Of a DNA stretch of 64,000 nucleotides, positions 1 through 64,000 are shown in pieces. The notes under the pieces were generated by a model. It did no database searches, was not told where the DNA came from, and saw nothing but the letters and a program-made list of their open reading frames with translations. This DNA is from Actinomycetota bacterium. Lineage in GTDB: Bacteria > Actinomycetota > Acidimicrobiia > Acidimicrobiales > Iamiaceae. Each line of letters starts with the position of its first letter. Positions within the stretch are counted from its first letter, which is position 1. The position numbers and the translations under genes are program-made. The stretch covers positions 1-64,000 of the forward strand of contig JAHBSO010000005.1 in assembly GCA_019639075.1 (NCBI GenBank). Reading direction: 5' to 3'.

Positions 1-3
1 CCG

Positions 4-1455
4 CTAGATCCTCCACTTCTCCTGGACCCGACCCGGGTCGAACCACCTAGTTCCGGGCTGCGCCGGGAGCACCACCACGGACTCCAGGAAGCGGCCGATG
101 ATGGCGCGCCGCTCGTCCAAGTTCATGTTGACCCAAGCGGTTCCCAGCTCTGATGGAGCGATGCCGAAGTCGACCGGGACGGGGAGGTCCGCCAGAGCCG
201 ACGTCAGCCTTCCGCGCTCGGCGTCGAGTACCTCGCGTGCGGCCTTCCAGTCGGCTGACGACAGACCACCAGCGGCCCAGGTTCCGGCGAGCTCGGCCGA
301 CCGGGATTCGAGCGCTGCGAGGTCGGCGACGATCTGCTCCCGATCATCGGTTCCACCCTTCGCGAGTGCGGCCAGGAAGTCGGGTTGTGCCAGCTTGTCG
401 AGGAGGAGCTCGGAGACGTAGTTCTCGAGGTCGGCGGCCAAGATCCCGATGCCGGCGCAGCCGCCACGCTCACGAGGGGGACAGAGGTAGGAGGGTTGCC
501 GTCCACCAGCGCGAGACCTTCGTTGCTGAGCGACCAGCGCGGCACCGCATCGGCCACATCGGGCGACACCGCCGGTCAGTAGGTACCGACGACCGGACCG
601 CTGCCGACGTCGGGAGGATCGGTGGTACGTCGTGCCGTCGGGTCGAGACACGTTCACGGGACCGTCCAGAACGGCGCACACCTGACGCCACATCGACACC
701 GGGAGGATCGGCGTCCAGGTGCCTTCACCGACGACCTCGCCGCGGTGCACGCGCAGGCCGGCGAGGGTGGGGCGGGTGACTGTGGAGCGGACCGTCGTCG
801 CGGCCCAGCGGCCACCGCGGGCAGTAGGGACACCGCGCTCGGAGAGGTCGGCGGCGATGCGTGTGAGCGACCAGCCGGCGAGGACTCGGTCCGCCATCTC
901 GCGGATGACGTCGGCCTCGGCCTCGTTGACGATGAGCACCTTCCTGCCGTTGTCGTCGGTGGAGCGGTCGTACCCGTAGGACGGTCCGCCAGGCGGACGT
1001 CCCTCGGCGGCGAGGGTGTCGAGTCGCTCGACCACGCGAGCGCGTAGCCGCTCTACTTCCTCGGCGTCGACGGCGGCCAGGATTCGACCGACGAGGCGGG
1101 AGCCGCGGACAGGGATCGGCGACCCGCGGTAGGCGTGGACCTCCTCGATACCGGCGAGCGAGAGGGTGACGAGCGCCTCCTCCCACTCCGCCGGTTGGCG
1201 CGTGAACCTCGACTGCTCGGCGACGACCACGCCGTCGACCTCACCGCGGCGGACGGCGTCGAGGAGAGCGTGGTAACCGGGTCGGTGGGTCCCCGGATCG
1301 GCGGCGGAAAGGTCGTTGTCGGCGTAGTGGACGACGGTGGCGTCGGGCCACGTCTTCGCGGCGTACGCGGTTGCCTTCTTCCGCTGCTGCTCGGTCCCTT
1401 CGGCTCGGCCGTCGGCGTCTCGGCTGATCCGTGCGTAGGTGGCAATCGTGACCAT
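4..1455 (-). CDS. Large serine recombinase (site-specific integrase)
   Basis: Site-specific integrase of the large serine recombinase family, which moves phages and integrative elements by a phosphoserine mechanism. About 483 residues, a normal length. The N-terminal catalytic domain (about 1-140) opens with YARIS, containing the expected catalytic serine and arginine, followed by the conserved region ending QSRFTR. A recombinase domain follows (about 150-265), then a zinc ribbon with four cysteines (about residues 300, 303, 325 and 333) and a helical C-terminal part. I chose the ATG at 1455; a TTG three codons upstream is possible. Its 5' end lies 13 bases from the stop of a truncated cpaF fragment on the same strand, so it is the first gene inside an inserted element that continues beyond position 1. 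It may be read from the pilus operon promoter. Confidence 0.93.
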   Translation of the reverse strand: MVTIATYARISRDADGRAEGTEQQRKKATAYAAKTWPDATVVHYADNDLSAADPGTHRPGYHALLDAVRRGEVDGVVVAEQSRFTRQPAEWEEALVTLSLAGIEEVHAYRGSPIPVRGSRLVGRILAAVDAEEVERLRARVVERLDTLAAEGRPPGGPSYGYDRSTDDNGRKVLIVNEAEADVIREMADRVLAGWSLTRIAADLSERGVPTARGGRWAATTVRSTVTRPTLAGLRVHRGEVVGEGTWTPILPVSMWRQVCAVLDGPVNVSRPDGTTYHRSSRRRQRSGRRYLLTGGVARCGRCGAALVAQQRRSRAGGRQPSYLCPPRERGGCAGIGILAADLENYVSELLLDKLAQPDFLAALAKGGTDDREQIVADLAALESRSAELAGTWAAGGLSSADWKAAREVLDAERGRLTSALADLPVPVDFGIAPSELGTAWVNMNLDERRAIIGRFLESVVVLPAQPGTRWFDPGRVQEKWRI

Positions 1456-1463
1456 GACCGACA

Positions 1464-1474
1464 AGGTACTACCT
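1464..1474. other. Candidate attachment-site junction with short palindrome
   Basis: AGGTACTACCT is an inverted repeat of five-base arms around one base. It lies exactly between the recombinase start and the point where cpaF homology ends (about 1475-1480). Large serine integrases recombine at short sites with inverted arms next to the integrase gene, so this is a candidate half of attL or attR. The other end of the element is outside the window, so the core cannot be defined. Confidence 0.4.
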
Positions 1475-1768
1475 AAACAAGACCTCAGTCGGGCCGTTGA
1501 TCATGATCTCCCACACGTCGTCGTCGGCGAGGAGGGGAGCGAGCGGGCCGTAGCCGGTGAGGTTGCGCAGGGCCCGGTCGACGATCCGGTCGGGCTCGGC
1601 GAGGTCGAACGCGCGGATCCCGCGCTTGTGGTCGACGGACCACTGCTCGACCGTCTCGCGCACCAGCCCGGCCAGCGCGTCCGGGTCGTCGTCGGCGTCG
1701 AGCGCGAGCTCGCGGGCGCGGGTCTGCACGATCCGCTCGATCTCCTCGAGGGGCGACGGCTCGGTCAC
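1469..1768 (-). pseudogene. cpaF: 5' fragment of cpaF/tadA pilus secretion ATPase, split by the integrase element
   Basis: N-terminal fragment (99 codons) of a CpaF/TadA-type hexameric ATPase that powers Flp/Tad pilus assembly. The end of the fragment carries the family hallmark YGPLAPLLADDD followed by EIMINGP. Normal proteins continue for another 300 or more residues with the Walker motifs; here the frame runs into LFR and a TAG stop at the mobile-element junction. The GTG start at 1768 overlaps the stop of the upstream tadZ-like gene by four bases (GTGA), so it was translationally coupled to it. The 3' part should lie at the other end of the inserted element, to the left of the window. Function would be restored only if the element excises. 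Confidence 0.85.
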
Positions 1769-3099
1769 GATCCGGCCTCCGCGTCGGGCAGCTCCGTGTC
1801 GGACCAGTGGCCGAGCTCGCCGGGCCGGATCGGGACGGGATCGGTCGCTTCGCTCGCGGGCTCGTCCCTGGCCCCGAGGCGGTCGAGCAGCTCGAGCACG
1901 GCCCGGCCGGGAGGATCGGCGACCGCGGACGGGAAGCGTCCGAGGTCCCGGTGCACCGCCTCGATCCCGCGGCGCTCGGGCACGTACACCGGACCGACGT
2001 GCGGGTCGGGACGATCGGCCGCGCCGGCGAGGTCGGCGACGACCCGGGTGATCTCGCTGCGGGCCCGGGCCGTGCGGGGCGCCCGGTTGACCACGACGAG
2101 GATGCGCTCGCCGGGTACGCCGAAGGTCCGGAGCTCGTCGAGCAGGCCGACGACGCCGTGGATGCCGGTGATCGTGGGCGTGGCGACGGCGACGACCACG
2201 TCGGCCGACGCGACGACCGTCCTGGCCATGAGGTTGCGATCCTGGAGGTCGAAGGATCCCGTCTCGGCCTCGCCCTCGAGGTCGTCGTCGACGTCGGCGA
2301 CGAGGATGCGCGCCGAGCGGCGGAGCCCGTCGAGCGCGGCCTCGAACGCCCTCGGCCGGACCGACGCCCAGTCCCGCGGCTTGCGGAGGCCCAGCAGGAG
2401 TCGGTAGCGGCGGGGGGCGACGTCGAAGCACGTGGCCCGCACCTGCTCCGGCGTCGGCCGACCCGTGCGGTGGGCCTCCACCAGCTCCTGGACCCCGGGG
2501 ACGACGTCCCGTGCGTCGTGCAGCAGCGCCTGGTGGGCCCGCCGGCACAGGTCGGCGAGGAGCGCGTCCCCGCCGTGGCGAGGATCGTCGGCCAGCCGCT
2601 GGGTCAGCGCGGCGGCGACGGTGGAGCCACCGACCCCCGGACGGCCGGTGACCGCGACGAGCCGGCCCCGCCAGGCCGGGAGGACGTGGAGGCCGGACGG
2701 CCCCGGAGGCTCGGGGGCGTCGTGGAGCGGGTCGATCGGGCGGGCGTGCTCGACCAGCACCCCGAGGAGCCCGGCGCGGTCGAACCCTTCGGGCAGGGTG
2801 GCGACCGCGCCCAGCGCCTCCCAGTCGCGCCCGTCACCGGCCGTGGGGACCACGACCACCGCGATGCCCGCCGCGGCCAGACCGGCGAGCAGGTCCCGGT
2901 CGACCGCGGGCAACCGACCGTCGACGAGGGCGGCGGAGAACGTGCGCCCGCCGGCGGCCCGGGCCCGGACCTCGTCGGCGCCGACGCACTTGACGTACTC
3001 GACCGGGATCGATCCCATGGTCGACCACCGGGACACCTCGGTCGACCACTCCGAGCGGACGTGGGCGAAGCCGAGGACGACGTAGCGGTCGTCGGTCAC
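1765..3099 (-). CDS. CpaE/TadZ-like pilus-localising ATPase
   Basis: About 444 residues: an N-terminal receiver-like region (about 1-125) and a C-terminal MinD/ParA-type ATPase domain. The P-loop at about 151-160 reads TGRPGVGGST, a deviant Walker A lacking the usual lysine. TadZ/CpaE proteins place the Flp pilus machine in the cell, and several are poor ATPases. The GTG start at 3099 overlaps the preceding SAF gene by four bases, and the 3' end overlaps the cpaF fragment in the same way. A generic ParA-like ATPase is the alternative, but the flanking cpaB-like and cpaF genes make the pilus role likely. Confidence 0.8.
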   Translation of the reverse strand: MTDDRYVVLGFAHVRSEWSTEVSRWSTMGSIPVEYVKCVGADEVRARAAGGRTFSAALVDGRLPAVDRDLLAGLAAAGIAVVVVPTAGDGRDWEALGAVATLPEGFDRAGLLGVLVEHARPIDPLHDAPEPPGPSGLHVLPAWRGRLVAVTGRPGVGGSTVAAALTQRLADDPRHGGDALLADLCRRAHQALLHDARDVVPGVQELVEAHRTGRPTPEQVRATCFDVAPRRYRLLLGLRKPRDWASVRPRAFEAALDGLRRSARILVADVDDDLEGEAETGSFDLQDRNLMARTVVASADVVVAVATPTITGIHGVVGLLDELRTFGVPGERILVVVNRAPRTARARSEITRVVADLAGAADRPDPHVGPVYVPERRGIEAVHRDLGRFPSAVADPPGRAVLELLDRLGARDEPASEATDPVPIRPGELGHWSDTELPDAEAGS

Positions 3100-3797
3100 C
3101 GGTCGCCCCCGTCCTCGTCGTCTCCGGGCGCGTCGTCGACCGGGCGGTTGCGGCGCACGACGGTGACGTCGGCCGACCGGATCGCCGACACCGCGTCGGC
3201 CACCGTCGCCGGGTCGTCGCCGGCCACCGTGAGGGTCTGGGTGCCGATCCCGCCGCCGAGGCCACCGTCGTCGCCGTCGTCGACGTGGAGCACGGTGACG
3301 TCGACCAGCACCCGCTCGGTCCCGTCGTCGTCGGTCGCGTAGACGTCGATGCGGTCGCCGGTGCCGAGGGTGCCGGCGACGGCCCACGCCGGGTCGATCG
3401 AGAACGAGAGCTCGAGGGCGGCCGAGCTGCGCTGGTCGACGACGACCGACGACGACTGCACGAGCTCGCCGGGCCCGAGCGGACCGCGGGTGACGGCGCC
3501 GACGAGGTCGCTCGGGTCCCCGAACACCTTCGACCGCAGGCGGTGGGGGAGGTCGGCCTCGGCGAGGGCGAGGTCGTCGGCCGACAGCTCGACCCCGGGG
3601 GCGACGGGGCGGACGGCGACGACGTAGGTCTGTGCCTCGGTCCCGCGGTCGCCGGTGGCGGCCACCCACGTGCCCATGGCCGCGACGGCCACGAGCAGGC
3701 CGCCGAGCGCGGCCCGGCTGCTGGGCAGGCCACGGGGCGGTCCGAGGGTCCGGGTGGCCGGCGGTCGGGCATCTGGCGGGGTGGGGGGCGCGGGCAC
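3096..3797 (-). CDS. SAF-domain Flp pilus assembly protein (CpaB/RcpC-like)
   Basis: About 233 residues with a proline-rich cytoplasmic N-terminus, one membrane helix (about residues 25-47) and an extracytoplasmic SAF domain containing a PVAPGVELSADDLALAEADL segment, as in CpaB/RcpC proteins that help assemble the Flp pilus channel. I chose the GTG at 3797 because AGGAG lies six bases upstream; longer in-frame extensions look like non-coding reading of the promoter region. It is the first gene of a leftward operon (cpaB-like, tadZ-like, cpaF) and is divergent from the small HTH gene at 4076. Confidence 0.8.
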   Translation of the reverse strand: MPAPPTPPDARPPATRTLGPPRGLPSSRAALGGLLVAVAAMGTWVAATGDRGTEAQTYVVAVRPVAPGVELSADDLALAEADLPHRLRSKVFGDPSDLVGAVTRGPLGPGELVQSSSVVVDQRSSAALELSFSIDPAWAVAGTLGTGDRIDVYATDDDGTERVLVDVTVLHVDDGDDGGLGGGIGTQTLTVAGDDPATVADAVSAIRSADVTVVRRNRPVDDAPGDDEDGGDR

Positions 3798-4075
3798 GGA
3801 TGCTCCTGGTATCTGGGTCGCGTGTCGTGTGCGCAGCGGAAACCGTGGGAAACGCCATGAAAGGGACGTGCGCCCGGGGGTGCCGGGTGGGTGAGGGCGC
3901 GGCGTGCCGCCTGCATCGCCGAGGTCCGCCGGTTGTGCTGCCCGGGCAGTATGGACCCCCGAGCCGGCCGCCAAACCTCCGATTTCGGACGGGTGGTGGC
4001 CGGGTCGCGGCGGTGCCGCCGTCGGAATGTGGTCCAGCGCCCATGAAAAAGCGTGAGGTACTAGGCTCCGCAACC
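3798..4075. promoter_or_regulatory. Divergent intergenic region between pilus operon and HTH gene
   Basis: This 278-base gap separates the leftward pilus operon from the rightward HTH gene and must hold both promoters. The stretch at about 4042-4070 is relatively AT-rich and precedes the HTH start. I see no clear consensus boxes or operator and no convincing coding frame. Confidence 0.35.
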
Positions 4076-4306
4076 ATGGCCACCCCGATCACCTGGCTCA
4101 GCACCGCTGACGCCGCGAAGTACCTCGGCATCACGCCGAGGACGCTCTACCGCTTCATCGACGAAGGGCACATCCCGGGCTACCGCTTCGGCCGGGTCAT
4201 CCGCCTCAAGCAGGACGACGTCGACTCGTTCATCGAGAACAGCCGCATCACCCCGGGCACGCTCGACCACCTCTACCCCGAGGTCGTCGGCGACACCCGC
4301 GCCTGA
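4076..4306 (+). CDS. Excisionase-family helix-turn-helix DNA-binding protein
   Basis: A 76-residue protein consisting almost entirely of a MerR-like winged HTH of the excisionase (HTH_17) type: [20 protein letters not shown] followed by the wing region [24 protein letters not shown] (split here for length: [19 protein letters not shown]). Small proteins of this kind are common transcription factors in Actinobacteria, including BldC-like regulators. It is divergent from the pilus operon, so it could regulate it; that is inference. The ATG at 4076 starts the domain cleanly. Its distance from the integrase and its chromosomal setting argue against it being the element's own excisionase. Confidence 0.75.
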
Positions 4307-4313
4307 CCCCAGG

Positions 4314-4847
4314 TCAGATCAGCGCCACGTCGTTGATCGCCGCCAGCGCGACGTAGCAGTCGCTGCCCGTCCCTCCCCGGACCGTCGCCAGGTCCCGACC
4401 CGCGGCTCGCAGTCGGCCGGGGACCCGGTCGCCGCCCACCGTGTAGATCGCCACCGTCGGTCGATCGATCGCCAGCTCGACCAGCAGCGCGTGCAGGGTC
4501 GCGGTCCGGCGATCGCGCCGGTCCCCGTCGGTGGAGCGCGCCCCCGGTTCCGGGCGGATCCCGGTGACGGCCGCCAGCGGGACGTAGGTCAGGTCGCCCC
4601 CGGGACCGACGAGGCCGAGGTGGTCGGCCCCGAGCGACCGGACCGTCCCCCGCAGGAGGCGACCGGCCCGGGTGTGCAGCGCGACCGGTGCCCGCCGCTC
4701 GGCCAGGTCGACGAGGACGCCGGCGAAGGTGCCCTCCTCGCCGGCCTGGGCGAGCAGCGACCGCTGCCGCCGTCGGGCCGACGCGGCCTCCTCGGCCCGG
4801 GTCCGGTCGGTGAGCTCGCGGAGCTCGCGGTCGTTCGGTGGCGCCAT
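4314..4847 (-). CDS. Conserved hypothetical protein with an Sm-like beta-barrel region
   Basis: About 177 residues from the ATG at 4847; a GTG at 4880 is a longer alternative. Residues 1-40 are highly charged and probably helical. After them comes a pattern of short strands ([19 protein letters not shown], then [12 protein letters not shown]) that resembles an LSm/Hfq-like fold as found in several actinobacterial proteins of unknown function. A second strand-rich part repeats a similar pattern ([16 protein letters not shown]). I do not recognise the family. It is convergent with the HTH gene (7 bases apart) and divergent from phoH. Confidence 0.6.
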
Positions 4848-4944
4848 GGCCGCAGCATGGCCGGCGTGCCCCGCGGTCAAACCGTCTCACCGCCGGAGCC
4901 GGGTGGAGCGGTACGATTGCGGCGCTCCCACCGAAAGCCCGTCC

Positions 4945-5906
<962 letters not shown>

Positions 5907-5910
<4 letters not shown>

Positions 5911-6467
5911 GCCAGCCGACCCCGCCCGCGGCGAGACCCCGGAGGCCGAGGGCCGACGAAGGCACGCTCGAGGTGTTCGTGGCCGACGAGCAGTCCGACG
6001 CCGAGGTCGACCTCGTCCGCTGGGAGGCCCTGGCCCGCTCGGTCCTCCTCGCCGAGGGCGCCGGCGGCGACGCCGAGCTGTCGCTGCTCTTCGTGGACGA
6101 GGCGACGATCGCCCGGCTCAACGAGACGTTCATGGGCAAGCAGGGGCCGACCGACGTGCTGGCGTTCCCGATCGATGCCGAGGAGGACCTCGGCACCGGC
6201 CGGTCGCCGGACGGCGGCACCGCCGGCCCCGATCGCGACCCGGGGGGCGACGTGCCGTTGCTGCTCGGCGACGTCGTGATCTGCCCGACCGTCGCCGCCC
6301 GCAACGCGCCGGCCCACGCCGGCACCTACGACGACGAGCTGGCCCTCCTGATCGTGCACGGGATCCTCCACGTGCTCGGCCACGACCACGCGACCCCCGA
6401 GGAGACCGAGGTGATGCAGGCCCGCGAACGCGAGCTGCTCGACCGGTTCCACCGGTCCCCCCGGTGA
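5907..6467 (+). CDS. ybeY: Endoribonuclease YbeY (rRNA maturation factor)
   Basis: Single-strand endoribonuclease needed for 16S rRNA 3'-end processing and ribosome quality control. About 186 residues. The zinc-binding signature [11 protein letters not shown] sits at residues 151-161, preceded by the conserved [18 protein letters not shown] segment. Residues about 95-115 form an acidic and glycine-rich insertion common in actinobacterial versions. The TTG start at 5907 overlaps the phoH stop and has GGGGGGA upstream. The stop overlaps the next gene by four bases (GTGA). Confidence 0.93.
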
Positions 6468-7795
6468 GCGCCACCGTGCTCGCCGCCGAGCTGGGCACCA
6501 CCGACGTCTGGATGGCGGTCGCCATCGTGGCGTTGACCTTGCTGTCGGTCTTCACCGCCATGGCCGAGACGTCGCTGCTGCGGATCTCGAAGGCCAAGGC
6601 CAAGTCCCTCGTCGAGGAGGGCAAGCCGGGCGCCGTCGCGCTCCAGGAGCTCGTCGAGTCCCCGGAGCGGTGGCTCAACGCGCTGCTGCTCGTCGTCCTC
6701 GTCAGCCAGATCGTCCAGGCGTCGCTCACCGGTGTGCTCGCCGGGAACCTGTTCGGGGCGAAGGGCGTGATCATCGGCGTCGCCCTCAACGTGTCGGTCA
6801 TGTACGTCCTCGCCGAGACCGCGCCGAAGACGTGGGCGATCCAGCACACCGAGAGCACCGCGCTGCGTTGCGCCCGCCCGGTGAAGCTCCTGGCGAACTT
6901 CGCGCCGCTGCGGCTGCTCGCGCAGATGTACATCGTCATCACCAACGTGATCCTCCCGGGCAAGGGCCTGAAGGAGGGTCCGTACGTCTCCGAGGAGGAG
7001 CTGCTGGCCATGGCCGCGGAGGCGGCCGAGGCGCAGTCGATCGAGGCCGACGAGGCGAGGCTGATCGAGTCCATCATCGAGTTCGGCGACACCGTCGTGC
7101 GCGAGGTCATGGTGCCGCGGCCCGACATGGTCACCGTCGCCCACGACTTCCGGGTCGCCGACGTGATGGAGGTCGTGCTCCTCAACGGCTACAGCCGGGT
7201 GCCGGTGCTCGGCGAGGGCATCGACGACATCATCGGCCTGGTCTTCGCCAAGGACCTCATGCGGGCCGAGCGCGACGGGCGGGAGGCCGAGCCGGTCTCC
7301 GCGCTGGTGCGACCGGCGCGGGCGGTCCCGGAGACCAAACCGGTGTCGGAGCTGCTGCGGGAGATGCAGTCCGAGCAGTTCCACATGGCGGTGGTCATCG
7401 ACGAGTACGGCGGCACCGCCGGTCTGGTCACGTTGGAGGACCTCATCGAGGAGCTCGTGGGCGACATCGTCGACGAGTTCGACGTCGAGGACGCCCGGGT
7501 CGAGCCGACGCCCGACGGTGGGGCCCGCGTCAGCGGCAGCCTGACGATCGGTGACGCCAACGACCTGCTCGGGCTCGACCTGCCCGAGGGCGAGTTCGAC
7601 ACGATCAGCGGGCTGGTGCTCGACGAGCTCGGCCGGCTCGCGGTGGTGGGCGACGTGGCCGAGTGCGCGGGCGCCCGGCTGACCGTCGAGCGGGTGCAGG
7701 GCCGGCGCATCATGCGGGTGCGGATCGACCCGGTCGAGACGGAGCCGGCCTCCACGGGGCCGACCGACGCCGGGGCGGACGGCGAGTCGTCGTGA
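6464..7795 (+). CDS. CNNM/CorC-HlyC family membrane protein (DUF21 plus CBS domains)
   Basis: About 443 residues. The N-terminal DUF21 membrane domain has four hydrophobic segments (about residues 10-150), followed by a CBS pair (about 215-340, with [12 protein letters not shown] and [20 protein letters not shown]), and a C-terminal CorC/HlyC domain (about 355-425). Members are linked to magnesium or cobalt efflux and are conserved between ybeY and era in Actinobacteria. The GTG start overlaps ybeY by four bases, and the stop overlaps era by four bases. The exact transport role is not shown by sequence. Confidence 0.9.
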
Positions 7796-8631
7796 GGTCC
7801 GGGTTCGTCACCCTGGTCGGACGGCCCAACGTCGGCAAGAGCACGCTCCTCAACTCGGTGCTCGGCCAGAAGGTCACGATCGTCTCCGACAAGCCGCAGA
7901 CCACGCGCACCCAGGTGCGCGGGGTGCTGTCGCGGCCCGACGCGCAGGTGGTGTTCGTCGACACCCCGGGCATCCACAAGCCGCGGACCCTGCTGGGGGA
8001 GCGGTTGAACGACACCGCGACCGACGCGATCGGCGACGTCGACGTGGTCTGCCTCGTGCTCGACGCCACCGCACCGGTGGGTCGCGGGGACCAGTGGGTC
8101 GCGTCCCGGGTGCCGCGGGACGCGATCGTCGTCGTCAACAAGACCGACCTCGCCCCGCCCGAGGCGGTGCTGGCCCAGCTGGCCGCCGCGGCCGAGCTCG
8201 ACAACGGCGACGAGTACTTCCCGGTGTCGGCCCGCACCGGTGACGGCGTGCCCGAGCTGGTCGACGCGATCGTCGCCCGGCTCCCCGAGGGGCCGGCGTA
8301 CTACCCCGACGACATGGTCACCGACGTGCCCGAGGCGTTCTGGGTGGCCGAGCTGGTGCGCGAGCAGCTCCTCGCGGTGACCCGCGACGAGGTGCCGCAC
8401 TCGGTGGCCACCCGGGTGACCGAGTGGGAGTGGCCCCGGATCCGCTGCGAGATCCTGGTCGAGCGCGAGTCCCAGAAGGGGATCGTGATCGGGAGGAAGG
8501 GCTCGGTGCTCAAGCAGGTGGGCATCGCCGTGCGCGAGCAGCTGCCCCCGGGCGCGTACCTGGAGCTGTTCGTGAAGGTCGACAAGGACTGGCAGCGACG
8601 CCCCCGGGCCCTGGAGCGTCTCGGCTACTGA
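7792..8631 (+). CDS. era: GTPase Era
   Basis: Ribosome-assembly GTPase that binds the 3' end of 16S rRNA. 279 residues. The G domain has G1 GRPNVGKST near the N-terminus, G3 DTPGIHKP and G4 NKTD, and the C-terminal KH domain contains GIVIGRKGSVLKQVG. The GTG start at 7792 overlaps the previous stop (GTGA). Position after phoH-ybeY-corC fits a ribosome-maturation operon. Confidence 0.95.
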   Translation: MRSGFVTLVGRPNVGKSTLLNSVLGQKVTIVSDKPQTTRTQVRGVLSRPDAQVVFVDTPGIHKPRTLLGERLNDTATDAIGDVDVVCLVLDATAPVGRGDQWVASRVPRDAIVVVNKTDLAPPEAVLAQLAAAAELDNGDEYFPVSARTGDGVPELVDAIVARLPEGPAYYPDDMVTDVPEAFWVAELVREQLLAVTRDEVPHSVATRVTEWEWPRIRCEILVERESQKGIVIGRKGSVLKQVGIAVREQLPPGAYLELFVKVDKDWQRRPRALERLGY

Positions 8632-8679
8632 CGTCCCGGTGGCGAACGTGCGTTCGATCCACCGGGTAGGGTGGCCGCC

Positions 8680-9309
8680 GTGGCCACCACGATGCAGCCC
8701 TCGCTGTTCGACGCCCGATCCGACGTGCCGGTCCTGGGTCCCCTCGCCGACCGGGTCCGGCGGCACGAGCTGACCGACGGCGCGTGGGTCGACGTCCGAC
8801 CCGGCTGGATGTCCGGTTCCGTCGGTCTCTTCGAGCGGCTCCGCGACGACGTGCCGTGGCGCGCCGAGCGTCGGCCCATGTACGACCGCGTCGTCGACGT
8901 GCCCCGGCTGGTCTCGACCTACCACGAGCGCGACGCCTGGCCCGATCCGCTGCTCGGCGCGGCACGCGACGCGCTCGACGAGCAGTACCGGGCCGAGCTC
9001 CCCGAGGGGTTCGCCACGGCGGGGCTCGCGCTCTACCGGGACGGGTCCGACTCGGTGGCCTGGCACGGCGACCGCATCGGCAAGGGCCGGTCGCGCGACA
9101 CGCTCGTGGCCATCGTGTCGCTCGGCGACGTCCGCACGCTGTGCCTGCGGCCCCGGGGTGGCGGGCGGTCCCTGCGGTTCGCGCTGGCGTCCGGCGACCT
9201 CCTCGTCATGGGCGGCTCGTGCCAGCGCACCTGGGAGCACGCCGTACCCAAGGTGCGATCGGCCGGCCCGCGGATGAGCGTGCAGTTCCGCCCCGCGGGC
9301 GTGTGGTGA
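8680..9309 (+). CDS. alkB: AlkB-like 2-oxoglutarate/Fe(II)-dependent dioxygenase
   Basis: About 209 residues, AlkB family of oxidative DNA or RNA demethylases. The iron ligands are visible as the HGD of WHGDR (about residue 129) and the histidine of WEHAVPK, and the 2-oxoglutarate arginine in RMSVQFR near the C-terminus. The substrate loop region RRPMYDRVVDVPRL matches bacterial AlkB relatives. The GTG at 8680 has AGGG eight bases upstream; GTG 8671 and ATG 8692 are alternatives. It stands about 50 bases after era. Confidence 0.88.
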   Translation: MATTMQPSLFDARSDVPVLGPLADRVRRHELTDGAWVDVRPGWMSGSVGLFERLRDDVPWRAERRPMYDRVVDVPRLVSTYHERDAWPDPLLGAARDALDEQYRAELPEGFATAGLALYRDGSDSVAWHGDRIGKGRSRDTLVAIVSLGDVRTLCLRPRGGGRSLRFALASGDLLVMGGSCQRTWEHAVPKVRSAGPRMSVQFRPAGVW

Positions 9310-9318
9310 GCGGCCCCG

Positions 9319-11208
9319 TCAGGCCGTGATCTCGGCGAGGAACGCCTCGACCTCGGCCCGGTCCTTGGTGCGCCGGAACGGCGGCAGCGCGTCGAGGAGC
9401 ACCCACCGGTAGCTGCGGGCCTTGGCCAGGCGGGGATCGAGGACGGCCACGACACCGCGGTCCGACGCGCTGCGGATCAGTCGCCCCACGCCCTGGGCCA
9501 GCATCATCGAGGTGCGGGGCAGGTCGATCAGGCGGAACGCGTCGGCCTTGGCCCGCTCGCGCCTGGCCTGCAGCAGCGGCTCGTCGGGGCGGGGGAAGGG
9601 CAGTCGGTCGATGGTCACGAGCGACAGGGTGCGCCCGGGCACGTCGATGCCCTGCCAGAAGCCCATGGTGGCGAACAACGACGTGGCCTCGTCGGCCGAG
9701 AACTGCTCGACCAGCGCGGGCTTGGGGAGGTCGCGCTGGCCGAGGACCGGCGTGTCGATCCGGGCCCGCACGGCCTCCAGCGCGGCGTCCATCGCCCGGT
9801 ACGACGTGAACAGCGACAGCGTCCGGCCCCCGGCGGCAGAGATCAGCGCGACCAGCTCGTCGTGCACCGCGGGGTCGAAGGTCGGCTGGCGGGGATCGGG
9901 CAGGTGGGTGGCGCAGTAGAGGAGCCCGTGGTGCTCGTAGTCGAACGGGCTGCCGACATCGATGCGGTCGTGGTCCTCCGCGGCGATCCCGAGCTGGTCG
10001 GCCAGGCCGTCGGGCAGGGTGGCGCTGGTGAGGACGGTCGGGCGCCGGTCCCACAGGCCCTGGCGAAGGACGTCGGTGACGTCGATCGGCGCGACCCGGA
10101 GACGGGGGTTGCCGGACGGTCCCTCGACCCACGCGACCATCGACTCGGGGACCGAGATCGCCGCGGCGACGTCGACCTGGAGGTGGCCGTTCAGCTGGAC
10201 GGCCCGGCTCTTGCGGGCGCCCACGTCGTCGCCGGCGTCGTCGGGGATCACCCGCAGCCCGTCGGCCACGCGATCCAGTCGCGCCCGGATGAGGGTGAGC
10301 GCGTCGACGAGGTCGGCCGGCGGGGCGCCCCGCAGCCGGCGGTCGACGTGCTCGGCGAGGGTGGCCGACAGCAGCGAGCCCGACGTCTCCAGGTCGTCGA
10401 CGACGGCGGGGTCCTCGAGGATGGACCGCACCGAGCGGGCCAGGTTCTGGAACCGGCCGGCCGACAGCTCGAAGCCACAGGTGTCCGAGACGATGTCCTC
10501 CAGCTGGTGCGCCTCGTCGACGATCACCAGGTCGTGCTCGGGGAGGATCGCGCCGTCGGTGGCCACGTCGAGGCCGAGCAGGTGCAGGTTCACCACGACG
10601 ACCTCGGCGTCGCCGGCCTTCCGGCGGGCGGCCTCGGCGAAGCACGTGTCGCCCATGGGGCAGCGGCGGGCGCCCGGGCACTCCTGGGCCGACACGCTGA
10701 TCGCGGCCCACGTGGCCGGGGACGGCTCGGCGGGCAGCTCGGCCCGGTCGCCGGTCTCCGACGTCGCCGCCCACAGCTTCAGGGTGGCCAGCTCGGCCGG
10801 CGATGCCCGTTCGGCCAACCCGTCGAGGGCGAGCTGGCCGGCGCCGGACAGCTCGTCGATCCGTTGGCGGCAGACGTAGTTCGACCGCCCCTTCAGCACG
10901 GCGAAGTCGAACGGCTCGCCCAGGTGTTCCTGGAGGAACGGGAGGTCCTTGGTGGCGAGCTGGTCCTGGAGCGCCTTGGTGGCGGTGGCGACGACGGTCC
11001 GCCGACCCGACAGCAGCGCCGGCACCAGGTAGGCGATGGTCTTGCCGGTGCCGGTTCCGGCCTGCACGACGAGGTGGCGCTTGCGGTCGATCGCGTCGGC
11101 GACCGCCTCGGCCATCTGCTGCTGGCCGGGCCGGTCCTCGGCGCCGCGGAGCTCGGCGGTGACCCGTTGCAGGGCGCCCGCGGCCCGCCGGGCTGCGGTG
11201 GTGGTCAC
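9319..11208 (-). CDS. DinG/YoaA-like Fe-S superfamily 2 DNA helicase
   Basis: About 629 residues, XPD-like helicase. Motif I is QAGTGTGKT, motif II is DEAH, and motif VI is in the QGVGRLIR segment. Four cysteines in the Fe-S region (one in CRQR, then CPGARRCPMGDTC) match the 4Fe-4S pattern of the family. Such enzymes unwind DNA during repair or R-loop removal. The GTG start at 11208 overlaps the BrkB-family stop by four bases, so the two are coupled. A much longer in-frame extension upstream has no helicase features and reads antisense through the neighbouring genes. Confidence 0.88.
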   Translation of the reverse strand: MTTTAARRAAGALQRVTAELRGAEDRPGQQQMAEAVADAIDRKRHLVVQAGTGTGKTIAYLVPALLSGRRTVVATATKALQDQLATKDLPFLQEHLGEPFDFAVLKGRSNYVCRQRIDELSGAGQLALDGLAERASPAELATLKLWAATSETGDRAELPAEPSPATWAAISVSAQECPGARRCPMGDTCFAEAARRKAGDAEVVVVNLHLLGLDVATDGAILPEHDLVIVDEAHQLEDIVSDTCGFELSAGRFQNLARSVRSILEDPAVVDDLETSGSLLSATLAEHVDRRLRGAPPADLVDALTLIRARLDRVADGLRVIPDDAGDDVGARKSRAVQLNGHLQVDVAAAISVPESMVAWVEGPSGNPRLRVAPIDVTDVLRQGLWDRRPTVLTSATLPDGLADQLGIAAEDHDRIDVGSPFDYEHHGLLYCATHLPDPRQPTFDPAVHDELVALISAAGGRTLSLFTSYRAMDAALEAVRARIDTPVLGQRDLPKPALVEQFSADEATSLFATMGFWQGIDVPGRTLSLVTIDRLPFPRPDEPLLQARRERAKADAFRLIDLPRTSMMLAQGVGRLIRSASDRGVVAVLDPRLAKARSYRWVLLDALPPFRRTKDRAEVEAFLAEITA

Positions 11209-12143
11209 CCCGGCACCGCCGGGCGGGGATCGTCGGCGACGAGGATGAGACCCGACCGGGTGGCCGCCTCGGCCTCGTCGCCGGGCAGCTTCGGCACGTG
11301 GACGGGCACGACGACGGTGCCCTCCCGACGTTCGTAGCGGACGGCGTTGACCACCGACGAGTAGACGATGAGCCGGGCGAACAGCGTCAGCCAGGCGATG
11401 ATCGCGAACACCACGCCGATCGGGCCGTAGAGCGCGGAGGAGTTGGCGACGAGCCGGGGGACGAACAGGGTGCCGGCGAGCTTCAGGATCTCGAAGCCGA
11501 TCCCGGCCACGATCGCCCCGGGGAGCAGGTCGCGCGCCGGGACCCGTCGGGTGCCGAGGCCCCAGAACATCCACCAGAACAGCGCGACCTCGACGACGAC
11601 ACCCACGAGGACGGTGATGGGGACCACGACGGCGCCCGGCAGCCAGTCGGGCAGCCAGTTCAGCGCGCTCGACATGGCGATCGCGAGCGCGAAGCCGAGG
11701 CCTGCGACCACCAGCCACGCGGTGGCCGCCAGCCGTTCGCCGACGCCGTTGGCCTGCTCCTGCCACGGGGTCCGCACGCCCCGCTGGAGCGCGACGCCGA
11801 CCCCGGATCCGGACCACGCCAGGCCGAGCAGACCGACGATCGACGCCGCGCGCTTGGAGTCCTCCGCCTTGGCGATGGCGTTGGTGACGAGGTCGGCGGC
11901 CGACCCGGTGAGCCCCAGGTTGTCGACGACCTTCGCCCCGAGGTTCTCGTCCCCCGACGCGACGAAGCCGACCACCGCGATCGCGACCAGCAGGAGCGGG
12001 AAGACGGCGATGAACACCGAGATGGCGATGCCGCTGCTCACGAAGGAGCCGTTCACCTCGCCGAACCGCTCCTGGATGTCGAGCGCCTGCCCCACCGTGG
12101 GGTGCTGATCGCCGTAGGCGCGGAGTCGTTCCTTGACCGTCAT
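11205..12143 (-). CDS. YihY/BrkB-family inner membrane protein
   Basis: 312 residues with about six hydrophobic segments between residues 35 and 270, and the family pattern of a FVSSGIAISVFIAVFPLLL first helix region and an LYGPIGVVFAIIAWL segment late in the protein. The family was once annotated as ribonuclease BN but is a membrane protein of uncertain function. The C-terminal 45 residues are hydrophilic. Divergent from uppS; its stop overlaps the helicase start. Confidence 0.85.
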   Translation of the reverse strand: MTVKERLRAYGDQHPTVGQALDIQERFGEVNGSFVSSGIAISVFIAVFPLLLVAIAVVGFVASGDENLGAKVVDNLGLTGSAADLVTNAIAKAEDSKRAASIVGLLGLAWSGSGVGVALQRGVRTPWQEQANGVGERLAATAWLVVAGLGFALAIAMSSALNWLPDWLPGAVVVPITVLVGVVVEVALFWWMFWGLGTRRVPARDLLPGAIVAGIGFEILKLAGTLFVPRLVANSSALYGPIGVVFAIIAWLTLFARLIVYSSVVNAVRYERREGTVVVPVHVPKLPGDEAEAATRSGLILVADDPRPAVPG

Positions 12144-12255
12144 GGGGACCTCGGGGGAGTCGTCGTGACGTCGGTTCTACCCAACCGTGGCGACCGGCAC
12201 CGACACCCCCCGAGATGGCCCGTGGCGGGGCGGGGTGGACGGTAGGTTGCCTACC

Positions 12256-12978
12256 GTGGACCTCACCGGCATCGACCCCGATCGCATCCCCCGCCACGTG
12301 GCTGCGGTGATGGACGGGAACGGCCGGTGGGCGACCCAGCGGGGCCTGAAGCGCACCGAGGGTCACGGTGCCGGCGAGGAGGCGTTGTTCGACACCCTCG
12401 ACGGGGCCATCGACCTCGGCCTCGACTGGTTCACGGTCTACGCGTTCAGCACCGAGAACTGGCGCCGCCCGCCCGACGAGGTCAAGTACCTCATGGGCTT
12501 CAACAAGGGCATCCTCGAACGCCACGCCGAGGACCTCCACTCCCGCAACGTGCGCATCCAGTTCATCGGGCGCCGCGACTGGCGGGTGCCCCGGGGCGTG
12601 GCCGGCCGCATCGACTGGGCCACCGACCTCACGAAGGACAACACCGGCCTCACCTTCACGATCGCGTTCAACTACGGCGGTCGGGCCGAGATCGTCGACG
12701 CAGTACGCCAGCTCGTCGCCGACGGCGTGCGGGCCGACAAGATCGACGAGAAGGCGATCAAGTCCCGTCTGTACGACCCGCGGATGCCCGACCCCGAGCT
12801 GATGATCCGCACGTCGGGCGAGTGCCGGATCTCGAACTTCCTCCTCTGGCAGCTCGCGTACAGCGAGCTGGTGTTCACCGACGTGCTGTGGCCCGACTTC
12901 CGCAAGCAGGACCTCGTCGACGCGATCCGCGAGTACCAGGCGAGGGATCGCCGCTTCGGCGGGGTCGGACCGAGCTGA
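12256..12978 (+). CDS. uppS: Isoprenyl transferase (cis-prenyl diphosphate synthase)
   Basis: Makes the C50-C55 polyprenyl diphosphate carrier for cell-wall synthesis by adding isopentenyl units in cis. About 240 residues. Motifs in order: MDGNGRWA, a conserved EGH, AFSTENW, FNYGGRAEI and the C-terminal RTSGECRISNFLLWQ. I chose the GTG at 12256; an in-frame GTG at 12187 would add 23 poorly conserved residues. Followed four bases later by recO, so the two are probably co-transcribed. Confidence 0.94.
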   Translation: MDLTGIDPDRIPRHVAAVMDGNGRWATQRGLKRTEGHGAGEEALFDTLDGAIDLGLDWFTVYAFSTENWRRPPDEVKYLMGFNKGILERHAEDLHSRNVRIQFIGRRDWRVPRGVAGRIDWATDLTKDNTGLTFTIAFNYGGRAEIVDAVRQLVADGVRADKIDEKAIKSRLYDPRMPDPELMIRTSGECRISNFLLWQLAYSELVFTDVLWPDFRKQDLVDAIREYQARDRRFGGVGPS

Positions 12979-12982
12979 TCCG

Positions 12983-13693
12983 GTGGCCCTGTACCGCGAC
13001 CACGGGATCGTGCTGCGCACGCACAAGCTGGGTGAGTCCGACCGCATCGTCACCTTCGCGACCGAGCGGCACGGCAAGGTCCGGGCGGTCGCCAAGGGCA
13101 TCCGCAAGACCAAGAGCAAGTTCGGCGCCCGCCTCGAACCGACGACCCACGTCGCCCTCCAGCTCTACGAGGGCCGCGAGCTCGACATCGTCACCCAGGC
13201 CGAGGTCGTCGACCACTTCCGGGCCATCCGCGAGGACCTCGACCGGCTCACCTCGGCGATCACCATGCTCGAGACCGTCGACCAGATGGGCCTGGAGCGC
13301 GAACCGAACCCCGACCTCTACCGGATGCTGCTCGGCGCGCTCCGCACGCTCGCCACCGACCACAGCGCGCTCGTCGTGGCCGGGTTCCACTGGAAGGTCC
13401 TGGCCCTCGAGGGGTTCCGGCCCAACGTCGAGGGCTGCGTCGTCTGCGACGAGCCGGACGGCCTGGTGGCCTTCGACCCGATCGAGGGTGGCCTGCTCTG
13501 CGGCGAGCACCGTCGGGGCACGCGGATGTCGCCCGAGGCGGTGGAGCTCCTCCAGCAGATCCTCGGCGGCCGCCTCGCGCAGGCGCTGCGGGCGCCGGCG
13601 TCGCCGGCCACCCACGAGGTCGACCACCTGGCCACCCGGGTGGTCGAGCACCACCTCGAGCGCCGCCTCCGTTCGGTGGGCCTGCTCGACTGA
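12983..13693 (+). CDS. recO: DNA repair protein RecO
   Basis: Mediator that helps load RecA on single-stranded DNA in the RecFOR pathway. 236 residues: an N-terminal OB fold (about 1-80, starting LYRDHGIVLRTHKLGESDRI) and a helical C-terminal domain with zinc-binding cysteines (CVVCDE and LLCGEH). The GTG start lies four bases after the uppS stop. It is convergent with the RDD-family gene; a REP-like repeat lies between. Confidence 0.93.
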   Translation: MALYRDHGIVLRTHKLGESDRIVTFATERHGKVRAVAKGIRKTKSKFGARLEPTTHVALQLYEGRELDIVTQAEVVDHFRAIREDLDRLTSAITMLETVDQMGLEREPNPDLYRMLLGALRTLATDHSALVVAGFHWKVLALEGFRPNVEGCVVCDEPDGLVAFDPIEGGLLCGEHRRGTRMSPEAVELLQQILGGRLAQALRAPASPATHEVDHLATRVVEHHLERRLRSVGLLD

Positions 13694-13703
13694 CCGCCGA
13701 TGC

Positions 13704-13729
13704 TCCTCGAGCGAGCGCAGCGAGTCGAA
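13704..13729. repeat. REP-like dispersed repeat copy
   Basis: A 26-base copy of the same element found three times at 62966-63057 (there in the opposite orientation). It contains the self-complementary part GAGCGAGCGCAGCGAGTC-like sequence and lies between the convergent ends of recO and the RDD gene. It could act as a two-way transcription terminator. Confidence 0.75.
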
Positions 13730-13740
13730 GGGCGAAGGCC

Positions 13741-14649
13741 CTACTGGGTGATGGGCTTCCAGGCGTTGGTGGCGTCGTCCCACTGCATCCAGGCCGCCAG
13801 CTCGCGGTCGTACTGGATGTAGGCGTTGCGGGCCGGGTCCCAGGTGGGGCTGTCGGCACCGGGCGTCGCGCCGGCGGTCGGGGTCGGGGCCGAGGGCATG
13901 GGCGGCGTCGGGCCGGCGGGGGGCATGGGCTGGCCCCACGAGCCGGGCGGCTGCTGGGTCGGGCCGGTGCCCCACCCGGGCTGCTGCGGCGGGCCGGTGG
14001 GGGCACCGACGTCCCAACCGGCGGGCGCGCCGTAGCTCGGCGGCGCATAGCCCGGTCCGTACGCGGTCGCCGGTGACGTGAGCCCGGGGATCTCCAACGG
14101 GAGACCGACCTGTCCCTTGTCGACGACGAACGTCCCCGCCGCCATGTCGCCGAGCCGGCGATGGCCCTTGGTCGAGACCATCATGATCCCGCCGATCAGC
14201 GGGATCATGCAGGTGAACGCGTCGCCGACCCAGAGCACGGTGCGCAACAGGTTCTTGCCGATCCCGGCTCGCTGGCCGTCGGCGGTGACGACCCGGAGGC
14301 CGACCGCGAGCTTGCCGAGGCTGCCGCCCAGGACGCCGCTCAGGACGCCGTACGCGACCATGTGGCCCGCCACCAGGATGAGGAACACCGGCGGGCCCTC
14401 GACGGTGATCGCGGAGTCCTGGGTCGCGATGCAGGTGCCGTCGTAGCGGTCCTGCCAGGCGTCGCAGAACCGCTCGGCGGCCGTCTGGGTCTGCAGCCCC
14501 TCGTAGGTCTTGACCTCGAAGCCCGAGACGGTGGCGACGACGACCCAGAGGATCACGAAGATGATCAGGTCGATGATCCACGCACCGATGCGGCGACCCA
14601 CGACGTTGGTCGGATCGGCGCCGGGCATGGAGGTCGTGTAGCTGGTCAC
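13741..14649 (-). CDS. RDD-family membrane protein with proline-rich tail
   Basis: About 302 residues. The RDD domain (about 10-170) begins with GRRIGAWIIDLIIFVIL and has three membrane segments and the late LLRTVLWVGDAFTCMIPL part. The next about 90 residues are rich in Pro, Gly and Gln (PPQQPGWGTGPTQQPPGSWG). A short C-terminal motif, WDPARNAYIQYDRELAAWMQ, resembles tails on other actinobacterial proteins. Function unknown; transport of ions or wall-linked roles have been suggested for the family. Start: GTG at 14649, with ATG 14628 as an alternative. Divergent from glyS. Confidence 0.85.
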   Translation of the reverse strand: MTSYTTSMPGADPTNVVGRRIGAWIIDLIIFVILWVVVATVSGFEVKTYEGLQTQTAAERFCDAWQDRYDGTCIATQDSAITVEGPPVFLILVAGHMVAYGVLSGVLGGSLGKLAVGLRVVTADGQRAGIGKNLLRTVLWVGDAFTCMIPLIGGIMMVSTKGHRRLGDMAAGTFVVDKGQVGLPLEIPGLTSPATAYGPGYAPPSYGAPAGWDVGAPTGPPQQPGWGTGPTQQPPGSWGQPMPPAGPTPPMPSAPTPTAGATPGADSPTWDPARNAYIQYDRELAAWMQWDDATNAWKPITQ

Positions 14650-14733
14650 GCCCCACAATGTAGGTGAGCACCTGCACCGGTCCGGTCGATTCCACGTGGG
14701 GCCCGGGAGGGGGCGCCCTCTATCCTCGGCGAC

Positions 14734-16059
14734 ATGTCCGACGCGTCGCCCGATCCGGCCCTCTTCGACAAGATCGTCAACCTCACCAAGCGTCGGGGCT
14801 TCGTGTTCCCGTCCGCCGAGATCTACGGCGGCTTCCGCAGCACCTACGACTACGGGCCGGTCGGCGTGCTGATGCTCCGCAACGTGAAGGACGCGTGGTG
14901 GCGGTCGATGGTGCAGCTGCGCCACGACGTGGTCGGGCTCGACGCCGCCATCCTGTCGCCCCCGGCGGTCTGGGAGGCCTCGGGGCACTTCGCGAACTTC
15001 ACCGACCCGCTCGTCGACTGCCGCAACTGCAAGGAGCGGTTCCGGCTCGACAAGCTCGACGACCCCCACACCTGCCCGAACTGCGGTGAGAAGGACTCCT
15101 TCACCGAGGCCCGCCAGTTCAACCTCATGTTCAAGACCCACGCCGGGCCGGTGGAGGGCAAGGGCCACGAGGTGTTCCTCCGCCCCGAGACCGCGCAGGG
15201 GATCTTCCTCAACTTCGCCAACGTGCTCCAGACCAGCCGGAAGAAGCCGCCGTTCGGCATCGCGCAGGTCGGCAAGTCGTTCCGCAACGAGATCACGCCC
15301 GGGAACTTCGTCTTCCGCACGCGCGAGTTCGAGCAGATGGAGATGGAGTACTTCGTGCCGCCGGCCGAGGCGGCGGAGTGGTACCAGTACTGGCGCCAGG
15401 AGCGGTTCCGCTGGTACCTCGACCTGGGGATCCCCGAGTCGATGCTGCGCCTGCGCGACCACGAGGCCGACGAGCTCAGCCACTACTCGTCGGGCACCGC
15501 GGACGTCGAGTTCCTGTTCCCGTGGGGCTGGGACGAGCTGGAGGGCATCGCCAACCGCTCCGACTTCGACCTGTCGGCCCACGCCGAGGCGTCGGGGGAG
15601 AAGCTCGACTACTTCGACCCGACCACCGGCGAGCGCTACCGGCCGCACGTCATCGAGCCCGCGGCCGGGGCCACCCGCACGATGATGGCGTTCCTCATGG
15701 CCGCCTACGACGAGGAGGAGGTCCGGGGCGAGACCCGCGTCGTCCTGCGCCTCCACCCCCGCCTGGCCCCGTACAAGGTGGCGGTGCTGCCGCTGTCGAA
15801 GAAGCCGGAGCTGACCGGGCCCGCGCTCGAGCTGCTCGGCCAGCTCCAGGGCCGGTTCATGTGCGACTACGACGAGACCCAGAACATCGGGAAGCGCTAC
15901 CGCCGCCAGGACGAGCTGGGCACGCCGCTGTGCGTCACGTTCGACTTCGACTCGGTGGAGGACGGGGCGGTCACCGTGCGCGACCGCGACAGCATGGAGC
16001 AGGAGCGGGTCCCGATCGACGGCCTCGTCGACCACCTCGCCGCCCGCCTCGACCTCTGA
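14734..16059 (+). CDS. glyS: Glycine--tRNA ligase
   Basis: Homodimeric class II glycyl-tRNA synthetase, 441 residues, charging tRNA-Gly. The N-terminal part has KRRGFVFPSAEIYGGF; a zinc-ribbon-like insertion carries two CxxC pairs (CRNC and CPNC, about residues 92-118). Class II motif 2 is in the GKSFRNEITPGNFVFRTREF region, and the anticodon-binding domain is C-terminal (about 340-441). Start ATG at 14734. Single gene, divergent from the RDD gene. Confidence 0.95.
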   Translation: MSDASPDPALFDKIVNLTKRRGFVFPSAEIYGGFRSTYDYGPVGVLMLRNVKDAWWRSMVQLRHDVVGLDAAILSPPAVWEASGHFANFTDPLVDCRNCKERFRLDKLDDPHTCPNCGEKDSFTEARQFNLMFKTHAGPVEGKGHEVFLRPETAQGIFLNFANVLQTSRKKPPFGIAQVGKSFRNEITPGNFVFRTREFEQMEMEYFVPPAEAAEWYQYWRQERFRWYLDLGIPESMLRLRDHEADELSHYSSGTADVEFLFPWGWDELEGIANRSDFDLSAHAEASGEKLDYFDPTTGERYRPHVIEPAAGATRTMMAFLMAAYDEEEVRGETRVVLRLHPRLAPYKVAVLPLSKKPELTGPALELLGQLQGRFMCDYDETQNIGKRYRRQDELGTPLCVTFDFDSVEDGAVTVRDRDSMEQERVPIDGLVDHLAARLDL

Positions 16060-16155
16060 CGCGGGTTGCCGGTGAGCTCCCAGGTGGTTCTGCGGGCGAT
16101 CTGAGCGCGGGTTGGTCTCCTGGTGGCATCCCCCCACCACGAAGGAGATGGCCCC

Positions 16156-16446
16156 ATGGCCACGAAGCCCATCACCTACCTCGCCGGTGCCGCACTGCTC
16201 GCCGGTGCCGTGTTCGGTGGCTCCGCGTTGGCGTCCGCCCAGGACGACTCGTCGAGCACCACGGTCCAGGAGTCGCCGTCGACGACCGACGGTTCGACCG
16301 CGACCACACCCGACACCCAGACCGCGCCCGACGCGTCGGCCAAGCCCGACTGCGCCGAGCGGGGCGGCGCGCCGAACGGCTCCGCGCCGAGCACCAGCGA
16401 CAGCGGCACGTCCACGGACACGGCGGCCACCAGCGCCGCCGCCTGA
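16156..16446 (+). CDS. Small secreted Ser/Thr-rich protein
   Basis: 96 residues. A signal peptide with hydrophobic core YLAGAALLAGAVFGGSALA (about 8-26) is probably cut near ASA-QD. The mature part is a low-complexity chain of Ser, Thr, Asp and Pro with two cysteines absent except one in KPDCAERG. The ATG at 16156 has AGGAG eight bases upstream, which supports it as a real gene. No family recognised. It ends just before a strong hairpin. Confidence 0.7.
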   Translation: MATKPITYLAGAALLAGAVFGGSALASAQDDSSSTTVQESPSTTDGSTATTPDTQTAPDASAKPDCAERGGAPNGSAPSTSDSGTSTDTAATSAAA

Positions 16447-16452
16447 CCCGCT

Positions 16453-16487
16453 CCCCGGGTGTCCGTCACGGATCCGGACACCCGGGG
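16453..16487 (+). terminator. Hairpin terminator after the small secreted protein gene
   Basis: CCCCGGGTGTCCG pairs perfectly with CGGACACCCGGGG across a nine-base loop. It starts six bases after the stop codon and has no T-run, as is usual in high-GC Actinobacteria. Confidence 0.75.
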
Positions 16488-16523
16488 GCGAGATCGCGGT
16501 CCGCGGGAGCGCACCCCTATGCT

Positions 16524-16655
16524 GGGTCGGTCCGGGAGGGAGTATCCCTCGCAGTCGCAACGTCAACACGGCCGCTCCGGCGGCCCGGGGCGGCCGGCTC
16601 CCCATGAGGAGCGGAGAGACTCCCGGCTGACCGATCCCGACTCAGCCGGAGACCC
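16524..16655 (+). ncRNA. yybP-ykoY manganese riboswitch
   Basis: Leader of the terC-like gene. The closing stem P1 is formed by GGGTC (16524-16528) and TCCGG (16531-16535) pairing with CCGGA (16646-16650) and GACCC (16651-16655). The conserved GGGAGTA follows the 5' strand (16538-16544), an AGTCGCAACGTCAACA stretch matches the family's conserved AGUCGUCAAC-like segment, and the 3' end has the typical GAGACC. Aptamers of this family bind Mn2+ and control Mn exporters and TerC-type proteins. A possible -10 box TATGCT lies at 16518-16523. The expression platform overlaps the ribosome binding site. Confidence 0.72.
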
Positions 16656-16657
16656 CG

Positions 16658-17737
16658 TTGCCCACCCTGTCCACGACCCTGTTGGCCGCATCCGAGAGCC
16701 ACTTCGTCAACCTCGACATCCACATCTGGGAGTGGGCGGCGCTCGCGGCGTTCATCACGGTGCTGCTGGTCACCGACCTGCTACTCGTGCACCGCAAGCC
16801 GCACGACATCCAGTTCAAGGAGGCGGCGATCGAGTCCGCCGTCTGGATCTCGATCGGCCTGTCGTTCAGCGCCGTCATCTACTGGATCGGCTCGTCGTCG
16901 GGCATCGTCGACGGCGTCCACGGCCAGGACCTCGGCTCGAAGGCGGTCACCGAGTACCTGTCGGGCTTCCTGCTCGAGAAGTCGCTGTCGGTCGACAACG
17001 TCTTCATCTGGGCGGTGATCTTCACCTACTTCGCGGTGCCGAAGAAGTACCAGTTCCGGGTGCTCTTCTGGGGCATCTTCGGCGCCCTGGTGCTGCGGGC
17101 GATCTTCATCTTCGCCGGCTCGGCGCTGATCGAGCGCTTCACGGTCACCCTCGCCGTCTTCGGCATCATCCTCCTCTACACCGCCTACAAGCTGGCGTTC
17201 CAGGAGGACGACCACCAGGTCGACCCGGAGACGTCGGTTGTGCTCCGGCTGGTGAGACGGGTCGTCCCGTCGACCGACAAGCTCGACGGCCAGAAGCTGT
17301 TCACCCACGTCAACGGCAAGCGGCTCGCCACCCCGCTGTTCGCGGTGCTGGTGATGGTCGAGTCCACCGACGTGGTGTTCGCGGTCGACTCGGTGCCGGC
17401 GATCTTCGGCGTCTCCCGGGAGCCGTTCATCGTGTTCTCGTCGAACGCGTTCGCCATCCTCGGCCTGCGGGCCCTGTACTTCCTCCTCGGGGGCATGCAG
17501 GACAAGTTCCGCTACCTCAACTACGGCCTGGGCGCCATCCTCGCCTGGGTCGGCGTGAAGATGCTGCTCACCTTCTCGGCCGCCCAGTTCGAGTGGCCGT
17601 CGGCCGGGTTCCACCTGCCGACCTGGCTGTCCCTCGGGGTCATCGTCCTGATCCTCACGATCACGATCGTGGCGTCGCTGCAGGCCGACAAGCGCGATCC
17701 GCAGCACCACGACACCGAGGGGGCCGTCGGCCCCTGA
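16658..17737 (+). CDS. TerC-family membrane protein (probable metal homeostasis)
   Basis: About 359 residues, TerC/Alx family with seven to nine membrane helices. Hallmarks are the EKSLSVDNVFIWAVIF segment and the late ESTDVVFAVDSVPAIFGVS segment, both carrying acidic residues inside membrane regions. Family members are linked to manganese export and to metalation of secreted proteins. The TTG at 16658 has GGAG six bases upstream, inside the riboswitch stem; a TTG at 16682 lacks a binding site. Control by the Mn riboswitch fits this role. Confidence 0.88.
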   Translation: MPTLSTTLLAASESHFVNLDIHIWEWAALAAFITVLLVTDLLLVHRKPHDIQFKEAAIESAVWISIGLSFSAVIYWIGSSSGIVDGVHGQDLGSKAVTEYLSGFLLEKSLSVDNVFIWAVIFTYFAVPKKYQFRVLFWGIFGALVLRAIFIFAGSALIERFTVTLAVFGIILLYTAYKLAFQEDDHQVDPETSVVLRLVRRVVPSTDKLDGQKLFTHVNGKRLATPLFAVLVMVESTDVVFAVDSVPAIFGVSREPFIVFSSNAFAILGLRALYFLLGGMQDKFRYLNYGLGAILAWVGVKMLLTFSAAQFEWPSAGFHLPTWLSLGVIVLILTITIVASLQADKRDPQHHDTEGAVGP

Positions 17738-17780
17738 CCCCGGGAGGGGACCGGGCGGGGCGCTGGTACCTTGCCCCTCC

Positions 17781-19568
17781 ATGGGCATCGTCGACGAGGA
17801 CGTCGCCAAGGTGCGAGAGACGGCGGACATCGTCGCCGTCATCTCCGCGCACACGCAGCTGCGTGGCGGTGGCCAGAACTGGACCGGGCTCTGCCCGTTC
17901 CACGGTGAGAAGACGCCCTCGTTCTCGGTCAACCAGGTCAAGGGCGTCTACTACTGCTTCGGCTGCCAGGCGAAGGGCGACGTGATCAGCTTCGTCCGCG
18001 AGATCGAGCACCTGGACTTCCAGACCGCGGTCGAGTCCCTCGCCGCGAAGTTCGGCATCGTCCTCCGCTACACCGACAAGAACGAGGGCGAGCGCAGCGA
18101 CGCCCGCCGCAAGCTCCGCGAGGCGCTGAGCGCGGCGGTCGACTGGTACCACGAGCGCCTGTTGCACGCCCCCGACGCCGGTGCGGCCCGTCGGTACCTG
18201 CGCGACCGCGGCCTCGACGGCGACACGGTCCGCAGGTACCGGATCGGCTGGGCGCCCGACGACTGGGACCAGCTCGTGCGCTCGCTGAAGATCTCCCCGA
18301 AGACCCTCCGCGACGCCGGCCTCGGCCGCCAGAGCGCCCGGGGCGGCACCAACGACTTCTTCCGCAACCGGGTCCTGTTCCCGATCTTCGACGCCGGCGG
18401 TCAGCCCCTCGGCTTCGGCGGCCGCATCCTCCCGGGAGCCGCGCCGCGGCGGGACGGGCGACCGCAGGCCAAGTACCAGAACACCCCCGAGACGTCGCTC
18501 TACCGCAAGAGCAAGGTGCTCTACGGGCTCAACTGGGCGAAGGACGAAGCAGTCCGCACCAACGAGATCATCGTGTGCGAGGGCTACACCGACGTCATCG
18601 GCTTCGCCCACGTCGGCCTCGACCGCGCCGTCGCCACCTGCGGCACCGCCCTCACCGACGACCACGTCAACACGCTCAAGCGCTTCGCCCCCCGGCTCGT
18701 GCTGGCCTTCGACCCCGACGCCGCGGGCCAGGCCGCCGCCGAACGGGTCTACGAGTGGGAGAAGAAGCACGAGATCGAGGTCGCGGTGGCCGACCTGCCC
18801 TCCGGCGACGACCCGGCCGACCTCTCCCGCAGCGACCCCGACCGGCTGCGGGCCGCGATCTCCGGCGCGGTGCCGTTCCTCGGCTTCCGGGTCGAGCGCA
18901 TCCTGCGGGCCGCCGACCTGTCCACCCCCGAGGCCAGGGCCCGGGCCGCGGAGAAGGCGCTCGACGCGATCGCGGAGCACCCGAGCGAGTTCGTGCGCGA
19001 CCCGTACGTCGTCGACGTGGCCACCCGCTGCCGGCTCGACCCCGACCGGCTCCGGGCCGCGGCGGGCAGCGCCGGCGGACGGGTCCGGGTGGCCACCCGA
19101 CCGGCCCCGGTCGTGCACCGCCGCACCGAGACCGCGGCGACCGAGGCGCTGCGGCTGGCGATCGCCGAGCCGGCGAAGGTGCTGCCGCTGCTCGACGACG
19201 CGCTCTTCGACCAGCCGCAGGACCGCGAGGTGTTCCGGGCGCTGCGCGACGCGGACGGCGACCTGCACCGGGCCACCGACGCGGCCGACCCGTTCGTGGC
19301 GGAGCAGCTCACCCGGCTGGCCGTCGAACCGTCGGCCGCCGACCCCGAGGAGGTGCGCCGCATGCTCCTGCGAGACCGGGCGCGACGAGCGCTCGCCGAC
19401 ATCCAGCGGGACGCCCTGACCTCGGACGACTTCGCCGGGTTCGCGGCCGTGATCGGGTGGCTCAAGGGCGAGATCGAGGCCATCGGCCCCGACGCCCTCC
19501 CCGACGGGCCCCGGGAATCGGAATTGCTAACCTGGCTCTCCACTCGAGTGGAGGTGCGCAATGAATGA
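17781..19568 (+). CDS. dnaG: DNA primase
   Basis: Makes RNA primers for chromosome replication. 595 residues. The N-terminal zinc finger has CPFH and YYCFGC; the TOPRIM core shows [10 protein letters not shown] and DPDAAGQAA; and a C-terminal helicase-interaction domain occupies about 430-595. Start ATG 17781. The last bases overlap the sigma factor start (ATGAATGA), the dnaG-sigA arrangement common in many bacteria. Confidence 0.96.
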
Positions 19569-20883
19569 CGGAGCATCCTCCCCTCACATCGACCCGTCGG
19601 CCTGGCAGCAGTTGCTCGACCGGGGCCGGCTCCAGGGGAAGGTGACGCAGGAAGAGGTGTGCGACGTGCTCGCGCTCGGCACCGACTCCTTCGACGCCGA
19701 TCTCGGTTGGCTCCGCGCCGAGCTGACGTCGCACGGCATCGCGCTCGACGAGAGCCTGCCGCTGGTCGAGGTGGGCGCCCCGGTGCTCACCGCCGAGGAG
19801 CAGGCCGAGATCGACCGCGCCACCCGGGTGGCCGACGTCCTGGCCGACCCGCTGGGTGGCATCGACCTCGAGGTCGACGCCACCGACGACCCCCGTCGCC
19901 GTCTCCGCCTGGTGAGTCCCGGCCGCGATCGCGCGGGCGCCGCCGCCGGCGGCTCGGCCGACCCGGTCCGGGTGTACCTGCGCGAGATCGGTCGGGTCGC
20001 CCTGCTGACCGGTCCCGAGGAGGTCATGCTGGCCCGCCGCATCGAGGCCGGGGGCCAGGCCGGCGACCGCCTCGCCGAGCTGGAGGCCGCCGGGCGCCTC
20101 GGCGACCTGTCCTTCGCCGACAAGCGCCAGCTCGAGCGCACCGCCCGCGACGGCGAGCGGGCCAAGAGCGACCTGATCCAGGCCAACCTGCGCCTCGTCG
20201 TGTCGATCGCCAAGCGCTACGTCGGCCGCGGGATGCAGCTCCTCGACCTCATCCAGGAGGGCAACCTCGGGCTGATGCGGGCGGTCGAGAAGTTCGACTA
20301 CACGAAGGGCTTCAAGTTCTCCACCTACGCCACGTGGTGGATCCGCCAGGCGATCACCCGGGCGATCGCCGACCAGGCCCGCACCATCCGGATCCCGGTC
20401 CACATGGTCGAGTCGATCAACAAGGTCCACCGGATCCAGCGGCAGATGATGCAGGAGCTGGAGCGGGAGCCGACGGTCGAGGAGCTGGCCGCCAAGGTCG
20501 ACATGACGCCGGAGCGGGTCCGCGAGATCATGCGGATCAGCCAGGACCCGCTGTCGCTCGACTCGCCCGTCGGCGAGACCGACGACTCGAACCTGTCGGA
20601 CTTCATCGAGGACACGCAGGCCGACGCGCCGGCCGAGATGGCCGCCCGCAAGATGCTCGGCGATGCGGTCATCGAGGCGCTGTCGGAGCTGAGCGACCGG
20701 GAGAAGGACGTCGTCCGCCTCCGCTTCGGGCTCGACGACGGCCAAGCCCGCACGCTCGAAGAGGTGGGCAAGGAGTTCGGCGTCACCCGGGAGCGCATCC
20801 GCCAGATCGAGGCCAAGACGCTCGCCAAGTTGCGCAACCCGCACCGCAGCCAGAAGCTCCGGGACTACCTCGACGGCGACTGA
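19561..20883 (+). CDS. sigA: Primary RNA polymerase sigma factor (sigma-70, SigA/RpoD)
   Basis: 440 residues. Region 1.1-like N-terminus, region 1.2 ([17 protein letters not shown]), region 2 ([21 protein letters not shown] and the [15 protein letters not shown] 2.3-2.4 helix), region 3, and region 4 with the -35 recognition helix [19 protein letters not shown]. All motifs are intact, so this is the vegetative sigma factor. The ATG lies eight bases before the dnaG stop ends, so the two genes overlap. Confidence 0.95.
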
Positions 20884-20956
20884 CCGGGCCCCGTCGCAGG
20901 CCCGGAGTAGGGGTTTCGGGACACCGAGGCCCCGCTGCTACCGTGGGCGATCGCCT

Positions 20957-21032
20957 TCGGAGGTAGCTCAGCTGGCAGAGCAGCTGACTGTTAATCAGCG
21001 GGTCGTGGGTTCGAGCCCCACCCTCCGAGCCA
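20957..21032 (+). tRNA. tRNA-Asn(GTT)
   Basis: Acceptor stem TCGGAGG pairs with CCTCCGA; the D arm, anticodon stem-loop CTGACTGTTAATCAG (anticodon 20990-20992) and T arm GTGGGTTCGAGCCCCAC are complete. Discriminator G at 21029, and CCA is encoded at 21030-21032. Confidence 0.95.
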
Positions 21033-21036
21033 CCAG

Positions 21037-21062
21037 CGAGCCGGTCCGCACGGACCGGCTCG
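21037..21062 (+). terminator. Hairpin terminator after tRNA-Asn
   Basis: CGAGCCGGTCC pairs with GGACCGGCTCG around a four-base loop, five bases after the tRNA. No T-run. Confidence 0.7.
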
Positions 21063-21106
21063 TGTCGCGTCCCGACCCGGTCGACGAGGTCTGCCAACAT
21101 GGCGGC

Positions 21107-21179
21107 GGGGCGGTAGCTCAATGGTCAGAGCAGGGCACTCATAATGCCTCGGTCGCGGGTTCGATCCCCGCCCGCCCCA
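21107..21179 (+). tRNA. tRNA with CAT anticodon, probably elongator tRNA-Met
   Basis: Acceptor GGGGCGG pairs with CCGCCCC, T arm GCGGGTTCGATCCCCGC, anticodon CAT at 21140-21142, discriminator A at 21179. CCA is not encoded. It lacks the three G-C pairs of initiator tRNA next to the anticodon loop. A tRNA-Ile2 read as CAT and modified with lysidine cannot be excluded by eye. Confidence 0.88.
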
Positions 21180-21183
21180 CCGC

Positions 21184-22497
21184 TCAGGACCGTCGCCAGC
21201 ACCCGCGGCCGTCCCGCTTGGCCTGGTACACGGCGCGGTCCGCGTCGCGGACGAGGTCGTCGGGGGCGAGTCCCGGCCGCCAGTCGGCGATGCCGATGCT
21301 GGCGCCGATCTCCAGGACCCGTCCGTCGATGACGTACGGGTCGCTCAACGAGTCGATCAGTGCCTCGGCCACGGTCTCGGCGCGGGTCCCGCCGGCGTTC
21401 GGAGCGCCGGCGATGCACACGACGAACTCGTCGCCGCCGATTCGGGCGGCCACGTCGTCGGGTCCGAGCGCGTCGCCGAGCCGGTCGGCCACCTCGATGA
21501 GCACCAGGTCGCCGATCCCGTGGCCGTTGGCGTCGTTGACGGCCTTGAACCCGTCGAGGTCGACGAAGAGCACCGACGGCCACGCCCCGCCGGTCTCGCC
21601 GGCCTTGACCGCCGCGTCGAGGGCGTCGAAGAGGTAGCGCCGGTTGCCCAGGCCGGTGAGCTGGTCCTCCTCGGCCTGCTGGCGGAGCACGACGTCGGCG
21701 GCCCGGATGCTCGACACGTCGAGCCAGGTGCCGGTGAGCCCCTCGAAGCGACCGTCGGCCGCGATGTTGGGGTGGGCGTCGTTGCGGACCCAGCGGTGGG
21801 TGCCGTCGGGTCGGACGATCCGGAACTCGACGTGGAAGTCGAGGCCGGCGCCGACGTGCTCGGCGATGACGGTCGCCAGCTCGGGAAGGTCGTCGGGGTG
21901 GATGATCGTCTCCATGCGGAACCCGACCGGGATCGAGCCGAGGCCGGCGATGGCGGCGGCCGCGGTGTTGGCGGTGACGATGCGGCCCTCGGCGTCGCTG
22001 CTCAGGATCCCGATCGGCATCCGCTCGACGAGCTCCATGTAGCGGGTCCGGCTGTCACGGAGGTCGTGCTCGGCCTGCTTGGACGGGGAGATGTCCTGGA
22101 GCTGGATCAGGTAGCGGACCGTGCCGTCGGGGTCGGCGAGCACCGTCATCTCCTGGCGGGCCCAGCACACGCTGCCGTCGGGGCGCACGAGTCGCTTCTC
22201 GACGACGAAGTGGTCGAGCTCCTGCCGCCACATCTGTTCGGCGAGGTCGATCTCGGCCGCCATGTCGTCGGGGTGGGTGAGGATCCGCAGGTCCATGTCG
22301 GACAGGAGCTGCTCCTGCGTGTAGCCGGTGAGCTCCGTCAGCGCCGGGTTGACCGCCAGCATCCGGGCGTCGGCGCCCATGATCGCGATGCCGAACCGAA
22401 GCTGGTCGATGGGGAGGGCCTGCGCCGGGAGGTCGGACCGCGCGCCGGCCCGGCGCTCGCCCGCTGCTCCGTCGTCGTCGATCGCAGGTCGCTGCAT
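21184..22497 (-). CDS. PAS-PAS-GGDEF diguanylate cyclase
   Basis: 437 residues. Two PAS sensor domains (about 30-150 and 150-275, each followed by a PAC-like strand ending in ISP or DVSS) and a C-terminal GGDEF domain (about 275-437) with an intact RIGGDEF active-site loop. It should make cyclic di-GMP in response to a signal bound by the PAS domains. There is no EAL domain and no membrane segment. At the position of the inhibitory RxxD site the sequence is GPDD, so product inhibition is probably lost. ATG 22497. Convergent with the tRNA. Confidence 0.9.
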   Translation of the reverse strand: MQRPAIDDDGAAGERRAGARSDLPAQALPIDQLRFGIAIMGADARMLAVNPALTELTGYTQEQLLSDMDLRILTHPDDMAAEIDLAEQMWRQELDHFVVEKRLVRPDGSVCWARQEMTVLADPDGTVRYLIQLQDISPSKQAEHDLRDSRTRYMELVERMPIGILSSDAEGRIVTANTAAAAIAGLGSIPVGFRMETIIHPDDLPELATVIAEHVGAGLDFHVEFRIVRPDGTHRWVRNDAHPNIAADGRFEGLTGTWLDVSSIRAADVVLRQQAEEDQLTGLGNRRYLFDALDAAVKAGETGGAWPSVLFVDLDGFKAVNDANGHGIGDLVLIEVADRLGDALGPDDVAARIGGDEFVVCIAGAPNAGGTRAETVAEALIDSLSDPYVIDGRVLEIGASIGIADWRPGLAPDDLVRDADRAVYQAKRDGRGCWRRS

Positions 22498-22566
22498 CGT
22501 CGCCCTCGAACCCGTCCCGCCTCCATCCTGCCCGATATGTCTGACGCGGTTGGCGCGCGCCCGGGG

Positions 22567-24198
22567 TCAGGAGCTGCAGGAGAGCATCGAGCAGCCGACC
22601 CGGTCCCGGGCCCAGTCCGGGCGGCGGGCCGCGAACCGGGCGTTCCCGGGCTGGTCGTCGTAGGGGTCGCGGAGCACGTCGAGCAGTTCGGTGATCCGCG
22701 ACGGGTCGCCGGCCTCGGCCAGGTCGATGGCCTCCTGGGCGAGGTAGTTGCGCAGCACGTAGCGGGGGTTCCGGGCGTCCATGCCGGCGACGCGGGCATC
22801 GGGATCGCGGTCGGTCGCCGCCACCCGGGCCCGCCAGGTCCGCACCCACCCGGCGAGGTCGGCAGCGACGTCACCGGTGACCTCCTCGGGCCGGTACCAG
22901 GCGTCGGCCAGCGGGGCGAGCAGGTCGGCGTCGGACACGTCGACGTCGGGATCGACCGGCACGTCGGCCAGGTCCCGGAAGAAGAGCACCTGGTCGATCT
23001 CGGTCACGCCCAGCACCTCGGTGAGCGCCTGGATCGGCTCGTCGTCGCCGTCGCGCCACGGGCCCCATCCGAGACGCTCGGCCATCATCGTCCGGTAGCC
23101 GGACTCGTACGCCGCCGGGTAGCGGTCGACCGCCTCCTGCAGCGGCGCGACGTCGCCGTCGACCAACGGCACGAGCGCGTTGGCGAGCTGGACCAGGTTC
23201 CAGTGGGCGACCTGGGGCTGCTGGCCGTAGCGGTACCGGCGTCCGGACGCGTCGGTCGTGTTGGGCGTCCACATCGGGTCCCAGTCCTCGAGCCAGCCGT
23301 AGGGGCCGTAGTCGATGGTGAGGCCGAGGATCGACAGGTTGTCGGTGTTGAGCACGCCGTGGACGAACCCGACCCGCATCCAGTCGACCACCATCGTGGC
23401 CGTGCGTTCGGCCACCTCGCCGAGCCATCGGCCGACCAGCTCGGGCAGACCGACCGACGGGTCGGCCAGGTCGGGGAAGGAATGGTCGATCGTGACCCGG
23501 ACGAGCCGTTCCAGCAGCTCGTGGTCGCCCCGCGAGGCGGGCAGCTGGAAGGTGCCGAAGCGGGTGAAGCTCGGCGCCACCCGGCAGACCACCGCACCGG
23601 GCTCGGGCGCCGGGTTGCCGCTGTAGAGGATGTCGCGGACGACCTCGTCGCCCGTGGTGACGAGGCTCAGGGCGCGCGTGGTCGGGATGCCGAGGTGGTG
23701 CATCGCCTCGCTGCACAGGAACTCGCGCACCGAGCTCCGCAGCACCGCCCGGCCGTCGGCCGTGCGCGAGTACGGCGTCGGCCCCGCACCCTTGAGCTGG
23801 AGCATCTGGTGGTGGCCGTCGACGTCGAGCACCTCGCCGAGGGCGATGGCCCTCCCGTCGCCGAGCTGACCGGCCCACGACCCGAACTGGTGGCCGCCGT
23901 AGGCCATGGCGAACGGGTCGGCCCCGGCCGGCACCCGGTTGCCGCCGAACACCTGGGCGAAGTCGTCGCTCAGGGGCAGGTCGGGGGCCATGCCGAGCAG
24001 GGCGACGACCTCCGGCGACCAGGCGATCGTGCTGGGCGCCGCCACCGGCGTGGGCCGCACCCGGGTGTAGGCCGCCCCCTCGACCTGGCGGCGCACGTTG
24101 CGCTCGTCGGGGTCGGCGGGGAGGTCCCGGGTGAACCGGTTGTCGAACGGGAGCTCGTCGAGGTCGTCGATCGAGCGTGCGTTCACGGCGACGGACAT
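22567..24198 (-). CDS. selO: SelO-family protein AMPylase (UPF0061/YdiU)
   Basis: 543 residues, SelO pseudokinase that transfers AMP to Ser, Thr or Tyr of proteins and protects against oxidative stress. Hallmarks include AYGGHQFGSWAGQLGDGRA, the LQLKGAGPTPYSRTADGRAV (20 residues) segment and VLNTDNLSILG. The C-terminus is GCSMLSCSS: cysteine stands where animal SelO has selenocysteine. The ATG at 24198 starts inside the preceding kinase gene (16-base overlap), so the two are coupled. Confidence 0.92.
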   Translation of the reverse strand: MSVAVNARSIDDLDELPFDNRFTRDLPADPDERNVRRQVEGAAYTRVRPTPVAAPSTIAWSPEVVALLGMAPDLPLSDDFAQVFGGNRVPAGADPFAMAYGGHQFGSWAGQLGDGRAIALGEVLDVDGHHQMLQLKGAGPTPYSRTADGRAVLRSSVREFLCSEAMHHLGIPTTRALSLVTTGDEVVRDILYSGNPAPEPGAVVCRVAPSFTRFGTFQLPASRGDHELLERLVRVTIDHSFPDLADPSVGLPELVGRWLGEVAERTATMVVDWMRVGFVHGVLNTDNLSILGLTIDYGPYGWLEDWDPMWTPNTTDASGRRYRYGQQPQVAHWNLVQLANALVPLVDGDVAPLQEAVDRYPAAYESGYRTMMAERLGWGPWRDGDDEPIQALTEVLGVTEIDQVLFFRDLADVPVDPDVDVSDADLLAPLADAWYRPEEVTGDVAADLAGWVRTWRARVAATDRDPDARVAGMDARNPRYVLRNYLAQEAIDLAEAGDPSRITELLDVLRDPYDDQPGNARFAARRPDWARDRVGCSMLSCSS

Positions 24199-24833
24199 GG
24201 CTCCGACGCTATCGGCGGGCCGTCGCCGGCCAACTCGGCGAGGCGGCGCAGCGCCGTCGCCTTGGTGGTGGGTCGGGCGCCGAGCGCCCGTTGACGGGCC
24301 ACGACGGCCGGTTCGGCCATGGTCTTCGTCCACCCCTGGCGCACGAGGTACCAGGGCGACTTCCGGGCCTCGCGGATGTCGCGCAGCAGCCGGCGGACGA
24401 AGGTCACCGTCCGGGGCTGGCGGACCAGGAGCGCGTCCGCGAGCAGGTCCCGTTCGCGCAGAGCGGCCACGATCTCGGCCGCGAAGATCCCCTCGGCGAC
24501 CACCACCGGCGATCCGTTGCGCTCGATCGTCCGGTGGCCGACCACCGCATTGGCCCCGAACGAGTAGGTCGGCACGTCGACGGTCTCGGAGCGACAGAGC
24601 TCGTCGAGGGCTTGGACGGCGGCGTCGGCGTCCCAGGTGTCCGGGTCCTCCCAGTCGACGGCACCGTCGTCGGTGCGGGGGAGATCCGGAGCGGCACCGC
24701 CGCGGTAGAAGTCGTCGAGGGCCACGACCGGGAGCCCCGACTGCAGCGCCACGTGGGTCTTGCCGCACCCCGACGGCCCGGCGAGCAGCACCACCTTCGC
24801 CAGGATCGGTCGGGGTTCCGGCGGCGTCGCCAC
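24183..24833 (-). CDS. Uridine-kinase-like P-loop kinase
   Basis: About 216 residues with Walker A GPSGCGKT at about 20-27, then VVALDDFYR as in uridine/phosphoribulokinase-like enzymes, and a lid region with several arginines (FVRRLLRDIREARKSPWYLV). The substrate is not shown; uridine or another small hydroxylated molecule is the family norm. The GTG at 24833 follows the stop of the upstream gene by five bases. The end overlaps selO. Confidence 0.75.
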   Translation of the reverse strand: MATPPEPRPILAKVVLLAGPSGCGKTHVALQSGLPVVALDDFYRGGAAPDLPRTDDGAVDWEDPDTWDADAAVQALDELCRSETVDVPTYSFGANAVVGHRTIERNGSPVVVAEGIFAAEIVAALRERDLLADALLVRQPRTVTFVRRLLRDIREARKSPWYLVRQGWTKTMAEPAVVARQRALGARPTTKATALRRLAELAGDGPPIASEPCPSP

Positions 24834-24838
24834 GGGCG

Positions 24839-25411
24839 TCAGTAGTCGTCGCCCAGCCAGGCCGGCGCCCGGTCGAGGAGGTAGGCGCTGACCTCGTGGC
24901 ACCGGTCGAGCACGTCGCACAGCAGGTCCTGGTGGCCGAGGTAGACGCTGGCCAGGGACACTTCGACCCGGCCGACGATCCCGATCGTGCGGTCGGCGCC
25001 GTCGGTCACCGAGGCGAACGAGTCGATGGCCGACACCTCGAGCGGCAGCTCCGGCCCGCCGACGCCGGCCAGGTCGGTCGCGAGGATGAGCAGATCGGGG
25101 CCGTGGGGGAGCGGTGGCAGTCCCCAGTTGAAGTGGAGCGGGAAGCGGTGGATGTCCGGCGGGTCGTCGGCCTCGTCATCCAGGTCGAGCACCGCGTCCT
25201 CGAACGACAGCAGGACGCGGGGATCGATCTCCAGCGCCAGGTGCAGGTCGAGGGGGCCGCCGCACGCATCCTCGGGGTGGAGGTCCACCTCCCATGCCTG
25301 GCGGAGCGAGTAGGTCTCCACGAAATGGCGTTCGTCGTGCACGTGGAACCCGTGGTCGACGGCGTGGTCCTTGAGGTCGGCGACGAAACCGGCGACGTCG
25401 ATCACGGCCAC
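24839..25411 (-). CDS. Conserved hypothetical acidic protein
   Basis: About 190 residues, strongly acidic, with no signal peptide or membrane helix. The GTG at 25411 has AGGAG seven bases upstream. The middle (PLDLHLALEIDPRVLLSFED, then DIHRFPLHFNWGLPPLP) suggests an alpha/beta fold, but I recognise no family. It is first in an apparent operon with the uridine-kinase-like gene and selO, and divergent from the IMPase-like gene. Confidence 0.6.
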   Translation of the reverse strand: MAVIDVAGFVADLKDHAVDHGFHVHDERHFVETYSLRQAWEVDLHPEDACGGPLDLHLALEIDPRVLLSFEDAVLDLDDEADDPPDIHRFPLHFNWGLPPLPHGPDLLILATDLAGVGGPELPLEVSAIDSFASVTDGADRTIGIVGRVEVSLASVYLGHQDLLCDVLDRCHEVSAYLLDRAPAWLGDDY

Positions 25412-25473
25412 GGGCAAGCTCCTGTTCGTTGGCGCACGGGGCAAGCCTGCCACGCCCCGCTACCGTCCCCACG

Positions 25474-26238
25474 ATGGCGAGCGAACCGACCGCCCCGGAC
25501 CGCCTCCTCGCGGTGCTGGCCGATGCCGCCGACGCGGTGGTCGAGGCGTTGGCCGTCACCGCGGACTGGGGGCCGACCGGTGGCCGGCCGGGGGAGCACC
25601 ACAGCGACGTGGCCGCCGACGCAGCGGCGGTGACGGTGCTGGCCGCGGCCGGGCTCGGGGTGCTGAGCGAGGAGAGCGGGTCGGTCGGCGTCGACCGGCC
25701 GGTCGTCGTGGTGGTCGACCCGCTCGACGGGTCGACCAACGCGTCACGGGGGATCGGCTGGTGGGCCACGAGCCTCTGCGCGGTCGACGCGGTCGGTCCG
25801 CTGGCCTCGCTGGTGGTCGATCTGCGCCACGGCACCAGGTGGACCGCGACCCGGGGCGGCGGCGCGCGCCGTGACGGGGAGGCGATCGCGCCGTCGGGCT
25901 GCCGGTCGATCGGCGACGCGATCGTGGGGCTCAACGGGGTGCCCGCCGGCCACGGTGGCTGGGCCCAGTACCGGGCGCTCGGCGCCGCGGCCCTCGACCT
26001 GTGCGCGGTGGCCGATGGCACCCTCGACGGCTACCTGGACTGCACGACCGACGAGCTCGGCGTGTGGGACTACCTGGGGGCCTCGTTGGTGCTGGCCGAG
26101 GCCGGCGCGCCGGTGGTCGACGCCCGGGGGCGGGACCTGTGCGTCCTCGACCACGCGGCCCGGCGGATCCCGGTGGCCGGGGCCGGGCCCGAGCTGGTGG
26201 CCGCGCTCACGGCCCTGCACCCGGGAGGCCCGTCGTGA
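25474..26238 (+). CDS. Inositol-monophosphatase-family phosphatase
   Basis: 254 residues. Metal-binding motifs are in order: LSEESG (motif with the catalytic glutamates), DPLDGSTN and the C-terminal WDYLGASLVLAEAG. Such enzymes hydrolyse inositol-1-phosphate, fructose-1,6-bisphosphate, histidinol phosphate or PAP, and sequence does not tell which. ATG at 25474. Its stop overlaps the Nudix gene start by four bases. Confidence 0.88.
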   Translation: MASEPTAPDRLLAVLADAADAVVEALAVTADWGPTGGRPGEHHSDVAADAAAVTVLAAAGLGVLSEESGSVGVDRPVVVVVDPLDGSTNASRGIGWWATSLCAVDAVGPLASLVVDLRHGTRWTATRGGGARRDGEAIAPSGCRSIGDAIVGLNGVPAGHGGWAQYRALGAAALDLCAVADGTLDGYLDCTTDELGVWDYLGASLVLAEAGAPVVDARGRDLCVLDHAARRIPVAGAGPELVAALTALHPGGPS

Positions 26239-26792
26239 CCGTCTCGCCTTCGCCCCGGGACCGGCTCCACGCGGCCGCGCTCGAGGTGTTCCGGCGCATG
26301 CCGCCCTGGGCCCGGCGACGGACCGTGCGCACCATCGCGCCGTCCTTCACCGTGGGCGCCATCGTGTTCGTGGAGCGTGCCGACGGCGCGCTGCTGCTCG
26401 CCCGCCTCGCGTACCGGGAGCGCTGGGGTGCGCCCGGCGGACTGCTCGAGCGGGGCGAGGAGGCCGAGGCCGGCGCCCGCCGGGAGGTGCTCGAGGAGAC
26501 CGGGCTGGCCGTCGAGCTGCTCGGCGAGCCGACCGTGGTGGTCGACCCCGACCCCCGACGGGTCGACGTCGTGTTCCGGGCCCGGCTGGCTCCCGGCGTC
26601 GATCCGGCCACGGCCGCCCCCGGGTCGCCGGAGATCGTCGAGCTGGCCTGGTTCGACCGGGAGTCCCTGCCCGAGCTGCAGCCGGAGGCGGCCGCCGCGC
26701 TGATCCGGTTGGCCCGGGCGTCGCGGTCGCCGGCATCGCGGCCGGTGCCGGGGTCGGGCGCCCGCGACGGGGGACCGTTCAGAGGCGCTTGA
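26235..26792 (+). CDS. Nudix hydrolase
   Basis: 185 residues. The Nudix box is complete: GGLLERGEEAEAGARREV followed by LEETG, about residues 73-95. A basic N-terminal helix (FRRMPPWARRRTVRTIAPSF) resembles other actinobacterial Nudix proteins of unknown substrate. GTG start overlaps the phosphatase gene (GTGA), so the pair is likely an operon. The 3' end overlaps the sigma-like gene on the other strand by 14 bases. Confidence 0.88.
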   Translation: MTVSPSPRDRLHAAALEVFRRMPPWARRRTVRTIAPSFTVGAIVFVERADGALLLARLAYRERWGAPGGLLERGEEAEAGARREVLEETGLAVELLGEPTVVVDPDPRRVDVVFRARLAPGVDPATAAPGSPEIVELAWFDRESLPELQPEAAAALIRLARASRSPASRPVPGSGARDGGPFRGA

Positions 26793-27474
26793 GCGTGGTG
26801 AGGTCGCCCGGTGTGCACGGGTGGCGGAGCTTGGCCAGCGCCCGCTCCTCGCGGTCCTCGGCCGACTCCTCGTCGACGCCCAGGACGGTCGCGACCCCGC
26901 GCGTGTCGAGCGCCGGGCCGCCGTTGAGCCCGAGTCGCAGCTCGATGATCCGGCAGTCGTCCTGGTGGAGGTGGCCGAGCGCGGTCAGCAACGTCGGATC
27001 CGCGGGCTGGGGGTGCGGGTCCTCCGGCTCGTCGGGGCGGATCTCGACCTCGCGCATCGCCCGCTCGACCCACCAGCGGGCGAACGAGCTGAAGGGCAGG
27101 CCACCGGTGGGGTCGTAGCGGTCGACGGCGCGCGACAGGGCCTCGTCGCCGGCGGCGAGGAGGGCCTCGGTGGCGCTGGCCGGGGCCGGGTGACGGCGGG
27201 CCAGCGACACGACGAGGCGACGGCTCGACGCGATCAGGTCGGCCCGGGCGACGTCGCCGCGGGCGACGCGGCCCCGCAGGACCTGCACCCGCTCGATGTC
27301 GGCGACGCCCTCGTGGCGCAGGGCGGCGAGCTCGTTCTCGGCCGCCCGTCCGTCGGCGACGGTGGCCGCGGCGGCCAGCTCCTGCGCGTCGGTCATGAGC
27401 GGTGCACCGGACAGCGCGCGCAGGCGGCGTCGGAACAGTGCCTCACGCTCGTCTGGGGGTCGGTGGCCCGACAC
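26779..27474 (-). CDS. Degenerate sigma-70 paralogue
   Basis: About 231 residues. Residues about 75-145 align with region 2 of the window's own SigA (SSRRLVVSLARRH against [30 protein letters not shown] against [17 protein letters not shown]). Region 3 is missing: only about 20 acidic and Pro-rich residues link to region 4. Region 4 keeps RIIELRLGLNGG and ALAKLRHP but the recognition helix is VDEESAEDREERA, acidic where SigA has [13 protein letters not shown]. It may bind RNA polymerase without reading a -35 box. The GTG at 27474 has AGGAG five bases upstream; ATG 27531 is an alternative. Confidence 0.75.
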   Translation of the reverse strand: MSGHRPPDEREALFRRRLRALSGAPLMTDAQELAAAATVADGRAAENELAALRHEGVADIERVQVLRGRVARGDVARADLIASSRRLVVSLARRHPAPASATEALLAAGDEALSRAVDRYDPTGGLPFSSFARWWVERAMREVEIRPDEPEDPHPQPADPTLLTALGHLHQDDCRIIELRLGLNGGPALDTRGVATVLGVDEESAEDREERALAKLRHPCTPGDLTTLKRL

Positions 27475-27588
27475 GTCGGCTCCTGGGGCGTCCGGACCGG
27501 GTCGCCCCCGGCCGCAGTCACGGCGAGCCATGAAGGTACCCCGGGCGTCCGGGCGATCCGCGGATGCGGCCGACCGTAGGCTCGGGGC

Positions 27589-28038
27589 GTGCCCGTGTTG
27601 ATCGTCTCGGCGTGCCTGCTCGGCGTCGACTGCAACTACCGCGGCGGCGCCAGCCCCCGCTCCGCGGTCGCTGCTCTGGCCGATCGCTTCGACCTGCAGG
27701 CGGTGTGCCCGGAGGTCGACGGCGGGCTCCCGGTGCCCCGCCCGGCGGCCGAGCGCGGCGACGACGGGCGGGTGCGGACCGCCGCGGGCGACGACGTCAC
27801 GGCCGCCTACGAGGTCGGGGCCGAGGTGGCCGTCGAGCTGGCGCGGCGCACCGGTGCGGTGGGGGCGGTGCTGAAGGCGCGCTCGCCGTCGTGCGGCTGC
27901 CACCAGGTCTACGACGGCACGTTCTCCGGCACCCTCGTCGACGGGGAGGGCGTGGCGGCAGCCGCGCTGCGGCGGGCCGGCTACGAGGTCGTCGACGAGG
28001 AGGACGTGGCCGCCGGGCGGTTGCCGACGGGCGACTGA
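27589..28038 (+). CDS. DUF523 family protein
   Basis: 149 residues, DUF523 (YbbK-like). Typical features: N-terminal SACLLGVDCNYRGG, CPEVDGGLPVPRP, and LKARSPSCGCHQVYDG near residue 100, with several conserved cysteines that may bind metal or sulfur. Function unknown. GTG start at 27589. It precedes the first regulatory repeat of the SRRTFGR locus but shows no sign of belonging to it. Confidence 0.85.
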   Translation: MPVLIVSACLLGVDCNYRGGASPRSAVAALADRFDLQAVCPEVDGGLPVPRPAAERGDDGRVRTAAGDDVTAAYEVGAEVAVELARRTGAVGAVLKARSPSCGCHQVYDGTFSGTLVDGEGVAAAALRRAGYEVVDEEDVAAGRLPTGD

Positions 28039-28050
28039 TCGGGCGGCGAA

Positions 28051-28120
28051 GTGTCGGCGCCGACACGTTCGGCGTGTCGGCCCGTGGACGGACGCTCGCC
28101 GTAGATGGGCGGACGATGAC
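28051..28120 (+). promoter_or_regulatory. Regulatory segment A upstream of the repeat-peptide gene
   Basis: Starts with the perfect 16-base palindrome GTGTCGGCGCCGACAC (28051-28066), continues as a second inverted repeat CCGACACG-TTCGG-CGTGTCGG (28060-28080), and ends in GGCGGACGATGAC (28108-28120). Segment B at 28812-28881 has the same order and the same 57-base distance between first and last element, with about 51 of 70 bases identical. Probably an operator and promoter shared by the peptide and protease genes. Confidence 0.7.
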
Positions 28121-28170
28121 GGCGTGATCCAGTCGGGTCACACCGACCAACAGCCCGTCAGGAGCCCACC

Positions 28171-28404
28171 ATGCACATCGTCCCCGTCCTCCCCACCGAG
28201 ACCGACCCGGCCGCCGCCGAGACGGTCCCGTCCCACCGCACCGCCAGCCGCCGCACGTTCGGTCGCTGGTCCCCCAGCCGCCGCACGTTCGGTCGCTGGT
28301 CCCCGAGTCGGCGGACCTTCGGCCGCTACGGCGCCCCGAGCCGGCGCACGTTCGGCCGGCGGCTCCCGCCGAGCCGGCGCACGTTCGGCAGGTTCATCCC
28401 CTGA
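28171..28404 (+). CDS. Repeat peptide with five SRRTFGR units (candidate processed precursor)
   Basis: 77 residues. Residues 1-25 form an acidic, Pro/Thr-rich leader; then SRRTFGR occurs five times (starting at residues 26, 36, 46, 57 and 68), with short variable linkers WSP, WSP, YGAP, RLPP and FIP. Within the repeats every nucleotide difference is silent (seven variable sites, for example CGC/CGG/AGG for the last Arg), so the peptide is under selection. AGGAG lies seven bases before the ATG. Leader plus repeated core resembles multi-core peptide precursors; an Arg-rich nucleic-acid-binding peptide is the alternative. I do not recognise a family. Its stop overlaps the ACT gene end by 11 bases. 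The M50 protease at 28885 shares its upstream segment. Confidence 0.75.
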   Translation: MHIVPVLPTETDPAAAETVPSHRTASRRTFGRWSPSRRTFGRWSPSRRTFGRYGAPSRRTFGRRLPPSRRTFGRFIP

Positions 28405-28795
28405 CCCGTCGGGCGAGCCCCTCGATCGCGGCGACAGCGTCGTCGGCGCGGTCGAGGGGCACGAGCAGGTGGTCGTGGTGGAAGCCGGCCAGCACGTTGC
28501 AGGCGATGCCGCGATCGGCGAGCGCCGTCGACACGGCGGCGGTGAGCCCGACCGCCGCCAACGAGCTGTGCACGGCGAGCGTCAGCCACGCCGCCCGGAA
28601 GCCGATCGGCCACCCCCGCCGGTCGGCCTCGTCGACGGTCACCACGGCCGTCGTGCCCTCCGCCTCGGTGACGAGCGCCAGGACGCCGTCGCCCAGTTCG
28701 ACCGGCTCCGGCAGGGTCACGACGGTGACGGGGTCGGCGAGCCGCTCGACCCGGAGCGTGGCCAGCATGCGGCCGAGGTCGGTCTCACCGGTCAT
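28394..28795 (-). CDS. ACT-domain protein
   Basis: 133 residues with two ACT-like halves. The pattern AWLTLAVHSSLAAVGLTAAV followed by LADRGIACNVLAGFHHDHLLV is typical of small stand-alone ACT proteins (COG3602-like) that bind amino acids. ATG 28795. It is tail-to-tail with the repeat-peptide gene, overlapping 11 bases, and divergent from the M50 gene across regulatory segment B. Whether it belongs to the peptide system is unknown; location suggests it might. Confidence 0.8.
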   Translation of the reverse strand: MTGETDLGRMLATLRVERLADPVTVVTLPEPVELGDGVLALVTEAEGTTAVVTVDEADRRGWPIGFRAAWLTLAVHSSLAAVGLTAAVSTALADRGIACNVLAGFHHDHLLVPLDRADDAVAAIEGLARRVRG

Positions 28796-28811
28796 GGCCC
28801 GACCCTACGCA

Positions 28812-28881
28812 GTGTGCGCGCCGACACGTTCGGACCGTCGCCCGACGGACGGACGGCAGAGACCGGTCGGCGGACGATGAC
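28812..28881 (+). promoter_or_regulatory. Regulatory segment B between the ACT gene and the M50 protease gene
   Basis: Matches segment A: GTGTGCGCGCCGACAC (28812-28827, two mismatches to the palindrome), the shared CACGTTCGG (28825-28833), then GGCGGACGATGAC (28869-28881) ending three bases before the protease ATG. The second inverted repeat of segment A is decayed here. It could act on both divergent genes. Confidence 0.65.
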
Positions 28882-28884
28882 CAC

Positions 28885-30225
28885 ATGACCCGGAACCGCC
28901 CCAACACCGCCGCCGAGACCGTCACCGCCGAGCACTTCGCCCCCTGGGTCGAGTGGCGCCTCGAGCGCTGCCGGCGGGGCCGCAGCCTCGTCGTCGCCGT
29001 CAACACGATCACCGACGAGGTGGTCCAGGTCGATCCGGCCGAGGTCGTCGCCGGGACCCCGGAGCTGCACGACGGCGCATTCCTCGCCGGCGATGCCCGG
29101 CCGGCGGTGCCGTCCTCGATCCGGCGGCCGGGCGACGGCGTCGTCTGGTGGGGGGCCGACCGGTTCGCCCGACGGATCCACGACGGGCGCCTCGCCCCGC
29201 TGTTCGGCCGGTCCGGGTTCGTCGGGCAGGTCGTGCTGGCGGTCGTCGGACTGGTCGGCCTGCTCGGGCTGATCGGACGCGAGCCGGTCCAGTGGCGGGC
29301 GACGCCGTGGGAGGTGCCGGTCATCGTCGTCCTGGGCCTCGTCGCGATGGTCGTGCACGAGTCCGGTCACGCGCTGCTGACGGTCCGCCACGGTCGTCGG
29401 GTCCGGGCCGCCGGGATGGTCCTGCACCTCGGGTCGCCGACGTTCTACGTCGACTCCACCGACGCCGTGCTCCTCGACCGGCGCCAGCGCATGCTCCAGG
29501 CGGCCGCCGGCCCCTGGGCCGAATGGCTCGTCACCTCGATCGTGGTCCTGGTCGCGCTGGTCCTGCCCGCCGGTGGCGCGCCGGCCCAGGTGCTCCAACG
29601 GTTCGCCGTGGTCAACACCATCGGCATCCTCACCAACCTGCTGCCGTTCGTGCGGCTCGACGGGTCCCTCCTCCTCGGCGATCTCGTCCGGGAGCCGGAT
29701 CTCGCGCAGCGGACCCGGGCGGTCCTGCGGCGGGGTGGTGCCGACCTGCGTCGGGATCCTGCGCTCGTGGCGTACGCCGTGGCCGACTCGGCGGTGGCTG
29801 CGGTGCTCCTGGCCTCGTCGTTCTGGTTCTGGTGGCTGCTCTTCGGGGACCTGGTCCTGCTGCTCTGGCACGCCGGACCGGTCGGGATCGCCGGGTTGGC
29901 CGTCGCCGCCGCCCTGGCCACCGGGCGGCTCCACCGGGTGCCGGCGTTCGCCCCGACGGTCCGCCGGTGCCGCTTCCGGATGGAGCGGGGGTGGCGGGTC
30001 CGGGCCACGTTGGCCTTCCGCTCGCTCCCGGAGCTCGCGGGCTGCGACGAGGCGGCCCTCGGCGTGGTCGCCGGCCGCCTCCGCCGGGTCCGCCCCGGCG
30101 AGCGGCTCCCGGAGGCGGGCCACGTGTTCCACCGCCGTTCCGGCCTCGGGGCCGTGCCGGCGGGGGAGCGGTCGGACCGACGCCTCGTCTTCCTGCCGGC
30201 ATCGGTCGTCGCGCAGGCGGCCTGA
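28885..30225 (+). CDS. Membrane M50-family metalloprotease
   Basis: 446 residues. The zinc motif HESGH is at 158-162 in a membrane helix, and the second M50 motif NLLPFVRLDG is at 251-260, so the active site looks complete. Hydrophobic segments surround it (about 112-132, 142-160, 215-232, 275-330). The soluble N-terminal about 100 residues and the NLLPFVRLDGSLLLGDLV style resemble the peptide-type M50 proteases found with modified peptides (YydH-like). ATG at 28885, directly behind regulatory segment B. It is the natural partner for the SRRTFGR peptide; that link is inference. Confidence 0.82.
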   Translation: MTRNRPNTAAETVTAEHFAPWVEWRLERCRRGRSLVVAVNTITDEVVQVDPAEVVAGTPELHDGAFLAGDARPAVPSSIRRPGDGVVWWGADRFARRIHDGRLAPLFGRSGFVGQVVLAVVGLVGLLGLIGREPVQWRATPWEVPVIVVLGLVAMVVHESGHALLTVRHGRRVRAAGMVLHLGSPTFYVDSTDAVLLDRRQRMLQAAAGPWAEWLVTSIVVLVALVLPAGGAPAQVLQRFAVVNTIGILTNLLPFVRLDGSLLLGDLVREPDLAQRTRAVLRRGGADLRRDPALVAYAVADSAVAAVLLASSFWFWWLLFGDLVLLLWHAGPVGIAGLAVAAALATGRLHRVPAFAPTVRRCRFRMERGWRVRATLAFRSLPELAGCDEAALGVVAGRLRRVRPGERLPEAGHVFHRRSGLGAVPAGERSDRRLVFLPASVVAQAA

Positions 30226-30234
30226 TCCGATCGC

Positions 30235-31005
30235 TCAGCCGGCGGTGCCCGGGCGGGGGATGTCGATGTCGAGGCGGTCGGCCTCGGAGCGGATGAACGC
30301 GTCGGCCCGGTCCTGCAGGGCGTGGCGCAGGGCCATCACCACCACGCCCTCGGCGAGGGGACCGAGCTGCTCGAGCGCGTCGACCACGGTGCCGATCCGG
30401 TCCTGCGGGAGGCCGTCGGCGACGAAGGGCTCCCACAGGTGGGTGCGGAACAGGTCGGTGAACCGGCCGGCGATGCGGTCGGCGTCGTCGCGCAGCACGG
30501 CGTACTGGTCGAGGATGGCCTCGGTGGGGATGCCGAGCGCGGCGAGCGCGCTGCCGATCTCGAGGAACGAGGGGTTGTGGAGGACCACACCCGACCCGTC
30601 GCCCGCCACCTCGACGAGACCGAGCTCGACGACCCGCCGGACGACGTCGGGGGTGATCTCCACCCCGGGCAGATGCTCGGCCAGCTCGGCGAAGGTCATC
30701 TCCCGCGGCGCCTCCGAGGTCCAGGTCGGCGGTCGGTCGCCGAGGCCGAGCACCGCGCCGAGGCTGTCGCCCTTCTCCATCCCGTCGACCAGCTCCTTGA
30801 TGCCGGCGAGGGAGAAGCCCCGGCCCTGGAGCTGGGCGATCAGGCGGAGCCGGCCGACGTGGTCGTCGTCGTAGTAGCCGACCCGCCCCCGCTTGGTCGG
30901 TGGGGCCAGCAGGCCGCGGTGCTGGTACATGCGCACCGTGGACACGGGGATCGCGGCCGTTCGGGCCAGGTCGTCGATCGTCATCTCACCGGGACGGTCC
31001 GTCAT
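30235..31005 (-). CDS. MerR-family transcriptional regulator
   Basis: 256 residues. The N-terminal MerR HTH (about 8-75) reads MTIDDLARTAAIPVSTVRMY followed by the YYDDDHVGRLRLIAQLQGRGFSL wing and helix. The long C-terminal region (about 85-256) is a helical effector domain, not the cysteine-type metal sensor. ATG 31005 has GGAG seven bases upstream. It is divergent from the 31066-34765 operon and should bind the palindrome between them. Confidence 0.88.
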   Translation of the reverse strand: MTDRPGEMTIDDLARTAAIPVSTVRMYQHRGLLAPPTKRGRVGYYDDDHVGRLRLIAQLQGRGFSLAGIKELVDGMEKGDSLGAVLGLGDRPPTWTSEAPREMTFAELAEHLPGVEITPDVVRRVVELGLVEVAGDGSGVVLHNPSFLEIGSALAALGIPTEAILDQYAVLRDDADRIAGRFTDLFRTHLWEPFVADGLPQDRIGTVVDALEQLGPLAEGVVVMALRHALQDRADAFIRSEADRLDIDIPRPGTAG

Positions 31006-31029
31006 CGTACGACTCCATGAACGTTCATC

Positions 31030-31057
31030 TTGCTAATGAATACTAGCATAGTATACG
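31030..31057 (+). promoter_or_regulatory. MerR-type promoter with operator palindrome
   Basis: A markedly AT-rich patch. TTGCTA (31030-31035) and TATACG (31052-31057) form a -35/-10 pair 16 bases apart, and the perfect inverted repeat ATACTA-GCA-TAGTAT (31040-31054) lies between them, as MerR regulators require. The ATG at 31066 is only nine bases beyond the -10 box, so the transcript may have almost no leader. Confidence 0.65.
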
Positions 31058-31065
31058 GTCTCGAT

Positions 31066-32013
31066 ATGATGCGGAACCTGACCACGGCCCAGAAGCAGAT
31101 GATCGGCTTCATCCTGGTGCTGGCGGTGGTCAACGTCGCGTACCGCCTGGTCTACGCGACCGGGATCCAGCAGACCGCGGCGCTGTACGTCGGCATCCCG
31201 ACGCTCCTCGCCGTCGGCCTGGTCCTCACGCCGCGGAGCAACAGCGCCACGGGCATGCTCCTCAAGGGATCGATGCTCGCCATGGCCATCGCGTGCGTGG
31301 TGCTGCCCGAGGGGCTGCTCTGCCTGCTCTTCGCGCTGCCGCTCGTCGCGCTGATCGCGGTGATCGTCGGCGGCCCGATCGACTGGGCCCGAAAGCGCCG
31401 CGACCGCGAGGGCCCCACGCTCATGGCCGTCACATTGCCCCTGCTCGTGCTCAGCCTCGAAGGGGTCGTCGGCACCCCCTTCGACCCCGCCGACCACGCG
31501 ACCGCCAGCGTCGTCGTCGAGGCGACGCCCGCCGAGGTGGCCGACGCGCTGGCGACGACCCCCACCTTCGACGCCGAGCTCCCGATGTTCCTGACGCTCG
31601 GGTTCAACCGGCCGGTCGGGGCCACGGGCGCAGGGATCGAGGTGGGCGATCGCCGGTCCATCCACTTCTCGGGCGGCAGCCACGACGACCACCCGCTCCG
31701 GCTGCTCGGGCTGGTCGACGGCGGGGGCCACGACCACCACTCGCAGATGGACCTCACGGTCGTCGAGTCGGCGCCCGGTCGGGTGGTCTTCCGGATCGAC
31801 GACGACACGACCATGACGTCGCGTTGGGCCGACCTCCGGCGTGCGGTGGTCACCTGGCGTGCGGTGGGCGACGGCACCACGCGGGTGTCGTGGACCCTCG
31901 AGTACGACCGACTCCTGTTCCCGACGGCGTACTTCGCGCCGCTGCAGCGCTACGGGATGGGCCAGTCGGCCGAATACCTGCTCGACGCCGTCGTCGTGGA
32001 TCGGGTCGCATGA
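31066..32013 (+). CDS. Membrane protein with C-terminal SRPBCC-like domain
   Basis: About 315 residues. Four N-terminal hydrophobic segments (about 10-115), then a soluble domain (about 145-315) with the strand pattern ATASVVVEATPAEVADALA to VSWTLEYDRLLFPTAYFAPL, typical of START/polyketide-cyclase-like (SRPBCC) folds that bind hydrophobic ligands. The stretch GGSHDDHPLRLLG and GGGHDHHSQMDL is unusually His/Asp-rich. Its stop overlaps the next gene (ATGA). First gene of the MerR-controlled operon. Confidence 0.75.
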   Translation: MMRNLTTAQKQMIGFILVLAVVNVAYRLVYATGIQQTAALYVGIPTLLAVGLVLTPRSNSATGMLLKGSMLAMAIACVVLPEGLLCLLFALPLVALIAVIVGGPIDWARKRRDREGPTLMAVTLPLLVLSLEGVVGTPFDPADHATASVVVEATPAEVADALATTPTFDAELPMFLTLGFNRPVGATGAGIEVGDRRSIHFSGGSHDDHPLRLLGLVDGGGHDHHSQMDLTVVESAPGRVVFRIDDDTTMTSRWADLRRAVVTWRAVGDGTTRVSWTLEYDRLLFPTAYFAPLQRYGMGQSAEYLLDAVVVDRVA

Positions 32014-33317
32014 GGTCGCTGGAACCGACCGAGGCGTTGGTGCGGGCGGCGTCGCTCTACCTGCCGATCGGGGTCGCCCTGGCGCTCGTCGTGCGCCGCC
32101 GGCCCGATCGTCGCCGGGTGGCCGGTGCGCTGCTCGCGACGGTGTGGAACGTCGTGATGCTGCTCGCGGTGAACCTCGTCGCCGTGCGGGCCGGGTGGTG
32201 GACCTTCAACGCCGACGTCGCCGTGGTCGCCGGCGTGCCCGCGGATCTCTGGCTCGGCTGGGCGCTGCTCTGGGGAGCGGTCCCGATGCTCGCCGGCACG
32301 GGACGGACGATCCCGCTCGCCGCCGCATCGGTCGCGCTCGTCGCGGCCGACGTCGTCCTGATGCCGTTGGCCGAGCCGGTGGTGGTCCTCGGCCGCTGGT
32401 GGCTCGTCGGGGAGGTCGTCGCGGTCGTCACCTGCCTCGGGCCCGGGCTGCTGCTCGGTCGGTGGACCGAGCGCGACGAGCAGCTCGACGGGCGGGTCGC
32501 GCTCCAGGTGGTCGGCTTCGCCGGCCTCGTCTTCTTCGTGCTGCCGACGCTGGTGTTCACCGCGGCCCCCGACGCGGCAGGGGGCTGGGACGTCCTCCTC
32601 GCCCGCCCGCGCTGGCACCTCGTGCTCGCCGGCGTCGTGCTGGCACCGGCGGGCGCCATCGCGATCCAGGCGGTGCGCGAGTTCGGCCTCCACGGGGGGA
32701 CCCCGCTCCCGCTCGACCCGCCGCGTTCGCTCGTGACGACCGGCCCCTACGCGTACGTGGCCAACCCGATGCAGGCGGGTGCGACCGTGCTGCTCGCCGG
32801 TTGGGGCGTCCTGCTCGGCGCCCCGTCGGTCGTGGCCGCCGCGGCGATGGGCGTGGTCTTCTCGGCGGGCATCGCGGCGTGGAACGAGGACGGCGAGCTG
32901 CGCCGGCGCTTCGGTGACGACTGGCTCGACCACCGCCGGCAGGTCCGTCCGTGGCTCCCTCGTCCGCGCCCGCGGGCCACGGGGGTCGCGGTCCTGTACG
33001 TCGCCGGCACCTGCGACCCGTGCAGCCAGGTCGGTCGCTTCTTCGTCCGTCGGCGCCCGGTCGGCCTCGACATCGTCCCGGCCGAGCGTTCGGCGGTGCC
33101 GCTCCGTCGGATCACCTACGTGCGCGATGGTCGGACGTCGTCGGGCATCGCGGCGATCGGCCGAGGGCTGGAGCACCTGCACCTCGGTTGGGCGGTCGTC
33201 GGCTGGATCGGTCGGCTCCCCGGGGTCCGCCCGCTGCTGCAGCTGATCACCGATGCCGTGGGCGGTGGCCCGAGGGCCGTGCCACAGTGCGGGGGCGTCG
33301 GACCGAGGGGAACGTGA
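32010..33317 (+). CDS. Isoprenylcysteine/phospholipid methyltransferase-like membrane protein fused to a DCC-like domain
   Basis: About 435 residues. Many membrane helices (about 10-310), with GPYAYVANPMQAGATVLLAG (about 249-268), the SAM-binding pattern of ICMT/PEMT-type membrane methyltransferases. A C-terminal soluble part starts at about residue 328 (VLYVAGTCDPCSQVGRFF) and resembles a DCC/DUF393 thiol-disulfide domain with a CxxC pair. ATG overlaps the previous stop (ATGA). Substrate unknown; a lipid or small molecule is likely. Confidence 0.72.
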   Translation: MRSLEPTEALVRAASLYLPIGVALALVVRRRPDRRRVAGALLATVWNVVMLLAVNLVAVRAGWWTFNADVAVVAGVPADLWLGWALLWGAVPMLAGTGRTIPLAAASVALVAADVVLMPLAEPVVVLGRWWLVGEVVAVVTCLGPGLLLGRWTERDEQLDGRVALQVVGFAGLVFFVLPTLVFTAAPDAAGGWDVLLARPRWHLVLAGVVLAPAGAIAIQAVREFGLHGGTPLPLDPPRSLVTTGPYAYVANPMQAGATVLLAGWGVLLGAPSVVAAAAMGVVFSAGIAAWNEDGELRRRFGDDWLDHRRQVRPWLPRPRPRATGVAVLYVAGTCDPCSQVGRFFVRRRPVGLDIVPAERSAVPLRRITYVRDGRTSSGIAAIGRGLEHLHLGWAVVGWIGRLPGVRPLLQLITDAVGGGPRAVPQCGGVGPRGT

Positions 33318-34765
33318 TGCGGCTGCTCTACCTGGACATCGACACGCTGCGGGCCGACCACCTCGGCTGCTACGGGTACCACCGGGACACGACGCCGAAC
33401 ATCGACGCCGTGGCGGCAGGGGGTGTCCGGTTCACGAACGTGTACGCCTCGGACGTGCCCTGCCTGCCGAGCCGCACGGCGCTGGCCACGGGGGCGTTCG
33501 GGATCCGCAACGGGGTCGTCAACCACGGAGGTGCCGCCGCCGACCTGCGCTCGCTGGGGTCGAAGCGCTGGTTCGTCGACTGGTGGCGGTTCAACTCGTG
33601 GGCGAGCTGCTTCTACCACGCGGGGTGGCACACGGCGTCGCTGTCGAGCTTCCCGTTCCGGCACTCGGCGACGTGGTGGAACGCCGGGTTCATGGAAGCG
33701 GCCAACCTGATGCGGGGGATGGGGACCGAGCGGGCCGACCAGGTGCTGCCCGGCGCGCTCGACTGGCTCGACCGTCGGGGCCGGGCCGACGAGTGGTTCC
33801 TGCACGTGCACCTCTGGGACCCGCACACCCCGTACAACACGCCGCCCGAGTACGGGAACCCGTTCGCGTCGGACCCGCCACCGGCGTGGCACACCGACGC
33901 GGTGCGGGAGCGCAACTGGGAGCTGTCGGGGCCGCACTCGGCCCAGGAGCCCTGGGGCTTCACGCCCGACGAGTGGGGCGACCCGCCGCCCCGCCAACCG
34001 TGGCAGGCCGCGTCGATGGACGACGTGAAGGGCATCTTCGACGGCTACGACGTCGGAGTCCGCTACGCCGACGACGCGCTCGGCACGCTGCTGAACAAGC
34101 TCGACGACCTCGGGGTGCTCGACGAGACGGCGGTCATGGTGAGCAGCGACCACGGCGAGGCGTTCGGCGAGCTCGGCGTCTACGCCGACCACCAGGCTGC
34201 CGACGAGGCCACCTGCCACGTGCCCGCGGTGCTGCGCTGGCCGGGCGTCGAGCCGCAGGTGCACACCGGTCTGCACTACCAGATGGATCTGGCGGCGACG
34301 ACGCTCGACCTGGCCGGCATCGACGTCCCGAGGGCTTGGGACGGCGTCCCGATCCGCCTCGGTGGGTCCGGACGTGACGAGCTCGTGCTCAGCCAGGGGG
34401 CGTGGTCGTGCCAGCGCGGCGTGCGCTTCGGCGACCACCTGTACCTGCGCACGTGGCACGACGGCTACCACGCCCACTGGGCCGACGAGATGCTGTTCGA
34501 CGTGGTGGCCGATCCTCACGAGACCCGCGACCTGGCGGCCGACGACCCGGCCACCCTCGGAGCGGGCGCGTCCCGGCTGGCCACGTGGACGGCCGAGCAG
34601 TTGGAGCGGACCGGGCTCGGGGACCCGCTCGACGTCGTGCGAGAGGAGGGCGGCCCGTTCCACGTCCGCCACCACCTGCGGCCCTACCTCGACCGCTTGC
34701 GTTCGACCGGCCGGGCGCGGTGGGCCGACGTGCTCGCCGACCGCCACCCCGCCGAGCTGGTCTAG
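33317..34765 (+). CDS. Sulfatase (alkaline-phosphatase superfamily)
   Basis: 482 residues. The N-terminal metal site DIDTLRADHLGCYGYHR is followed by the formylglycine motif CLPSRTALATG (about residue 50), so the cysteine can be converted for sulfate-ester hydrolysis. Later metal and substrate residues lie in HLWDPHTPY and SSDHGEAFGE. No signal peptide, so it is probably cytoplasmic. The ATG overlaps the preceding stop by one base (TGATG). Last gene of the MerR operon; substrate not predictable. Confidence 0.9.
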   Translation: MRLLYLDIDTLRADHLGCYGYHRDTTPNIDAVAAGGVRFTNVYASDVPCLPSRTALATGAFGIRNGVVNHGGAAADLRSLGSKRWFVDWWRFNSWASCFYHAGWHTASLSSFPFRHSATWWNAGFMEAANLMRGMGTERADQVLPGALDWLDRRGRADEWFLHVHLWDPHTPYNTPPEYGNPFASDPPPAWHTDAVRERNWELSGPHSAQEPWGFTPDEWGDPPPRQPWQAASMDDVKGIFDGYDVGVRYADDALGTLLNKLDDLGVLDETAVMVSSDHGEAFGELGVYADHQAADEATCHVPAVLRWPGVEPQVHTGLHYQMDLAATTLDLAGIDVPRAWDGVPIRLGGSGRDELVLSQGAWSCQRGVRFGDHLYLRTWHDGYHAHWADEMLFDVVADPHETRDLAADDPATLGAGASRLATWTAEQLERTGLGDPLDVVREEGGPFHVRHHLRPYLDRLRSTGRARWADVLADRHPAELV

Positions 34766-34808
34766 TTCCCGGCGACCGCGACTTCGTTGCCGAGCGAGGT
34801 TGATGCTC

Positions 34809-35858
34809 CTATGTCAAGGTCCCGGCGAGATCCTGGATGAGCAGGTGGTGGAACCGTCGGGCGAGGGAGCGCTTGAGGCATCGCCAGATCTCGCGGTCGG
34901 TCTTGTTCTCGGCTCGGCGTCGGTCGATGTAGGCGCGTGTCTCGGGGCATCGTCGGCTGCGGTGGAGCACGACGGTGTGCAAGGCGTTGTTGGCGTGGCG
35001 GTTGCCCCCTCTGTTGAGTCGGTGCCGCTGGTGTTTGCCGGAAGACGCGTCGACGGGGCTGGTGCCGCAGAGCGCTGCGAACGATGCCTCGCTGCGCATC
35101 CGTTCGGGGTTCTGGCCGGCGGCGACGATGAGCTTCGCGGCGACGTCGAGGCCGACGCCGGTCTCGGCGAGCAGGCTCGGAGCGAGCTCGCGCAGCAGCG
35201 GCCAGAGTTGGGCTTCGGTCGTCTTGATCTCCTCGTGCAGGGCGATCCAGCGGCGAGCCAGGGTGCGTATGGCGTGGCGGGTCGCGGCTGCGGGTCCGTC
35301 GATCGTCCCGGGCCGCCAGCTCGCGGCCTTCCGGACGCGCTGGATCGTGGTGAGCGAGCGGAGTTCGTTGCGGACCGCCTCCGGTGCGGTGATGACCAGG
35401 TCCTTGATCTGGTTGCCGGCCTGGGTCTTGGCCTTCACAGCCGATCGCCTGGTCAGGTGCAAGACCCGGACCGCTTCGACCAGCCCGGTGGAGTCCTTCG
35501 GGGTCGCGTCGGCCACGCCCGCCAACACCGCCCGTGCCGCGGCGATCGCGTCGGCGGTGTCGGACTTGCCGTGACGACGCCGCTGTTGACGGTTCGGCCG
35601 GTTGACCTCGAGAACACACACGCCTGCTTCGATGAGGTGGCGGGCCAGACCGGCCCCATAAGCGCCGGTGCCCTCGACCCCAGCGCGCTGCACATCGCCG
35701 TGACTGGCGGCCCAGGACAAGAGCCGGCGGTAGCCACCAGCGGTCGCCGGAACCTCGATCACGGCGACGAGCTCGCCGATCGCGTTGAGGACCGCGGCGG
35801 TGTGGGTGTCGGCATGAGTGTCGACCCCGAGGATGACTTCGGACGGCATTGCTGGCAT
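34809..35858 (-). CDS. IS110-family transposase (DEDD recombinase)
   Basis: About 349 residues. The N-terminal RuvC-like DEDD domain begins VILGVDTHADTHTAAVLNA, with VEGTGAYGAGLARHL and KSDTADAIAAARA. The C-terminal Tnp_20 domain has LAETGVGLDVAAKLIVAAG and the FAALCGTSPVDASSGKHQRH segment, with the catalytic serine in the SSG part. All motifs look intact. ATG at 35858 places the DEDD domain at the start; ATG 35900 is an alternative. The stop codon TAG lies within the repeated CATAGGAGC word. Confidence 0.92.
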   Translation of the reverse strand: MPAMPSEVILGVDTHADTHTAAVLNAIGELVAVIEVPATAGGYRRLLSWAASHGDVQRAGVEGTGAYGAGLARHLIEAGVCVLEVNRPNRQQRRRHGKSDTADAIAAARAVLAGVADATPKDSTGLVEAVRVLHLTRRSAVKAKTQAGNQIKDLVITAPEAVRNELRSLTTIQRVRKAASWRPGTIDGPAAATRHAIRTLARRWIALHEEIKTTEAQLWPLLRELAPSLLAETGVGLDVAAKLIVAAGQNPERMRSEASFAALCGTSPVDASSGKHQRHRLNRGGNRHANNALHTVVLHRSRRCPETRAYIDRRRAENKTDREIWRCLKRSLARRFHHLLIQDLAGTLT

Positions 35859-36098
35859 CGTGGAGCTGCTCCTGATTCGCGAGATTTCGGGAAGCACCAT
35901 CAGCCGGAACGACGGACAAGACAGTTGGTGTGCAAGACCAACGCTCCTATGAGGTCACGTTCGTCCGACCGGCTGGTGCGCGTCCGGGATCCAGACACCG
36001 AGCCGACAGATCAACGGATAGGCATCACGCCAGTCACACCCAGAGTCAGACCCGGGCTGGACCCCGGACCGGGACAGCCTCGCTCAACTGTCACACCC
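35859..36098 (-). ncRNA. Possible bridge-RNA leader of the IS110 element
   Basis: Non-coding stretch of about 240 bases upstream of the transposase. It includes a perfect hairpin GTTGGT-CTTGCAC-ACCAAC (minus strand, about 35923-35941) directly beside CATAGGAGC, the same nine bases that occur at the other end of the element. A guide loop matching the element's own end is expected of IS110 bridge RNAs. No covariation or expression evidence, so tentative. Confidence 0.35.
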
Positions 36099-36155
36099 CC
36101 TCGGTAGGCTGATCGAACACGTGTTCTGGTATTCCGTTCGATCAGCCTACCGAGG
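36099..36155 (+). promoter_or_regulatory. SOS (LexA) box inside a perfect 20-base inverted repeat
   Basis: CCTCGGTAGGCTGATCGAAC (36099-36118) and its exact complement (36136-36155) flank 17 bases. The left arm runs into GAACACGTGTTC (36115-36126), which matches the actinobacterial LexA box. The right arm ends in CCGAGG, whose GAGG is the likely ribosome binding site of the gene at 36163. DUF222/HNH genes of the 13E12 family are known to be damage-induced in mycobacteria, which fits. Confidence 0.7.
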
Positions 36156-36162
36156 TCACCCC

Positions 36163-37245
36163 ATGCGTTCTCCGGCGGACAACGTCATCGATCCTCCCTC
36201 TTCGACCACATCTTCTGAGCCTCCCGGTCCGGCGCGCCCGCGGGCGCGTTCGGATCTGACCGGGCTGCCGGCCGAACGGCTCGAGACCGAGGTGGTCGAC
36301 CTCACCACCCGAATGGCGGCGGGCACCTACGAGTTGCTGGTGCTGGTCGGCGAGCTCGACCGGCGCGGCTCGTGGGCCGCCTGGGGTGCCCTGTCGTGTG
36401 CGGCGTGGCTGGCCGATCGGTGCGACATCGAGATCTGCACCGCCCGCAGCCAGGTGCGTGTGGCCCGGGCGATGCTCCTGTTCCCGATCCTCGATCAGGC
36501 GATGGCCAACGGTGACGTGTCCTACGCGAAGGCGCGTGTGCTGGTCCCGCACCTCACCTCGGCGAACGCCGACGCGTTGCTGGACCTCGCCGAACGCAAC
36601 CCCGCCGGGCGCCTCGGCGCGGCGATCGCCGCCTGGTCCCAACGCCACGAAGACGCCGCCACGATCAGGGCCCGCCAACACGAAGCCCGGTCGCTGTCAT
36701 GGCGCACCGAACCCGACGGCACCGTCCTGCTCACCGCCCGCCTCACCCCCGAAGTCGCCGGCGCCGTGTGCGCCGTGATCGACACCGCGGTCACCCGGAC
36801 CGGCGCGCCCGCGGGCGCGTCACTCGCCCACCAACGGGCCGACGCCCTCGCCGCCGTGGTGACCGACGGCGGCGGTCAGGTCGAGGCCGAGGTCGTCGTG
36901 CACGTCACCACCGACGGCAACCACCTCCCCGACGGCACCCCGCTCTCGGACCACGCCGTCGCTCAGCTGTTGCCCGATGCCTTCGTCTCCCTCCTCATCC
37001 ACGACACCGAACGCCAACCCATCGACGCCAGCCCCCGCCGACGCCACCCCACCCGACGCCAACGACGTGTCCTCGACGCCCGAGCAGACCAGTGCCAACA
37101 CCCCGGCTGCACCGCCCGCGCCTTCCTCCAGTACGACCACGTCCAGCCCTACACAGAAGGCGGCCCCACCACCATCGACAACCTCCAACGGCTCTGCGGC
37201 CCCCACAACCGGCAGCGCACCCGCTCCCGCGAACCTGGCCGGTAG
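36163..37245 (+). CDS. DUF222/HNH endonuclease (13E12 repeat family)
   Basis: 360 residues. DUF222 domain (about 50-270), then HNH nuclease: RRVLDARADQCQHPGC, followed by FLQYDHVQPYTEGGPTT and LCGPHN, giving the paired cysteines, the DH and the H of the motif. These proteins occur in many copies in actinobacterial genomes, and their function is unknown. ATG 36163 follows GAGG by seven bases; the longer frame from GTG 36121 would start inside the SOS box. Flanked on the left by the IS110 element. Confidence 0.88.
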   Translation: MRSPADNVIDPPSSTTSSEPPGPARPRARSDLTGLPAERLETEVVDLTTRMAAGTYELLVLVGELDRRGSWAAWGALSCAAWLADRCDIEICTARSQVRVARAMLLFPILDQAMANGDVSYAKARVLVPHLTSANADALLDLAERNPAGRLGAAIAAWSQRHEDAATIRARQHEARSLSWRTEPDGTVLLTARLTPEVAGAVCAVIDTAVTRTGAPAGASLAHQRADALAAVVTDGGGQVEAEVVVHVTTDGNHLPDGTPLSDHAVAQLLPDAFVSLLIHDTERQPIDASPRRRHPTRRQRRVLDARADQCQHPGCTARAFLQYDHVQPYTEGGPTTIDNLQRLCGPHNRQRTRSREPGR

Positions 37246-37255
37246 GGTCCGGGTC

Positions 37256-37738
37256 GTGGACCCGGCCGGCGCTTCGTTCGACGAGCACCGGCCGCTGAGT
37301 CCGAGGGTGCAGGTGCTGTGGCAACTGCCCTTCGCGGTGCTCGCGATCGTGGTGCTCCTCGCGGCGGCGATCGCCCTTGCGGCCGGCGCGCCGACCGGGG
37401 TCGGCGTCGTCCTCCTCGTGCTCACCGGGCTGTTCCTCGTCCTCCTGGTCACCGTGCCCAAGGCCCGCTACCGCAACTGGAGCTATCGGCTGAGCGCCGA
37501 CCAGCTCGACATCCGGAAGGGGATCGTCGTGAAGGAGGAGTCGACGGTGCCGTACTTCCGGGTGCAGCACATCGACATCCGGCGCGGCCCCCTCGAACGG
37601 TGGCGCAACGTCGTCTCGCTCGACATCTCCACGGCGTCGCCGTCGACCGACTCCACCCTCCCCGGCATCGACCCCGCCGACGCCGACCGGATCCGCGCCT
37701 ACGTCCTCGCCAGGGCCGGGTACGACGACGGTGTCTGA
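37256..37738 (+). CDS. Bacterial PH-domain membrane protein (YdbS-like)
   Basis: 160 residues. Two membrane helices (about 25-70), then a bPH_2 (DUF304) domain with YRLSADQLDIRKGIVVKEES and VPYFRVQHIDIRRGPLERW. GTG start 37256, ten bases after the HNH stop. Overlaps the next PH-domain gene by eight bases. In Bacillus, the YdbS-YdbT pair affects resistance to a peptide antibiotic; the role here is not known. Confidence 0.85.
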   Translation: MDPAGASFDEHRPLSPRVQVLWQLPFAVLAIVVLLAAAIALAAGAPTGVGVVLLVLTGLFLVLLVTVPKARYRNWSYRLSADQLDIRKGIVVKEESTVPYFRVQHIDIRRGPLERWRNVVSLDISTASPSTDSTLPGIDPADADRIRAYVLARAGYDDGV

Positions 37739-39374
37739 CCCACCGGTCGACCCGGGGTCGGCCGTCACGATCCCGCCACGGCGCACGGACCGGCTGACCC
37801 CGCTGATCACGGTGGTGCAGCAGATCTGGCGAGTGGCGATCCCGATGGCGTTCCTCGTCATCGCCGAAGGGGTCGGCCGTGTGATCGTCCTCCCGCTGCT
37901 GGTGGTCGGGATGGTCGTGCTCGGGGTCGCCGCCACGATCGCCTGGTCGCGGTTCACCTACGCCATCGAGCACGGCGCACTCATCGTCGAGAGCGGCCTC
38001 GTCAACCGGCAACGTCGGGAGGTCCCGCTCGGACGGGTGCAGCAGGTCGACGTGCGGCGGAGCTTCGTGCAGCGGATCTTCGGCCTCAGCGCCCTGCACG
38101 TCGACACCGCGAGCAGCGGTTCCGGGGCCGAGGTCGTCCTCGCGTCGCTCGCCGAGGCCGACGCCATCGCGCTGCACCGGATCCTGCTGGCCCACGGTCG
38201 ACCGGCGGCGGCCCCACCGCAGGCACCCCCGATCGGGGCGTGGTCGGGTCCCCGGTCGTCGCTGCCGCCGCCTCCCGGCGCCACCGCGGCACCGTGGGGT
38301 GCGCCCGCCGTGCCGGCCCGGACCCTGGTCTCGCTCGGCACGCGCGACCTCGTCGTCGCCGCGCTCACCGGTCCGGCGCTCGGCGTCGGGGTGGTCTTCC
38401 TGCTGGCCTTCGCCGGCCCGATCGCCGACGTCGTGGCCGGAGGCACCGATCTCGGCGGCGGCGTGGCCGCGTTGGCCGGGTTGCTCTTCATGGCCGCCGC
38501 GCTGGCCGTGTTCGTCGGGGGATCGGCCGTCGTCTCGACCGTCCTCCGGGACAACGACTTCACCGTCGAGCGGATCGGCGACGACCTGCGGGTGCGCCGG
38601 GGCCTCCTCGACCAGCGTGAGACCACGCTCGCGCTCCACCGGATCCAGTGCATCCGCATCGTGGAGAACCCGGCCCGCCGGATCCTCGGCCGGTGCTCGC
38701 TCCGCCTCCAGAACGCCGGCAGCGGCGGGACCCGTCGCGGCAACGAGCAGTCGTCGCTCGACGCCGCCCAGGTCGTGATCCCCGTCCTCCCGACCGCACA
38801 GCTCGCCGCGCTGCTCGACGAGCTCCTGCCGGGTATCGGGCCCCTGCCGCCCATCGAGGGCGCGCCGAAGGTGGCCCGTCGGCGCCGTCTCACCCGGGCG
38901 GGCCTCGTCACCGCCCTCGTCCTCGGCCCCGGGCTGCTGGTCGTGCTGACCGGTGGACCATGGGGATGGCTCGTGCCCGGCGTCGTCGCCGGCACCGTCG
39001 CGTTCGCGCTGGTCGGTCCGTCGTACCGGGCGCTCGGCTCCGGGCTCGGCGACGACGTGGTGGTGGCTCGGGCCGGCGTGCTCCAGCGGGAGACGACGCT
39101 GATCCCGATGGCGCGCCTGCAGAGCGTGAGGATCCGTCGGTCCCCGCTCCAGGCCCGGGTCGGGATCGGGACCCTGGCCCTCGACGTGGCCGGTCGTGGC
39201 GGGGTGCCCAAGGTCGTCGACGGGTCGACCGAGCGGCTCGTGGCGATCCGGGCCGCGGCCCTGTTCGACGACTCGACCCGCGCCGACGAGCGGCGGGCAC
39301 GCGAGCGCACCCGCCGCGCGGTCCGCCTGGAGGTCACGGATGGGATCACGGATGGGGTCGGATCCCGACCGTGA
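37731..39374 (+). CDS. Multi-PH-domain membrane protein (YdbT-like)
   Basis: 547 residues with three bPH_2 repeats, each behind a pair of membrane helices (pairs at about 25-65, 205-265 and 385-430). Repeat signatures are LGRVQQVDVRRSFVQRIFG, LHRIQCIRIVENPARRILG and MARLQSVRIRRSPLQARVG. Encoded partner of the YdbS-like gene, overlapping it by eight bases. The last nine codons (TDGVGSRP and stop) lie inside the left arm of a 29-base inverted repeat, so the C-terminus may have been altered by a repeat insertion. Confidence 0.87.
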   Translation: MSDPPVDPGSAVTIPPRRTDRLTPLITVVQQIWRVAIPMAFLVIAEGVGRVIVLPLLVVGMVVLGVAATIAWSRFTYAIEHGALIVESGLVNRQRREVPLGRVQQVDVRRSFVQRIFGLSALHVDTASSGSGAEVVLASLAEADAIALHRILLAHGRPAAAPPQAPPIGAWSGPRSSLPPPPGATAAPWGAPAVPARTLVSLGTRDLVVAALTGPALGVGVVFLLAFAGPIADVVAGGTDLGGGVAALAGLLFMAAALAVFVGGSAVVSTVLRDNDFTVERIGDDLRVRRGLLDQRETTLALHRIQCIRIVENPARRILGRCSLRLQNAGSGGTRRGNEQSSLDAAQVVIPVLPTAQLAALLDELLPGIGPLPPIEGAPKVARRRRLTRAGLVTALVLGPGLLVVLTGGPWGWLVPGVVAGTVAFALVGPSYRALGSGLGDDVVVARAGVLQRETTLIPMARLQSVRIRRSPLQARVGIGTLALDVAGRGGVPKVVDGSTERLVAIRAAALFDDSTRADERRARERTRRAVRLEVTDGITDGVGSRP

Positions 39375-39436
39375 TGGTCCTCGTGATCAACAGCTCGGCT
39401 CGCCGGGTCACGGTCGGGATCCGACCCCATCCGTGA
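39346..39436. repeat. Perfect 29-base inverted repeat at the end of the PH-domain gene
   Basis: Arms at 39346-39374 and 39408-39436 are exact complements and enclose 33 bases. Each arm starts TCACGGATGGGGTCGG and has an internal near-palindrome around GGATCC. A partial extra copy of the start (ATCACGGATGGG) precedes the left arm. It could be a MITE- or REP-like element or a strong terminator. Confidence 0.8.
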
Positions 39437-39498
39437 CGGCGGACCGCTCAGCGGGACGCGACGGGCGGTCATCGGTCGCGACGTGGCAGGCTGCTGGC

Positions 39499-40398
39499 AT
39501 GCCGGAAGGGGTGATCGAACCACGGCTCGAGGGGACGGTGGCCCTGCCCGGTGGGCGGCGGCTGAGCTTCGCCGAGTTCGGACCGCCCGACGGCCGTCCG
39601 ATCCTGTGGCTGCACGGCACCCCGGGGGCCCGGCGGCAGATCCCGCCCGAGGCCCGACGGCTCGCCGTGCGGGACGACCTGCGGATCATCGGCGTCGACC
39701 GCCCGGGCATCGGGAAGTCGACGCCGCACCTCTACGGGTCGATCGCCGAGAGCGCCGGTGACATCGAAGCGCTCCTCGACCGTCTCGGCATCGACCAGAC
39801 CTGGGTCATCGGCCTGTCCGGCGGCGGCCCGTACGCGCTGGCCACCGGCGCGCTGCTGGCGGACCGGGTCCAGGCGGTCGCCGTGCTCGGCGGCGTGGCG
39901 CCGACCGTCGGCCCCTACGCGATCGGGGGCGGCCTCGTCGCGCTCGGCAAGACGCTGTCCCCGGTCATCGCGCACGCCCGCACACCGATCGGGATCGGTC
40001 TGACGGGCATGGTCCGCCTGATCCGCCCGATCGGCCAACCGGCGCTCAAGGTCTATGCCCGGGTGTCGCCGGAGGGTGACCGACGGCTGCTCAACCGGCC
40101 CGAGTTCGGGGCGATGTTCCTCGACGACCTGTTCCACGGGAGCCGCAAGCAGTTCTCGGCGCCGCTCGCCGACGTGCTGCTGTTCAGCCGGGACTGGGGA
40201 TTCGACCTCGCCGATGTCGCGGTGCCCGTCCGCTGGTGGCACGGCGACGCCGACCACATCGTCCCGTACGAGCACGGGGTTCACGTCGTCCAGTTCCTGC
40301 CCGACGCCGAGCTGCTCACCCTCCCGGGGGAGAGCCACCTCGGCGGGTTGGACGTCGAGGAGCGGATCTTCGCGACGCTGCTCGAGGCGACGAGCTGA
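39499..40398 (+). CDS. Alpha/beta hydrolase
   Basis: 299 residues. Catalytic triad visible: serine in GLSGGG (about residue 111), aspartate in WHGDADHIVP, histidine in GESHLGG near the C-terminus; oxyanion HGTP at about 47. No signal peptide. ATG at 39499 follows the inverted repeat. Substrate unknown. Confidence 0.87.
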   Translation: MPEGVIEPRLEGTVALPGGRRLSFAEFGPPDGRPILWLHGTPGARRQIPPEARRLAVRDDLRIIGVDRPGIGKSTPHLYGSIAESAGDIEALLDRLGIDQTWVIGLSGGGPYALATGALLADRVQAVAVLGGVAPTVGPYAIGGGLVALGKTLSPVIAHARTPIGIGLTGMVRLIRPIGQPALKVYARVSPEGDRRLLNRPEFGAMFLDDLFHGSRKQFSAPLADVLLFSRDWGFDLADVAVPVRWWHGDADHIVPYEHGVHVVQFLPDAELLTLPGESHLGGLDVEERIFATLLEATS

Positions 40399-40416
40399 CG
40401 GTCGGGCGCCGCTGCG

Positions 40417-40674
40417 TCAGCCCTTGCGGGACTGCATCGCCCCGAGCCCGGCCGTGACGATCACCGCGCCGATGAAGGACCCGATCATCCCGCTCGGCCG
40501 CAGGGCGAGTCCGTCGCCGGCGATCAGGCTGAAGAGGAGGCCGCCGACGAACGACCCGACGAGGCCGGCGATCAACGCCGTCGTCCAGTCGATCGTGGTG
40601 GTGCGTTGGCCCAGCACCAGCTGCGCGAGCGCGCCGACGAGCATTCCAAAGACCAGGATTCCGATGATCAGCAC
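40417..40674 (-). CDS. GlsB/YeaQ/YmgE family stress membrane protein
   Basis: 85 residues with three hydrophobic segments and the glycine-rich family pattern (FGMLVGALAQLVLG, TTALIAGLVGSFVGGLLFSL, MIGSFIGAVIVTAGLG). Linked to stress response in several bacteria. ATG 40674; downstream of dcd by nine bases on the same strand. Confidence 0.85.
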   Translation of the reverse strand: MLIIGILVFGMLVGALAQLVLGQRTTTIDWTTALIAGLVGSFVGGLLFSLIAGDGLALRPSGMIGSFIGAVIVTAGLGAMQSRKG

Positions 40675-40683
40675 GCCGAGAAC

Positions 40684-41253
40684 CTACTTGAAGTTCTCCC
40701 AGTAGCGGCTCGGGGTCGGACCCCGTTGGCCCTGGTACTTCGAGCCGGCGGAGGCCGAACCGTAGGGCACGTCGGCCGCGGTGCTCATGGTGAGGAAGCT
40801 GATCTGACCGATCTTCATGCCGGGGTAGAGCGTGATCGGCAGGGTGGCGATGTTGGACAGCTCGAGGGTGATGTGACCGTCCCAGCCGGCATCGATGAAG
40901 CCGGCGGTCGAGTGGATCAGCAGCCCGAGGCGACCGAGGCTCGACTTGCCCTCGAGGCGCCCCACGAGGTCGGTGGGCAGCTTGATGCGCTCGGCGGTCG
41001 ACCCGAGCACGAACTCCCCGGGGTGGAGGATGAACGCCCGCTCGCCGTCGTCGGGGATCTCGATCAGCTCGGTGAGGTCCTCGAGGTTCTCCTTGACGTC
41101 GATGATCGGCGTCGTGTGGTTCCGGAACACCCGGAAGTACCGGTCGATGGTGAGGTCCACCGACGAGGGCTGGATGCAGCCGTCGCCGATCGGGTCGATC
41201 TCGATGCGGCCGTCGGCCAGGGCATCGCGGATGCTGCGGTCGGAGAGGATCAC
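40684..41253 (-). CDS. dcd: dCTP deaminase, bifunctional type
   Basis: 189 residues. Deaminates dCTP to supply dUMP for dTMP synthesis. The conserved [20 protein letters not shown] stretch with HSTAGFID matches the actinobacterial dCTP deaminase/dUTPase, which releases dUMP directly; single-function enzymes have a different loop here. C-terminal [15 protein letters not shown] closes the active site. GTG at 41253. Confidence 0.93.
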
Positions 41254-41287
41254 GGCAGCACGGTAGTGGGTGCGGCCGGCCGGTCTC

Positions 41288-42223
41288 TCAGGCTGCGGTC
41301 TCGGAATCGGAGGCCACGTTCCGCGTCGATCGGCGGAGCGCCGCCGACAGCGGGCCGACGTCGCCCTCGACGACGATGACCGACCCGTCGGTGAGCGTCG
41401 CGGTGACCGGCTCGCCGTCGCGCAGGTCGAGCGAGCGGACCGAGAGGCCCGTGGTCGTGTCGAGCAGTTCACCGCCGTCGGTGATGGTCAGCCGGCGGGG
41501 CCGGCCGTAGGCGACGAGGAGCGCCACGAGCACCACCACCAGGGACACGGCCCGCTGGTTCTCGGTCGTGGAGCCGGACCACAGCAGGGCGGTGAGCAGG
41601 TTGGACACCGCGTGGGCGGCGCCCATCGGGAGGACGGCGCCCGAGCGGTAGACGACGACGGCGGCCAGCACGGCGTAGGCGATGAAGGGGGCCGCCGACG
41701 AGACATGGGTCATCTGGTCGCGGTGGCCGGGCAGGAGGACGAACCAGAGTGCAGCGATCGCGAACGCGGACGGCCGCGCCCACGCCAGCCGCATCCCGGC
41801 CTGGTGGAGGATGAGCGCGAGGACCATCGGGATCGCCAGCCGGTAGATGAACTCCTCGCCGAACGCGGCGACGACGTAGCTCACCCAGAGGCCACCGTCG
41901 CCCTGGCGGAGGAAGGCGACGAGGAGCGCGGGGAGGGCGCCGGCCACCAGGATCCAGTACGCGACGGCGAACCACCGGTGCGACGAGCGACCGAGCAGCC
42001 GGGCCCCGCAGGCCACGGCGAGCCCGAACGCCGGGATCGTCGCCAGCGAGAGGTCGAGGGCGCCGATCCGCACCGACGGGACGAGCTCGAGGGTGTTGAG
42101 CACCTCGACCACGATCGTGAACGCGGCGAGCAGGACGATCTGGCGGCGACGGAGGGTGTGGAGCGAGAACCACGGCGGACGCGCCGTGCCGGGCGCGACC
42201 GGAGCGGTCGTGGGACCGGTCAC
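41288..42223 (-). CDS. CPBP-family intramembrane protease with soluble tail
   Basis: About 311 residues. Eight or so membrane segments; the CPBP (Abi/Rce1-like) motifs are FGEEFIYR (EExxxR, about residue 120) and AAHAVSN (HxxxN, about 195). After the membrane part, a strand-rich tail (about 235-300, [18 protein letters not shown]) is unusual for the family. The GTG start overlaps the DUF1385 stop by four bases. Confidence 0.8.
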
Positions 42224-43143
42224 GCGGCACCGCCGATCGCGACCGCGTCCTCGGCGGTGACCGGCGAGAGCTCCTCGGCGGCGAGCGTGGCCTCGAGGGC
42301 GGCGACCGCGACCTCGATCATGTCGTCGGTCGGCTCGTTGGTGGTGATGCCCTGCAACCAGGAACCGGGGGCCATGAGGATGCGACCCACGAGGGTGTCC
42401 TGATGGCGGCCGGCGAAGCGGATGGTCTCGTAGGCGACGGCGGCCACCAGCGGCAGGCCGAGCACCCGAGAAGCGATCAGCAGGCCCCAGCCCGGGTTTC
42501 CGACGAGCGCGTGGGCCAGGATCGTCACCAGCACGACGGTGAGGAGGAAGGCGGTGCCGCAGCGCGGGTGGCGGCGGTCGAACCGGCGGATCTCGGCGGG
42601 CACCAGCGGCCGGCCGTGCTCGAAGGCGTGGATCGTCATGTGCTCGGCGCCGTGGTAGGCGAACACCCGGGCGACGGCGGCCGATCGGGAGAGCAGCCAC
42701 AGGTAGCCGACGAGGATGCCCAGGCGGATCAGGCCCTCGACGGTCGAGAACAGCAGCGCGTTGTCGATGCCGGCCGCCTTCACGACGACGGCGGGCAGCA
42801 GGCCGAACACCCCGAGGACCGCGACGACCGCGATGAGCACGGTGAGGGCCAGGCCGCCACGGGTGTAGCCGTCGCCGGACTCGTCGCCCCGCTCGGTCGC
42901 GCCCCAGAGCGTGGCCCGCGTGCCCAGCACCACCGTCTCGCCGAGGGCGAGCACGCCCCGCACGAGGGGGAGGGTGCGCCAACCGTCGAACTCGGGCAGG
43001 CGGTGGCCGGTGGTCGAGATCGACCCCTCACGGGTGCGGACGGCCGCGCCCCACGCCTTGCCCCGGCGCATCATCACGCCCTCGATCAGGGCCTGGCCCC
43101 CGATCGGGCCGGGTTCGGGTCGGTCTGGTGCTGGCTTCGACAC
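42220..43143 (-). CDS. DUF1385 (YqhQ-like) membrane protein
   Basis: About 307 residues. Family hallmarks IGGQALIEGVMMRRGKAWG at the N-terminus and FAYHGAEHMTIHAFEHG with RRHPRCGTAFLL in the middle; four membrane helices. Function unknown. GTG 43143 has GGAGGGGG upstream; the ATG at 43191 would add 16 residues but has no ribosome binding site. It couples to the CPBP gene (GTGA). Confidence 0.87.
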   Translation of the reverse strand: MSKPAPDRPEPGPIGGQALIEGVMMRRGKAWGAAVRTREGSISTTGHRLPEFDGWRTLPLVRGVLALGETVVLGTRATLWGATERGDESGDGYTRGGLALTVLIAVVAVLGVFGLLPAVVVKAAGIDNALLFSTVEGLIRLGILVGYLWLLSRSAAVARVFAYHGAEHMTIHAFEHGRPLVPAEIRRFDRRHPRCGTAFLLTVVLVTILAHALVGNPGWGLLIASRVLGLPLVAAVAYETIRFAGRHQDTLVGRILMAPGSWLQGITTNEPTDDMIEVAVAALEATLAAEELSPVTAEDAVAIGGAA

Positions 43144-43229
43144 GGCGGTGGATCCCCCTCCAGGTTCCGGCGCTGCGAACAGTGGCCGCATACTACGGAC
43201 AGTGGTTCCCCGTGTCTAGGCCGTCCGGC

Positions 43230-43661
43230 CTACGGTGCGTCGCGTCCGCCCAGGTACTCGGTGGCGGCGGCCCGCCTGACCGGCTCCCGACCGGCTTCGG
43301 GACGGTCCAGAACATCACGCAGTGTGGCGATCAGGCGATCGTGGTGGAACGGACGTGCCAGAAAACCGTCAGCTCCGGCCTGCCAGGCCCGCAGGCCGAC
43401 TGCCGGTCCGTCGGCCAGGACCACGACCCGACACGAGGCGACGATCGGGTCGGGGTGGCCCCGCAGCGCGGCCACGACCGCCGGCGCCTCCCCGTCGAGA
43501 TCGAGCAGCGCGAGGCCCGGCACCGACGACGCGACGGCGCCGAGGTCGTCGGCGGACACCGTGATCGGGACCGGCTCGTGCCCGGCCCGCTCGACGATGC
43601 GCAGGAGGAGGTCGCGGCCCGTGTCGTCACCCGCGGCGACGGCGACGGTCGCGCCGGGCAT
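43230..43661 (-). CDS. Stand-alone receiver-like protein with altered active site
   Basis: 143 residues with a CheY-like pattern: an acidic pair near the N-terminus (AGDDTGRD), the candidate phospho-acceptor in LALLDLDGE (about 54), and the C-terminal GADGFLARPFHHDRL. The normally invariant lysine before Pro is arginine, so phosphorylation may be lost. No output domain. Its ATG overlaps the upstream gene stop (ATGA). Confidence 0.72.
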   Translation of the reverse strand: MPGATVAVAAGDDTGRDLLLRIVERAGHEPVPITVSADDLGAVASSVPGLALLDLDGEAPAVVAALRGHPDPIVASCRVVVLADGPAVGLRAWQAGADGFLARPFHHDRLIATLRDVLDRPEAGREPVRRAAATEYLGGRDAP

Positions 43662-45880
43662 CAGTCCTCGACGGTGACCGAGGCGATGCGGTCGGCCTCG
43701 CCCTGTTCCACGGCTTCGAGGATGTGCATGGCGATGTCGGCCACCCGCACCTCCTCGTCCTTGCCGAGGCCCTTCACGCCGTCGTCGATCATGATGTAGC
43801 AGAAGGGGCAGGCGGTGGCGACGCGGCTGGCGCCGGTCTCGACGAGCTGCTCGGAGCGGGCGTCGTTGACCTTCGTGCCGATCGTCTCCTCCATGAACAT
43901 GCGGGCGCCACCGGCGCCGCAGCACATGCCCTTGGTGCCGTTGGCGGACGCCTCGACGACCTCGATGCCCCCGAGGCTGCCGATGACGTTGCGCGGGCTC
44001 ATGTAGACGTCGTTGTGGCGGCCGAGGTAGCAGGAGTCGTGGTAGACGACCCGCTCCTCGAGCCGGGCCTCGGAGAGGTCGAGCTTGCCCTGGTCGATCA
44101 GCCACTCGAGGAACTGGCTGTGGTGCACGACTTCGTAGCGCCCACCGAGCTGCGGGTACTCGTTCATCAGCGTGTTGAAGCAGTGCGGGCACTGCGTGAT
44201 GATCTTCTTCACGCCCATGCCGTCGAGGGTCTCGATGTTCTGCATGGCGAGCATCTGGAAGATGTACTCGTTGCCCGAGCGCCGGGCCGGGTCACCGGTG
44301 CAGTTCTCCGACGGGCCGAGGATGGCGAAGTCGACCTCGGCCCGCTGCATCAGCTTGGCCATGGCCTGGGTGACCTTCTGGTTCTTGTCGTCGAAGCTGC
44401 CGGCGCAGCCGACCCAGTAGAGGTACTCGTGGTCGAAGGGCTCGGTGCCGTCGACGATCTCGATGTCCTCGACCTTGGAGGTCCACGCCGCCCGGTCGGA
44501 CTGGCTCATGCCCCACGGGTTGCCGGAGTTCTCCATGCCCCGGTAGGCCGAGCCCAGCTCGGTCGGGAAGTCGGACTCCATGAGCGACAGGTAGCGCCGC
44601 ATGTCGAGGATCTTGTCGAGGATCTCGATGTTGACCGGGCAGATCTCGTCGCAGGCCTTGCAGGTGGTGCAGGACCACACCTCCTCGGAGGTGATGCGCT
44701 CGAAGACGGAGTTCGACCCGATGGTGATCTCGGGGACGGTGCTGATCGGGGGCGACACGGCCGGCGAACCCGACGCGGCCATGACCTCGCCGGTCTTGAG
44801 CACGATCTCGCGGGGGTCGAGCGGCTTGCCCGTGGCGTGCGCCGGGCAGACGCTGGTGCAGCGACCGCACATGGTGCAGGCGTCGGTGTCGAGCAGCTGC
44901 TTCCAGGTGAACTCCTCGACGGTGGAGGCGCCGAAGCTCTCGAGCTCGGTCTCCATGAGGTTCGGCATCGCCCGCATGGCGCCCTTCGGACGGTCCTTGT
45001 CCTTCAGGTACATGTTCAGCGGCGACGTGAAGACGTGGCGCATCATCGTGACCGGCAGGATCACGAGGAACGTGATGAAGGCGAGCACGTGGACCACCCA
45101 CCAGATCTGGTGGACACCGTGGATGGTGGAGGTGCCGTCGATCAGGCCCGAGATCGGGTAGCCGACGAACGACCACTTCTCGAAGTCCGGCCGGCCGTCG
45201 ACGGCGATGCGCCAGGCCTCGGCGCCGAAGCCGCTGACCGACAGGACGAAGAGCGTGGCCAACCCGATCGCGTGGTCCGACTTGGTCTTGATGCGGATGC
45301 GGTACGGGCGGATGACGTAGCGGCGCACGATCGCCCACGACACCCCGATGAACAGCATCAGGCCGGCGGCGTCGCCGACGAACGCGTAGGCCCGGTAGAC
45401 GTCGCCGTGGAGGAACTTCCAGCCCTCGGGCACCTGGTGGTTGATCTCGAGGATCGTCGTGACCGCCAGGAGGATGAGGAACGAGAAGTAGATGAGGCTG
45501 TGCATGATCCCGGCCGCGGGATCGCGCAGCAGGGTCTGCATGTAGACGCCGGAGCGGAAGTCGCCGAAGCGGCGGGCGGCGTTCTGCGGGGTGGTGCGGC
45601 GGTCGTCGGGCGCACCGCGCTCCCAGTTCTTCACCCGCTGGGCGAACATGTACGCCCCGTAGAGGATGACGACCGGCATCACCACGTAGAACGCGAGCTT
45701 CAGGCCGCTCGGGATGTTGTCGAAGACGTGCCGCTGGACGGGCGAGTCGTCGTGCCACTCGGTGATCAGGGGGATCACGCCGGAGGTGGCCGTGAACAGT
45801 GCGATCGCAGCGCCCAGGCCGATCACCAGGTGATGGGGCTTGATGCGCTTCGGGGCTTCGACGGTCTCTTCGGTAGCCAT
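43661..45880 (-). CDS. Membrane Fe-S oxidoreductase (HdrD/GlpC-like, NarI-like N-terminus)
   Basis: 739 residues. Five membrane helices in the N-terminal about 300 residues, resembling the b-type-cytochrome gamma subunit of nitrate reductase with several histidines. Two 4Fe-4S clusters follow (CTMCGRCTSVCP and CTTCKACDEICP, about 335-415), then two CCG domains (CPHCFNTL and CCGAGGARMFME). It should pass electrons between a quinone pool and an electron-transfer partner; such proteins often work with ETF in fatty-acid oxidation. ATG 45880. Confidence 0.85.
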   Translation of the reverse strand: MATEETVEAPKRIKPHHLVIGLGAAIALFTATSGVIPLITEWHDDSPVQRHVFDNIPSGLKLAFYVVMPVVILYGAYMFAQRVKNWERGAPDDRRTTPQNAARRFGDFRSGVYMQTLLRDPAAGIMHSLIYFSFLILLAVTTILEINHQVPEGWKFLHGDVYRAYAFVGDAAGLMLFIGVSWAIVRRYVIRPYRIRIKTKSDHAIGLATLFVLSVSGFGAEAWRIAVDGRPDFEKWSFVGYPISGLIDGTSTIHGVHQIWWVVHVLAFITFLVILPVTMMRHVFTSPLNMYLKDKDRPKGAMRAMPNLMETELESFGASTVEEFTWKQLLDTDACTMCGRCTSVCPAHATGKPLDPREIVLKTGEVMAASGSPAVSPPISTVPEITIGSNSVFERITSEEVWSCTTCKACDEICPVNIEILDKILDMRRYLSLMESDFPTELGSAYRGMENSGNPWGMSQSDRAAWTSKVEDIEIVDGTEPFDHEYLYWVGCAGSFDDKNQKVTQAMAKLMQRAEVDFAILGPSENCTGDPARRSGNEYIFQMLAMQNIETLDGMGVKKIITQCPHCFNTLMNEYPQLGGRYEVVHHSQFLEWLIDQGKLDLSEARLEERVVYHDSCYLGRHNDVYMSPRNVIGSLGGIEVVEASANGTKGMCCGAGGARMFMEETIGTKVNDARSEQLVETGASRVATACPFCYIMIDDGVKGLGKDEEVRVADIAMHILEAVEQGEADRIASVTVED

Positions 45881-45957
45881 AGCAGCTCGAAACCTACTCG
45901 CAGGTCGCGGGGTGGTCCGAACTTCTGGGTGGCGTCCGCCGCGGAGCGGCGTCGAGG

Positions 45958-46383
45958 TCAGCCGTAGATCTGACGGTCGAGCTCCCGGACGCGGGACGCC
46001 AGTTGGCCGAGCAGCTTGTGGGCGACGCTCGGCACCTCCTCCACGATCCCGGAGAACTCGCGGGAGCTGAGGACGAGCACGACGAGGTCGGTGTCGGCGG
46101 TGACGGTGGCCGTGCGGGGACCGTGGTCGAGGAGCGACAGCTCGCCGACCGCCTCGCCCGGGCCGAGCGTGCCGATCTTGCGGCCGTTGCGCTTCACGGT
46201 CGCGGTGCCCTCGACGATGAAGAACGCCTCGCGTCCGAGGTCACCCTGGTCGACCAGGACGGCGCCCGCCGGACGGGTCACCTCGTTGGTGGCCCTGGCG
46301 ATCTTCTGGAGGTCCTTCTTGCTCAGCGAGGAGAACAGCGGGTTCGCCGCGAGGCTCTCGAGGTGCTTGCTCCGGGTTGCCAT
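45958..46383 (-). CDS. Cyclic-nucleotide-binding domain protein
   Basis: About 141 residues forming a single CNBD: GREAFFIVEGTATVKRNG and IGTLGPGEAVGELSLLDHGP with the phosphate-binding PRTATV. No HTH follows, so it is a sensor without output domain. ATG 46383 is the first start of the fold; the upstream extension reads through non-coding DNA. Confidence 0.85.
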   Translation of the reverse strand: MATRSKHLESLAANPLFSSLSKKDLQKIARATNEVTRPAGAVLVDQGDLGREAFFIVEGTATVKRNGRKIGTLGPGEAVGELSLLDHGPRTATVTADTDLVVLVLSSREFSGIVEEVPSVAHKLLGQLASRVRELDRQIYG

Positions 46384-46480
46384 GGACGGGAGCATACGGA
46401 GCGTCGACCGGCTGCGCTCGGTAGTGTCCGTCGCGTCGGGGTGCGTCGGCTGGACGACGCCTCGGTGAAGGGGGTCGCAC

Positions 46481-48466
46481 ATGGCCGGGAAGCTCCGGCG
46501 CGGCGGGCTCGCCGCGATGATCGTCGCCGTCGTGTCGACCGCCGCACTCGTCGGCGCCCTCCCCGGTTCGGCCGCCGGTGCCGTCGATCAGGCCGCGCCC
46601 GCGCCCGACCTTCGCGTGTCCAGGTGGACCCTGCCCTCCCAGGTCGACGTCGGGTCCGACTTCACGTTGGGCATCGACATCGTCAACTCGGGCGGGCCGG
46701 CCACGAACGGTCAGCTGGTGCTGGACGTCGGGCCTGGGATCGAGGTGGTCTCGACGTCCATCGGCTGGTTCGGACGATCGTGCTCGGTCGTCGGATCGAC
46801 CGCGACGTGCAGCATCGGGACGGTCGATCCCTCCCAGTTCGTCTCCTTCGGCCTCCACGCGGCCGCCGAGGGGCCCGTCGACATCGGGGTGGTCCTCAGC
46901 AGCGACGAGGCCGACGCCGACCCGTCGGACAACTCGCCGTCCGGGTCGGTGTACGTCCGGGGCCCGTCCGCGATCGACCTCCGGCTCACGGGTTCGCCGA
47001 TGCCGGCGACCCTCGCTCCGACCGAGCAGCTCGACTACGCCCTCACGGTCACGAACCTCTTCAACTTCCCCACGTCGGGGGTGCGGGTCACGAGCACCGT
47101 GCCCGACGCCTTCGAGATCCGGTCGACGGCGATCGGTCTGTTCCGCACGTGCTCGGTGTCGGGCCAGGTGGTCACCTGCGACGTCGGTGCCCTCGGGGTG
47201 AGGGCTTCGGTCGACATCGCGATCGTGCTCGTGGCGCGCGACCTCCCTGGGCAGGTCCAGCTCTCCGCCGAGGTGACCTCATCCCTTCCGGATCCCTTCC
47301 CCGACGACGACGTCACGACGTCGACCGTGACGATCGAAGGCGTCGCGCAACCGCCCGACCTCGTGGTCGCGCTGCAGCTGCCGGCCACGGCGTACACGGG
47401 TGCGACCGTCAACGGGAAGGTGCAGGTGGCGAACCTGGGCGGGCAGGTCAGCGGGGTCGTGGTCGAGCTGGAGGTGCCGGCGGGCATGGGTCTGGTGTCG
47501 GCCACCACCGGGCTCAACCCGCACTCGTGCGCCATCTCCGGGACGACGGTCACCTGCGCGCTCGGCACCTCCACCACCTTCTGGTTCGCCGACCTGGTGT
47601 TCGCGCCGGCCGACGGCACCCACGAGGTCGTCGCCACGGTGCGCGCCGACCAGACCGACGCGGACCTCTCGTCGAACGAGACGTCGCGCACGATCGCCGT
47701 CGGCGGCATCGCCCCCATCCCCTTCCAGGTCACGAGCCAGGTGTCGCGGGACTTCGTCCGTCCCGGCGACGCCGTGACCCAGCGGATCGACGTGGTGAAC
47801 CGGAGCCAGGTCCCCGCGTCCGCGGTGGTCGTGGGTACCACGGTCCCGTCGGCGTTCGAGATCCGCTCGGCGAGGATCGGCTGGTTCGCCCGCCCGTGCA
47901 CCGTCGTCGGACAGGACGTGTCCTGCACGGTGGGGGATCTCGCCGCGGGCACCTCGAGGTTCATCCTGCTCGACCTGGTCGTTGCCGACGACGCCTCGTC
48001 GGGCTCCTTCCAGCTCGCGGCGCGGATCGTCTCGTCGACCCCCGGCGCGGTGACGTCCGGGTCCGTCGCCACGTCGACCGTCACCGTGGACGCGTCCGGT
48101 GCGCTGCCGGACCTGGCGATCCTTCGGTCGCTCCCCGCGTCGACGACGGTGGGTACGCCGGTGGACCTCCGCATCTCCGCGGTCCAGGGCAGCGGAGGCC
48201 CGCCGACCGGCGTGGTGGCGACCGTGCAGCTCCCGGACGGACTGGAGGCCGTGTCGTCGAGCATCGGGTGGTTCGGCCGTCCGTGCTCGGTGGCCGGGTC
48301 GACGGTGACCTGCTCGTTCGCATCGTCCTCGACCACGTGGTTCGCGACGATCGTGGTGCAACCGACCTCGCCCGGCACCCACGACGTGGTCGTCGAGGTG
48401 CACACCGACCAGGAGGATGCGAACCCGGCCGACAACTCGTCCACCGTGTCGACCACCACGACCTGA
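46481..48466 (+). CDS. Secreted multi-domain DUF11/CARDB-like protein
   Basis: 661 residues. Signal peptide (about 1-33, LAAMIVAVVSTAALVGALPG). Then five Ig-like repeats of about 120 residues. Four or five share an IGWFGRPCSV type segment followed ten residues later by VTC, a probable disulfide within each domain. No anchor, so it is secreted or loosely wall-bound. ATG 46481, GAAGGGGG upstream. Similar domains occur in the protein at 49337-51643. Confidence 0.82.
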   Translation: MAGKLRRGGLAAMIVAVVSTAALVGALPGSAAGAVDQAAPAPDLRVSRWTLPSQVDVGSDFTLGIDIVNSGGPATNGQLVLDVGPGIEVVSTSIGWFGRSCSVVGSTATCSIGTVDPSQFVSFGLHAAAEGPVDIGVVLSSDEADADPSDNSPSGSVYVRGPSAIDLRLTGSPMPATLAPTEQLDYALTVTNLFNFPTSGVRVTSTVPDAFEIRSTAIGLFRTCSVSGQVVTCDVGALGVRASVDIAIVLVARDLPGQVQLSAEVTSSLPDPFPDDDVTTSTVTIEGVAQPPDLVVALQLPATAYTGATVNGKVQVANLGGQVSGVVVELEVPAGMGLVSATTGLNPHSCAISGTTVTCALGTSTTFWFADLVFAPADGTHEVVATVRADQTDADLSSNETSRTIAVGGIAPIPFQVTSQVSRDFVRPGDAVTQRIDVVNRSQVPASAVVVGTTVPSAFEIRSARIGWFARPCTVVGQDVSCTVGDLAAGTSRFILLDLVVADDASSGSFQLAARIVSSTPGAVTSGSVATSTVTVDASGALPDLAILRSLPASTTVGTPVDLRISAVQGSGGPPTGVVATVQLPDGLEAVSSSIGWFGRPCSVAGSTVTCSFASSSTTWFATIVVQPTSPGTHDVVVEVHTDQEDANPADNSSTVSTTTT

Positions 48467-48491
48467 CGCCCTGTCTGGCGCCGGCGGAGGA

Positions 48492-49262
48492 TCAGGCGCC
48501 GGCGGTGGCCTGCTTGGCGACGGCGTCGGCCGCGGCCCGGATGGCCTCGGGGTCGCCGAGAGCCCGGTCGAGGACGTCGGTCGTGGTCGTCGCCGGGCGG
48601 GCGTCGCCGTCGAGCTCGTAGACGAGCGGGACGCCGGTCGGGATGTCGAGCCCGGCGATCGCGTCGTCGGAGATGCCCTCGAGGTGCTTCACCAACGCCC
48701 GGAGGCTGTTGCCGTGGGCGGCGACGAGGACCGTGGCGTCGTGGGCCAGGTCGGGGACGATCGCGTCGAACCAGTAGGGGAGCATCCGGTCGACGACGTC
48801 GGCCAGGCACTCCGAGCGGGGGAGCACGTCGCCGGGCACCTGCGCGTAGCGGGGATCGGTGTTGGGGTTGTGCTCGTTGGCGTCGGTGATCGGCGGTGGC
48901 GGGGTGTCGTAGCTGCGGCGCCAGACCTTGACCTGGTCCTCACCGAACTCGGCGGTGGCCTGGGCCTTGTTGCGTCCGGTGAGGTCGCCGTAGTGGCGCT
49001 CGTTGAGGCGCCAGTGCCGCTTGACCGGCACCCAGAGCAGCCCCATCTCGTCGAGGGCGAGGTTCGCGGTGCGGATCGCCCGGGTCTGGAGCGACGTGTG
49101 GACGATGCCGGGGCGGAGGCCGGCCTCGGCCATCTGCCGGCCGGCGGCCGCCGCCTCGGTCCGACCGAGCTCGGAGAGGTCGGCGTCCCACCAGCCGGTG
49201 AAGAGGTTCTCGGCGTTCCAGGTGGATTGGCCGTGCCGGAGCAGGATGAGCGTCGAGGTCAT
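48492..49262 (-). CDS. gpmA: 2,3-bisphosphoglycerate-dependent phosphoglycerate mutase
   Basis: 256 residues. [18 protein letters not shown] contains the catalytic histidine; the second histidine is in [20 protein letters not shown], and [13 protein letters not shown] is diagnostic for the cofactor-dependent enzyme. Glycolysis and gluconeogenesis. Isolated between the two DUF11-protein genes. Confidence 0.95.
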
Positions 49263-49336
49263 GGCCGGCGAGCGTACCGTCCGGTCGATCTCGCCCCGGA
49301 AGCCGGATCCCGCCAGGACCGTCCCGGGCGAGGTCG

Positions 49337-51643
49337 TCAGAGCGCGGCCGCGAGGACGGTGACGACGACGCGGGCCCGGTCGTTCGTCGCGACCGGATCC
49401 GGGCTCGTGGTGGTGACCGCACCCTCGAGCGAGTACGTCCCCGGCGTGTCGGCGGCGAGCGTGAGGACGGCGACGTTCCAGGCGGCGCTCCTGAGGGATC
49501 CGACCGAACAGGTGATGTCGCGCCCGACGACGGTGCACGGGCGGGCGTAGAACCCGACCGTCGCCGAGACGAGGGTGAACCCGTCGGGGACCGTGGCCGT
49601 GACCGTGACGCCGGTGGCGGTGGTCCCGTACACGTTCCTGACCGTGAGGGTGTTGCGGACCTGGCCGCCCGTGCTCACGGTGGCGGCATCGACCGTGGAG
49701 TCGATCGTGACGTCGACGCTCGACGGTCCGATCACGCCGACGGGCACCGTCGCCGCGTCGTCGGTGGGGTCGACGTCGACGGTGGTCGGGCTCGTGGCGG
49801 TCGCCGTGACCGACCGGCTCCCCTCGGCGACGGCGAGCACCTGGAGCTCACCGAACCAGTACTGGGCCTGGGGCTGCATCCGGCAGGTGGCGGTGCGTCC
49901 GACGACCGTGCACGGCCGGGCGAGCCACCCGACCGTGGCCTGGACGATCTCGAGGCCGTCGCTGACCTCGAACCGCACCTCGACGTCGGTCGGAGCGATC
50001 CCGGAGACATGGCTCACCGTGTACGGCACCGCGAAGGTCGAACCCACGTCGACGTTCGCCGGCGAGTAGTTCAGGTGCATCGCGAGGTCGGTGGTCGGCG
50101 CGGCCTGGGCGATGGTCACGGTCGACGCGGCCGTGTTGTTCGAGGGGTCGGGATCGGGGTTGAGCGCGGTGAGCGTCCCCGTCGACGTGAAGGTGCCGAC
50201 CGAGGGGCCGGCGGTGAGGGTCAGGACGGCGACGTTGTAGTTGCCGGGGGCGATGGACGCGATGCGGCAGGTGATGTCGCGGTCGACGACGGTGCACGGT
50301 CGGGCGAAGAAGCCGACGGTCGCCGACACCAACGTGAGCCCGTCGGGCACGGTGGACCGGATCTCCACCCCGGTGGCCGGGAACGGACTGGTGGCCGGGT
50401 TCGTCGCCGAGAAGGTCTGTCGCACCTCACCCCCCGGTCCGACCTCGACGGTGGCCGGCGCGCTCGCGAGCGCGAGGTCGACGGAGCCGATCGCGATGGC
50501 GGTCGACGCGGTGTCGTCGAAGGTGTTGGGGTCGGGGTTCGCTGACGTGACGGTGCCGGTGGACGTCACGGTCCCGGGGGTCGTGCCCGCGGTGAAGGTG
50601 AGGACGGCGACGTTGTACGTGCCGGGGGCGATCGACCCGATGCGGCAGGTGACGTCGCGGTCGACGACGGTGCACGGTCGGGCGAAGAAGCCGACGGTCG
50701 CCGACACCAGCGTGAGCCCGTCGGGCACGGTGGACCGGATCTCCACCCCGGTGGCCGGGACGGGGATGCCCGCGGCGTTGGAGACCGAGAGGGTCTGTCG
50801 GACCTGCGCACCGGGCGCGGCGCTCACGGTCTCCGGCGAGGCGGTCAGGGTCAACTCGACCGGGTCGGCGGCGATGATCGTCGAGGCGGTGTTGTTCGAC
50901 GGGTCGGGGTCGGGGTTGGTGGCCAGCGCGGTGGCCGTCGACGTGTGCGTGCCGAGGTGGTCGGCGGTGAGCGTGAGGATGGCGATGTTGTACGTGCCGG
51001 GGGCGATCGACCCGATGGTGCAGGTGACGTCGCGGCCGGTGACGGTGCAGGGTCTGGTGAAGTACCCGACCGTGGCCGACACCAGGGTGAGCCCGGCTGG
51101 AACGGTGGAGGTGATCTCCACCCCGGTGGCCGGCCCGCTGCTGGTGGCCGGGTTCGTCACGCGCACCGTCTGGCGGACCTCCTCGCCGGTGTCGGCCAAC
51201 CAGTAGCCGGGGGAGCTCACGACGGCCAGGTCGACCGGGTCCGCGTTCGGGTCGACCACGACCGCGGCCGCGAGGTCACCGGCCGGGACGGTCGCGCCCG
51301 CGCTCGTGTCGGTCACCTCGGCCGCCGTCGGTTCCTCGTCGGCGTCATCGGTGCTGTGGACGTCGGTGCTCGGCTCGTCGGTCGCCGGGGGCTCGCCCGG
51401 TTCTTCGGGCGGGGACGGAGCGGCGGCCGGGTCGTCCGGCGGCGTGCTCGTGGTCGTGTCCGCCGGGATCGAGGTCGACGAAGCGTCCCCTCCGGCGTCC
51501 TGGGCGCCGGCCGCGCCGGGTGCGACGAGCACCAGCAGCGCGGCGATCGCGGCGACCACGACGGCCGTGGCCGTCGCTCTCCGCCGCTCGATCGTCCGAT
51601 CTGAGCTCTTCGTCCTCCGAATGGAGATGTTCGTCGACAGCAT
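49337..51643 (-). CDS. Secreted DUF11-repeat protein
   Basis: 768 residues. Signal peptide (about 25-48, [20 protein letters not shown]), an acidic Pro/Thr-rich linker (about 50-130), then five DUF11 domains of about 110-126 residues. Four carry [10 protein letters not shown](F/Y)(F/Y)(A/T)RPCTV and a VTC or ITC partner cysteine. No C-terminal anchor. Two repeats are nearly identical in DNA. ATG 51643. Confidence 0.82.
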
Positions 51644-51760
51644 CGGTTCACCCACCCGTGATCTCGCCCGGTTCCCGCAACCGGTGCGTCGTGCGGGCAC
51701 CCTAGCGAGCCGGTCGTCGGCCTGCCGGGATCCGCGGGTGGGTCGTCGCGTCGTCGGGTG

Positions 51761-52570
51761 TCAGCTGCGGCGGCGGCGGAGGAGGACCTCCTGGGAGATG
51801 GTCGCCACGTGCACCCCCTGCTCGGTGAACACGTGGCCGACGGTGAGCCCCCGCGACGAGATGATGCCGTGGCACACCATGGCGGTGAGGTGCCAGTCGT
51901 CGGCCCGGAGCGGCCGGTGGAACCAGAGCGCGTGGTCGAGGCTGAAGGCGACGTAGGGATCGTCGACCCCGGGCGCGTCGACGTCGGGCTGGAGCGAGAC
52001 GACGGCGTCGGTCGGGTAGTCGTCGGACATGTACGCCATGGCGCAGGCGTGCAGCACGGGGTCGTCGCCGAGGTCGCCGTTGATCCGCATCCAGCCCCGT
52101 GCCCGACCCTCGAGCCCGGGGATCCCGCGGGTGGGCACGGTGACGCGGTCGAACATCGTCGTCCACGACTCCTGCGGGAGCTCGTCGTGGCGGGGGACCT
52201 CGGGGAGCTCGGCGGTCTGCGCGTCGGGCGCCTCCTCGTCGACCTGGAACGACGCCGACATCGACAGGATGGCGCCCACGGCCTGGCGGGCGGTGACGGT
52301 GCGGGTCACGAACGAGCGGCCGTTGCGGACGCGGTCGACCTCGTAGCGCACGGGCTCGGCGTGGTCGCCGCGGCGGATGAAGTAGGCGTGCAACGAGTGC
52401 ACCCGGTACTGCGGTTCGACCGTGGCCGCCGCGGCCCGCAGCGCCTGGGCCACGATCTGGCCCCCGTAGAGGCCGCCCCACGGGTAGCGGGGGCCGGTGC
52501 CGACGAAGGTGTCGGGACCGTGCGGTTCGAGGTCCATCATCGCGACGAAGTCGGTGGCGGGATCGGCCAT
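51761..52570 (-). CDS. tesB: Acyl-CoA thioesterase II
   Basis: 269 residues, double hotdog fold. N-terminal half PRYPWGGLYGGQIVAQALRA with LHAYFIRRGD; C-terminal half with SLDHALWFHRPLRADDWHL, and the Asp, Thr and Gln of the family active site are present. Releases free fatty acids from acyl-CoA. Starts ATG 52570, divergent from dnaK. Confidence 0.92.
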   Translation of the reverse strand: MADPATDFVAMMDLEPHGPDTFVGTGPRYPWGGLYGGQIVAQALRAAAATVEPQYRVHSLHAYFIRRGDHAEPVRYEVDRVRNGRSFVTRTVTARQAVGAILSMSASFQVDEEAPDAQTAELPEVPRHDELPQESWTTMFDRVTVPTRGIPGLEGRARGWMRINGDLGDDPVLHACAMAYMSDDYPTDAVVSLQPDVDAPGVDDPYVAFSLDHALWFHRPLRADDWHLTAMVCHGIISSRGLTVGHVFTEQGVHVATISQEVLLRRRRS

Positions 52571-52667
52571 GGCCTAGATCGTGGCACGCCCTCCGAGGTG
52601 GGCCCGGGAGATCGGCGGAGGTGGCCCGTCGCAGGTGACCGATGTCGCACGATCCTGTGGTTCTTGG

Positions 52668-52698
52668 AGTTGATGGTCATGCACTCAAGTTTTATGCT
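52668..52698 (+). promoter_or_regulatory. dnaK promoter with HspR operator (HAIR element)
   Basis: TTGA (52670-52673) and TCAA (52685-52688), 11 bases apart, match the spacing of the HAIR element CTTGAGT-N7-ACTCAAG bound by HspR. The -35 box TTGATG (52670-52675) and the -10 box TATGCT (52693-52698) are 17 bases apart, so bound HspR would block RNA polymerase. hspR is the fourth gene of the operon, giving feedback. Confidence 0.8.
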
Positions 52699-52803
52699 GG
52701 CACCAATGGAGGTGACTGGCCCCGACCGGGGTCGGCCGCCAGAATCGCTCAAGAACCACCCACGTCCACCCCCGGACACCACCCACCACCCAGGAGGGGC
52801 ACC

Positions 52804-54653
<1,850 letters not shown>

Positions 54654-54654
<1 letters not shown>

Positions 54655-55208
54655 TGTCGATCCCCGAGACCCCCGGCGACGGCGCCCCCGCCGCCGCCGG
54701 GGAGTCCGACCTCCCACCCGTCGACGCGCCCGCCGAGGACCCCGGGACCGGGCTCGGCCCCGACGCATCGGTCGAGGAGCTCATCGTCGTGCTCGAGCGG
54801 GTCACCGCCGAGCGCGACGGCTACCTCGACCAGCTCCGCCGCAACCAGGCGGAGTTCGAGAACATCCGCAAGCGCCTGACCAAGCAGGCCGCCGACGCGG
54901 CTGGCCGAGCCGTCGAGCAGTTCGCGGAGCGCCTGCTCCCCGTGCTCGACGCGTGCGACAGCGCGATCGGCCACGGCGCCACCGATGTCGAACCCGTCTA
55001 CGCCGCGCTGCTCGGGACCCTCGAGAAGGAGGGCCTGGGTCGCGTGGCCGGGGTCGGCGAGCCGTTCGACCCGAACCACCACGAGGCCGTCTTCCACGAG
55101 CCGGCGGAGGAGGGCGACGACGTCACCGTCGTCGTCGAGGTCCTCCGACCCGGGTACACGTGGCACGAGCGCACCCTCCGGCCGTCGATGGTCCGGGTGC
55201 GCGGTTGA
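54654..55208 (+). CDS. grpE: Nucleotide exchange factor GrpE
   Basis: 184 residues. A disordered acidic N-terminus (1-45), long coiled coil (about 45-95, QLRRNQAEFENIRKRLTKQA) and the C-terminal head with FDPNHHEAV and GYTWHERTLRP(S)MV. Recharges DnaK. ATG overlaps the dnaK stop by one base. Confidence 0.94.
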
Positions 55209-55221
55209 GGAAGGACCCCAC

Positions 55222-56448
55222 ATGACCGTCCAGCGCGAGTGGTTCGAGAAGGACTACTACGCGGTGCTCGGCGTGGCGAAGGACGCCACCGCCAAGGAGA
55301 TCACCCGCGCCTACCGCAAGCTGGCGCGGGAGAACCACCCCGACGCGAAGCCGAACGACGCCGCCGCGGAGGAGCGCTTCAAGGAGATCTCCGCCGCGTA
55401 CGACGTGGTCGGGGACGCCGAGAAGCGCAAGGAGTACGACGAGGCGCGCGCCATGGGCCCGATGGGGGCCATGGGTGGCTTCGGCGGCGGCGGCCAGGGC
55501 TTCCCGGGCGGCGGGCGGCCCGGCCCCGGTGGCTCGTTCACCTTCGACGCGTCTGACTTCGCCGGTGCCGGTGGCATCGGTGACGTGCTCGGCAACCTCT
55601 TCGGCGGCGGTGGGGGTGGCGGCTTCGGCGGGGGTGGCGCGTCCCGCAGCCGGGGGCCCGGCCCCCAGCGGGGCACCGACCTCGAGGCCGAGCTGCACCT
55701 CAACTTCCGGGACGCCGTCCGGGGCATCGAGACCACGCTGCACCTCGTCAGCGACGCGGTGTGCCACACGTGCGCGGGCAGCGGGGCCGAACCGGGCACG
55801 CTGCCGGTGACCTGTCCGGTCTGTGCCGGGCGGGGGGTCGTCCAGGACGACCAGGGCTTCTTCGCCACCACCCGCCCGTGCCCGAACTGCGGTGGCCGGG
55901 GCACGATCATCGAGCACCCGTGCCACACCTGCCACGGTCGCGGCGTCGAGCGCCGTCCCCGTGACGTCAAGGTGCGGATCCCCGCCGGCGTGAAGGACGG
56001 TCGACGGCTGCGCATCGCCGGTCGGGGCGACCCGGGCCGCAACGGGGGACCGCCCGGCGACCTCTACGTCGAGTGCAAGGTCGAGCCCGACCCCGTGTTC
56101 CGCATGGACGGCAACGACCTGCGGCTCACGCTCCCGGTCACCTTCGCCGAGGCCGCGCTGGGCGCGGTCGTCGCGGTGCCGACGCTCGACGGCGATCAGG
56201 TCAAGGTCCGCATCCCGGCGGGCACCCGCAACGGCCGCACCTTCCGCGTGCGCAAGCGCGGCGTGCAGGCCAAGCGCAAGGCCGGCGACCTGCTGGCCAC
56301 CGTCGAGGTGGCGGTTCCGGCCAAGCTGTCCGACGAGGAGCGGGCGGCCATCGAGGCGCTCGCCGAGGTGTCGACGGCATCGCCGCGCGAGCACCTGCTG
56401 GCGGAGACCACCGCGGCCGGAAGGTCCGCGACCGACCGAGAGGACTGA
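55222..56448 (+). CDS. dnaJ: Chaperone protein DnaJ (Hsp40)
   Basis: 408 residues. J domain with HPD in ARENHPDAKPN, Gly-rich linker (about 80-145), four CxxCxGxG zinc motifs (CHTCAGSG, CPVCAGRG, CPNCGGRG, CHTCHGRG), and the two C-terminal beta domains. Start ATG 55222 with GAGGAAGGA upstream. Follows grpE directly. Confidence 0.96.
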   Translation: MTVQREWFEKDYYAVLGVAKDATAKEITRAYRKLARENHPDAKPNDAAAEERFKEISAAYDVVGDAEKRKEYDEARAMGPMGAMGGFGGGGQGFPGGGRPGPGGSFTFDASDFAGAGGIGDVLGNLFGGGGGGGFGGGGASRSRGPGPQRGTDLEAELHLNFRDAVRGIETTLHLVSDAVCHTCAGSGAEPGTLPVTCPVCAGRGVVQDDQGFFATTRPCPNCGGRGTIIEHPCHTCHGRGVERRPRDVKVRIPAGVKDGRRLRIAGRGDPGRNGGPPGDLYVECKVEPDPVFRMDGNDLRLTLPVTFAEAALGAVVAVPTLDGDQVKVRIPAGTRNGRTFRVRKRGVQAKRKAGDLLATVEVAVPAKLSDEERAAIEALAEVSTASPREHLLAETTAAGRSATDRED

Positions 56449-56451
56449 CCC

Positions 56452-56838
56452 GTGGCCCCACGATCGCCCAAGCACGCGGTCTACGTGATCTCCGTGGCCG
56501 CCGAGCTGGCCGGCGTGCACCCCCAGACGCTCCGCATCTACGAGCGCAAGGGACTGGTGGACCCGGCCCGTACGAGCGGGGGGAGCCGTCGCTACAGCGA
56601 CGAGGACATCGCGGTGCTCCGCCGGATCCAGGACCTCACCAACGAGGGGCTCAACCTCGCCGGGGTGCAGCGGGTCCTCGACCTCGAGGCCGAGCTCGAC
56701 CGGCTCCGGGCGGACCTGGAGCGGGCGCGGACGGAGGCCCGGGAGCAGGTGGCCGAGGTCGAGCGCCGTCACCGGGCCGACCTGGTCCCGGTCAAGCAGG
56801 CCGTCGTCCTCTACGAGGGCAAGCGACGGCGCCGCTGA
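56452..56838 (+). CDS. hspR: Heat-shock repressor HspR (MerR family)
   Basis: 128 residues. MerR-type HTH (VAAELAGVHPQTLRIYERKG and RYSDEDIAVLRRIQDL) followed by a coiled coil (LEAELDRLRADLERARTEA). HspR binds HAIR elements together with DnaK and represses dnaK and clpB; matching sites lie at 52670 and 56874. GTG 56452, four bases after dnaJ. Confidence 0.94.
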   Translation: MAPRSPKHAVYVISVAAELAGVHPQTLRIYERKGLVDPARTSGGSRRYSDEDIAVLRRIQDLTNEGLNLAGVQRVLDLEAELDRLRADLERARTEAREQVAEVERRHRADLVPVKQAVVLYEGKRRRR

Positions 56839-56870
56839 CCGTTGGGACGAGGGTGACCGAAGGCACCTCC

Positions 56871-56917
56871 AAGTTGAGTGCCGCACCATCAACTTTCCTG
56901 ACAACATGTGCTAGGAT
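56871..56917 (+). promoter_or_regulatory. clpB promoter with HspR operator (HAIR element)
   Basis: TTGA (56874-56877) and TCAA (56889-56892) with an 11-base gap. The inverted sequence of the dnaK operator matches it at 18 of 21 positions (TTGAGTGC-N3-ACCATCAACT). TAGGAT (56912-56917) is the probable -10 box; the -35 then lies in the right half of the operator. The leader before the ATG at 56924 is very short. Confidence 0.75.
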
Positions 56918-56923
56918 GACGTC

Positions 56924-59407
<2,484 letters not shown>

Positions 59408-59428
59408 GGGCGTCGCCGGCCCAGCCGG

Positions 59429-60979
59429 TCAGAGCGGGACAGGGTCGGCCCAGCCCGTCCCACGACAGCGGATCACGCCGCCGGCCACCAGCACGCACGT
59501 GTGCTCGTTGCCGGCGGCGACCGCGTCCGCTCCGGTGATGCCGGTCATCGGCGCCGGGAGGTTGTGGTCGGTCGTGGTGCCGTCGCCGAGCTGACCCAGG
59601 GCGTTGTCGCCCCAGCAGACGACGGTCCCACCGATCCTGACCGCGCACGAGTGGGCGTAGCCCAAGGTGATCGCGACCGCGTCGTGGAGTCCGGTGACCG
59701 GGTACGACGACGGGGTGGCGCCGGAGCTGACGTACTGGCGCCCGAGCTGGCCGTCGGCGTTCGACCCCCAGCAGTCGACGCTGCCGGCATCGATCAGCGC
59801 GCAGGTGTGCGACGCGCCGGCGACGACGTCGACGGCATCGATGACCTCGAGCACCCGCTCGGCGTTCGGGTGGGGGTCGAGATCGCTGCCGCCGATGCCC
59901 ATCTGGCCGAGGTCGTTCGCACCCCAGCACCGGACGGTGCCGTCGGCGACGGTCGCGCAGCTGTGGTTCCCGCCGGCGGTGATCGACGTGATCCCGGTGA
60001 GCCCGCTGACCGCCACCGGAGTGGTCACCGGCTCATCGGCCTCGGTCACGTTGCCGTCGCCGAGCTGGCCCCAGTAGTCGTCGCCCCAGCACGTCGCCGT
60101 GCCGCCGGCGAGGCGGGCACAGGTGTGACGGGCACCGACCGACACGGAGGCCGCGCCGGTGAGGCCGAGGACCGGCCCCGGCGTCGGGTTCCCGAGCGCG
60201 CTCGTCCCGCCGTTGCCGAGCTGGCCGGTCTGGTTGTCCCCCCAGCAACGGACGGTGCCGCCGGCGAGGCGGGCGCAGGACGTGGCGCCCCCGGCGGCGA
60301 TCTGCGTGGCGTCGGTGATGCCGATCACCTCGACCGGCGCCGAACGGGCCGCGCCCCGGACCCCGATGCCCAACTGGCCGCGGTCGTTGTCACCCCAGCA
60401 GGCGACGGTGCCGTCGGATCGCAGCAGGCAGGAGTGGTGGGCGCCGGCCACGACGTCGATCGCCGGCGCCGTGGGCGCGGTGTCGAGGGGGAGGAGGTAG
60501 CCGGTGACGTCGAGGACGAGGTGGGTGGGGGTGGTGGTGTAGGTGCGGAGGTCGATGGTGCCGGTGGTGGCGAGGGGGATGGGTCCGCTGCCGGTGGTGG
60601 AGGTGCGGGGGGTCTTGAAGTTGAGGAAGCTGCCGGTGGGTTCGGGGTCGCCGGTGGCCCAGGCGCGGAGGTAGCCGGGGGCGGGTGGGTCGGTGACGGT
60701 GATGGTGGCGGTGACGGCGGTTGCGGTGCCGGGGATGCCGCAGTGGCCGGTGATCTCGTAGGTGTGGTTGCGCTGGGCGGCGGGGGCGGCGCCGAGGGTG
60801 CGGGTGTCGACGATGCGGCAGGGTCGGACGGGCACGAACACCGACGCGTCGGCGGGCAGGCCGCTGGGCGCGGCCCCGGCGATCCCCACCCCCGGACCGG
60901 CACCGACGACGACGGCCGTCGATGCCGCGACGATCGCCGTCGCGATGGCCGCCCGCCTCACGAATCCGAGCTTCGTCAC
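59429..60979 (-). CDS. Secreted RCC1-repeat protein
   Basis: About 516 residues. Signal peptide (about 8-37). N-terminal domain with FVPVRPCRIVDTR, common on secreted Acidimicrobiia proteins, then about seven RCC1-like propeller blades, each with a pattern such as GGTVRCWGDN and GQLG and a H-(T/S)-C pair that likely forms disulfides. The GTG at 60979 has GGGGG upstream. Function unknown. Confidence 0.85.
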   Translation of the reverse strand: MTKLGFVRRAAIATAIVAASTAVVVGAGPGVGIAGAAPSGLPADASVFVPVRPCRIVDTRTLGAAPAAQRNHTYEITGHCGIPGTATAVTATITVTDPPAPGYLRAWATGDPEPTGSFLNFKTPRTSTTGSGPIPLATTGTIDLRTYTTTPTHLVLDVTGYLLPLDTAPTAPAIDVVAGAHHSCLLRSDGTVACWGDNDRGQLGIGVRGAARSAPVEVIGITDATQIAAGGATSCARLAGGTVRCWGDNQTGQLGNGGTSALGNPTPGPVLGLTGAASVSVGARHTCARLAGGTATCWGDDYWGQLGDGNVTEADEPVTTPVAVSGLTGITSITAGGNHSCATVADGTVRCWGANDLGQMGIGGSDLDPHPNAERVLEVIDAVDVVAGASHTCALIDAGSVDCWGSNADGQLGRQYVSSGATPSSYPVTGLHDAVAITLGYAHSCAVRIGGTVVCWGDNALGQLGDGTTTDHNLPAPMTGITGADAVAAGNEHTCVLVAGGVIRCRGTGWADPVPL

Positions 60980-61066
60980 GTCAACCCCCGATCCCGCCGA
61001 GTCGGGTGCGACGGTAACAGTCGGTGACCGGGGCCGCCGCACGGGCACGGAGCGTACCGGGCGTCG

Positions 61067-61088
61067 ATCTTGACCCGCGGGTCAAGAT
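61067..61088 (+). promoter_or_regulatory. 22-base palindrome upstream of the monooxygenase gene
   Basis: ATCTTGACCCG and CGGGTCAAGAT form a perfect palindrome without a gap, 71 bases before the ATG. TTGACC inside it could be a -35 box. This is typical of a TetR-type operator, but no tetR gene is visible in the window. Confidence 0.6.
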
Positions 61089-61159
61089 TCTTGGCTAGGT
61101 TCGACGCCCACGGGCCGACCTCCGCCGGCCCACGTGCAACGCCAGGGGAGGCCGCCGCC

Positions 61160-62941
61160 ATGTCCCGTCCCGATCTCCGCGCCCGCTACGCCGCCGAGCG
61201 CGACAAGCGCCTGCGCCCGGACGGCAACGACCAGTACCTCGAGCCGACCGGCCGGTTCGCGTCGCTGCTCGACGACCCCTATACCCCCGTCGTCGAGCGC
61301 GACCCGATCGACGAGGACCTCACCGTCCTCCTGATCGGTGCCGGGTTCGCCGGACTGGTCCACGCGGCGCGGCTGGTCGAGGCGGGCATCACCGACCTCC
61401 GTCTCGTCGACAAGGCCGGCGACGTGGGGGGCGTCTGGTACTGGAACCGGTACCCGGGCGCCCAGTGCGACACGGCGGCGATGATCTACCTCCCCCTGCT
61501 GGAGGAGACGGGCACGGTGCCCAGCCGCAAGTACGTCCCGGCACCGGAGATCTTCGCCCACGCCAAGCGCATCGCCGAGACCTTCGGGCTCTACGACCGG
61601 GCGCTGCTGTCGACCGGCATCACCGACGTCCGATGGGACCCCGAGATCTCCCGCTGGGTGGTCCGCACCGACCGTGGCGACGTGCTCCGCGCCCGCTACG
61701 TCATCACCGGCACCGGACCGCTCAGCCGACCCAAGCTCCCCGCCGTCGAGGGGCTGGAGACGTTCGCCGGACCCGCGTTCCACACCAGCCGGTGGGACTA
61801 CTCGGTCACCGGCGGGAGCCCCGAGGGCGAGCCCATGACCGCGCTCCAGGGCAAGCGGGTCGGGATCATCGGCACCGGGGCGACCGCGGTGCAGGCCATC
61901 CCCCACCTCGCCGCCTCGGCCGGCGAGCTGTACGTCTTCCAGCGGACCCCTTCGTCGGTCGACACCCGCGGCAACGTCGACATCGACCCCGACTGGTTCG
62001 CCGACCTCCAGCCCGGGTGGCAGAAGGAGTGGCAGACCAACTTCGCCACCCTCCAGACCGGTGGGATCACCGACGTCGACCTCGTCGAGGACGGCTGGAC
62101 CGACATCTCGAGTCGGATCCGCGACGCGGTCATCGACGAGATCAGCAAGGGTGCCGAGTTCACGCCCGAGACCGTCGCCAAGGCGTTCGGCGATGCGGAC
62201 GACCTGAAGATGGACGAGATCCGCGCTCGGGTCGACGAGATCGTCACCGACCCGGCGACCGCGGAAGCGCTCAAGCCGTGGTACCGCCAGCTTTGCAAGC
62301 GGCCGTGCTTCAGCGACGAGTACCTCGAGGCGTACAACCTGCCGACCACCCACATCGTCGACACCGAAGGGAAGGGCGTGGCGAAGGTGGACGCCGAGGG
62401 CGTGTGGGTCGGCGACGAGCACTACCCGCTCGACGTGCTCGTGATCGCCTCCGGCTTCGAGTTCGGCACCGACGTCGGCCGCCGGTCGGGCTACGAGATC
62501 ACCGGGCCGGCCGGCGAGACGCTCGCCGAGCACTGGGCCGACGGCCAGCGGACGCTCCACGGCATGCACACCCATGGGTTCCCGAACCTGTTCATCGCCG
62601 GGCTCACCCAGGCCGGGAACCTCATCTCGAACGTTCCCCACAACTACGTCGAGTCGGCGACGACGATCGCCGCGATCATCGCCCACGCCGAGGCGGTGGG
62701 CGCCGTCGAGGTCGAGCCCGGCGAGGAGGCCGAGGAGGCATGGTTGGCGCTGCTGCTCAACGGCTCCGCGCTGTTCGGCAACCCCGAGTGCACGCCGGGC
62801 TACTACAACAACGAGGGCCGTCCGATCGACGACGCGGCCCGCAAGGGCATGGCCGGGTACCCGGGCGGTGCGGTGGCCTACTTCACCTACCTCGACGCCT
62901 GGCGCGACAAGGGCACCTTCGAGGGCGTCGACTTCCGCTGA
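61160..62941 (+). CDS. Flavin monooxygenase (Baeyer-Villiger type)
   Basis: 593 residues. FAD-binding GAGFAG (60-65), the Baeyer-Villiger fingerprint FAGPAFHTSRWD (202-213), NADPH-binding GTGATA (about 238), and GFEFGTD near the end. Oxidises ketones to esters or lactones, or related substrates. ATG 61160 with GGGGAGG upstream. Substrate not predictable. Confidence 0.9.
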   Translation: MSRPDLRARYAAERDKRLRPDGNDQYLEPTGRFASLLDDPYTPVVERDPIDEDLTVLLIGAGFAGLVHAARLVEAGITDLRLVDKAGDVGGVWYWNRYPGAQCDTAAMIYLPLLEETGTVPSRKYVPAPEIFAHAKRIAETFGLYDRALLSTGITDVRWDPEISRWVVRTDRGDVLRARYVITGTGPLSRPKLPAVEGLETFAGPAFHTSRWDYSVTGGSPEGEPMTALQGKRVGIIGTGATAVQAIPHLAASAGELYVFQRTPSSVDTRGNVDIDPDWFADLQPGWQKEWQTNFATLQTGGITDVDLVEDGWTDISSRIRDAVIDEISKGAEFTPETVAKAFGDADDLKMDEIRARVDEIVTDPATAEALKPWYRQLCKRPCFSDEYLEAYNLPTTHIVDTEGKGVAKVDAEGVWVGDEHYPLDVLVIASGFEFGTDVGRRSGYEITGPAGETLAEHWADGQRTLHGMHTHGFPNLFIAGLTQAGNLISNVPHNYVESATTIAAIIAHAEAVGAVEVEPGEEAEEAWLALLLNGSALFGNPECTPGYYNNEGRPIDDAARKGMAGYPGGAVAYFTYLDAWRDKGTFEGVDFR

Positions 62942-62960
62942 CCAGGTTTCGACGTCGGTC

Positions 62961-63120
62961 GGCCTTTCGACTCGCTGCGCTCGCTCAAGGAACAGGGTTC
63001 GACTCGCTGCGCTCGCTCGAGGAACAGGGAGGACTCGCTGCGCTCGCTCGAGGAACAGAGCCGTTGGTTGAGCGGAACGGAGCGCCAGCGGAGTGCAGTC
63101 GAAACCCGAGTCGAAAGGCC
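62961..63120. repeat. Repeat cluster between convergent genes
   Basis: Three direct copies of a 27-30 base unit (starting TTCGACTCGCTGCGCTCGCT, at about 62966, 62998 and 63031) plus a related divergent copy at 63065-63106, all enclosed by the perfect 14-base inverted repeat GGCCTTTCGACTCG / CGAGTCGAAAGGCC (62961-62974 and 63107-63120). A fourth copy of the unit lies at 13704-13729. Confidence 0.85.
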
Positions 63121-63121
63121 G

Positions 63122-64000
63122 TCAGCTCGGGTCGGACACCTTCACGACGGACTTGCCGATGTTGGTCCCGGTGAAGAGGCCGTTCAGCGCCTCGACGGCG
63201 TGGTCGAGGCCGTCGTACACGTGCTCGCGGTGGACCAGTCGCCCCTCGGCCTCCCACTGCTTGAGCGCCGTGAACGCCTCCTCGAACCGGCCCCAGTTGT
63301 TGAGGGTGTTGAACCCCTGCATGGTGCCGCAGCGGGCCAGCAGCTGGACGTAGTTCGCCGGCCCCGGGTGCTCGCCGGTCACGTAGCTGGAGATCACGCC
63401 GCAGAGCGCGATCCGTCCGCCCTGGTTGAGCCGCCCGAGGACGGCGTCGAGGATCGGGCCGCCGACGTTGTCGAAGTAGACGTCCACCCGGTCGGGGCAG
63501 TGCTCCCGCAGCGCGGCCTCGAGGTCGCCGGCCTTGTGGTCGATGCACGCATCGAACCCGAACTCCTCGGTGACGACCCGGCACTTCTCCGGTCCGCCGG
63601 CGATGCCGACCACCCGGGCGCCGGCGATCTTCGCGATCTGCCCGGCGAGCGACCCCGTCGCGCCCGCCGCGGCCGACACGACCACGGTCTCGCCCGGCTG
63701 CGGCTTGCCGATGTCGGTCATGCCGAAGTACGCCGTGGCGCCGGTCGACCCGTAGACCGACAGCATCGCCAACTGGTCGACGACCCCGGGGATGACCGTC
63801 GTGAACAGGTCGTCGCGGACGATCACGTACTCCTGGAAGGCCGACAGCGTGGTGACGACGTCGCCGACCGCGTAGGCGTCGCAGCGCGAGGCCACCACCT
63901 CGCCGACGCCCGCGGCGCGCACGACCTCGCCGATGCCGACCGGCGGGAGGTAGCCGGGCTTGTCGTCGAGCCACGTCCGCACCGCGGCGTCGATGCCGAC
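63122..64000 (-). CDS. NADP-dependent MDR-family oxidoreductase (5' end outside window)
   Basis: 293 residues visible, open at the window edge; the frame starts VGIDAAVRTWLDDKPGYLPP, typical of the family shortly after the start. Rossmann motif GATGSLAGQIAK, then FDNVGGPILD. Closest to CurA/prostaglandin-reductase-like enzymes that reduce double bonds of unsaturated ketones. Convergent with the monooxygenase gene; a shared pathway is possible but unproven. Confidence 0.85.
   Translation of the reverse strand, partial: VGIDAAVRTWLDDKPGYLPPVGIGEVVRAAGVGEVVASRCDAYAVGDVVTTLSAFQEYVIVRDDLFTTVIPGVVDQLAMLSVYGSTGATAYFGMTDIGKPQPGETVVVSAAAGATGSLAGQIAKIAGARVVGIAGGPEKCRVVTEEFGFDACIDHKAGDLEAALREHCPDRVDVYFDNVGGPILDAVLGRLNQGGRIALCGVISSYVTGEHPGPANYVQLLARCGTMQGFNTLNNWGRFEEAFTALKQWEAEGRLVHREHVYDGLDHAVEALNGLFTGTNIGKSVVKVSDPS

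Follow-up and report, generated by a model that had tools for sequence, protein, structure and literature searches.

A probable phage or satellite attachment site within the Tad pilus gene cpaF, and related integrases at DNA-uptake genes of Actinobacteria

Our analysis of a 64,000-base stretch of DNA (the window; bases 1-64000 of contig C24 of G000, a 2.74-Mb MAG of 28 contigs that is 79% complete) indicates that cpaF, the gene for the motor ATPase of the Tad/Flp pilus, has a serine-integrase element inserted inside it, and we have very little doubt of this insertion. The reading that we favour, and consider likely as a whole, is that the window holds the attL of a phage or satellite in cpaF and that the integrase comes from lineages that strike DNA-uptake genes time and again, plausibly so that transformation cannot cure the elements. 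The window would begin inside an integrated phage or phage satellite, whose integrase recombined into conserved cpaF codons (VWEIMINxP-D/E), and CpaF would be cut after ~94 codons, ahead of its ATPase domain. The carrier's loss of DNA uptake would protect the element from deletion by transformation, and the element may gain further if the lost pilus is one that other phages use.

A truncated cpaF frame beside an integrase gene

The minus-strand frame at 1768-1469 comprises 99 codons (product MTEPSPLEEIE...DDDVWEIMINGPTEVLFR*, stop codon at 1471-1469) and aligns with relatives' CpaF as far as the NGP-TE codons, the alignment stopping at residue 97/99 in nearly all strong matches (94 in G040, 98 in G017). 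CpaF orthologs from the same genus are 66-72% identical to this frame (E 4e-37 to 3e-44), and a match to the CpaF/TadA N-terminus at E <= 1e-3 was found in 38 of 41 relatives, a count that takes in paralogs and the window's own genome. Because seven of the eleven same-genus genomes carry an ortholog that is uninterrupted across the break point (L009-L015), a chance origin of the truncated frame is excluded; the remaining four (G006, G007, G009 and G010) have paralog-level CpaF matches only.

As judged by the match to relatives' CpaF, the host-derived 5′ part of cpaF/tadA occupies 1486..1768 on the minus strand (~94 codons). Collinearity with G040, a relative described below, suggests that host sequence ends at ~1486 and that the final codons (~1485-1469) are probably element DNA. 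The truncated CpaF would lack the ATPase domain and hence be inactive. Upstream, on the same strand and with a 4-base overlap, lies a gene (1765..3102) without a Pfam match that we take to encode a CpaE/TadZ-like protein, given its position and its likeness to the neighbouring gene in G040. A further upstream gene of the interrupted tad operon (3096..3800, minus strand) encodes a CpaB/RcpC-like protein with a SAF domain (PF08666, E 1e-9; its RcpC match, E 3e-4, is under the Pfam cut-off). Since other Tad-type ATPases are encoded on contigs C4 and C28, pili may persist in G000.

The gene beside the truncated frame (4..1464, minus strand; 486 aa from TTG 1464 or 483 aa from ATG 1455) encodes a large serine integrase with Pfam Resolvase (E 2e-17), Recombinase (E 3e-15) and zinc-ribbon (Zn_ribbon_recom, E 1e-7) matches, and alignment places the conserved catalytic serine in the motif YARISRD. 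This is the domain composition of a large serine recombinase of the phage integrase type, and the protein is predicted to catalyse attP x attB recombination. The original prediction held that the cpaF frame keeps its N-terminus and stops 13 bases before an integrase gene in the same direction, and this was confirmed (frame 1768-1469, integrase ATG 1455). The contig ends 3 bases past the integrase stop, so that the window shows one element end only. Among the matches listed, the integrase has no close counterpart in the phage records (355 matches, all below 60% identity), the best of those listed from the phage database being 27-30% identical; comparison with viral collections likewise gave distant relatives only.

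The integrase gene adjoins its attachment site where element and host DNA meet, lying 13 bases from the end of the cpaF frame beside an attL collinear with that of G040. The element-derived half of attL, from the crossover to the integrase start (1456..1485, minus strand, including the stop codon of the cpaF frame), was delimited by a gapless alignment with the G040 attL, in which 20 of 34 bases are identical between the crossover GA and the integrase ATG; without the ATG, identity is 17 of 31, a value equalled by 9 of 20000 shuffles. We infer that the crossover in the window falls at ~1486/1485, one codon from that in G040. The putative crossover dinucleotide GA (1485..1486, minus strand), placed by matching its position to G040, where attL and attR share GACG, is uncertain by ~3-4 bases.

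A search of G000 (79% complete) for the 3′ part of cpaF, with Pfam T2SSE and the 329-aa 3′ part of the G003 protein as queries, returned paralogs only. No contig of G000 overlaps window positions 1-160, no further element contig was found there, and a T2SSF search for downstream tad genes gave matches only on C24, C4 and C28, none assigned to the cut cpaF locus. Because the contig ends inside the element and the MAG is 79% complete, the absence of the 3′ part, which the original prediction had named as grounds for its refutation, is uninformative; the rest of the element, together with its 3′ cpaF part, would lie in unassembled sequence.

Relatives in which the other end of the element is seen

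G040, which belongs to the same taxonomic order but to another family, has the same arrangement and both element ends. Its cpaF 5′ part (C181:9696-9977) is directly followed by an integrase gene whose product is 39% identical to the window integrase; its 3′ part (C139:4-984) is 78% identical to G003 CpaF, and the DNA ahead of that part is the far end of a phage. The attL reads ..AACGCCCCCGACG|GTACG.. and the attR ..GATGGCG|GACGCCATC.., and joining the two cpaF parts at GACG yields an open frame, ..VNAPDAIFVKRH.., with no stop. The first contig carries genes for the integrase, a DnaB-like helicase, the small and large terminase, the portal and the major head protein, and the second those for tape measure, tail and endolysin. 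By this gene content, which covers packaging, head, tail and lysis between the two att sites, the G040 element is a siphophage prophage of ~35 kb over two contigs. Two loci were obtained from the viral collections with a CpaF query; L100 was dropped as an independent case, being 100% identical to G040:C139 over 10,984 bases.

In G412, from the same phylum, a single 422-kb contig carries both halves of cpaF, the 5′ part at 383.5 kb (minus) and the 3′ part at 345.7-346.5 kb. The ~36 kb between them include TerL, portal and tape measure genes, an integrase adjoins the 3′ part, and the two sides share the core CAAGTTCACCGG. Largely possessing the prophage gene set, this element too is classed as a prophage from its predicted genes. 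The proposal that a serine-integrase element lies inside cpaF thus gains support from G040, where the 3′ half was found and rejoins in frame, and from G412, where both halves share a contig. The element in the window would be a phage or satellite of the same kind as those of its relatives. One could suspect an assembly chimera, in which an integrase fragment was misjoined to cpaF at the contig edge, since the join lies 1.5 kb from the contig end and the far end is missing; but the join has the layout and spacing of the G040 attL and many assemblies of independent origin show this arrangement too, which makes an artefact highly improbable.

G403 (IMG/VR record 3300031454_000254; IMGVR_UViG_3300031454_000254) has two related elements in one cpaF. 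Element 1 (~10 kb) abuts cpaF from residue 92 and carries MCP, portal and TerL genes (PHROGs). Element 2, at residue 249-250, is bounded by the direct repeat CTCCCGAACGT and contains a stretch of 82% identity that covers its portal- and TerL-like genes. Past element 2 (20986-21123), cpaF runs to ~residue 295 and is then broken again by unrelated sequence.

For a wider set, an alignment of four integrases of this kind was scanned over one genome per species (84,980 species), and the best 80 of 126 relatives were kept; these 80 loci hold a few near-duplicates (L142 and L143 have identical matches, and L189 and L190 are one contig). At 14 of the 80 loci, no more than 120 bp separate the integrase from a cpaF match. 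In L183 a cpaF fragment stands beside the integrase with an earlier part of cpaF 8.6 kb away, probably two elements in one cpaF as judged from the arrangement. L122, L129, L146, L150 and L177 show the two cpaF parts together, separated by 8-11 kb, and the flanks rejoin CpaF in frame in all four cases tried (G040, G403 element 2, L146 and L177). Numbered as in G003, the break points group around residues 92-97, 160, 215-227, 250, 304-311 and 328-333, of which 215-227 presumably falls just after Walker A and 304-311 in what we take to be the His-box region.

Some of these elements are small. Those in cpaF of Phycicoccus (L146) and Actinotalea (L177), at 8-9 kb, carry integrase and WhiB-like genes, with replication-initiation and terminase small-subunit genes in addition in L146; no head or tail genes were found among the tested proteins of either. 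The Terrabacter element in cpaF (L150) includes, at 16543-18051, a Schlafen AlbA_2-like gene (E 6e-4, below the cut-off), a possible cargo or defence gene.

Other cpaF cuts and irregular sites were kept apart. The cuts in G313, G318 and G068 lie at other places, and those in G063 and G317 lie at the same codons with no integrase; none was counted as being of this kind. Also left out as insertion cases were G398, G165 and G074, whose contigs break at the core, and G124, with one extra base near it. G063 has four cpaF 5′ fragments (2302-2591, 9132-9360 and 14751-15035 in L093 (C6); 5313-5585 in L092 (C15)), two of them belonging to ~1.2-kb blocks that share 97% identity, run as far as the att core AACGCCCC and differ beyond it; a search revealed neither a family integrase beside the fragments nor a 3′ part of the ortholog. 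In L094 (G317:C88, ~7856) and L093 (~15035), cpaF breaks off at the NAPD codons and continues into a tail (NAPDLLFPGQVL..) that we take from its motifs to be LysM-like. The cut in G317 is followed by a cluster, presumably of the HIT-PhoH-Era type on the same kind of evidence, that in the window stands at the opposite side of the tad genes. The original prediction was to be refuted by close relatives with the same short frame and no adjacent integrase: none was seen within the genus (7 of 11 intact, 4 of 11 without an ortholog), and elsewhere in the order G317 and one G063 copy have such a frame, with the LysM-like tail. In G398, two contigs (L095/L096; C170 and C262) overlap by 141 bases at their ends, up to the cpaF core AACGCTCCCGA, so that the assembly forks at the att site. 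The contigs L087/L097 (G165:C66, C29) and L088 (G074:C6) each have a terminus no more than a few bases from the core, which mixed populations or repeats at the site could cause. In L098 (G124:C110, ~118-164), cpaF is intact save for the extra base near the att core (GCCATCCTTCGTC), which shifts the frame.

Could the insertion instead be a switch, with the element excising to restore cpaF when pili are needed and the integrase being read from the tad operon? Genes on the one strand overlap or sit 13 bases apart, a spacing that allows read-through, and no terminator-like site was found between them; the consensus scan for sigma-70 promoters and terminators, which found none of either in 1-4300, says little in a window of 72% GC and is uninformative on this point. 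The insertion is reversible in principle, since relatives' flanks rejoin in frame, and the G398 contigs that overlap by 141 bases up to the core form a fork there. However, one branch of that fork runs into non-phage genes, and a fork need not mean excision; moreover, excision by serine integrases usually needs a directionality factor. Such active lysogeny therefore appears quite unlikely to us.

Integration targets beyond cpaF

Of the 80 loci kept as the best of 126, 31 have a DNA-uptake gene next to the integrase, namely cpaF/tadA in 15, comM in 10, comEC in 4 and tadC in 2 (28 loci within 200 bp, plus L137 at 261 bp, L183 and L120). The original prediction, confined to cpaF, did not extend to this wider pattern. 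The tadC cases are L117 and L136 (T2SSF). In nine loci comM was placed beside the integrase by tblastn (L138, L140, L142, L143, L157, L173, L176, L179 and L186), with a ChlI or Mg_chelatase domain in all four comM loci run against Pfam, and in L120 by motif. Both comEC halves flank the element in L137 (PF03772, E 2e-53); in L181 and L184 (the latter without a Pfam match) comEC is cut just before an HHGS motif that we take to mark its metallo-beta-lactamase part. L141 was assigned to comEC by adjacency only, with DUF4131 below the cut-off: the gene lies beside the integrase, its cut not being established. The weak, far CpaF match of L141 was not counted as a cpaF case, nor were L123 (only a GFDLA-like stretch) and L170 (an FtsK match below the Pfam cut-off) counted.

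The other 49 of these best 80 integrases lie in other genes or have no assigned target. Their neighbours include DUF222 genes (L115, L165 and L160), an FMN dehydrogenase (L153), a sodium/hydrogen exchanger (L144) and an amino-acid permease (L182), and the L158 integrase abuts a DUF3151 gene. The DUF222 neighbours are HNH-type genes, presumably akin to the phiRv1/REP13E12 target of which they remind us.

As a control, 30 loci were drawn solely by the Pfam Recombinase model from 60 genomes of the phylum, and 29 remained once the window's own was removed. Two of the 29 lie at DNA-uptake genes: L210, which is G412 (cpaF), and L197 (tadC), whose site is near those of L117 and L136 and whose integrase is more distant. 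Even this is far above expectation for a handful of genes among ~3000. The difference between 31 of 80 and 2 of 29 (Fisher, p = 9e-4) is biased towards the family set, since the comM, comEC and tadC queries were drawn from the 80 loci, the control flanks are short (~1.5 kb) and some control integrases come from the same family. On a tree of 90 integrases (4 of 94, short or identical, were left out), the cpaF label needs 8 changes (7 counting L183), compared with a shuffle mean of 16.6, and none of 500 shuffles is as low. Targeting of cpaF is clustered on the tree, yet has been reached by several lineages. The G000 integrase forms a long branch (1.49) of unsure placement.

These distributions bear on whether the insertion is ordinary, cpaF being a conserved, non-essential landing site, favoured because serine integrases depend on a sequence common to many hosts, and the loss of the pilus bringing no benefit. 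Many related integrases do lie in other genes, the DUF222 genes of L115, L165 and L160 among them, and the cpaF break points fall in conserved codons, including what we presume to be the Walker A and His-box regions. Against this, 31 of the best 80 loci lie in four functionally linked genes, the 8 changes on the tree mean that several lineages arrived at cpaF, and the more distant integrase of L197 strikes tadC at a like site; a benefit-free insertion strikes us as less likely than not.

Because integrases of the window's and neighbouring lineages repeatedly land in cpaF/tadA, tadC, comEC and comM, we regard loss of DNA uptake as the most likely advantage. The insertion might alternatively exclude superinfection by removing a pilus that competing phages use as a receptor. 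Pili do serve as phage receptors, and the targets include the pilus motor and tadC, but comEC and comM would go unexplained, and we think this unlikely. With a pilus motor, a pilus platform, a DNA channel and ComM as targets, a block of DNA uptake fits better than loss of a receptor, which explains the pilus genes only. Uptake machinery is plausible in this order, given that 35 of 41 relatives have comEC; a search of G000 (79% complete) did not reveal the gene. Whether blocking DNA uptake is the purpose of the insertion is to our minds evenly balanced. Micrococcus luteus requires tad genes and comEC for transformation (PMC4322843). Transformation can delete integrated elements, and insertion has been discussed as a means of avoiding such curing (PMC4774983); mobile elements are known to break comM, comYC, comFA and comK (PMC4774983, PMC12637031).

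Relation to known elements

A broader generalisation, which we offer tentatively and rate at a little below an even chance, is that across Actinobacteria several related large-serine-integrase lineages, carried by both prophages and small satellites, have specialised on uptake genes (the Tad ATPase at no fewer than five places, tadC, comEC and comM). Much of the phylum would then transform by way of the Tad pilus, and the genes of that pilus would be where hosts that rid themselves of elements by transformation and elements that prevent it chiefly contend. If true, the idea that elements disarm transformation would extend from a few model species to a phylum in which transformation has hardly been studied, the Tad/Flp pilus would be the DNA-uptake pilus of that phylum, and integrase target choice would serve as evidence, repeatedly broken genes flagging machinery that threatens elements. 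The carriers found include cultured isolates, e.g. Actinotalea soli, Arthrobacter, Terrabacter and Geodermatophilus.

Elements in competence genes are already known; for serine-integrase elements or prophages in cpaF/tadA we found no report in the open PMC literature, a scope outside which subscription journals and preprints fall. An attB inside a coding gene with the integrase gene adjoining is general for serine-integrase phages. The temperate phages of actinobacteria (e.g. of Streptomyces and Mycobacterium) likewise use a large serine integrase, the best listed matches being 27-30% identical, and to our knowledge actinobacterial serine-integrase phages use other target genes. Section 9 of PMC10023795, in which actinobacterial prophage sites are mapped, names only tRNA genes.

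The comK prophages of Listeria offer a parallel in which a competence gene is split by a serine-integrase prophage and active lysogeny results; here host, gene and phage are unrelated, and excision-dependent regulation would be hypothetical. The 8-9 kb elements of L146 and L177 (integrase and WhiB-like genes, no head or tail gene found) resemble phage satellites or PICIs, whereas the G040 and G412 elements are classed by gene content as prophages and G403 element 1 carries MCP, portal and TerL genes. Closest are the elements described by Croucher et al. 2016 (PMC4774983), which are also integrated inside DNA-uptake genes (comYC, comM, comFA and comK), at orthologous codons, and for which the proposed benefit is avoidance of deletion by transformation. 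The words 'tad' and 'Actinobacteria' do not occur in the main text of that paper. In contrast to the elements described there, those found here have actinobacterial hosts, the pilus is of the Tad/Flp type, cpaF/tadA, tadC and comEC are among the targets, and cpaF is struck by large serine integrases at several separate codons.

Follow-up and report, generated by a model that had tools for sequence, protein, structure and literature searches.

A repeat peptide gene paired with an M50 peptidase gene in the Acidimicrobiales and its probable role as a multi-copy precursor

The repeat peptide gene and its homologues

The stretch of DNA analysed here (64,000 nucleotides, referred to as the window) comes from an Actinomycetota bacterium of the family Iamiaceae, order Acidimicrobiales, and carries a small open reading frame (ORF) at positions 28171 to 28404 of the forward strand. 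It encodes a 77-aa peptide, MHIVPVLPTETDPAAAETVPSHRTA-SRRTFGRWSP-SRRTFGRWSP-SRRTFGRYGAP-SRRTFGRRLPP-SRRTFGRFIP. The 25-aa leader (28171 to 28245, +), with IVPVLP at 28177 to 28194, is followed by a repeat region (28246 to 28401, +) of five exact SRRTFGR units (28246 to 28266, 28276 to 28296, 28306 to 28326, 28339 to 28359, and 28372 to 28392, all +). The spacers after the units are variable, 3 to 4 residues long, and each ends in Pro. A Shine-Dalgarno sequence, AGGAG (28160 to 28164, +), stands 6 nt 5' of the ATG. The first-pass annotation described an acidic leader and basic repeats; the repeat part is indeed strongly basic (+16 in 52 aa), but the leader is only mildly acidic (net charge of −2). 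No family in Pfam or NCBIfam matched this peptide or its relatives above cut-off, and a DUF4817 match (E 0.0075, below its cut-off) was taken as an artefact of composition. The only other SRRTFGR-like match in the window genome lies antisense to a membrane-protein ORF and was attributed to chance.

The self-repeat score of the peptide is 16 standard deviations above shuffles of the same composition, and Tandem Repeats Finder (TRF) reports a DNA array with a 30- to 33-bp period at 28244 to 28389. Among the five 21-nt units there are seven variable columns, and all seven derived states are silent, a pattern expected by chance with P ~1.6e-4 (about 18 of the 63 possible single changes are silent). 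The earlier observation of five strict units with silent DNA differences is therefore confirmed by both the reading of the ORF and the silent-change test. GC-rich DNA often carries tandem arrays, and the reverse strand is repetitive too, so the array might be open by accident and its peptide unselected. We regard this explanation as almost certainly wrong: the differences are silent only, all four SRRT peptide genes have a Shine-Dalgarno sequence in the same layout, the leader is conserved, and homologues encode the same residues with different codons.

Three homologous peptides came to light when small ORFs near distant M50 relatives were scanned for self-repetition. With the window peptide included, the set covers three families and four genera within the order. 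The peptide at locus L127 (genome G239, another family of the order; 1156 to 1311; MKIKPVQPTTTQKSASEPSRRTLGFKYHPSRRTLVAKFHPSRRTMFGRIHP) is encoded directly upstream of an M50 gene, as is that at L151 (G662, a third family; 4633 to 4809; MELDDLDDLDGEIVPVDPARAQAPIGSATTVTTLSRRTFGRYTTSSRRTFSAAGRYRG), where the M50 gene starts at 4871. The third, at L150 (G728, another genus of the G239 family; 5235 to 5393; MNIVPIHPDDVGGTVAADLVVPEPRRRRASRRTLARYRPSRRTLARRGPSRRT), is cut by the contig end. All four peptides have the short leader motif [IV]xPxxP (IVPVLP in the window), which within this set takes the narrower form I[VK]P[VI]xP, and two to five SRRT[FLM] units. Their C termini differ (FIP, IHP, and YRG). 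Serine is encoded by AGC/AGT in two of the genomes and by TCG/TCA in the other two, so the SRRT residues are conserved at the protein level. Random changes of the repeats in related genomes had been named as an outcome that would speak against the peptide; what the homologues contain is SRRT units that stay in frame although the codons differ. The initial description of the peptide as unrecognized is corrected by these three homologues with their shared leader motif and unit. Judged by its sequence, the peptide is a member of a family that had not been named before.

No relative was found among the other 11 genomes of the genus, where one possible match (G010, E 0.002) contains internal stops and was rejected. 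Searched collection-wide, a pattern of two RRTFGR units occurred at 56 loci, but no homologous peptide with leader and repeats is encoded at any of them. Viral contigs held no relatives, and plasmids held no peptide.

The M50 peptidase and its pairing with the peptide

A gene for an M50 intramembrane metallopeptidase (28885 to 30225, +) starts 480 bp downstream of the peptide gene. Its catalytic motifs are present, with the HExxH motif as HESGH at residues 158 to 162 and the Asp that is the second metal ligand in NxxPxxxLDG (NLLPFVRLDG). H158, E159, H162, N251, P254, D259, and G260 are invariant in 17 aligned M50s, and all 17 M50s compared match the daptide_HExxH and LiaK/YydH models. The window protein matches daptide_HExxH (NF041824) with an E value of 1.9e-27 and 96.4 bits, far under the curated cut-off of 300, while matches to this model within the family reach E values down to 1.3e-49. 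Its match to NF058609 (EpeP/YydH/LiaK) is weak (E 7.2e-6). Plasmids encode only distant M50s covering 28%, and three of the five top matches are annotated mpaP.

The N-terminal domain of canonical family members is predicted to fold as bbb-aaa (pLDDT of 83). Its seven best PDB matches (TbiB1, lasso B1, PqqD) are RiPP recognition elements (RREs), the domains that bind RiPP leaders, or PqqD, with probabilities of 0.98 to 1.00 and TM-scores of 0.60 to 0.73, and the matches that follow include, among others, a sactipeptide maturase. Sequence searches with this domain gave a weak pointer the same way (the PaaA N-terminal domain). An RRE-like fold is thus predicted for the canonical members, and the structural match applies to that form; the window protein has a shortened, RRE-like N terminus (predicted bbb-aa, residues 22 to 63; pLDDT of 72 for the full-length model) and only a remnant of the C-terminal cyclic-nucleotide domain. 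From homology we infer that the window M50 may share the RRE function of leader binding. A structure search with its whole chain returned ion channels only, which share transmembrane and cyclic-nucleotide domains, and was set aside.

The peptide and the M50 occur together. In 397 genomes of the order, which are a sample and not an exhaustive set, a peptide profile gave strong matches only in G000, G239, and G662 (E ≤ 2e-18; next match at about 1e-3), and an M50 profile matched in five genomes only (G000, G025, G064, G239, and G662). All three genomes with a peptide match are thus among the five with the M50, and the two genes are neighbors; the fourth, contig-cut peptide came from a search of 121 genomes of the family. 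At the three loci where the contig continues, the M50s beside SRRT peptides are monophyletic (support of 97/96), with 47 to 48% identity between the G239 and window proteins. The M50 of G025 stands beside a different peptide, of SRxT type (MAITPKKP...AESRETKRLYAGNRNESRQTKR...), and that of G064 beside at least three tandem peptide genes of the type MTRARKVRRVRRVNRRWxRxRSDQRIKR.... In the stretches compared at same-order loci, the M50 is the only gene in common. The other 11 genomes of the genus lack this M50. No empty site was readable, as the flanking ACT gene has different neighbors in the only relative that carries it. At L127, where the likeliest M50 start is ATG 1387, the peptide and M50 genes have a strong terminator between them, with a 17-bp hairpin (−37.7 kcal/mol, z −7.5), as expected if more precursor than enzyme is made.

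Locus L049 carries at least three tandem paralogous repeat peptides (8988 to 9465, −) with VNRRWxRxRSDQRIKR units and a partial fourth upstream; they stand upstream of an S74-chaperone-like ORF and an M50.

The two window genes also have nearly the same upstream DNA. Positions 28046 to 28120 (peptide) and 28807 to 28881 (M50) align over 74 bp, with a score of 30 versus a shuffled maximum of 12.4, and both promoters contain GTGTCGGCGCCGACAC or a variant of it together with GCCGACACGTTCGG and GGCGGACGATGAC. Upstream of the peptide, the operator-like palindrome GTGTCGGCGCCGACAC (28051 to 28066) overlaps GCCGACACGTTCGGCGTGTCGGC (28059 to 28081), the two spanning 28051 to 28081 (+), and the promoter alignment places a second copy, GTGTGCGCGCCGACACGTTCGG, upstream of the M50 gene (28812 to 28833, +). 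Element GGCGGACGATGAC is found at 28108 to 28120 (+) and again at 28869 to 28881 (+), 3 nt 5' of the M50 start codon. The L151 peptide is preceded by CGTGTCGGCCGACACG with the same GCCGACACGTTCGG and by CGTGTCGGCCGACACGTTCGG, and the L150 peptide by GGGCGGACGATG, the counterpart of GGCGGACGATGAC; both promoters align with that of the window above shuffles, whereas the L127 promoter does not. The operator 14-mer also occurs exactly a third time, but within a coding gene, and this copy was disregarded. In G662, a gene for a Crp/Fnr-type regulator is divergent from and adjoins the peptide gene, and homologue clustering groups it with the Crp gene of the cassette seen across the phylum (described below). 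This regulator may bind the candidate palindrome GTGTCGGCCGACAC. Peptide and M50 could be co-regulated via the palindromic, perhaps Crp-type, putative operator.

Other genes surround the pair in the window. The main ORFs within about 8 kb encode SelO (a SelO-type protein adenylyltransferase at 22570 to 24768, −), a PRK-like kinase, an inositol monophosphatase, NUDIX, sigma-70, 2-thiouracil desulfurase, ACT, MerR, PEMT-like, sulfatase, and IS110 proteins. The ACT-domain gene (28394 to 28795, −) is convergent with the peptide gene, overlaps its last 11 nt, and separates it from the M50 gene; it does not lie between the pair in L127 or L151. The IS110-family transposase gene (34809 to 35900, −), about 5 kb downstream of the M50 gene, could bear on the patchy distribution.

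Proposed processing and comparison with known systems

We favor, as probably correct, the reading that the peptide is a multi-copy precursor whose leader is recognized and cut by the dedicated membrane M50, with the release of short basic peptides. There is good support for a leader with repeated cores behind it: homologues exist, motif and unit are conserved, and the partner M50 comes from a family in which the canonical members have an RRE-like domain. In this scheme the leader motif IVPVLP would dock the precursor on the M50, which would cut off the leader within or at the membrane. The M50, alone or with general proteases, would then split the array into its repeats, with the Pro|Ser-Arg-Arg-Thr junctions as the simplest candidate sites. 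The products would be basic peptides of about 10 to 11 residues that all begin with SRRT and differ in their tails, e.g., SRRTFGRWSP, apparently unmodified and probably released outside the cell, where they might act as a signal or an antimicrobial.

The family has precedents in RRE-protease fusions and in M50s that act on ribosomal peptides. MpaP, an RRE fused to a site-2 protease, removes the leader of daptides (PMC10036551), and the M50s TglG, TmoG, and EpeP act on ribosomal peptides or precursors of RiPPs (PMC10885120). The daptide leader peptidase MpaP (NF041824), whose precursor is MpaA, is the nearest known protein and is related to the window M50. Daptides resemble the family in that the intramembrane M50 carries a fused RRE-like domain and its gene adjoins that of a short precursor with a conserved motif at the N terminus. 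However, the window precursor lacks the invariant C-terminal Thr and the ELExMEAP motif of daptides, its cores are basic and repeated, the locus lacks the oxidative decarboxylase, aminotransferase, and methyltransferase set (MpaB/C/D/M type), and the M50 scores below the NF041824 cut-off. For the epipeptides (YydF/EpeX with EpeP/YydH/LiaK), cleavage and export of a small peptide are attributed to the membrane M50. The precursor there differs from the basic tandem repeats of the window, and neither a radical SAM epimerase nor an ABC exporter was found beside the window peptide in the main ORFs within about 8 kb. Multi-core precursors such as those of some graspetides and of plant and fungal RiPPs likewise have one leader and several near-identical cores. 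Those are modified or cyclized by dedicated enzymes, whereas in the same-order loci the M50 is the only conserved enzyme.

The initial comparison with multi-core precursors thus holds for the leader and repeat design, which is kept in the homologues, but no sign of any modification accompanies it. RRE-fused or related M50s are known from modified daptides, epipeptides, and pearlins (PMC10036551, PMC10885120), and the strict conservation of SRRT would fit a modification site. The unit might accordingly be that of a classical RiPP, with Ser, Arg, Thr, or aromatic residues modified by an enzyme encoded elsewhere and the M50 acting as the last step. The window genome assembly is about 79% complete, and a distant modifying enzyme could lie outside it. 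We nevertheless consider this reading decidedly improbable, as no RiPP-type modifying enzyme was found among the main ORFs within about 8 kb or in the phylum-wide cassette, and none is shared among the same-order loci. Neither an exporter nor a modifying enzyme is conserved across the loci compared. The first-pass statement that no modifying enzyme except a protease is nearby stands for the main ORFs within about 8 kb, but it undersells the protease, which is a dedicated partner conserved beside the peptide and preceded in the window by a near-copy of the peptide promoter.

TglG and TmoG, the membrane M50s of pearlins, detach residues at the C terminus of a scaffold peptide (PMC10885120), and the window peptide might similarly carry a small molecule built on its end and clipped off by the M50. 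Pearlins yield a single C-terminal product as opposed to the internal repeats seen here, and a carrier does not need five of them. Moreover, the C termini of the SRRT peptides are not conserved, and the neighborhood yielded neither an aminoacyl-tRNA-dependent ligase nor an oxidase. This makes the carrier reading very improbable.

For the pairing of peptide and M50, no description was found in the open-licence literature, which is weak evidence of novelty. If the precursor reading holds, the pair offers a simple test of leader recognition by RRE-fused M50s and of the gating of release by cyclic nucleotides.

Related M50 loci across the phylum

This type of M50 is present in 31 genomes of a phylum-wide sample (396 genomes, again not exhaustive), mostly outside the order. 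Typical members have about 700 to 800 aa, with the N-terminal domain, the M50 domain, and two cyclic-nucleotide domains. In the cassette the M50 gene comes first, followed at about +20 bp by a zinc ribbon gene, then by the gene for a small basic peptide, and at about +600 bp by that for a Crp regulator. Loci L192 to L205 carry the four-gene cassette (e.g., L194, 6498 to 10500), and their CxxC zinc ribbon is a weak match to DUF2180. The [IV]xPxxP leader is common to the phylum-wide peptides and the SRRT peptides. Many of the former begin with MA(E/D/T)KK[IV][TSQ]PK.P followed by PATRV[ST]K(R/K)..., some have short repeats (RKVNRKVTRK; RDSKRDSKRDSKREAK), and two loci have tandem paralogues. Leader motif and basic tail recur in this larger family, but most of its peptides are not clean tandem repeats, and tandem multi-coring thus characterizes the SRRT clade (and G064).

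A profile of 11 of these peptides, searched against 9,324 ORFs of the loci, matched at E values below 1e-8 only ORFs adjacent to an M50, eleven of which were its own input sequences; the next match was at 0.16 or worse. A rule combining a Shine-Dalgarno sequence, M..[IV]xPxx, and a basic tail, which was written after the peptides had been seen and so describes rather than predicts, finds peptides in 16 of 24 M50 loci. It selects one ORF in the whole window (the 77-aa peptide), and control loci of about 530 kb yield a single one besides that of the window's own locus. About 6 of 21 strong M50 loci have no recognizable peptide in the DNA covered, some because of a cut flank.

The phylum-wide peptides are rich in Lys and Arg and resemble the tails of histones or ribosomal proteins. 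Together with the charge of the window repeats (+16 in 52 aa), this suggests the main alternative, that the peptide stays uncut inside the cell as a polyvalent basic protein (a binder of nucleic acid or other polyanions, or a scaffold that holds a partner by its SRRTFGR repeats) and that the M50 degrades it to set its level. The Crp regulator and the cyclic-nucleotide domains would suit such a regulatory circuit. Fusion of an RRE-type domain to a peptidase, however, is typical of precursor processing (PMC10036551), and the leader motif, set apart from the repeats, persists across changes in copy number, spacers, and even the unit, which fits a recognition sequence better than a single binding surface. 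We therefore regard the uncut protein as unlikely.

More tentatively, the precursor reading might extend to the phylum, as a possible and so far undescribed system in which an RRE-fused, cyclic-nucleotide-gated M50 and a Crp regulator yield unmodified secreted peptides, with the core tandemly amplified in the SRRT clade. If so, a wide range of the phylum's bacteria would make small basic peptides via a two- to four-gene cassette, and RiPP-style leader logic would serve unmodified peptides under second-messenger control. Genome miners would miss these peptides, since the cassette has no modifying enzymes.

Repetitive peptides of other kinds are encoded near more distant M50s. At L133 (2120 to 2461, +) and L053 (6342 to 6770, +), an alanine-rich repetitive peptide, DAAVAANANVAAPIDAAVSANV, stands beside M50s of a distant clade. 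At L059 (5640 to 6125, +), a leader-like peptide with a collagen-like GPGGPPGPGGPPGP tail is encoded upstream of a distant M50. At L129 (8363 to 8803, +), a possible Nif11-type leader is followed by GSLDAGSLDAGA repeats, with a related M50 on the contig.
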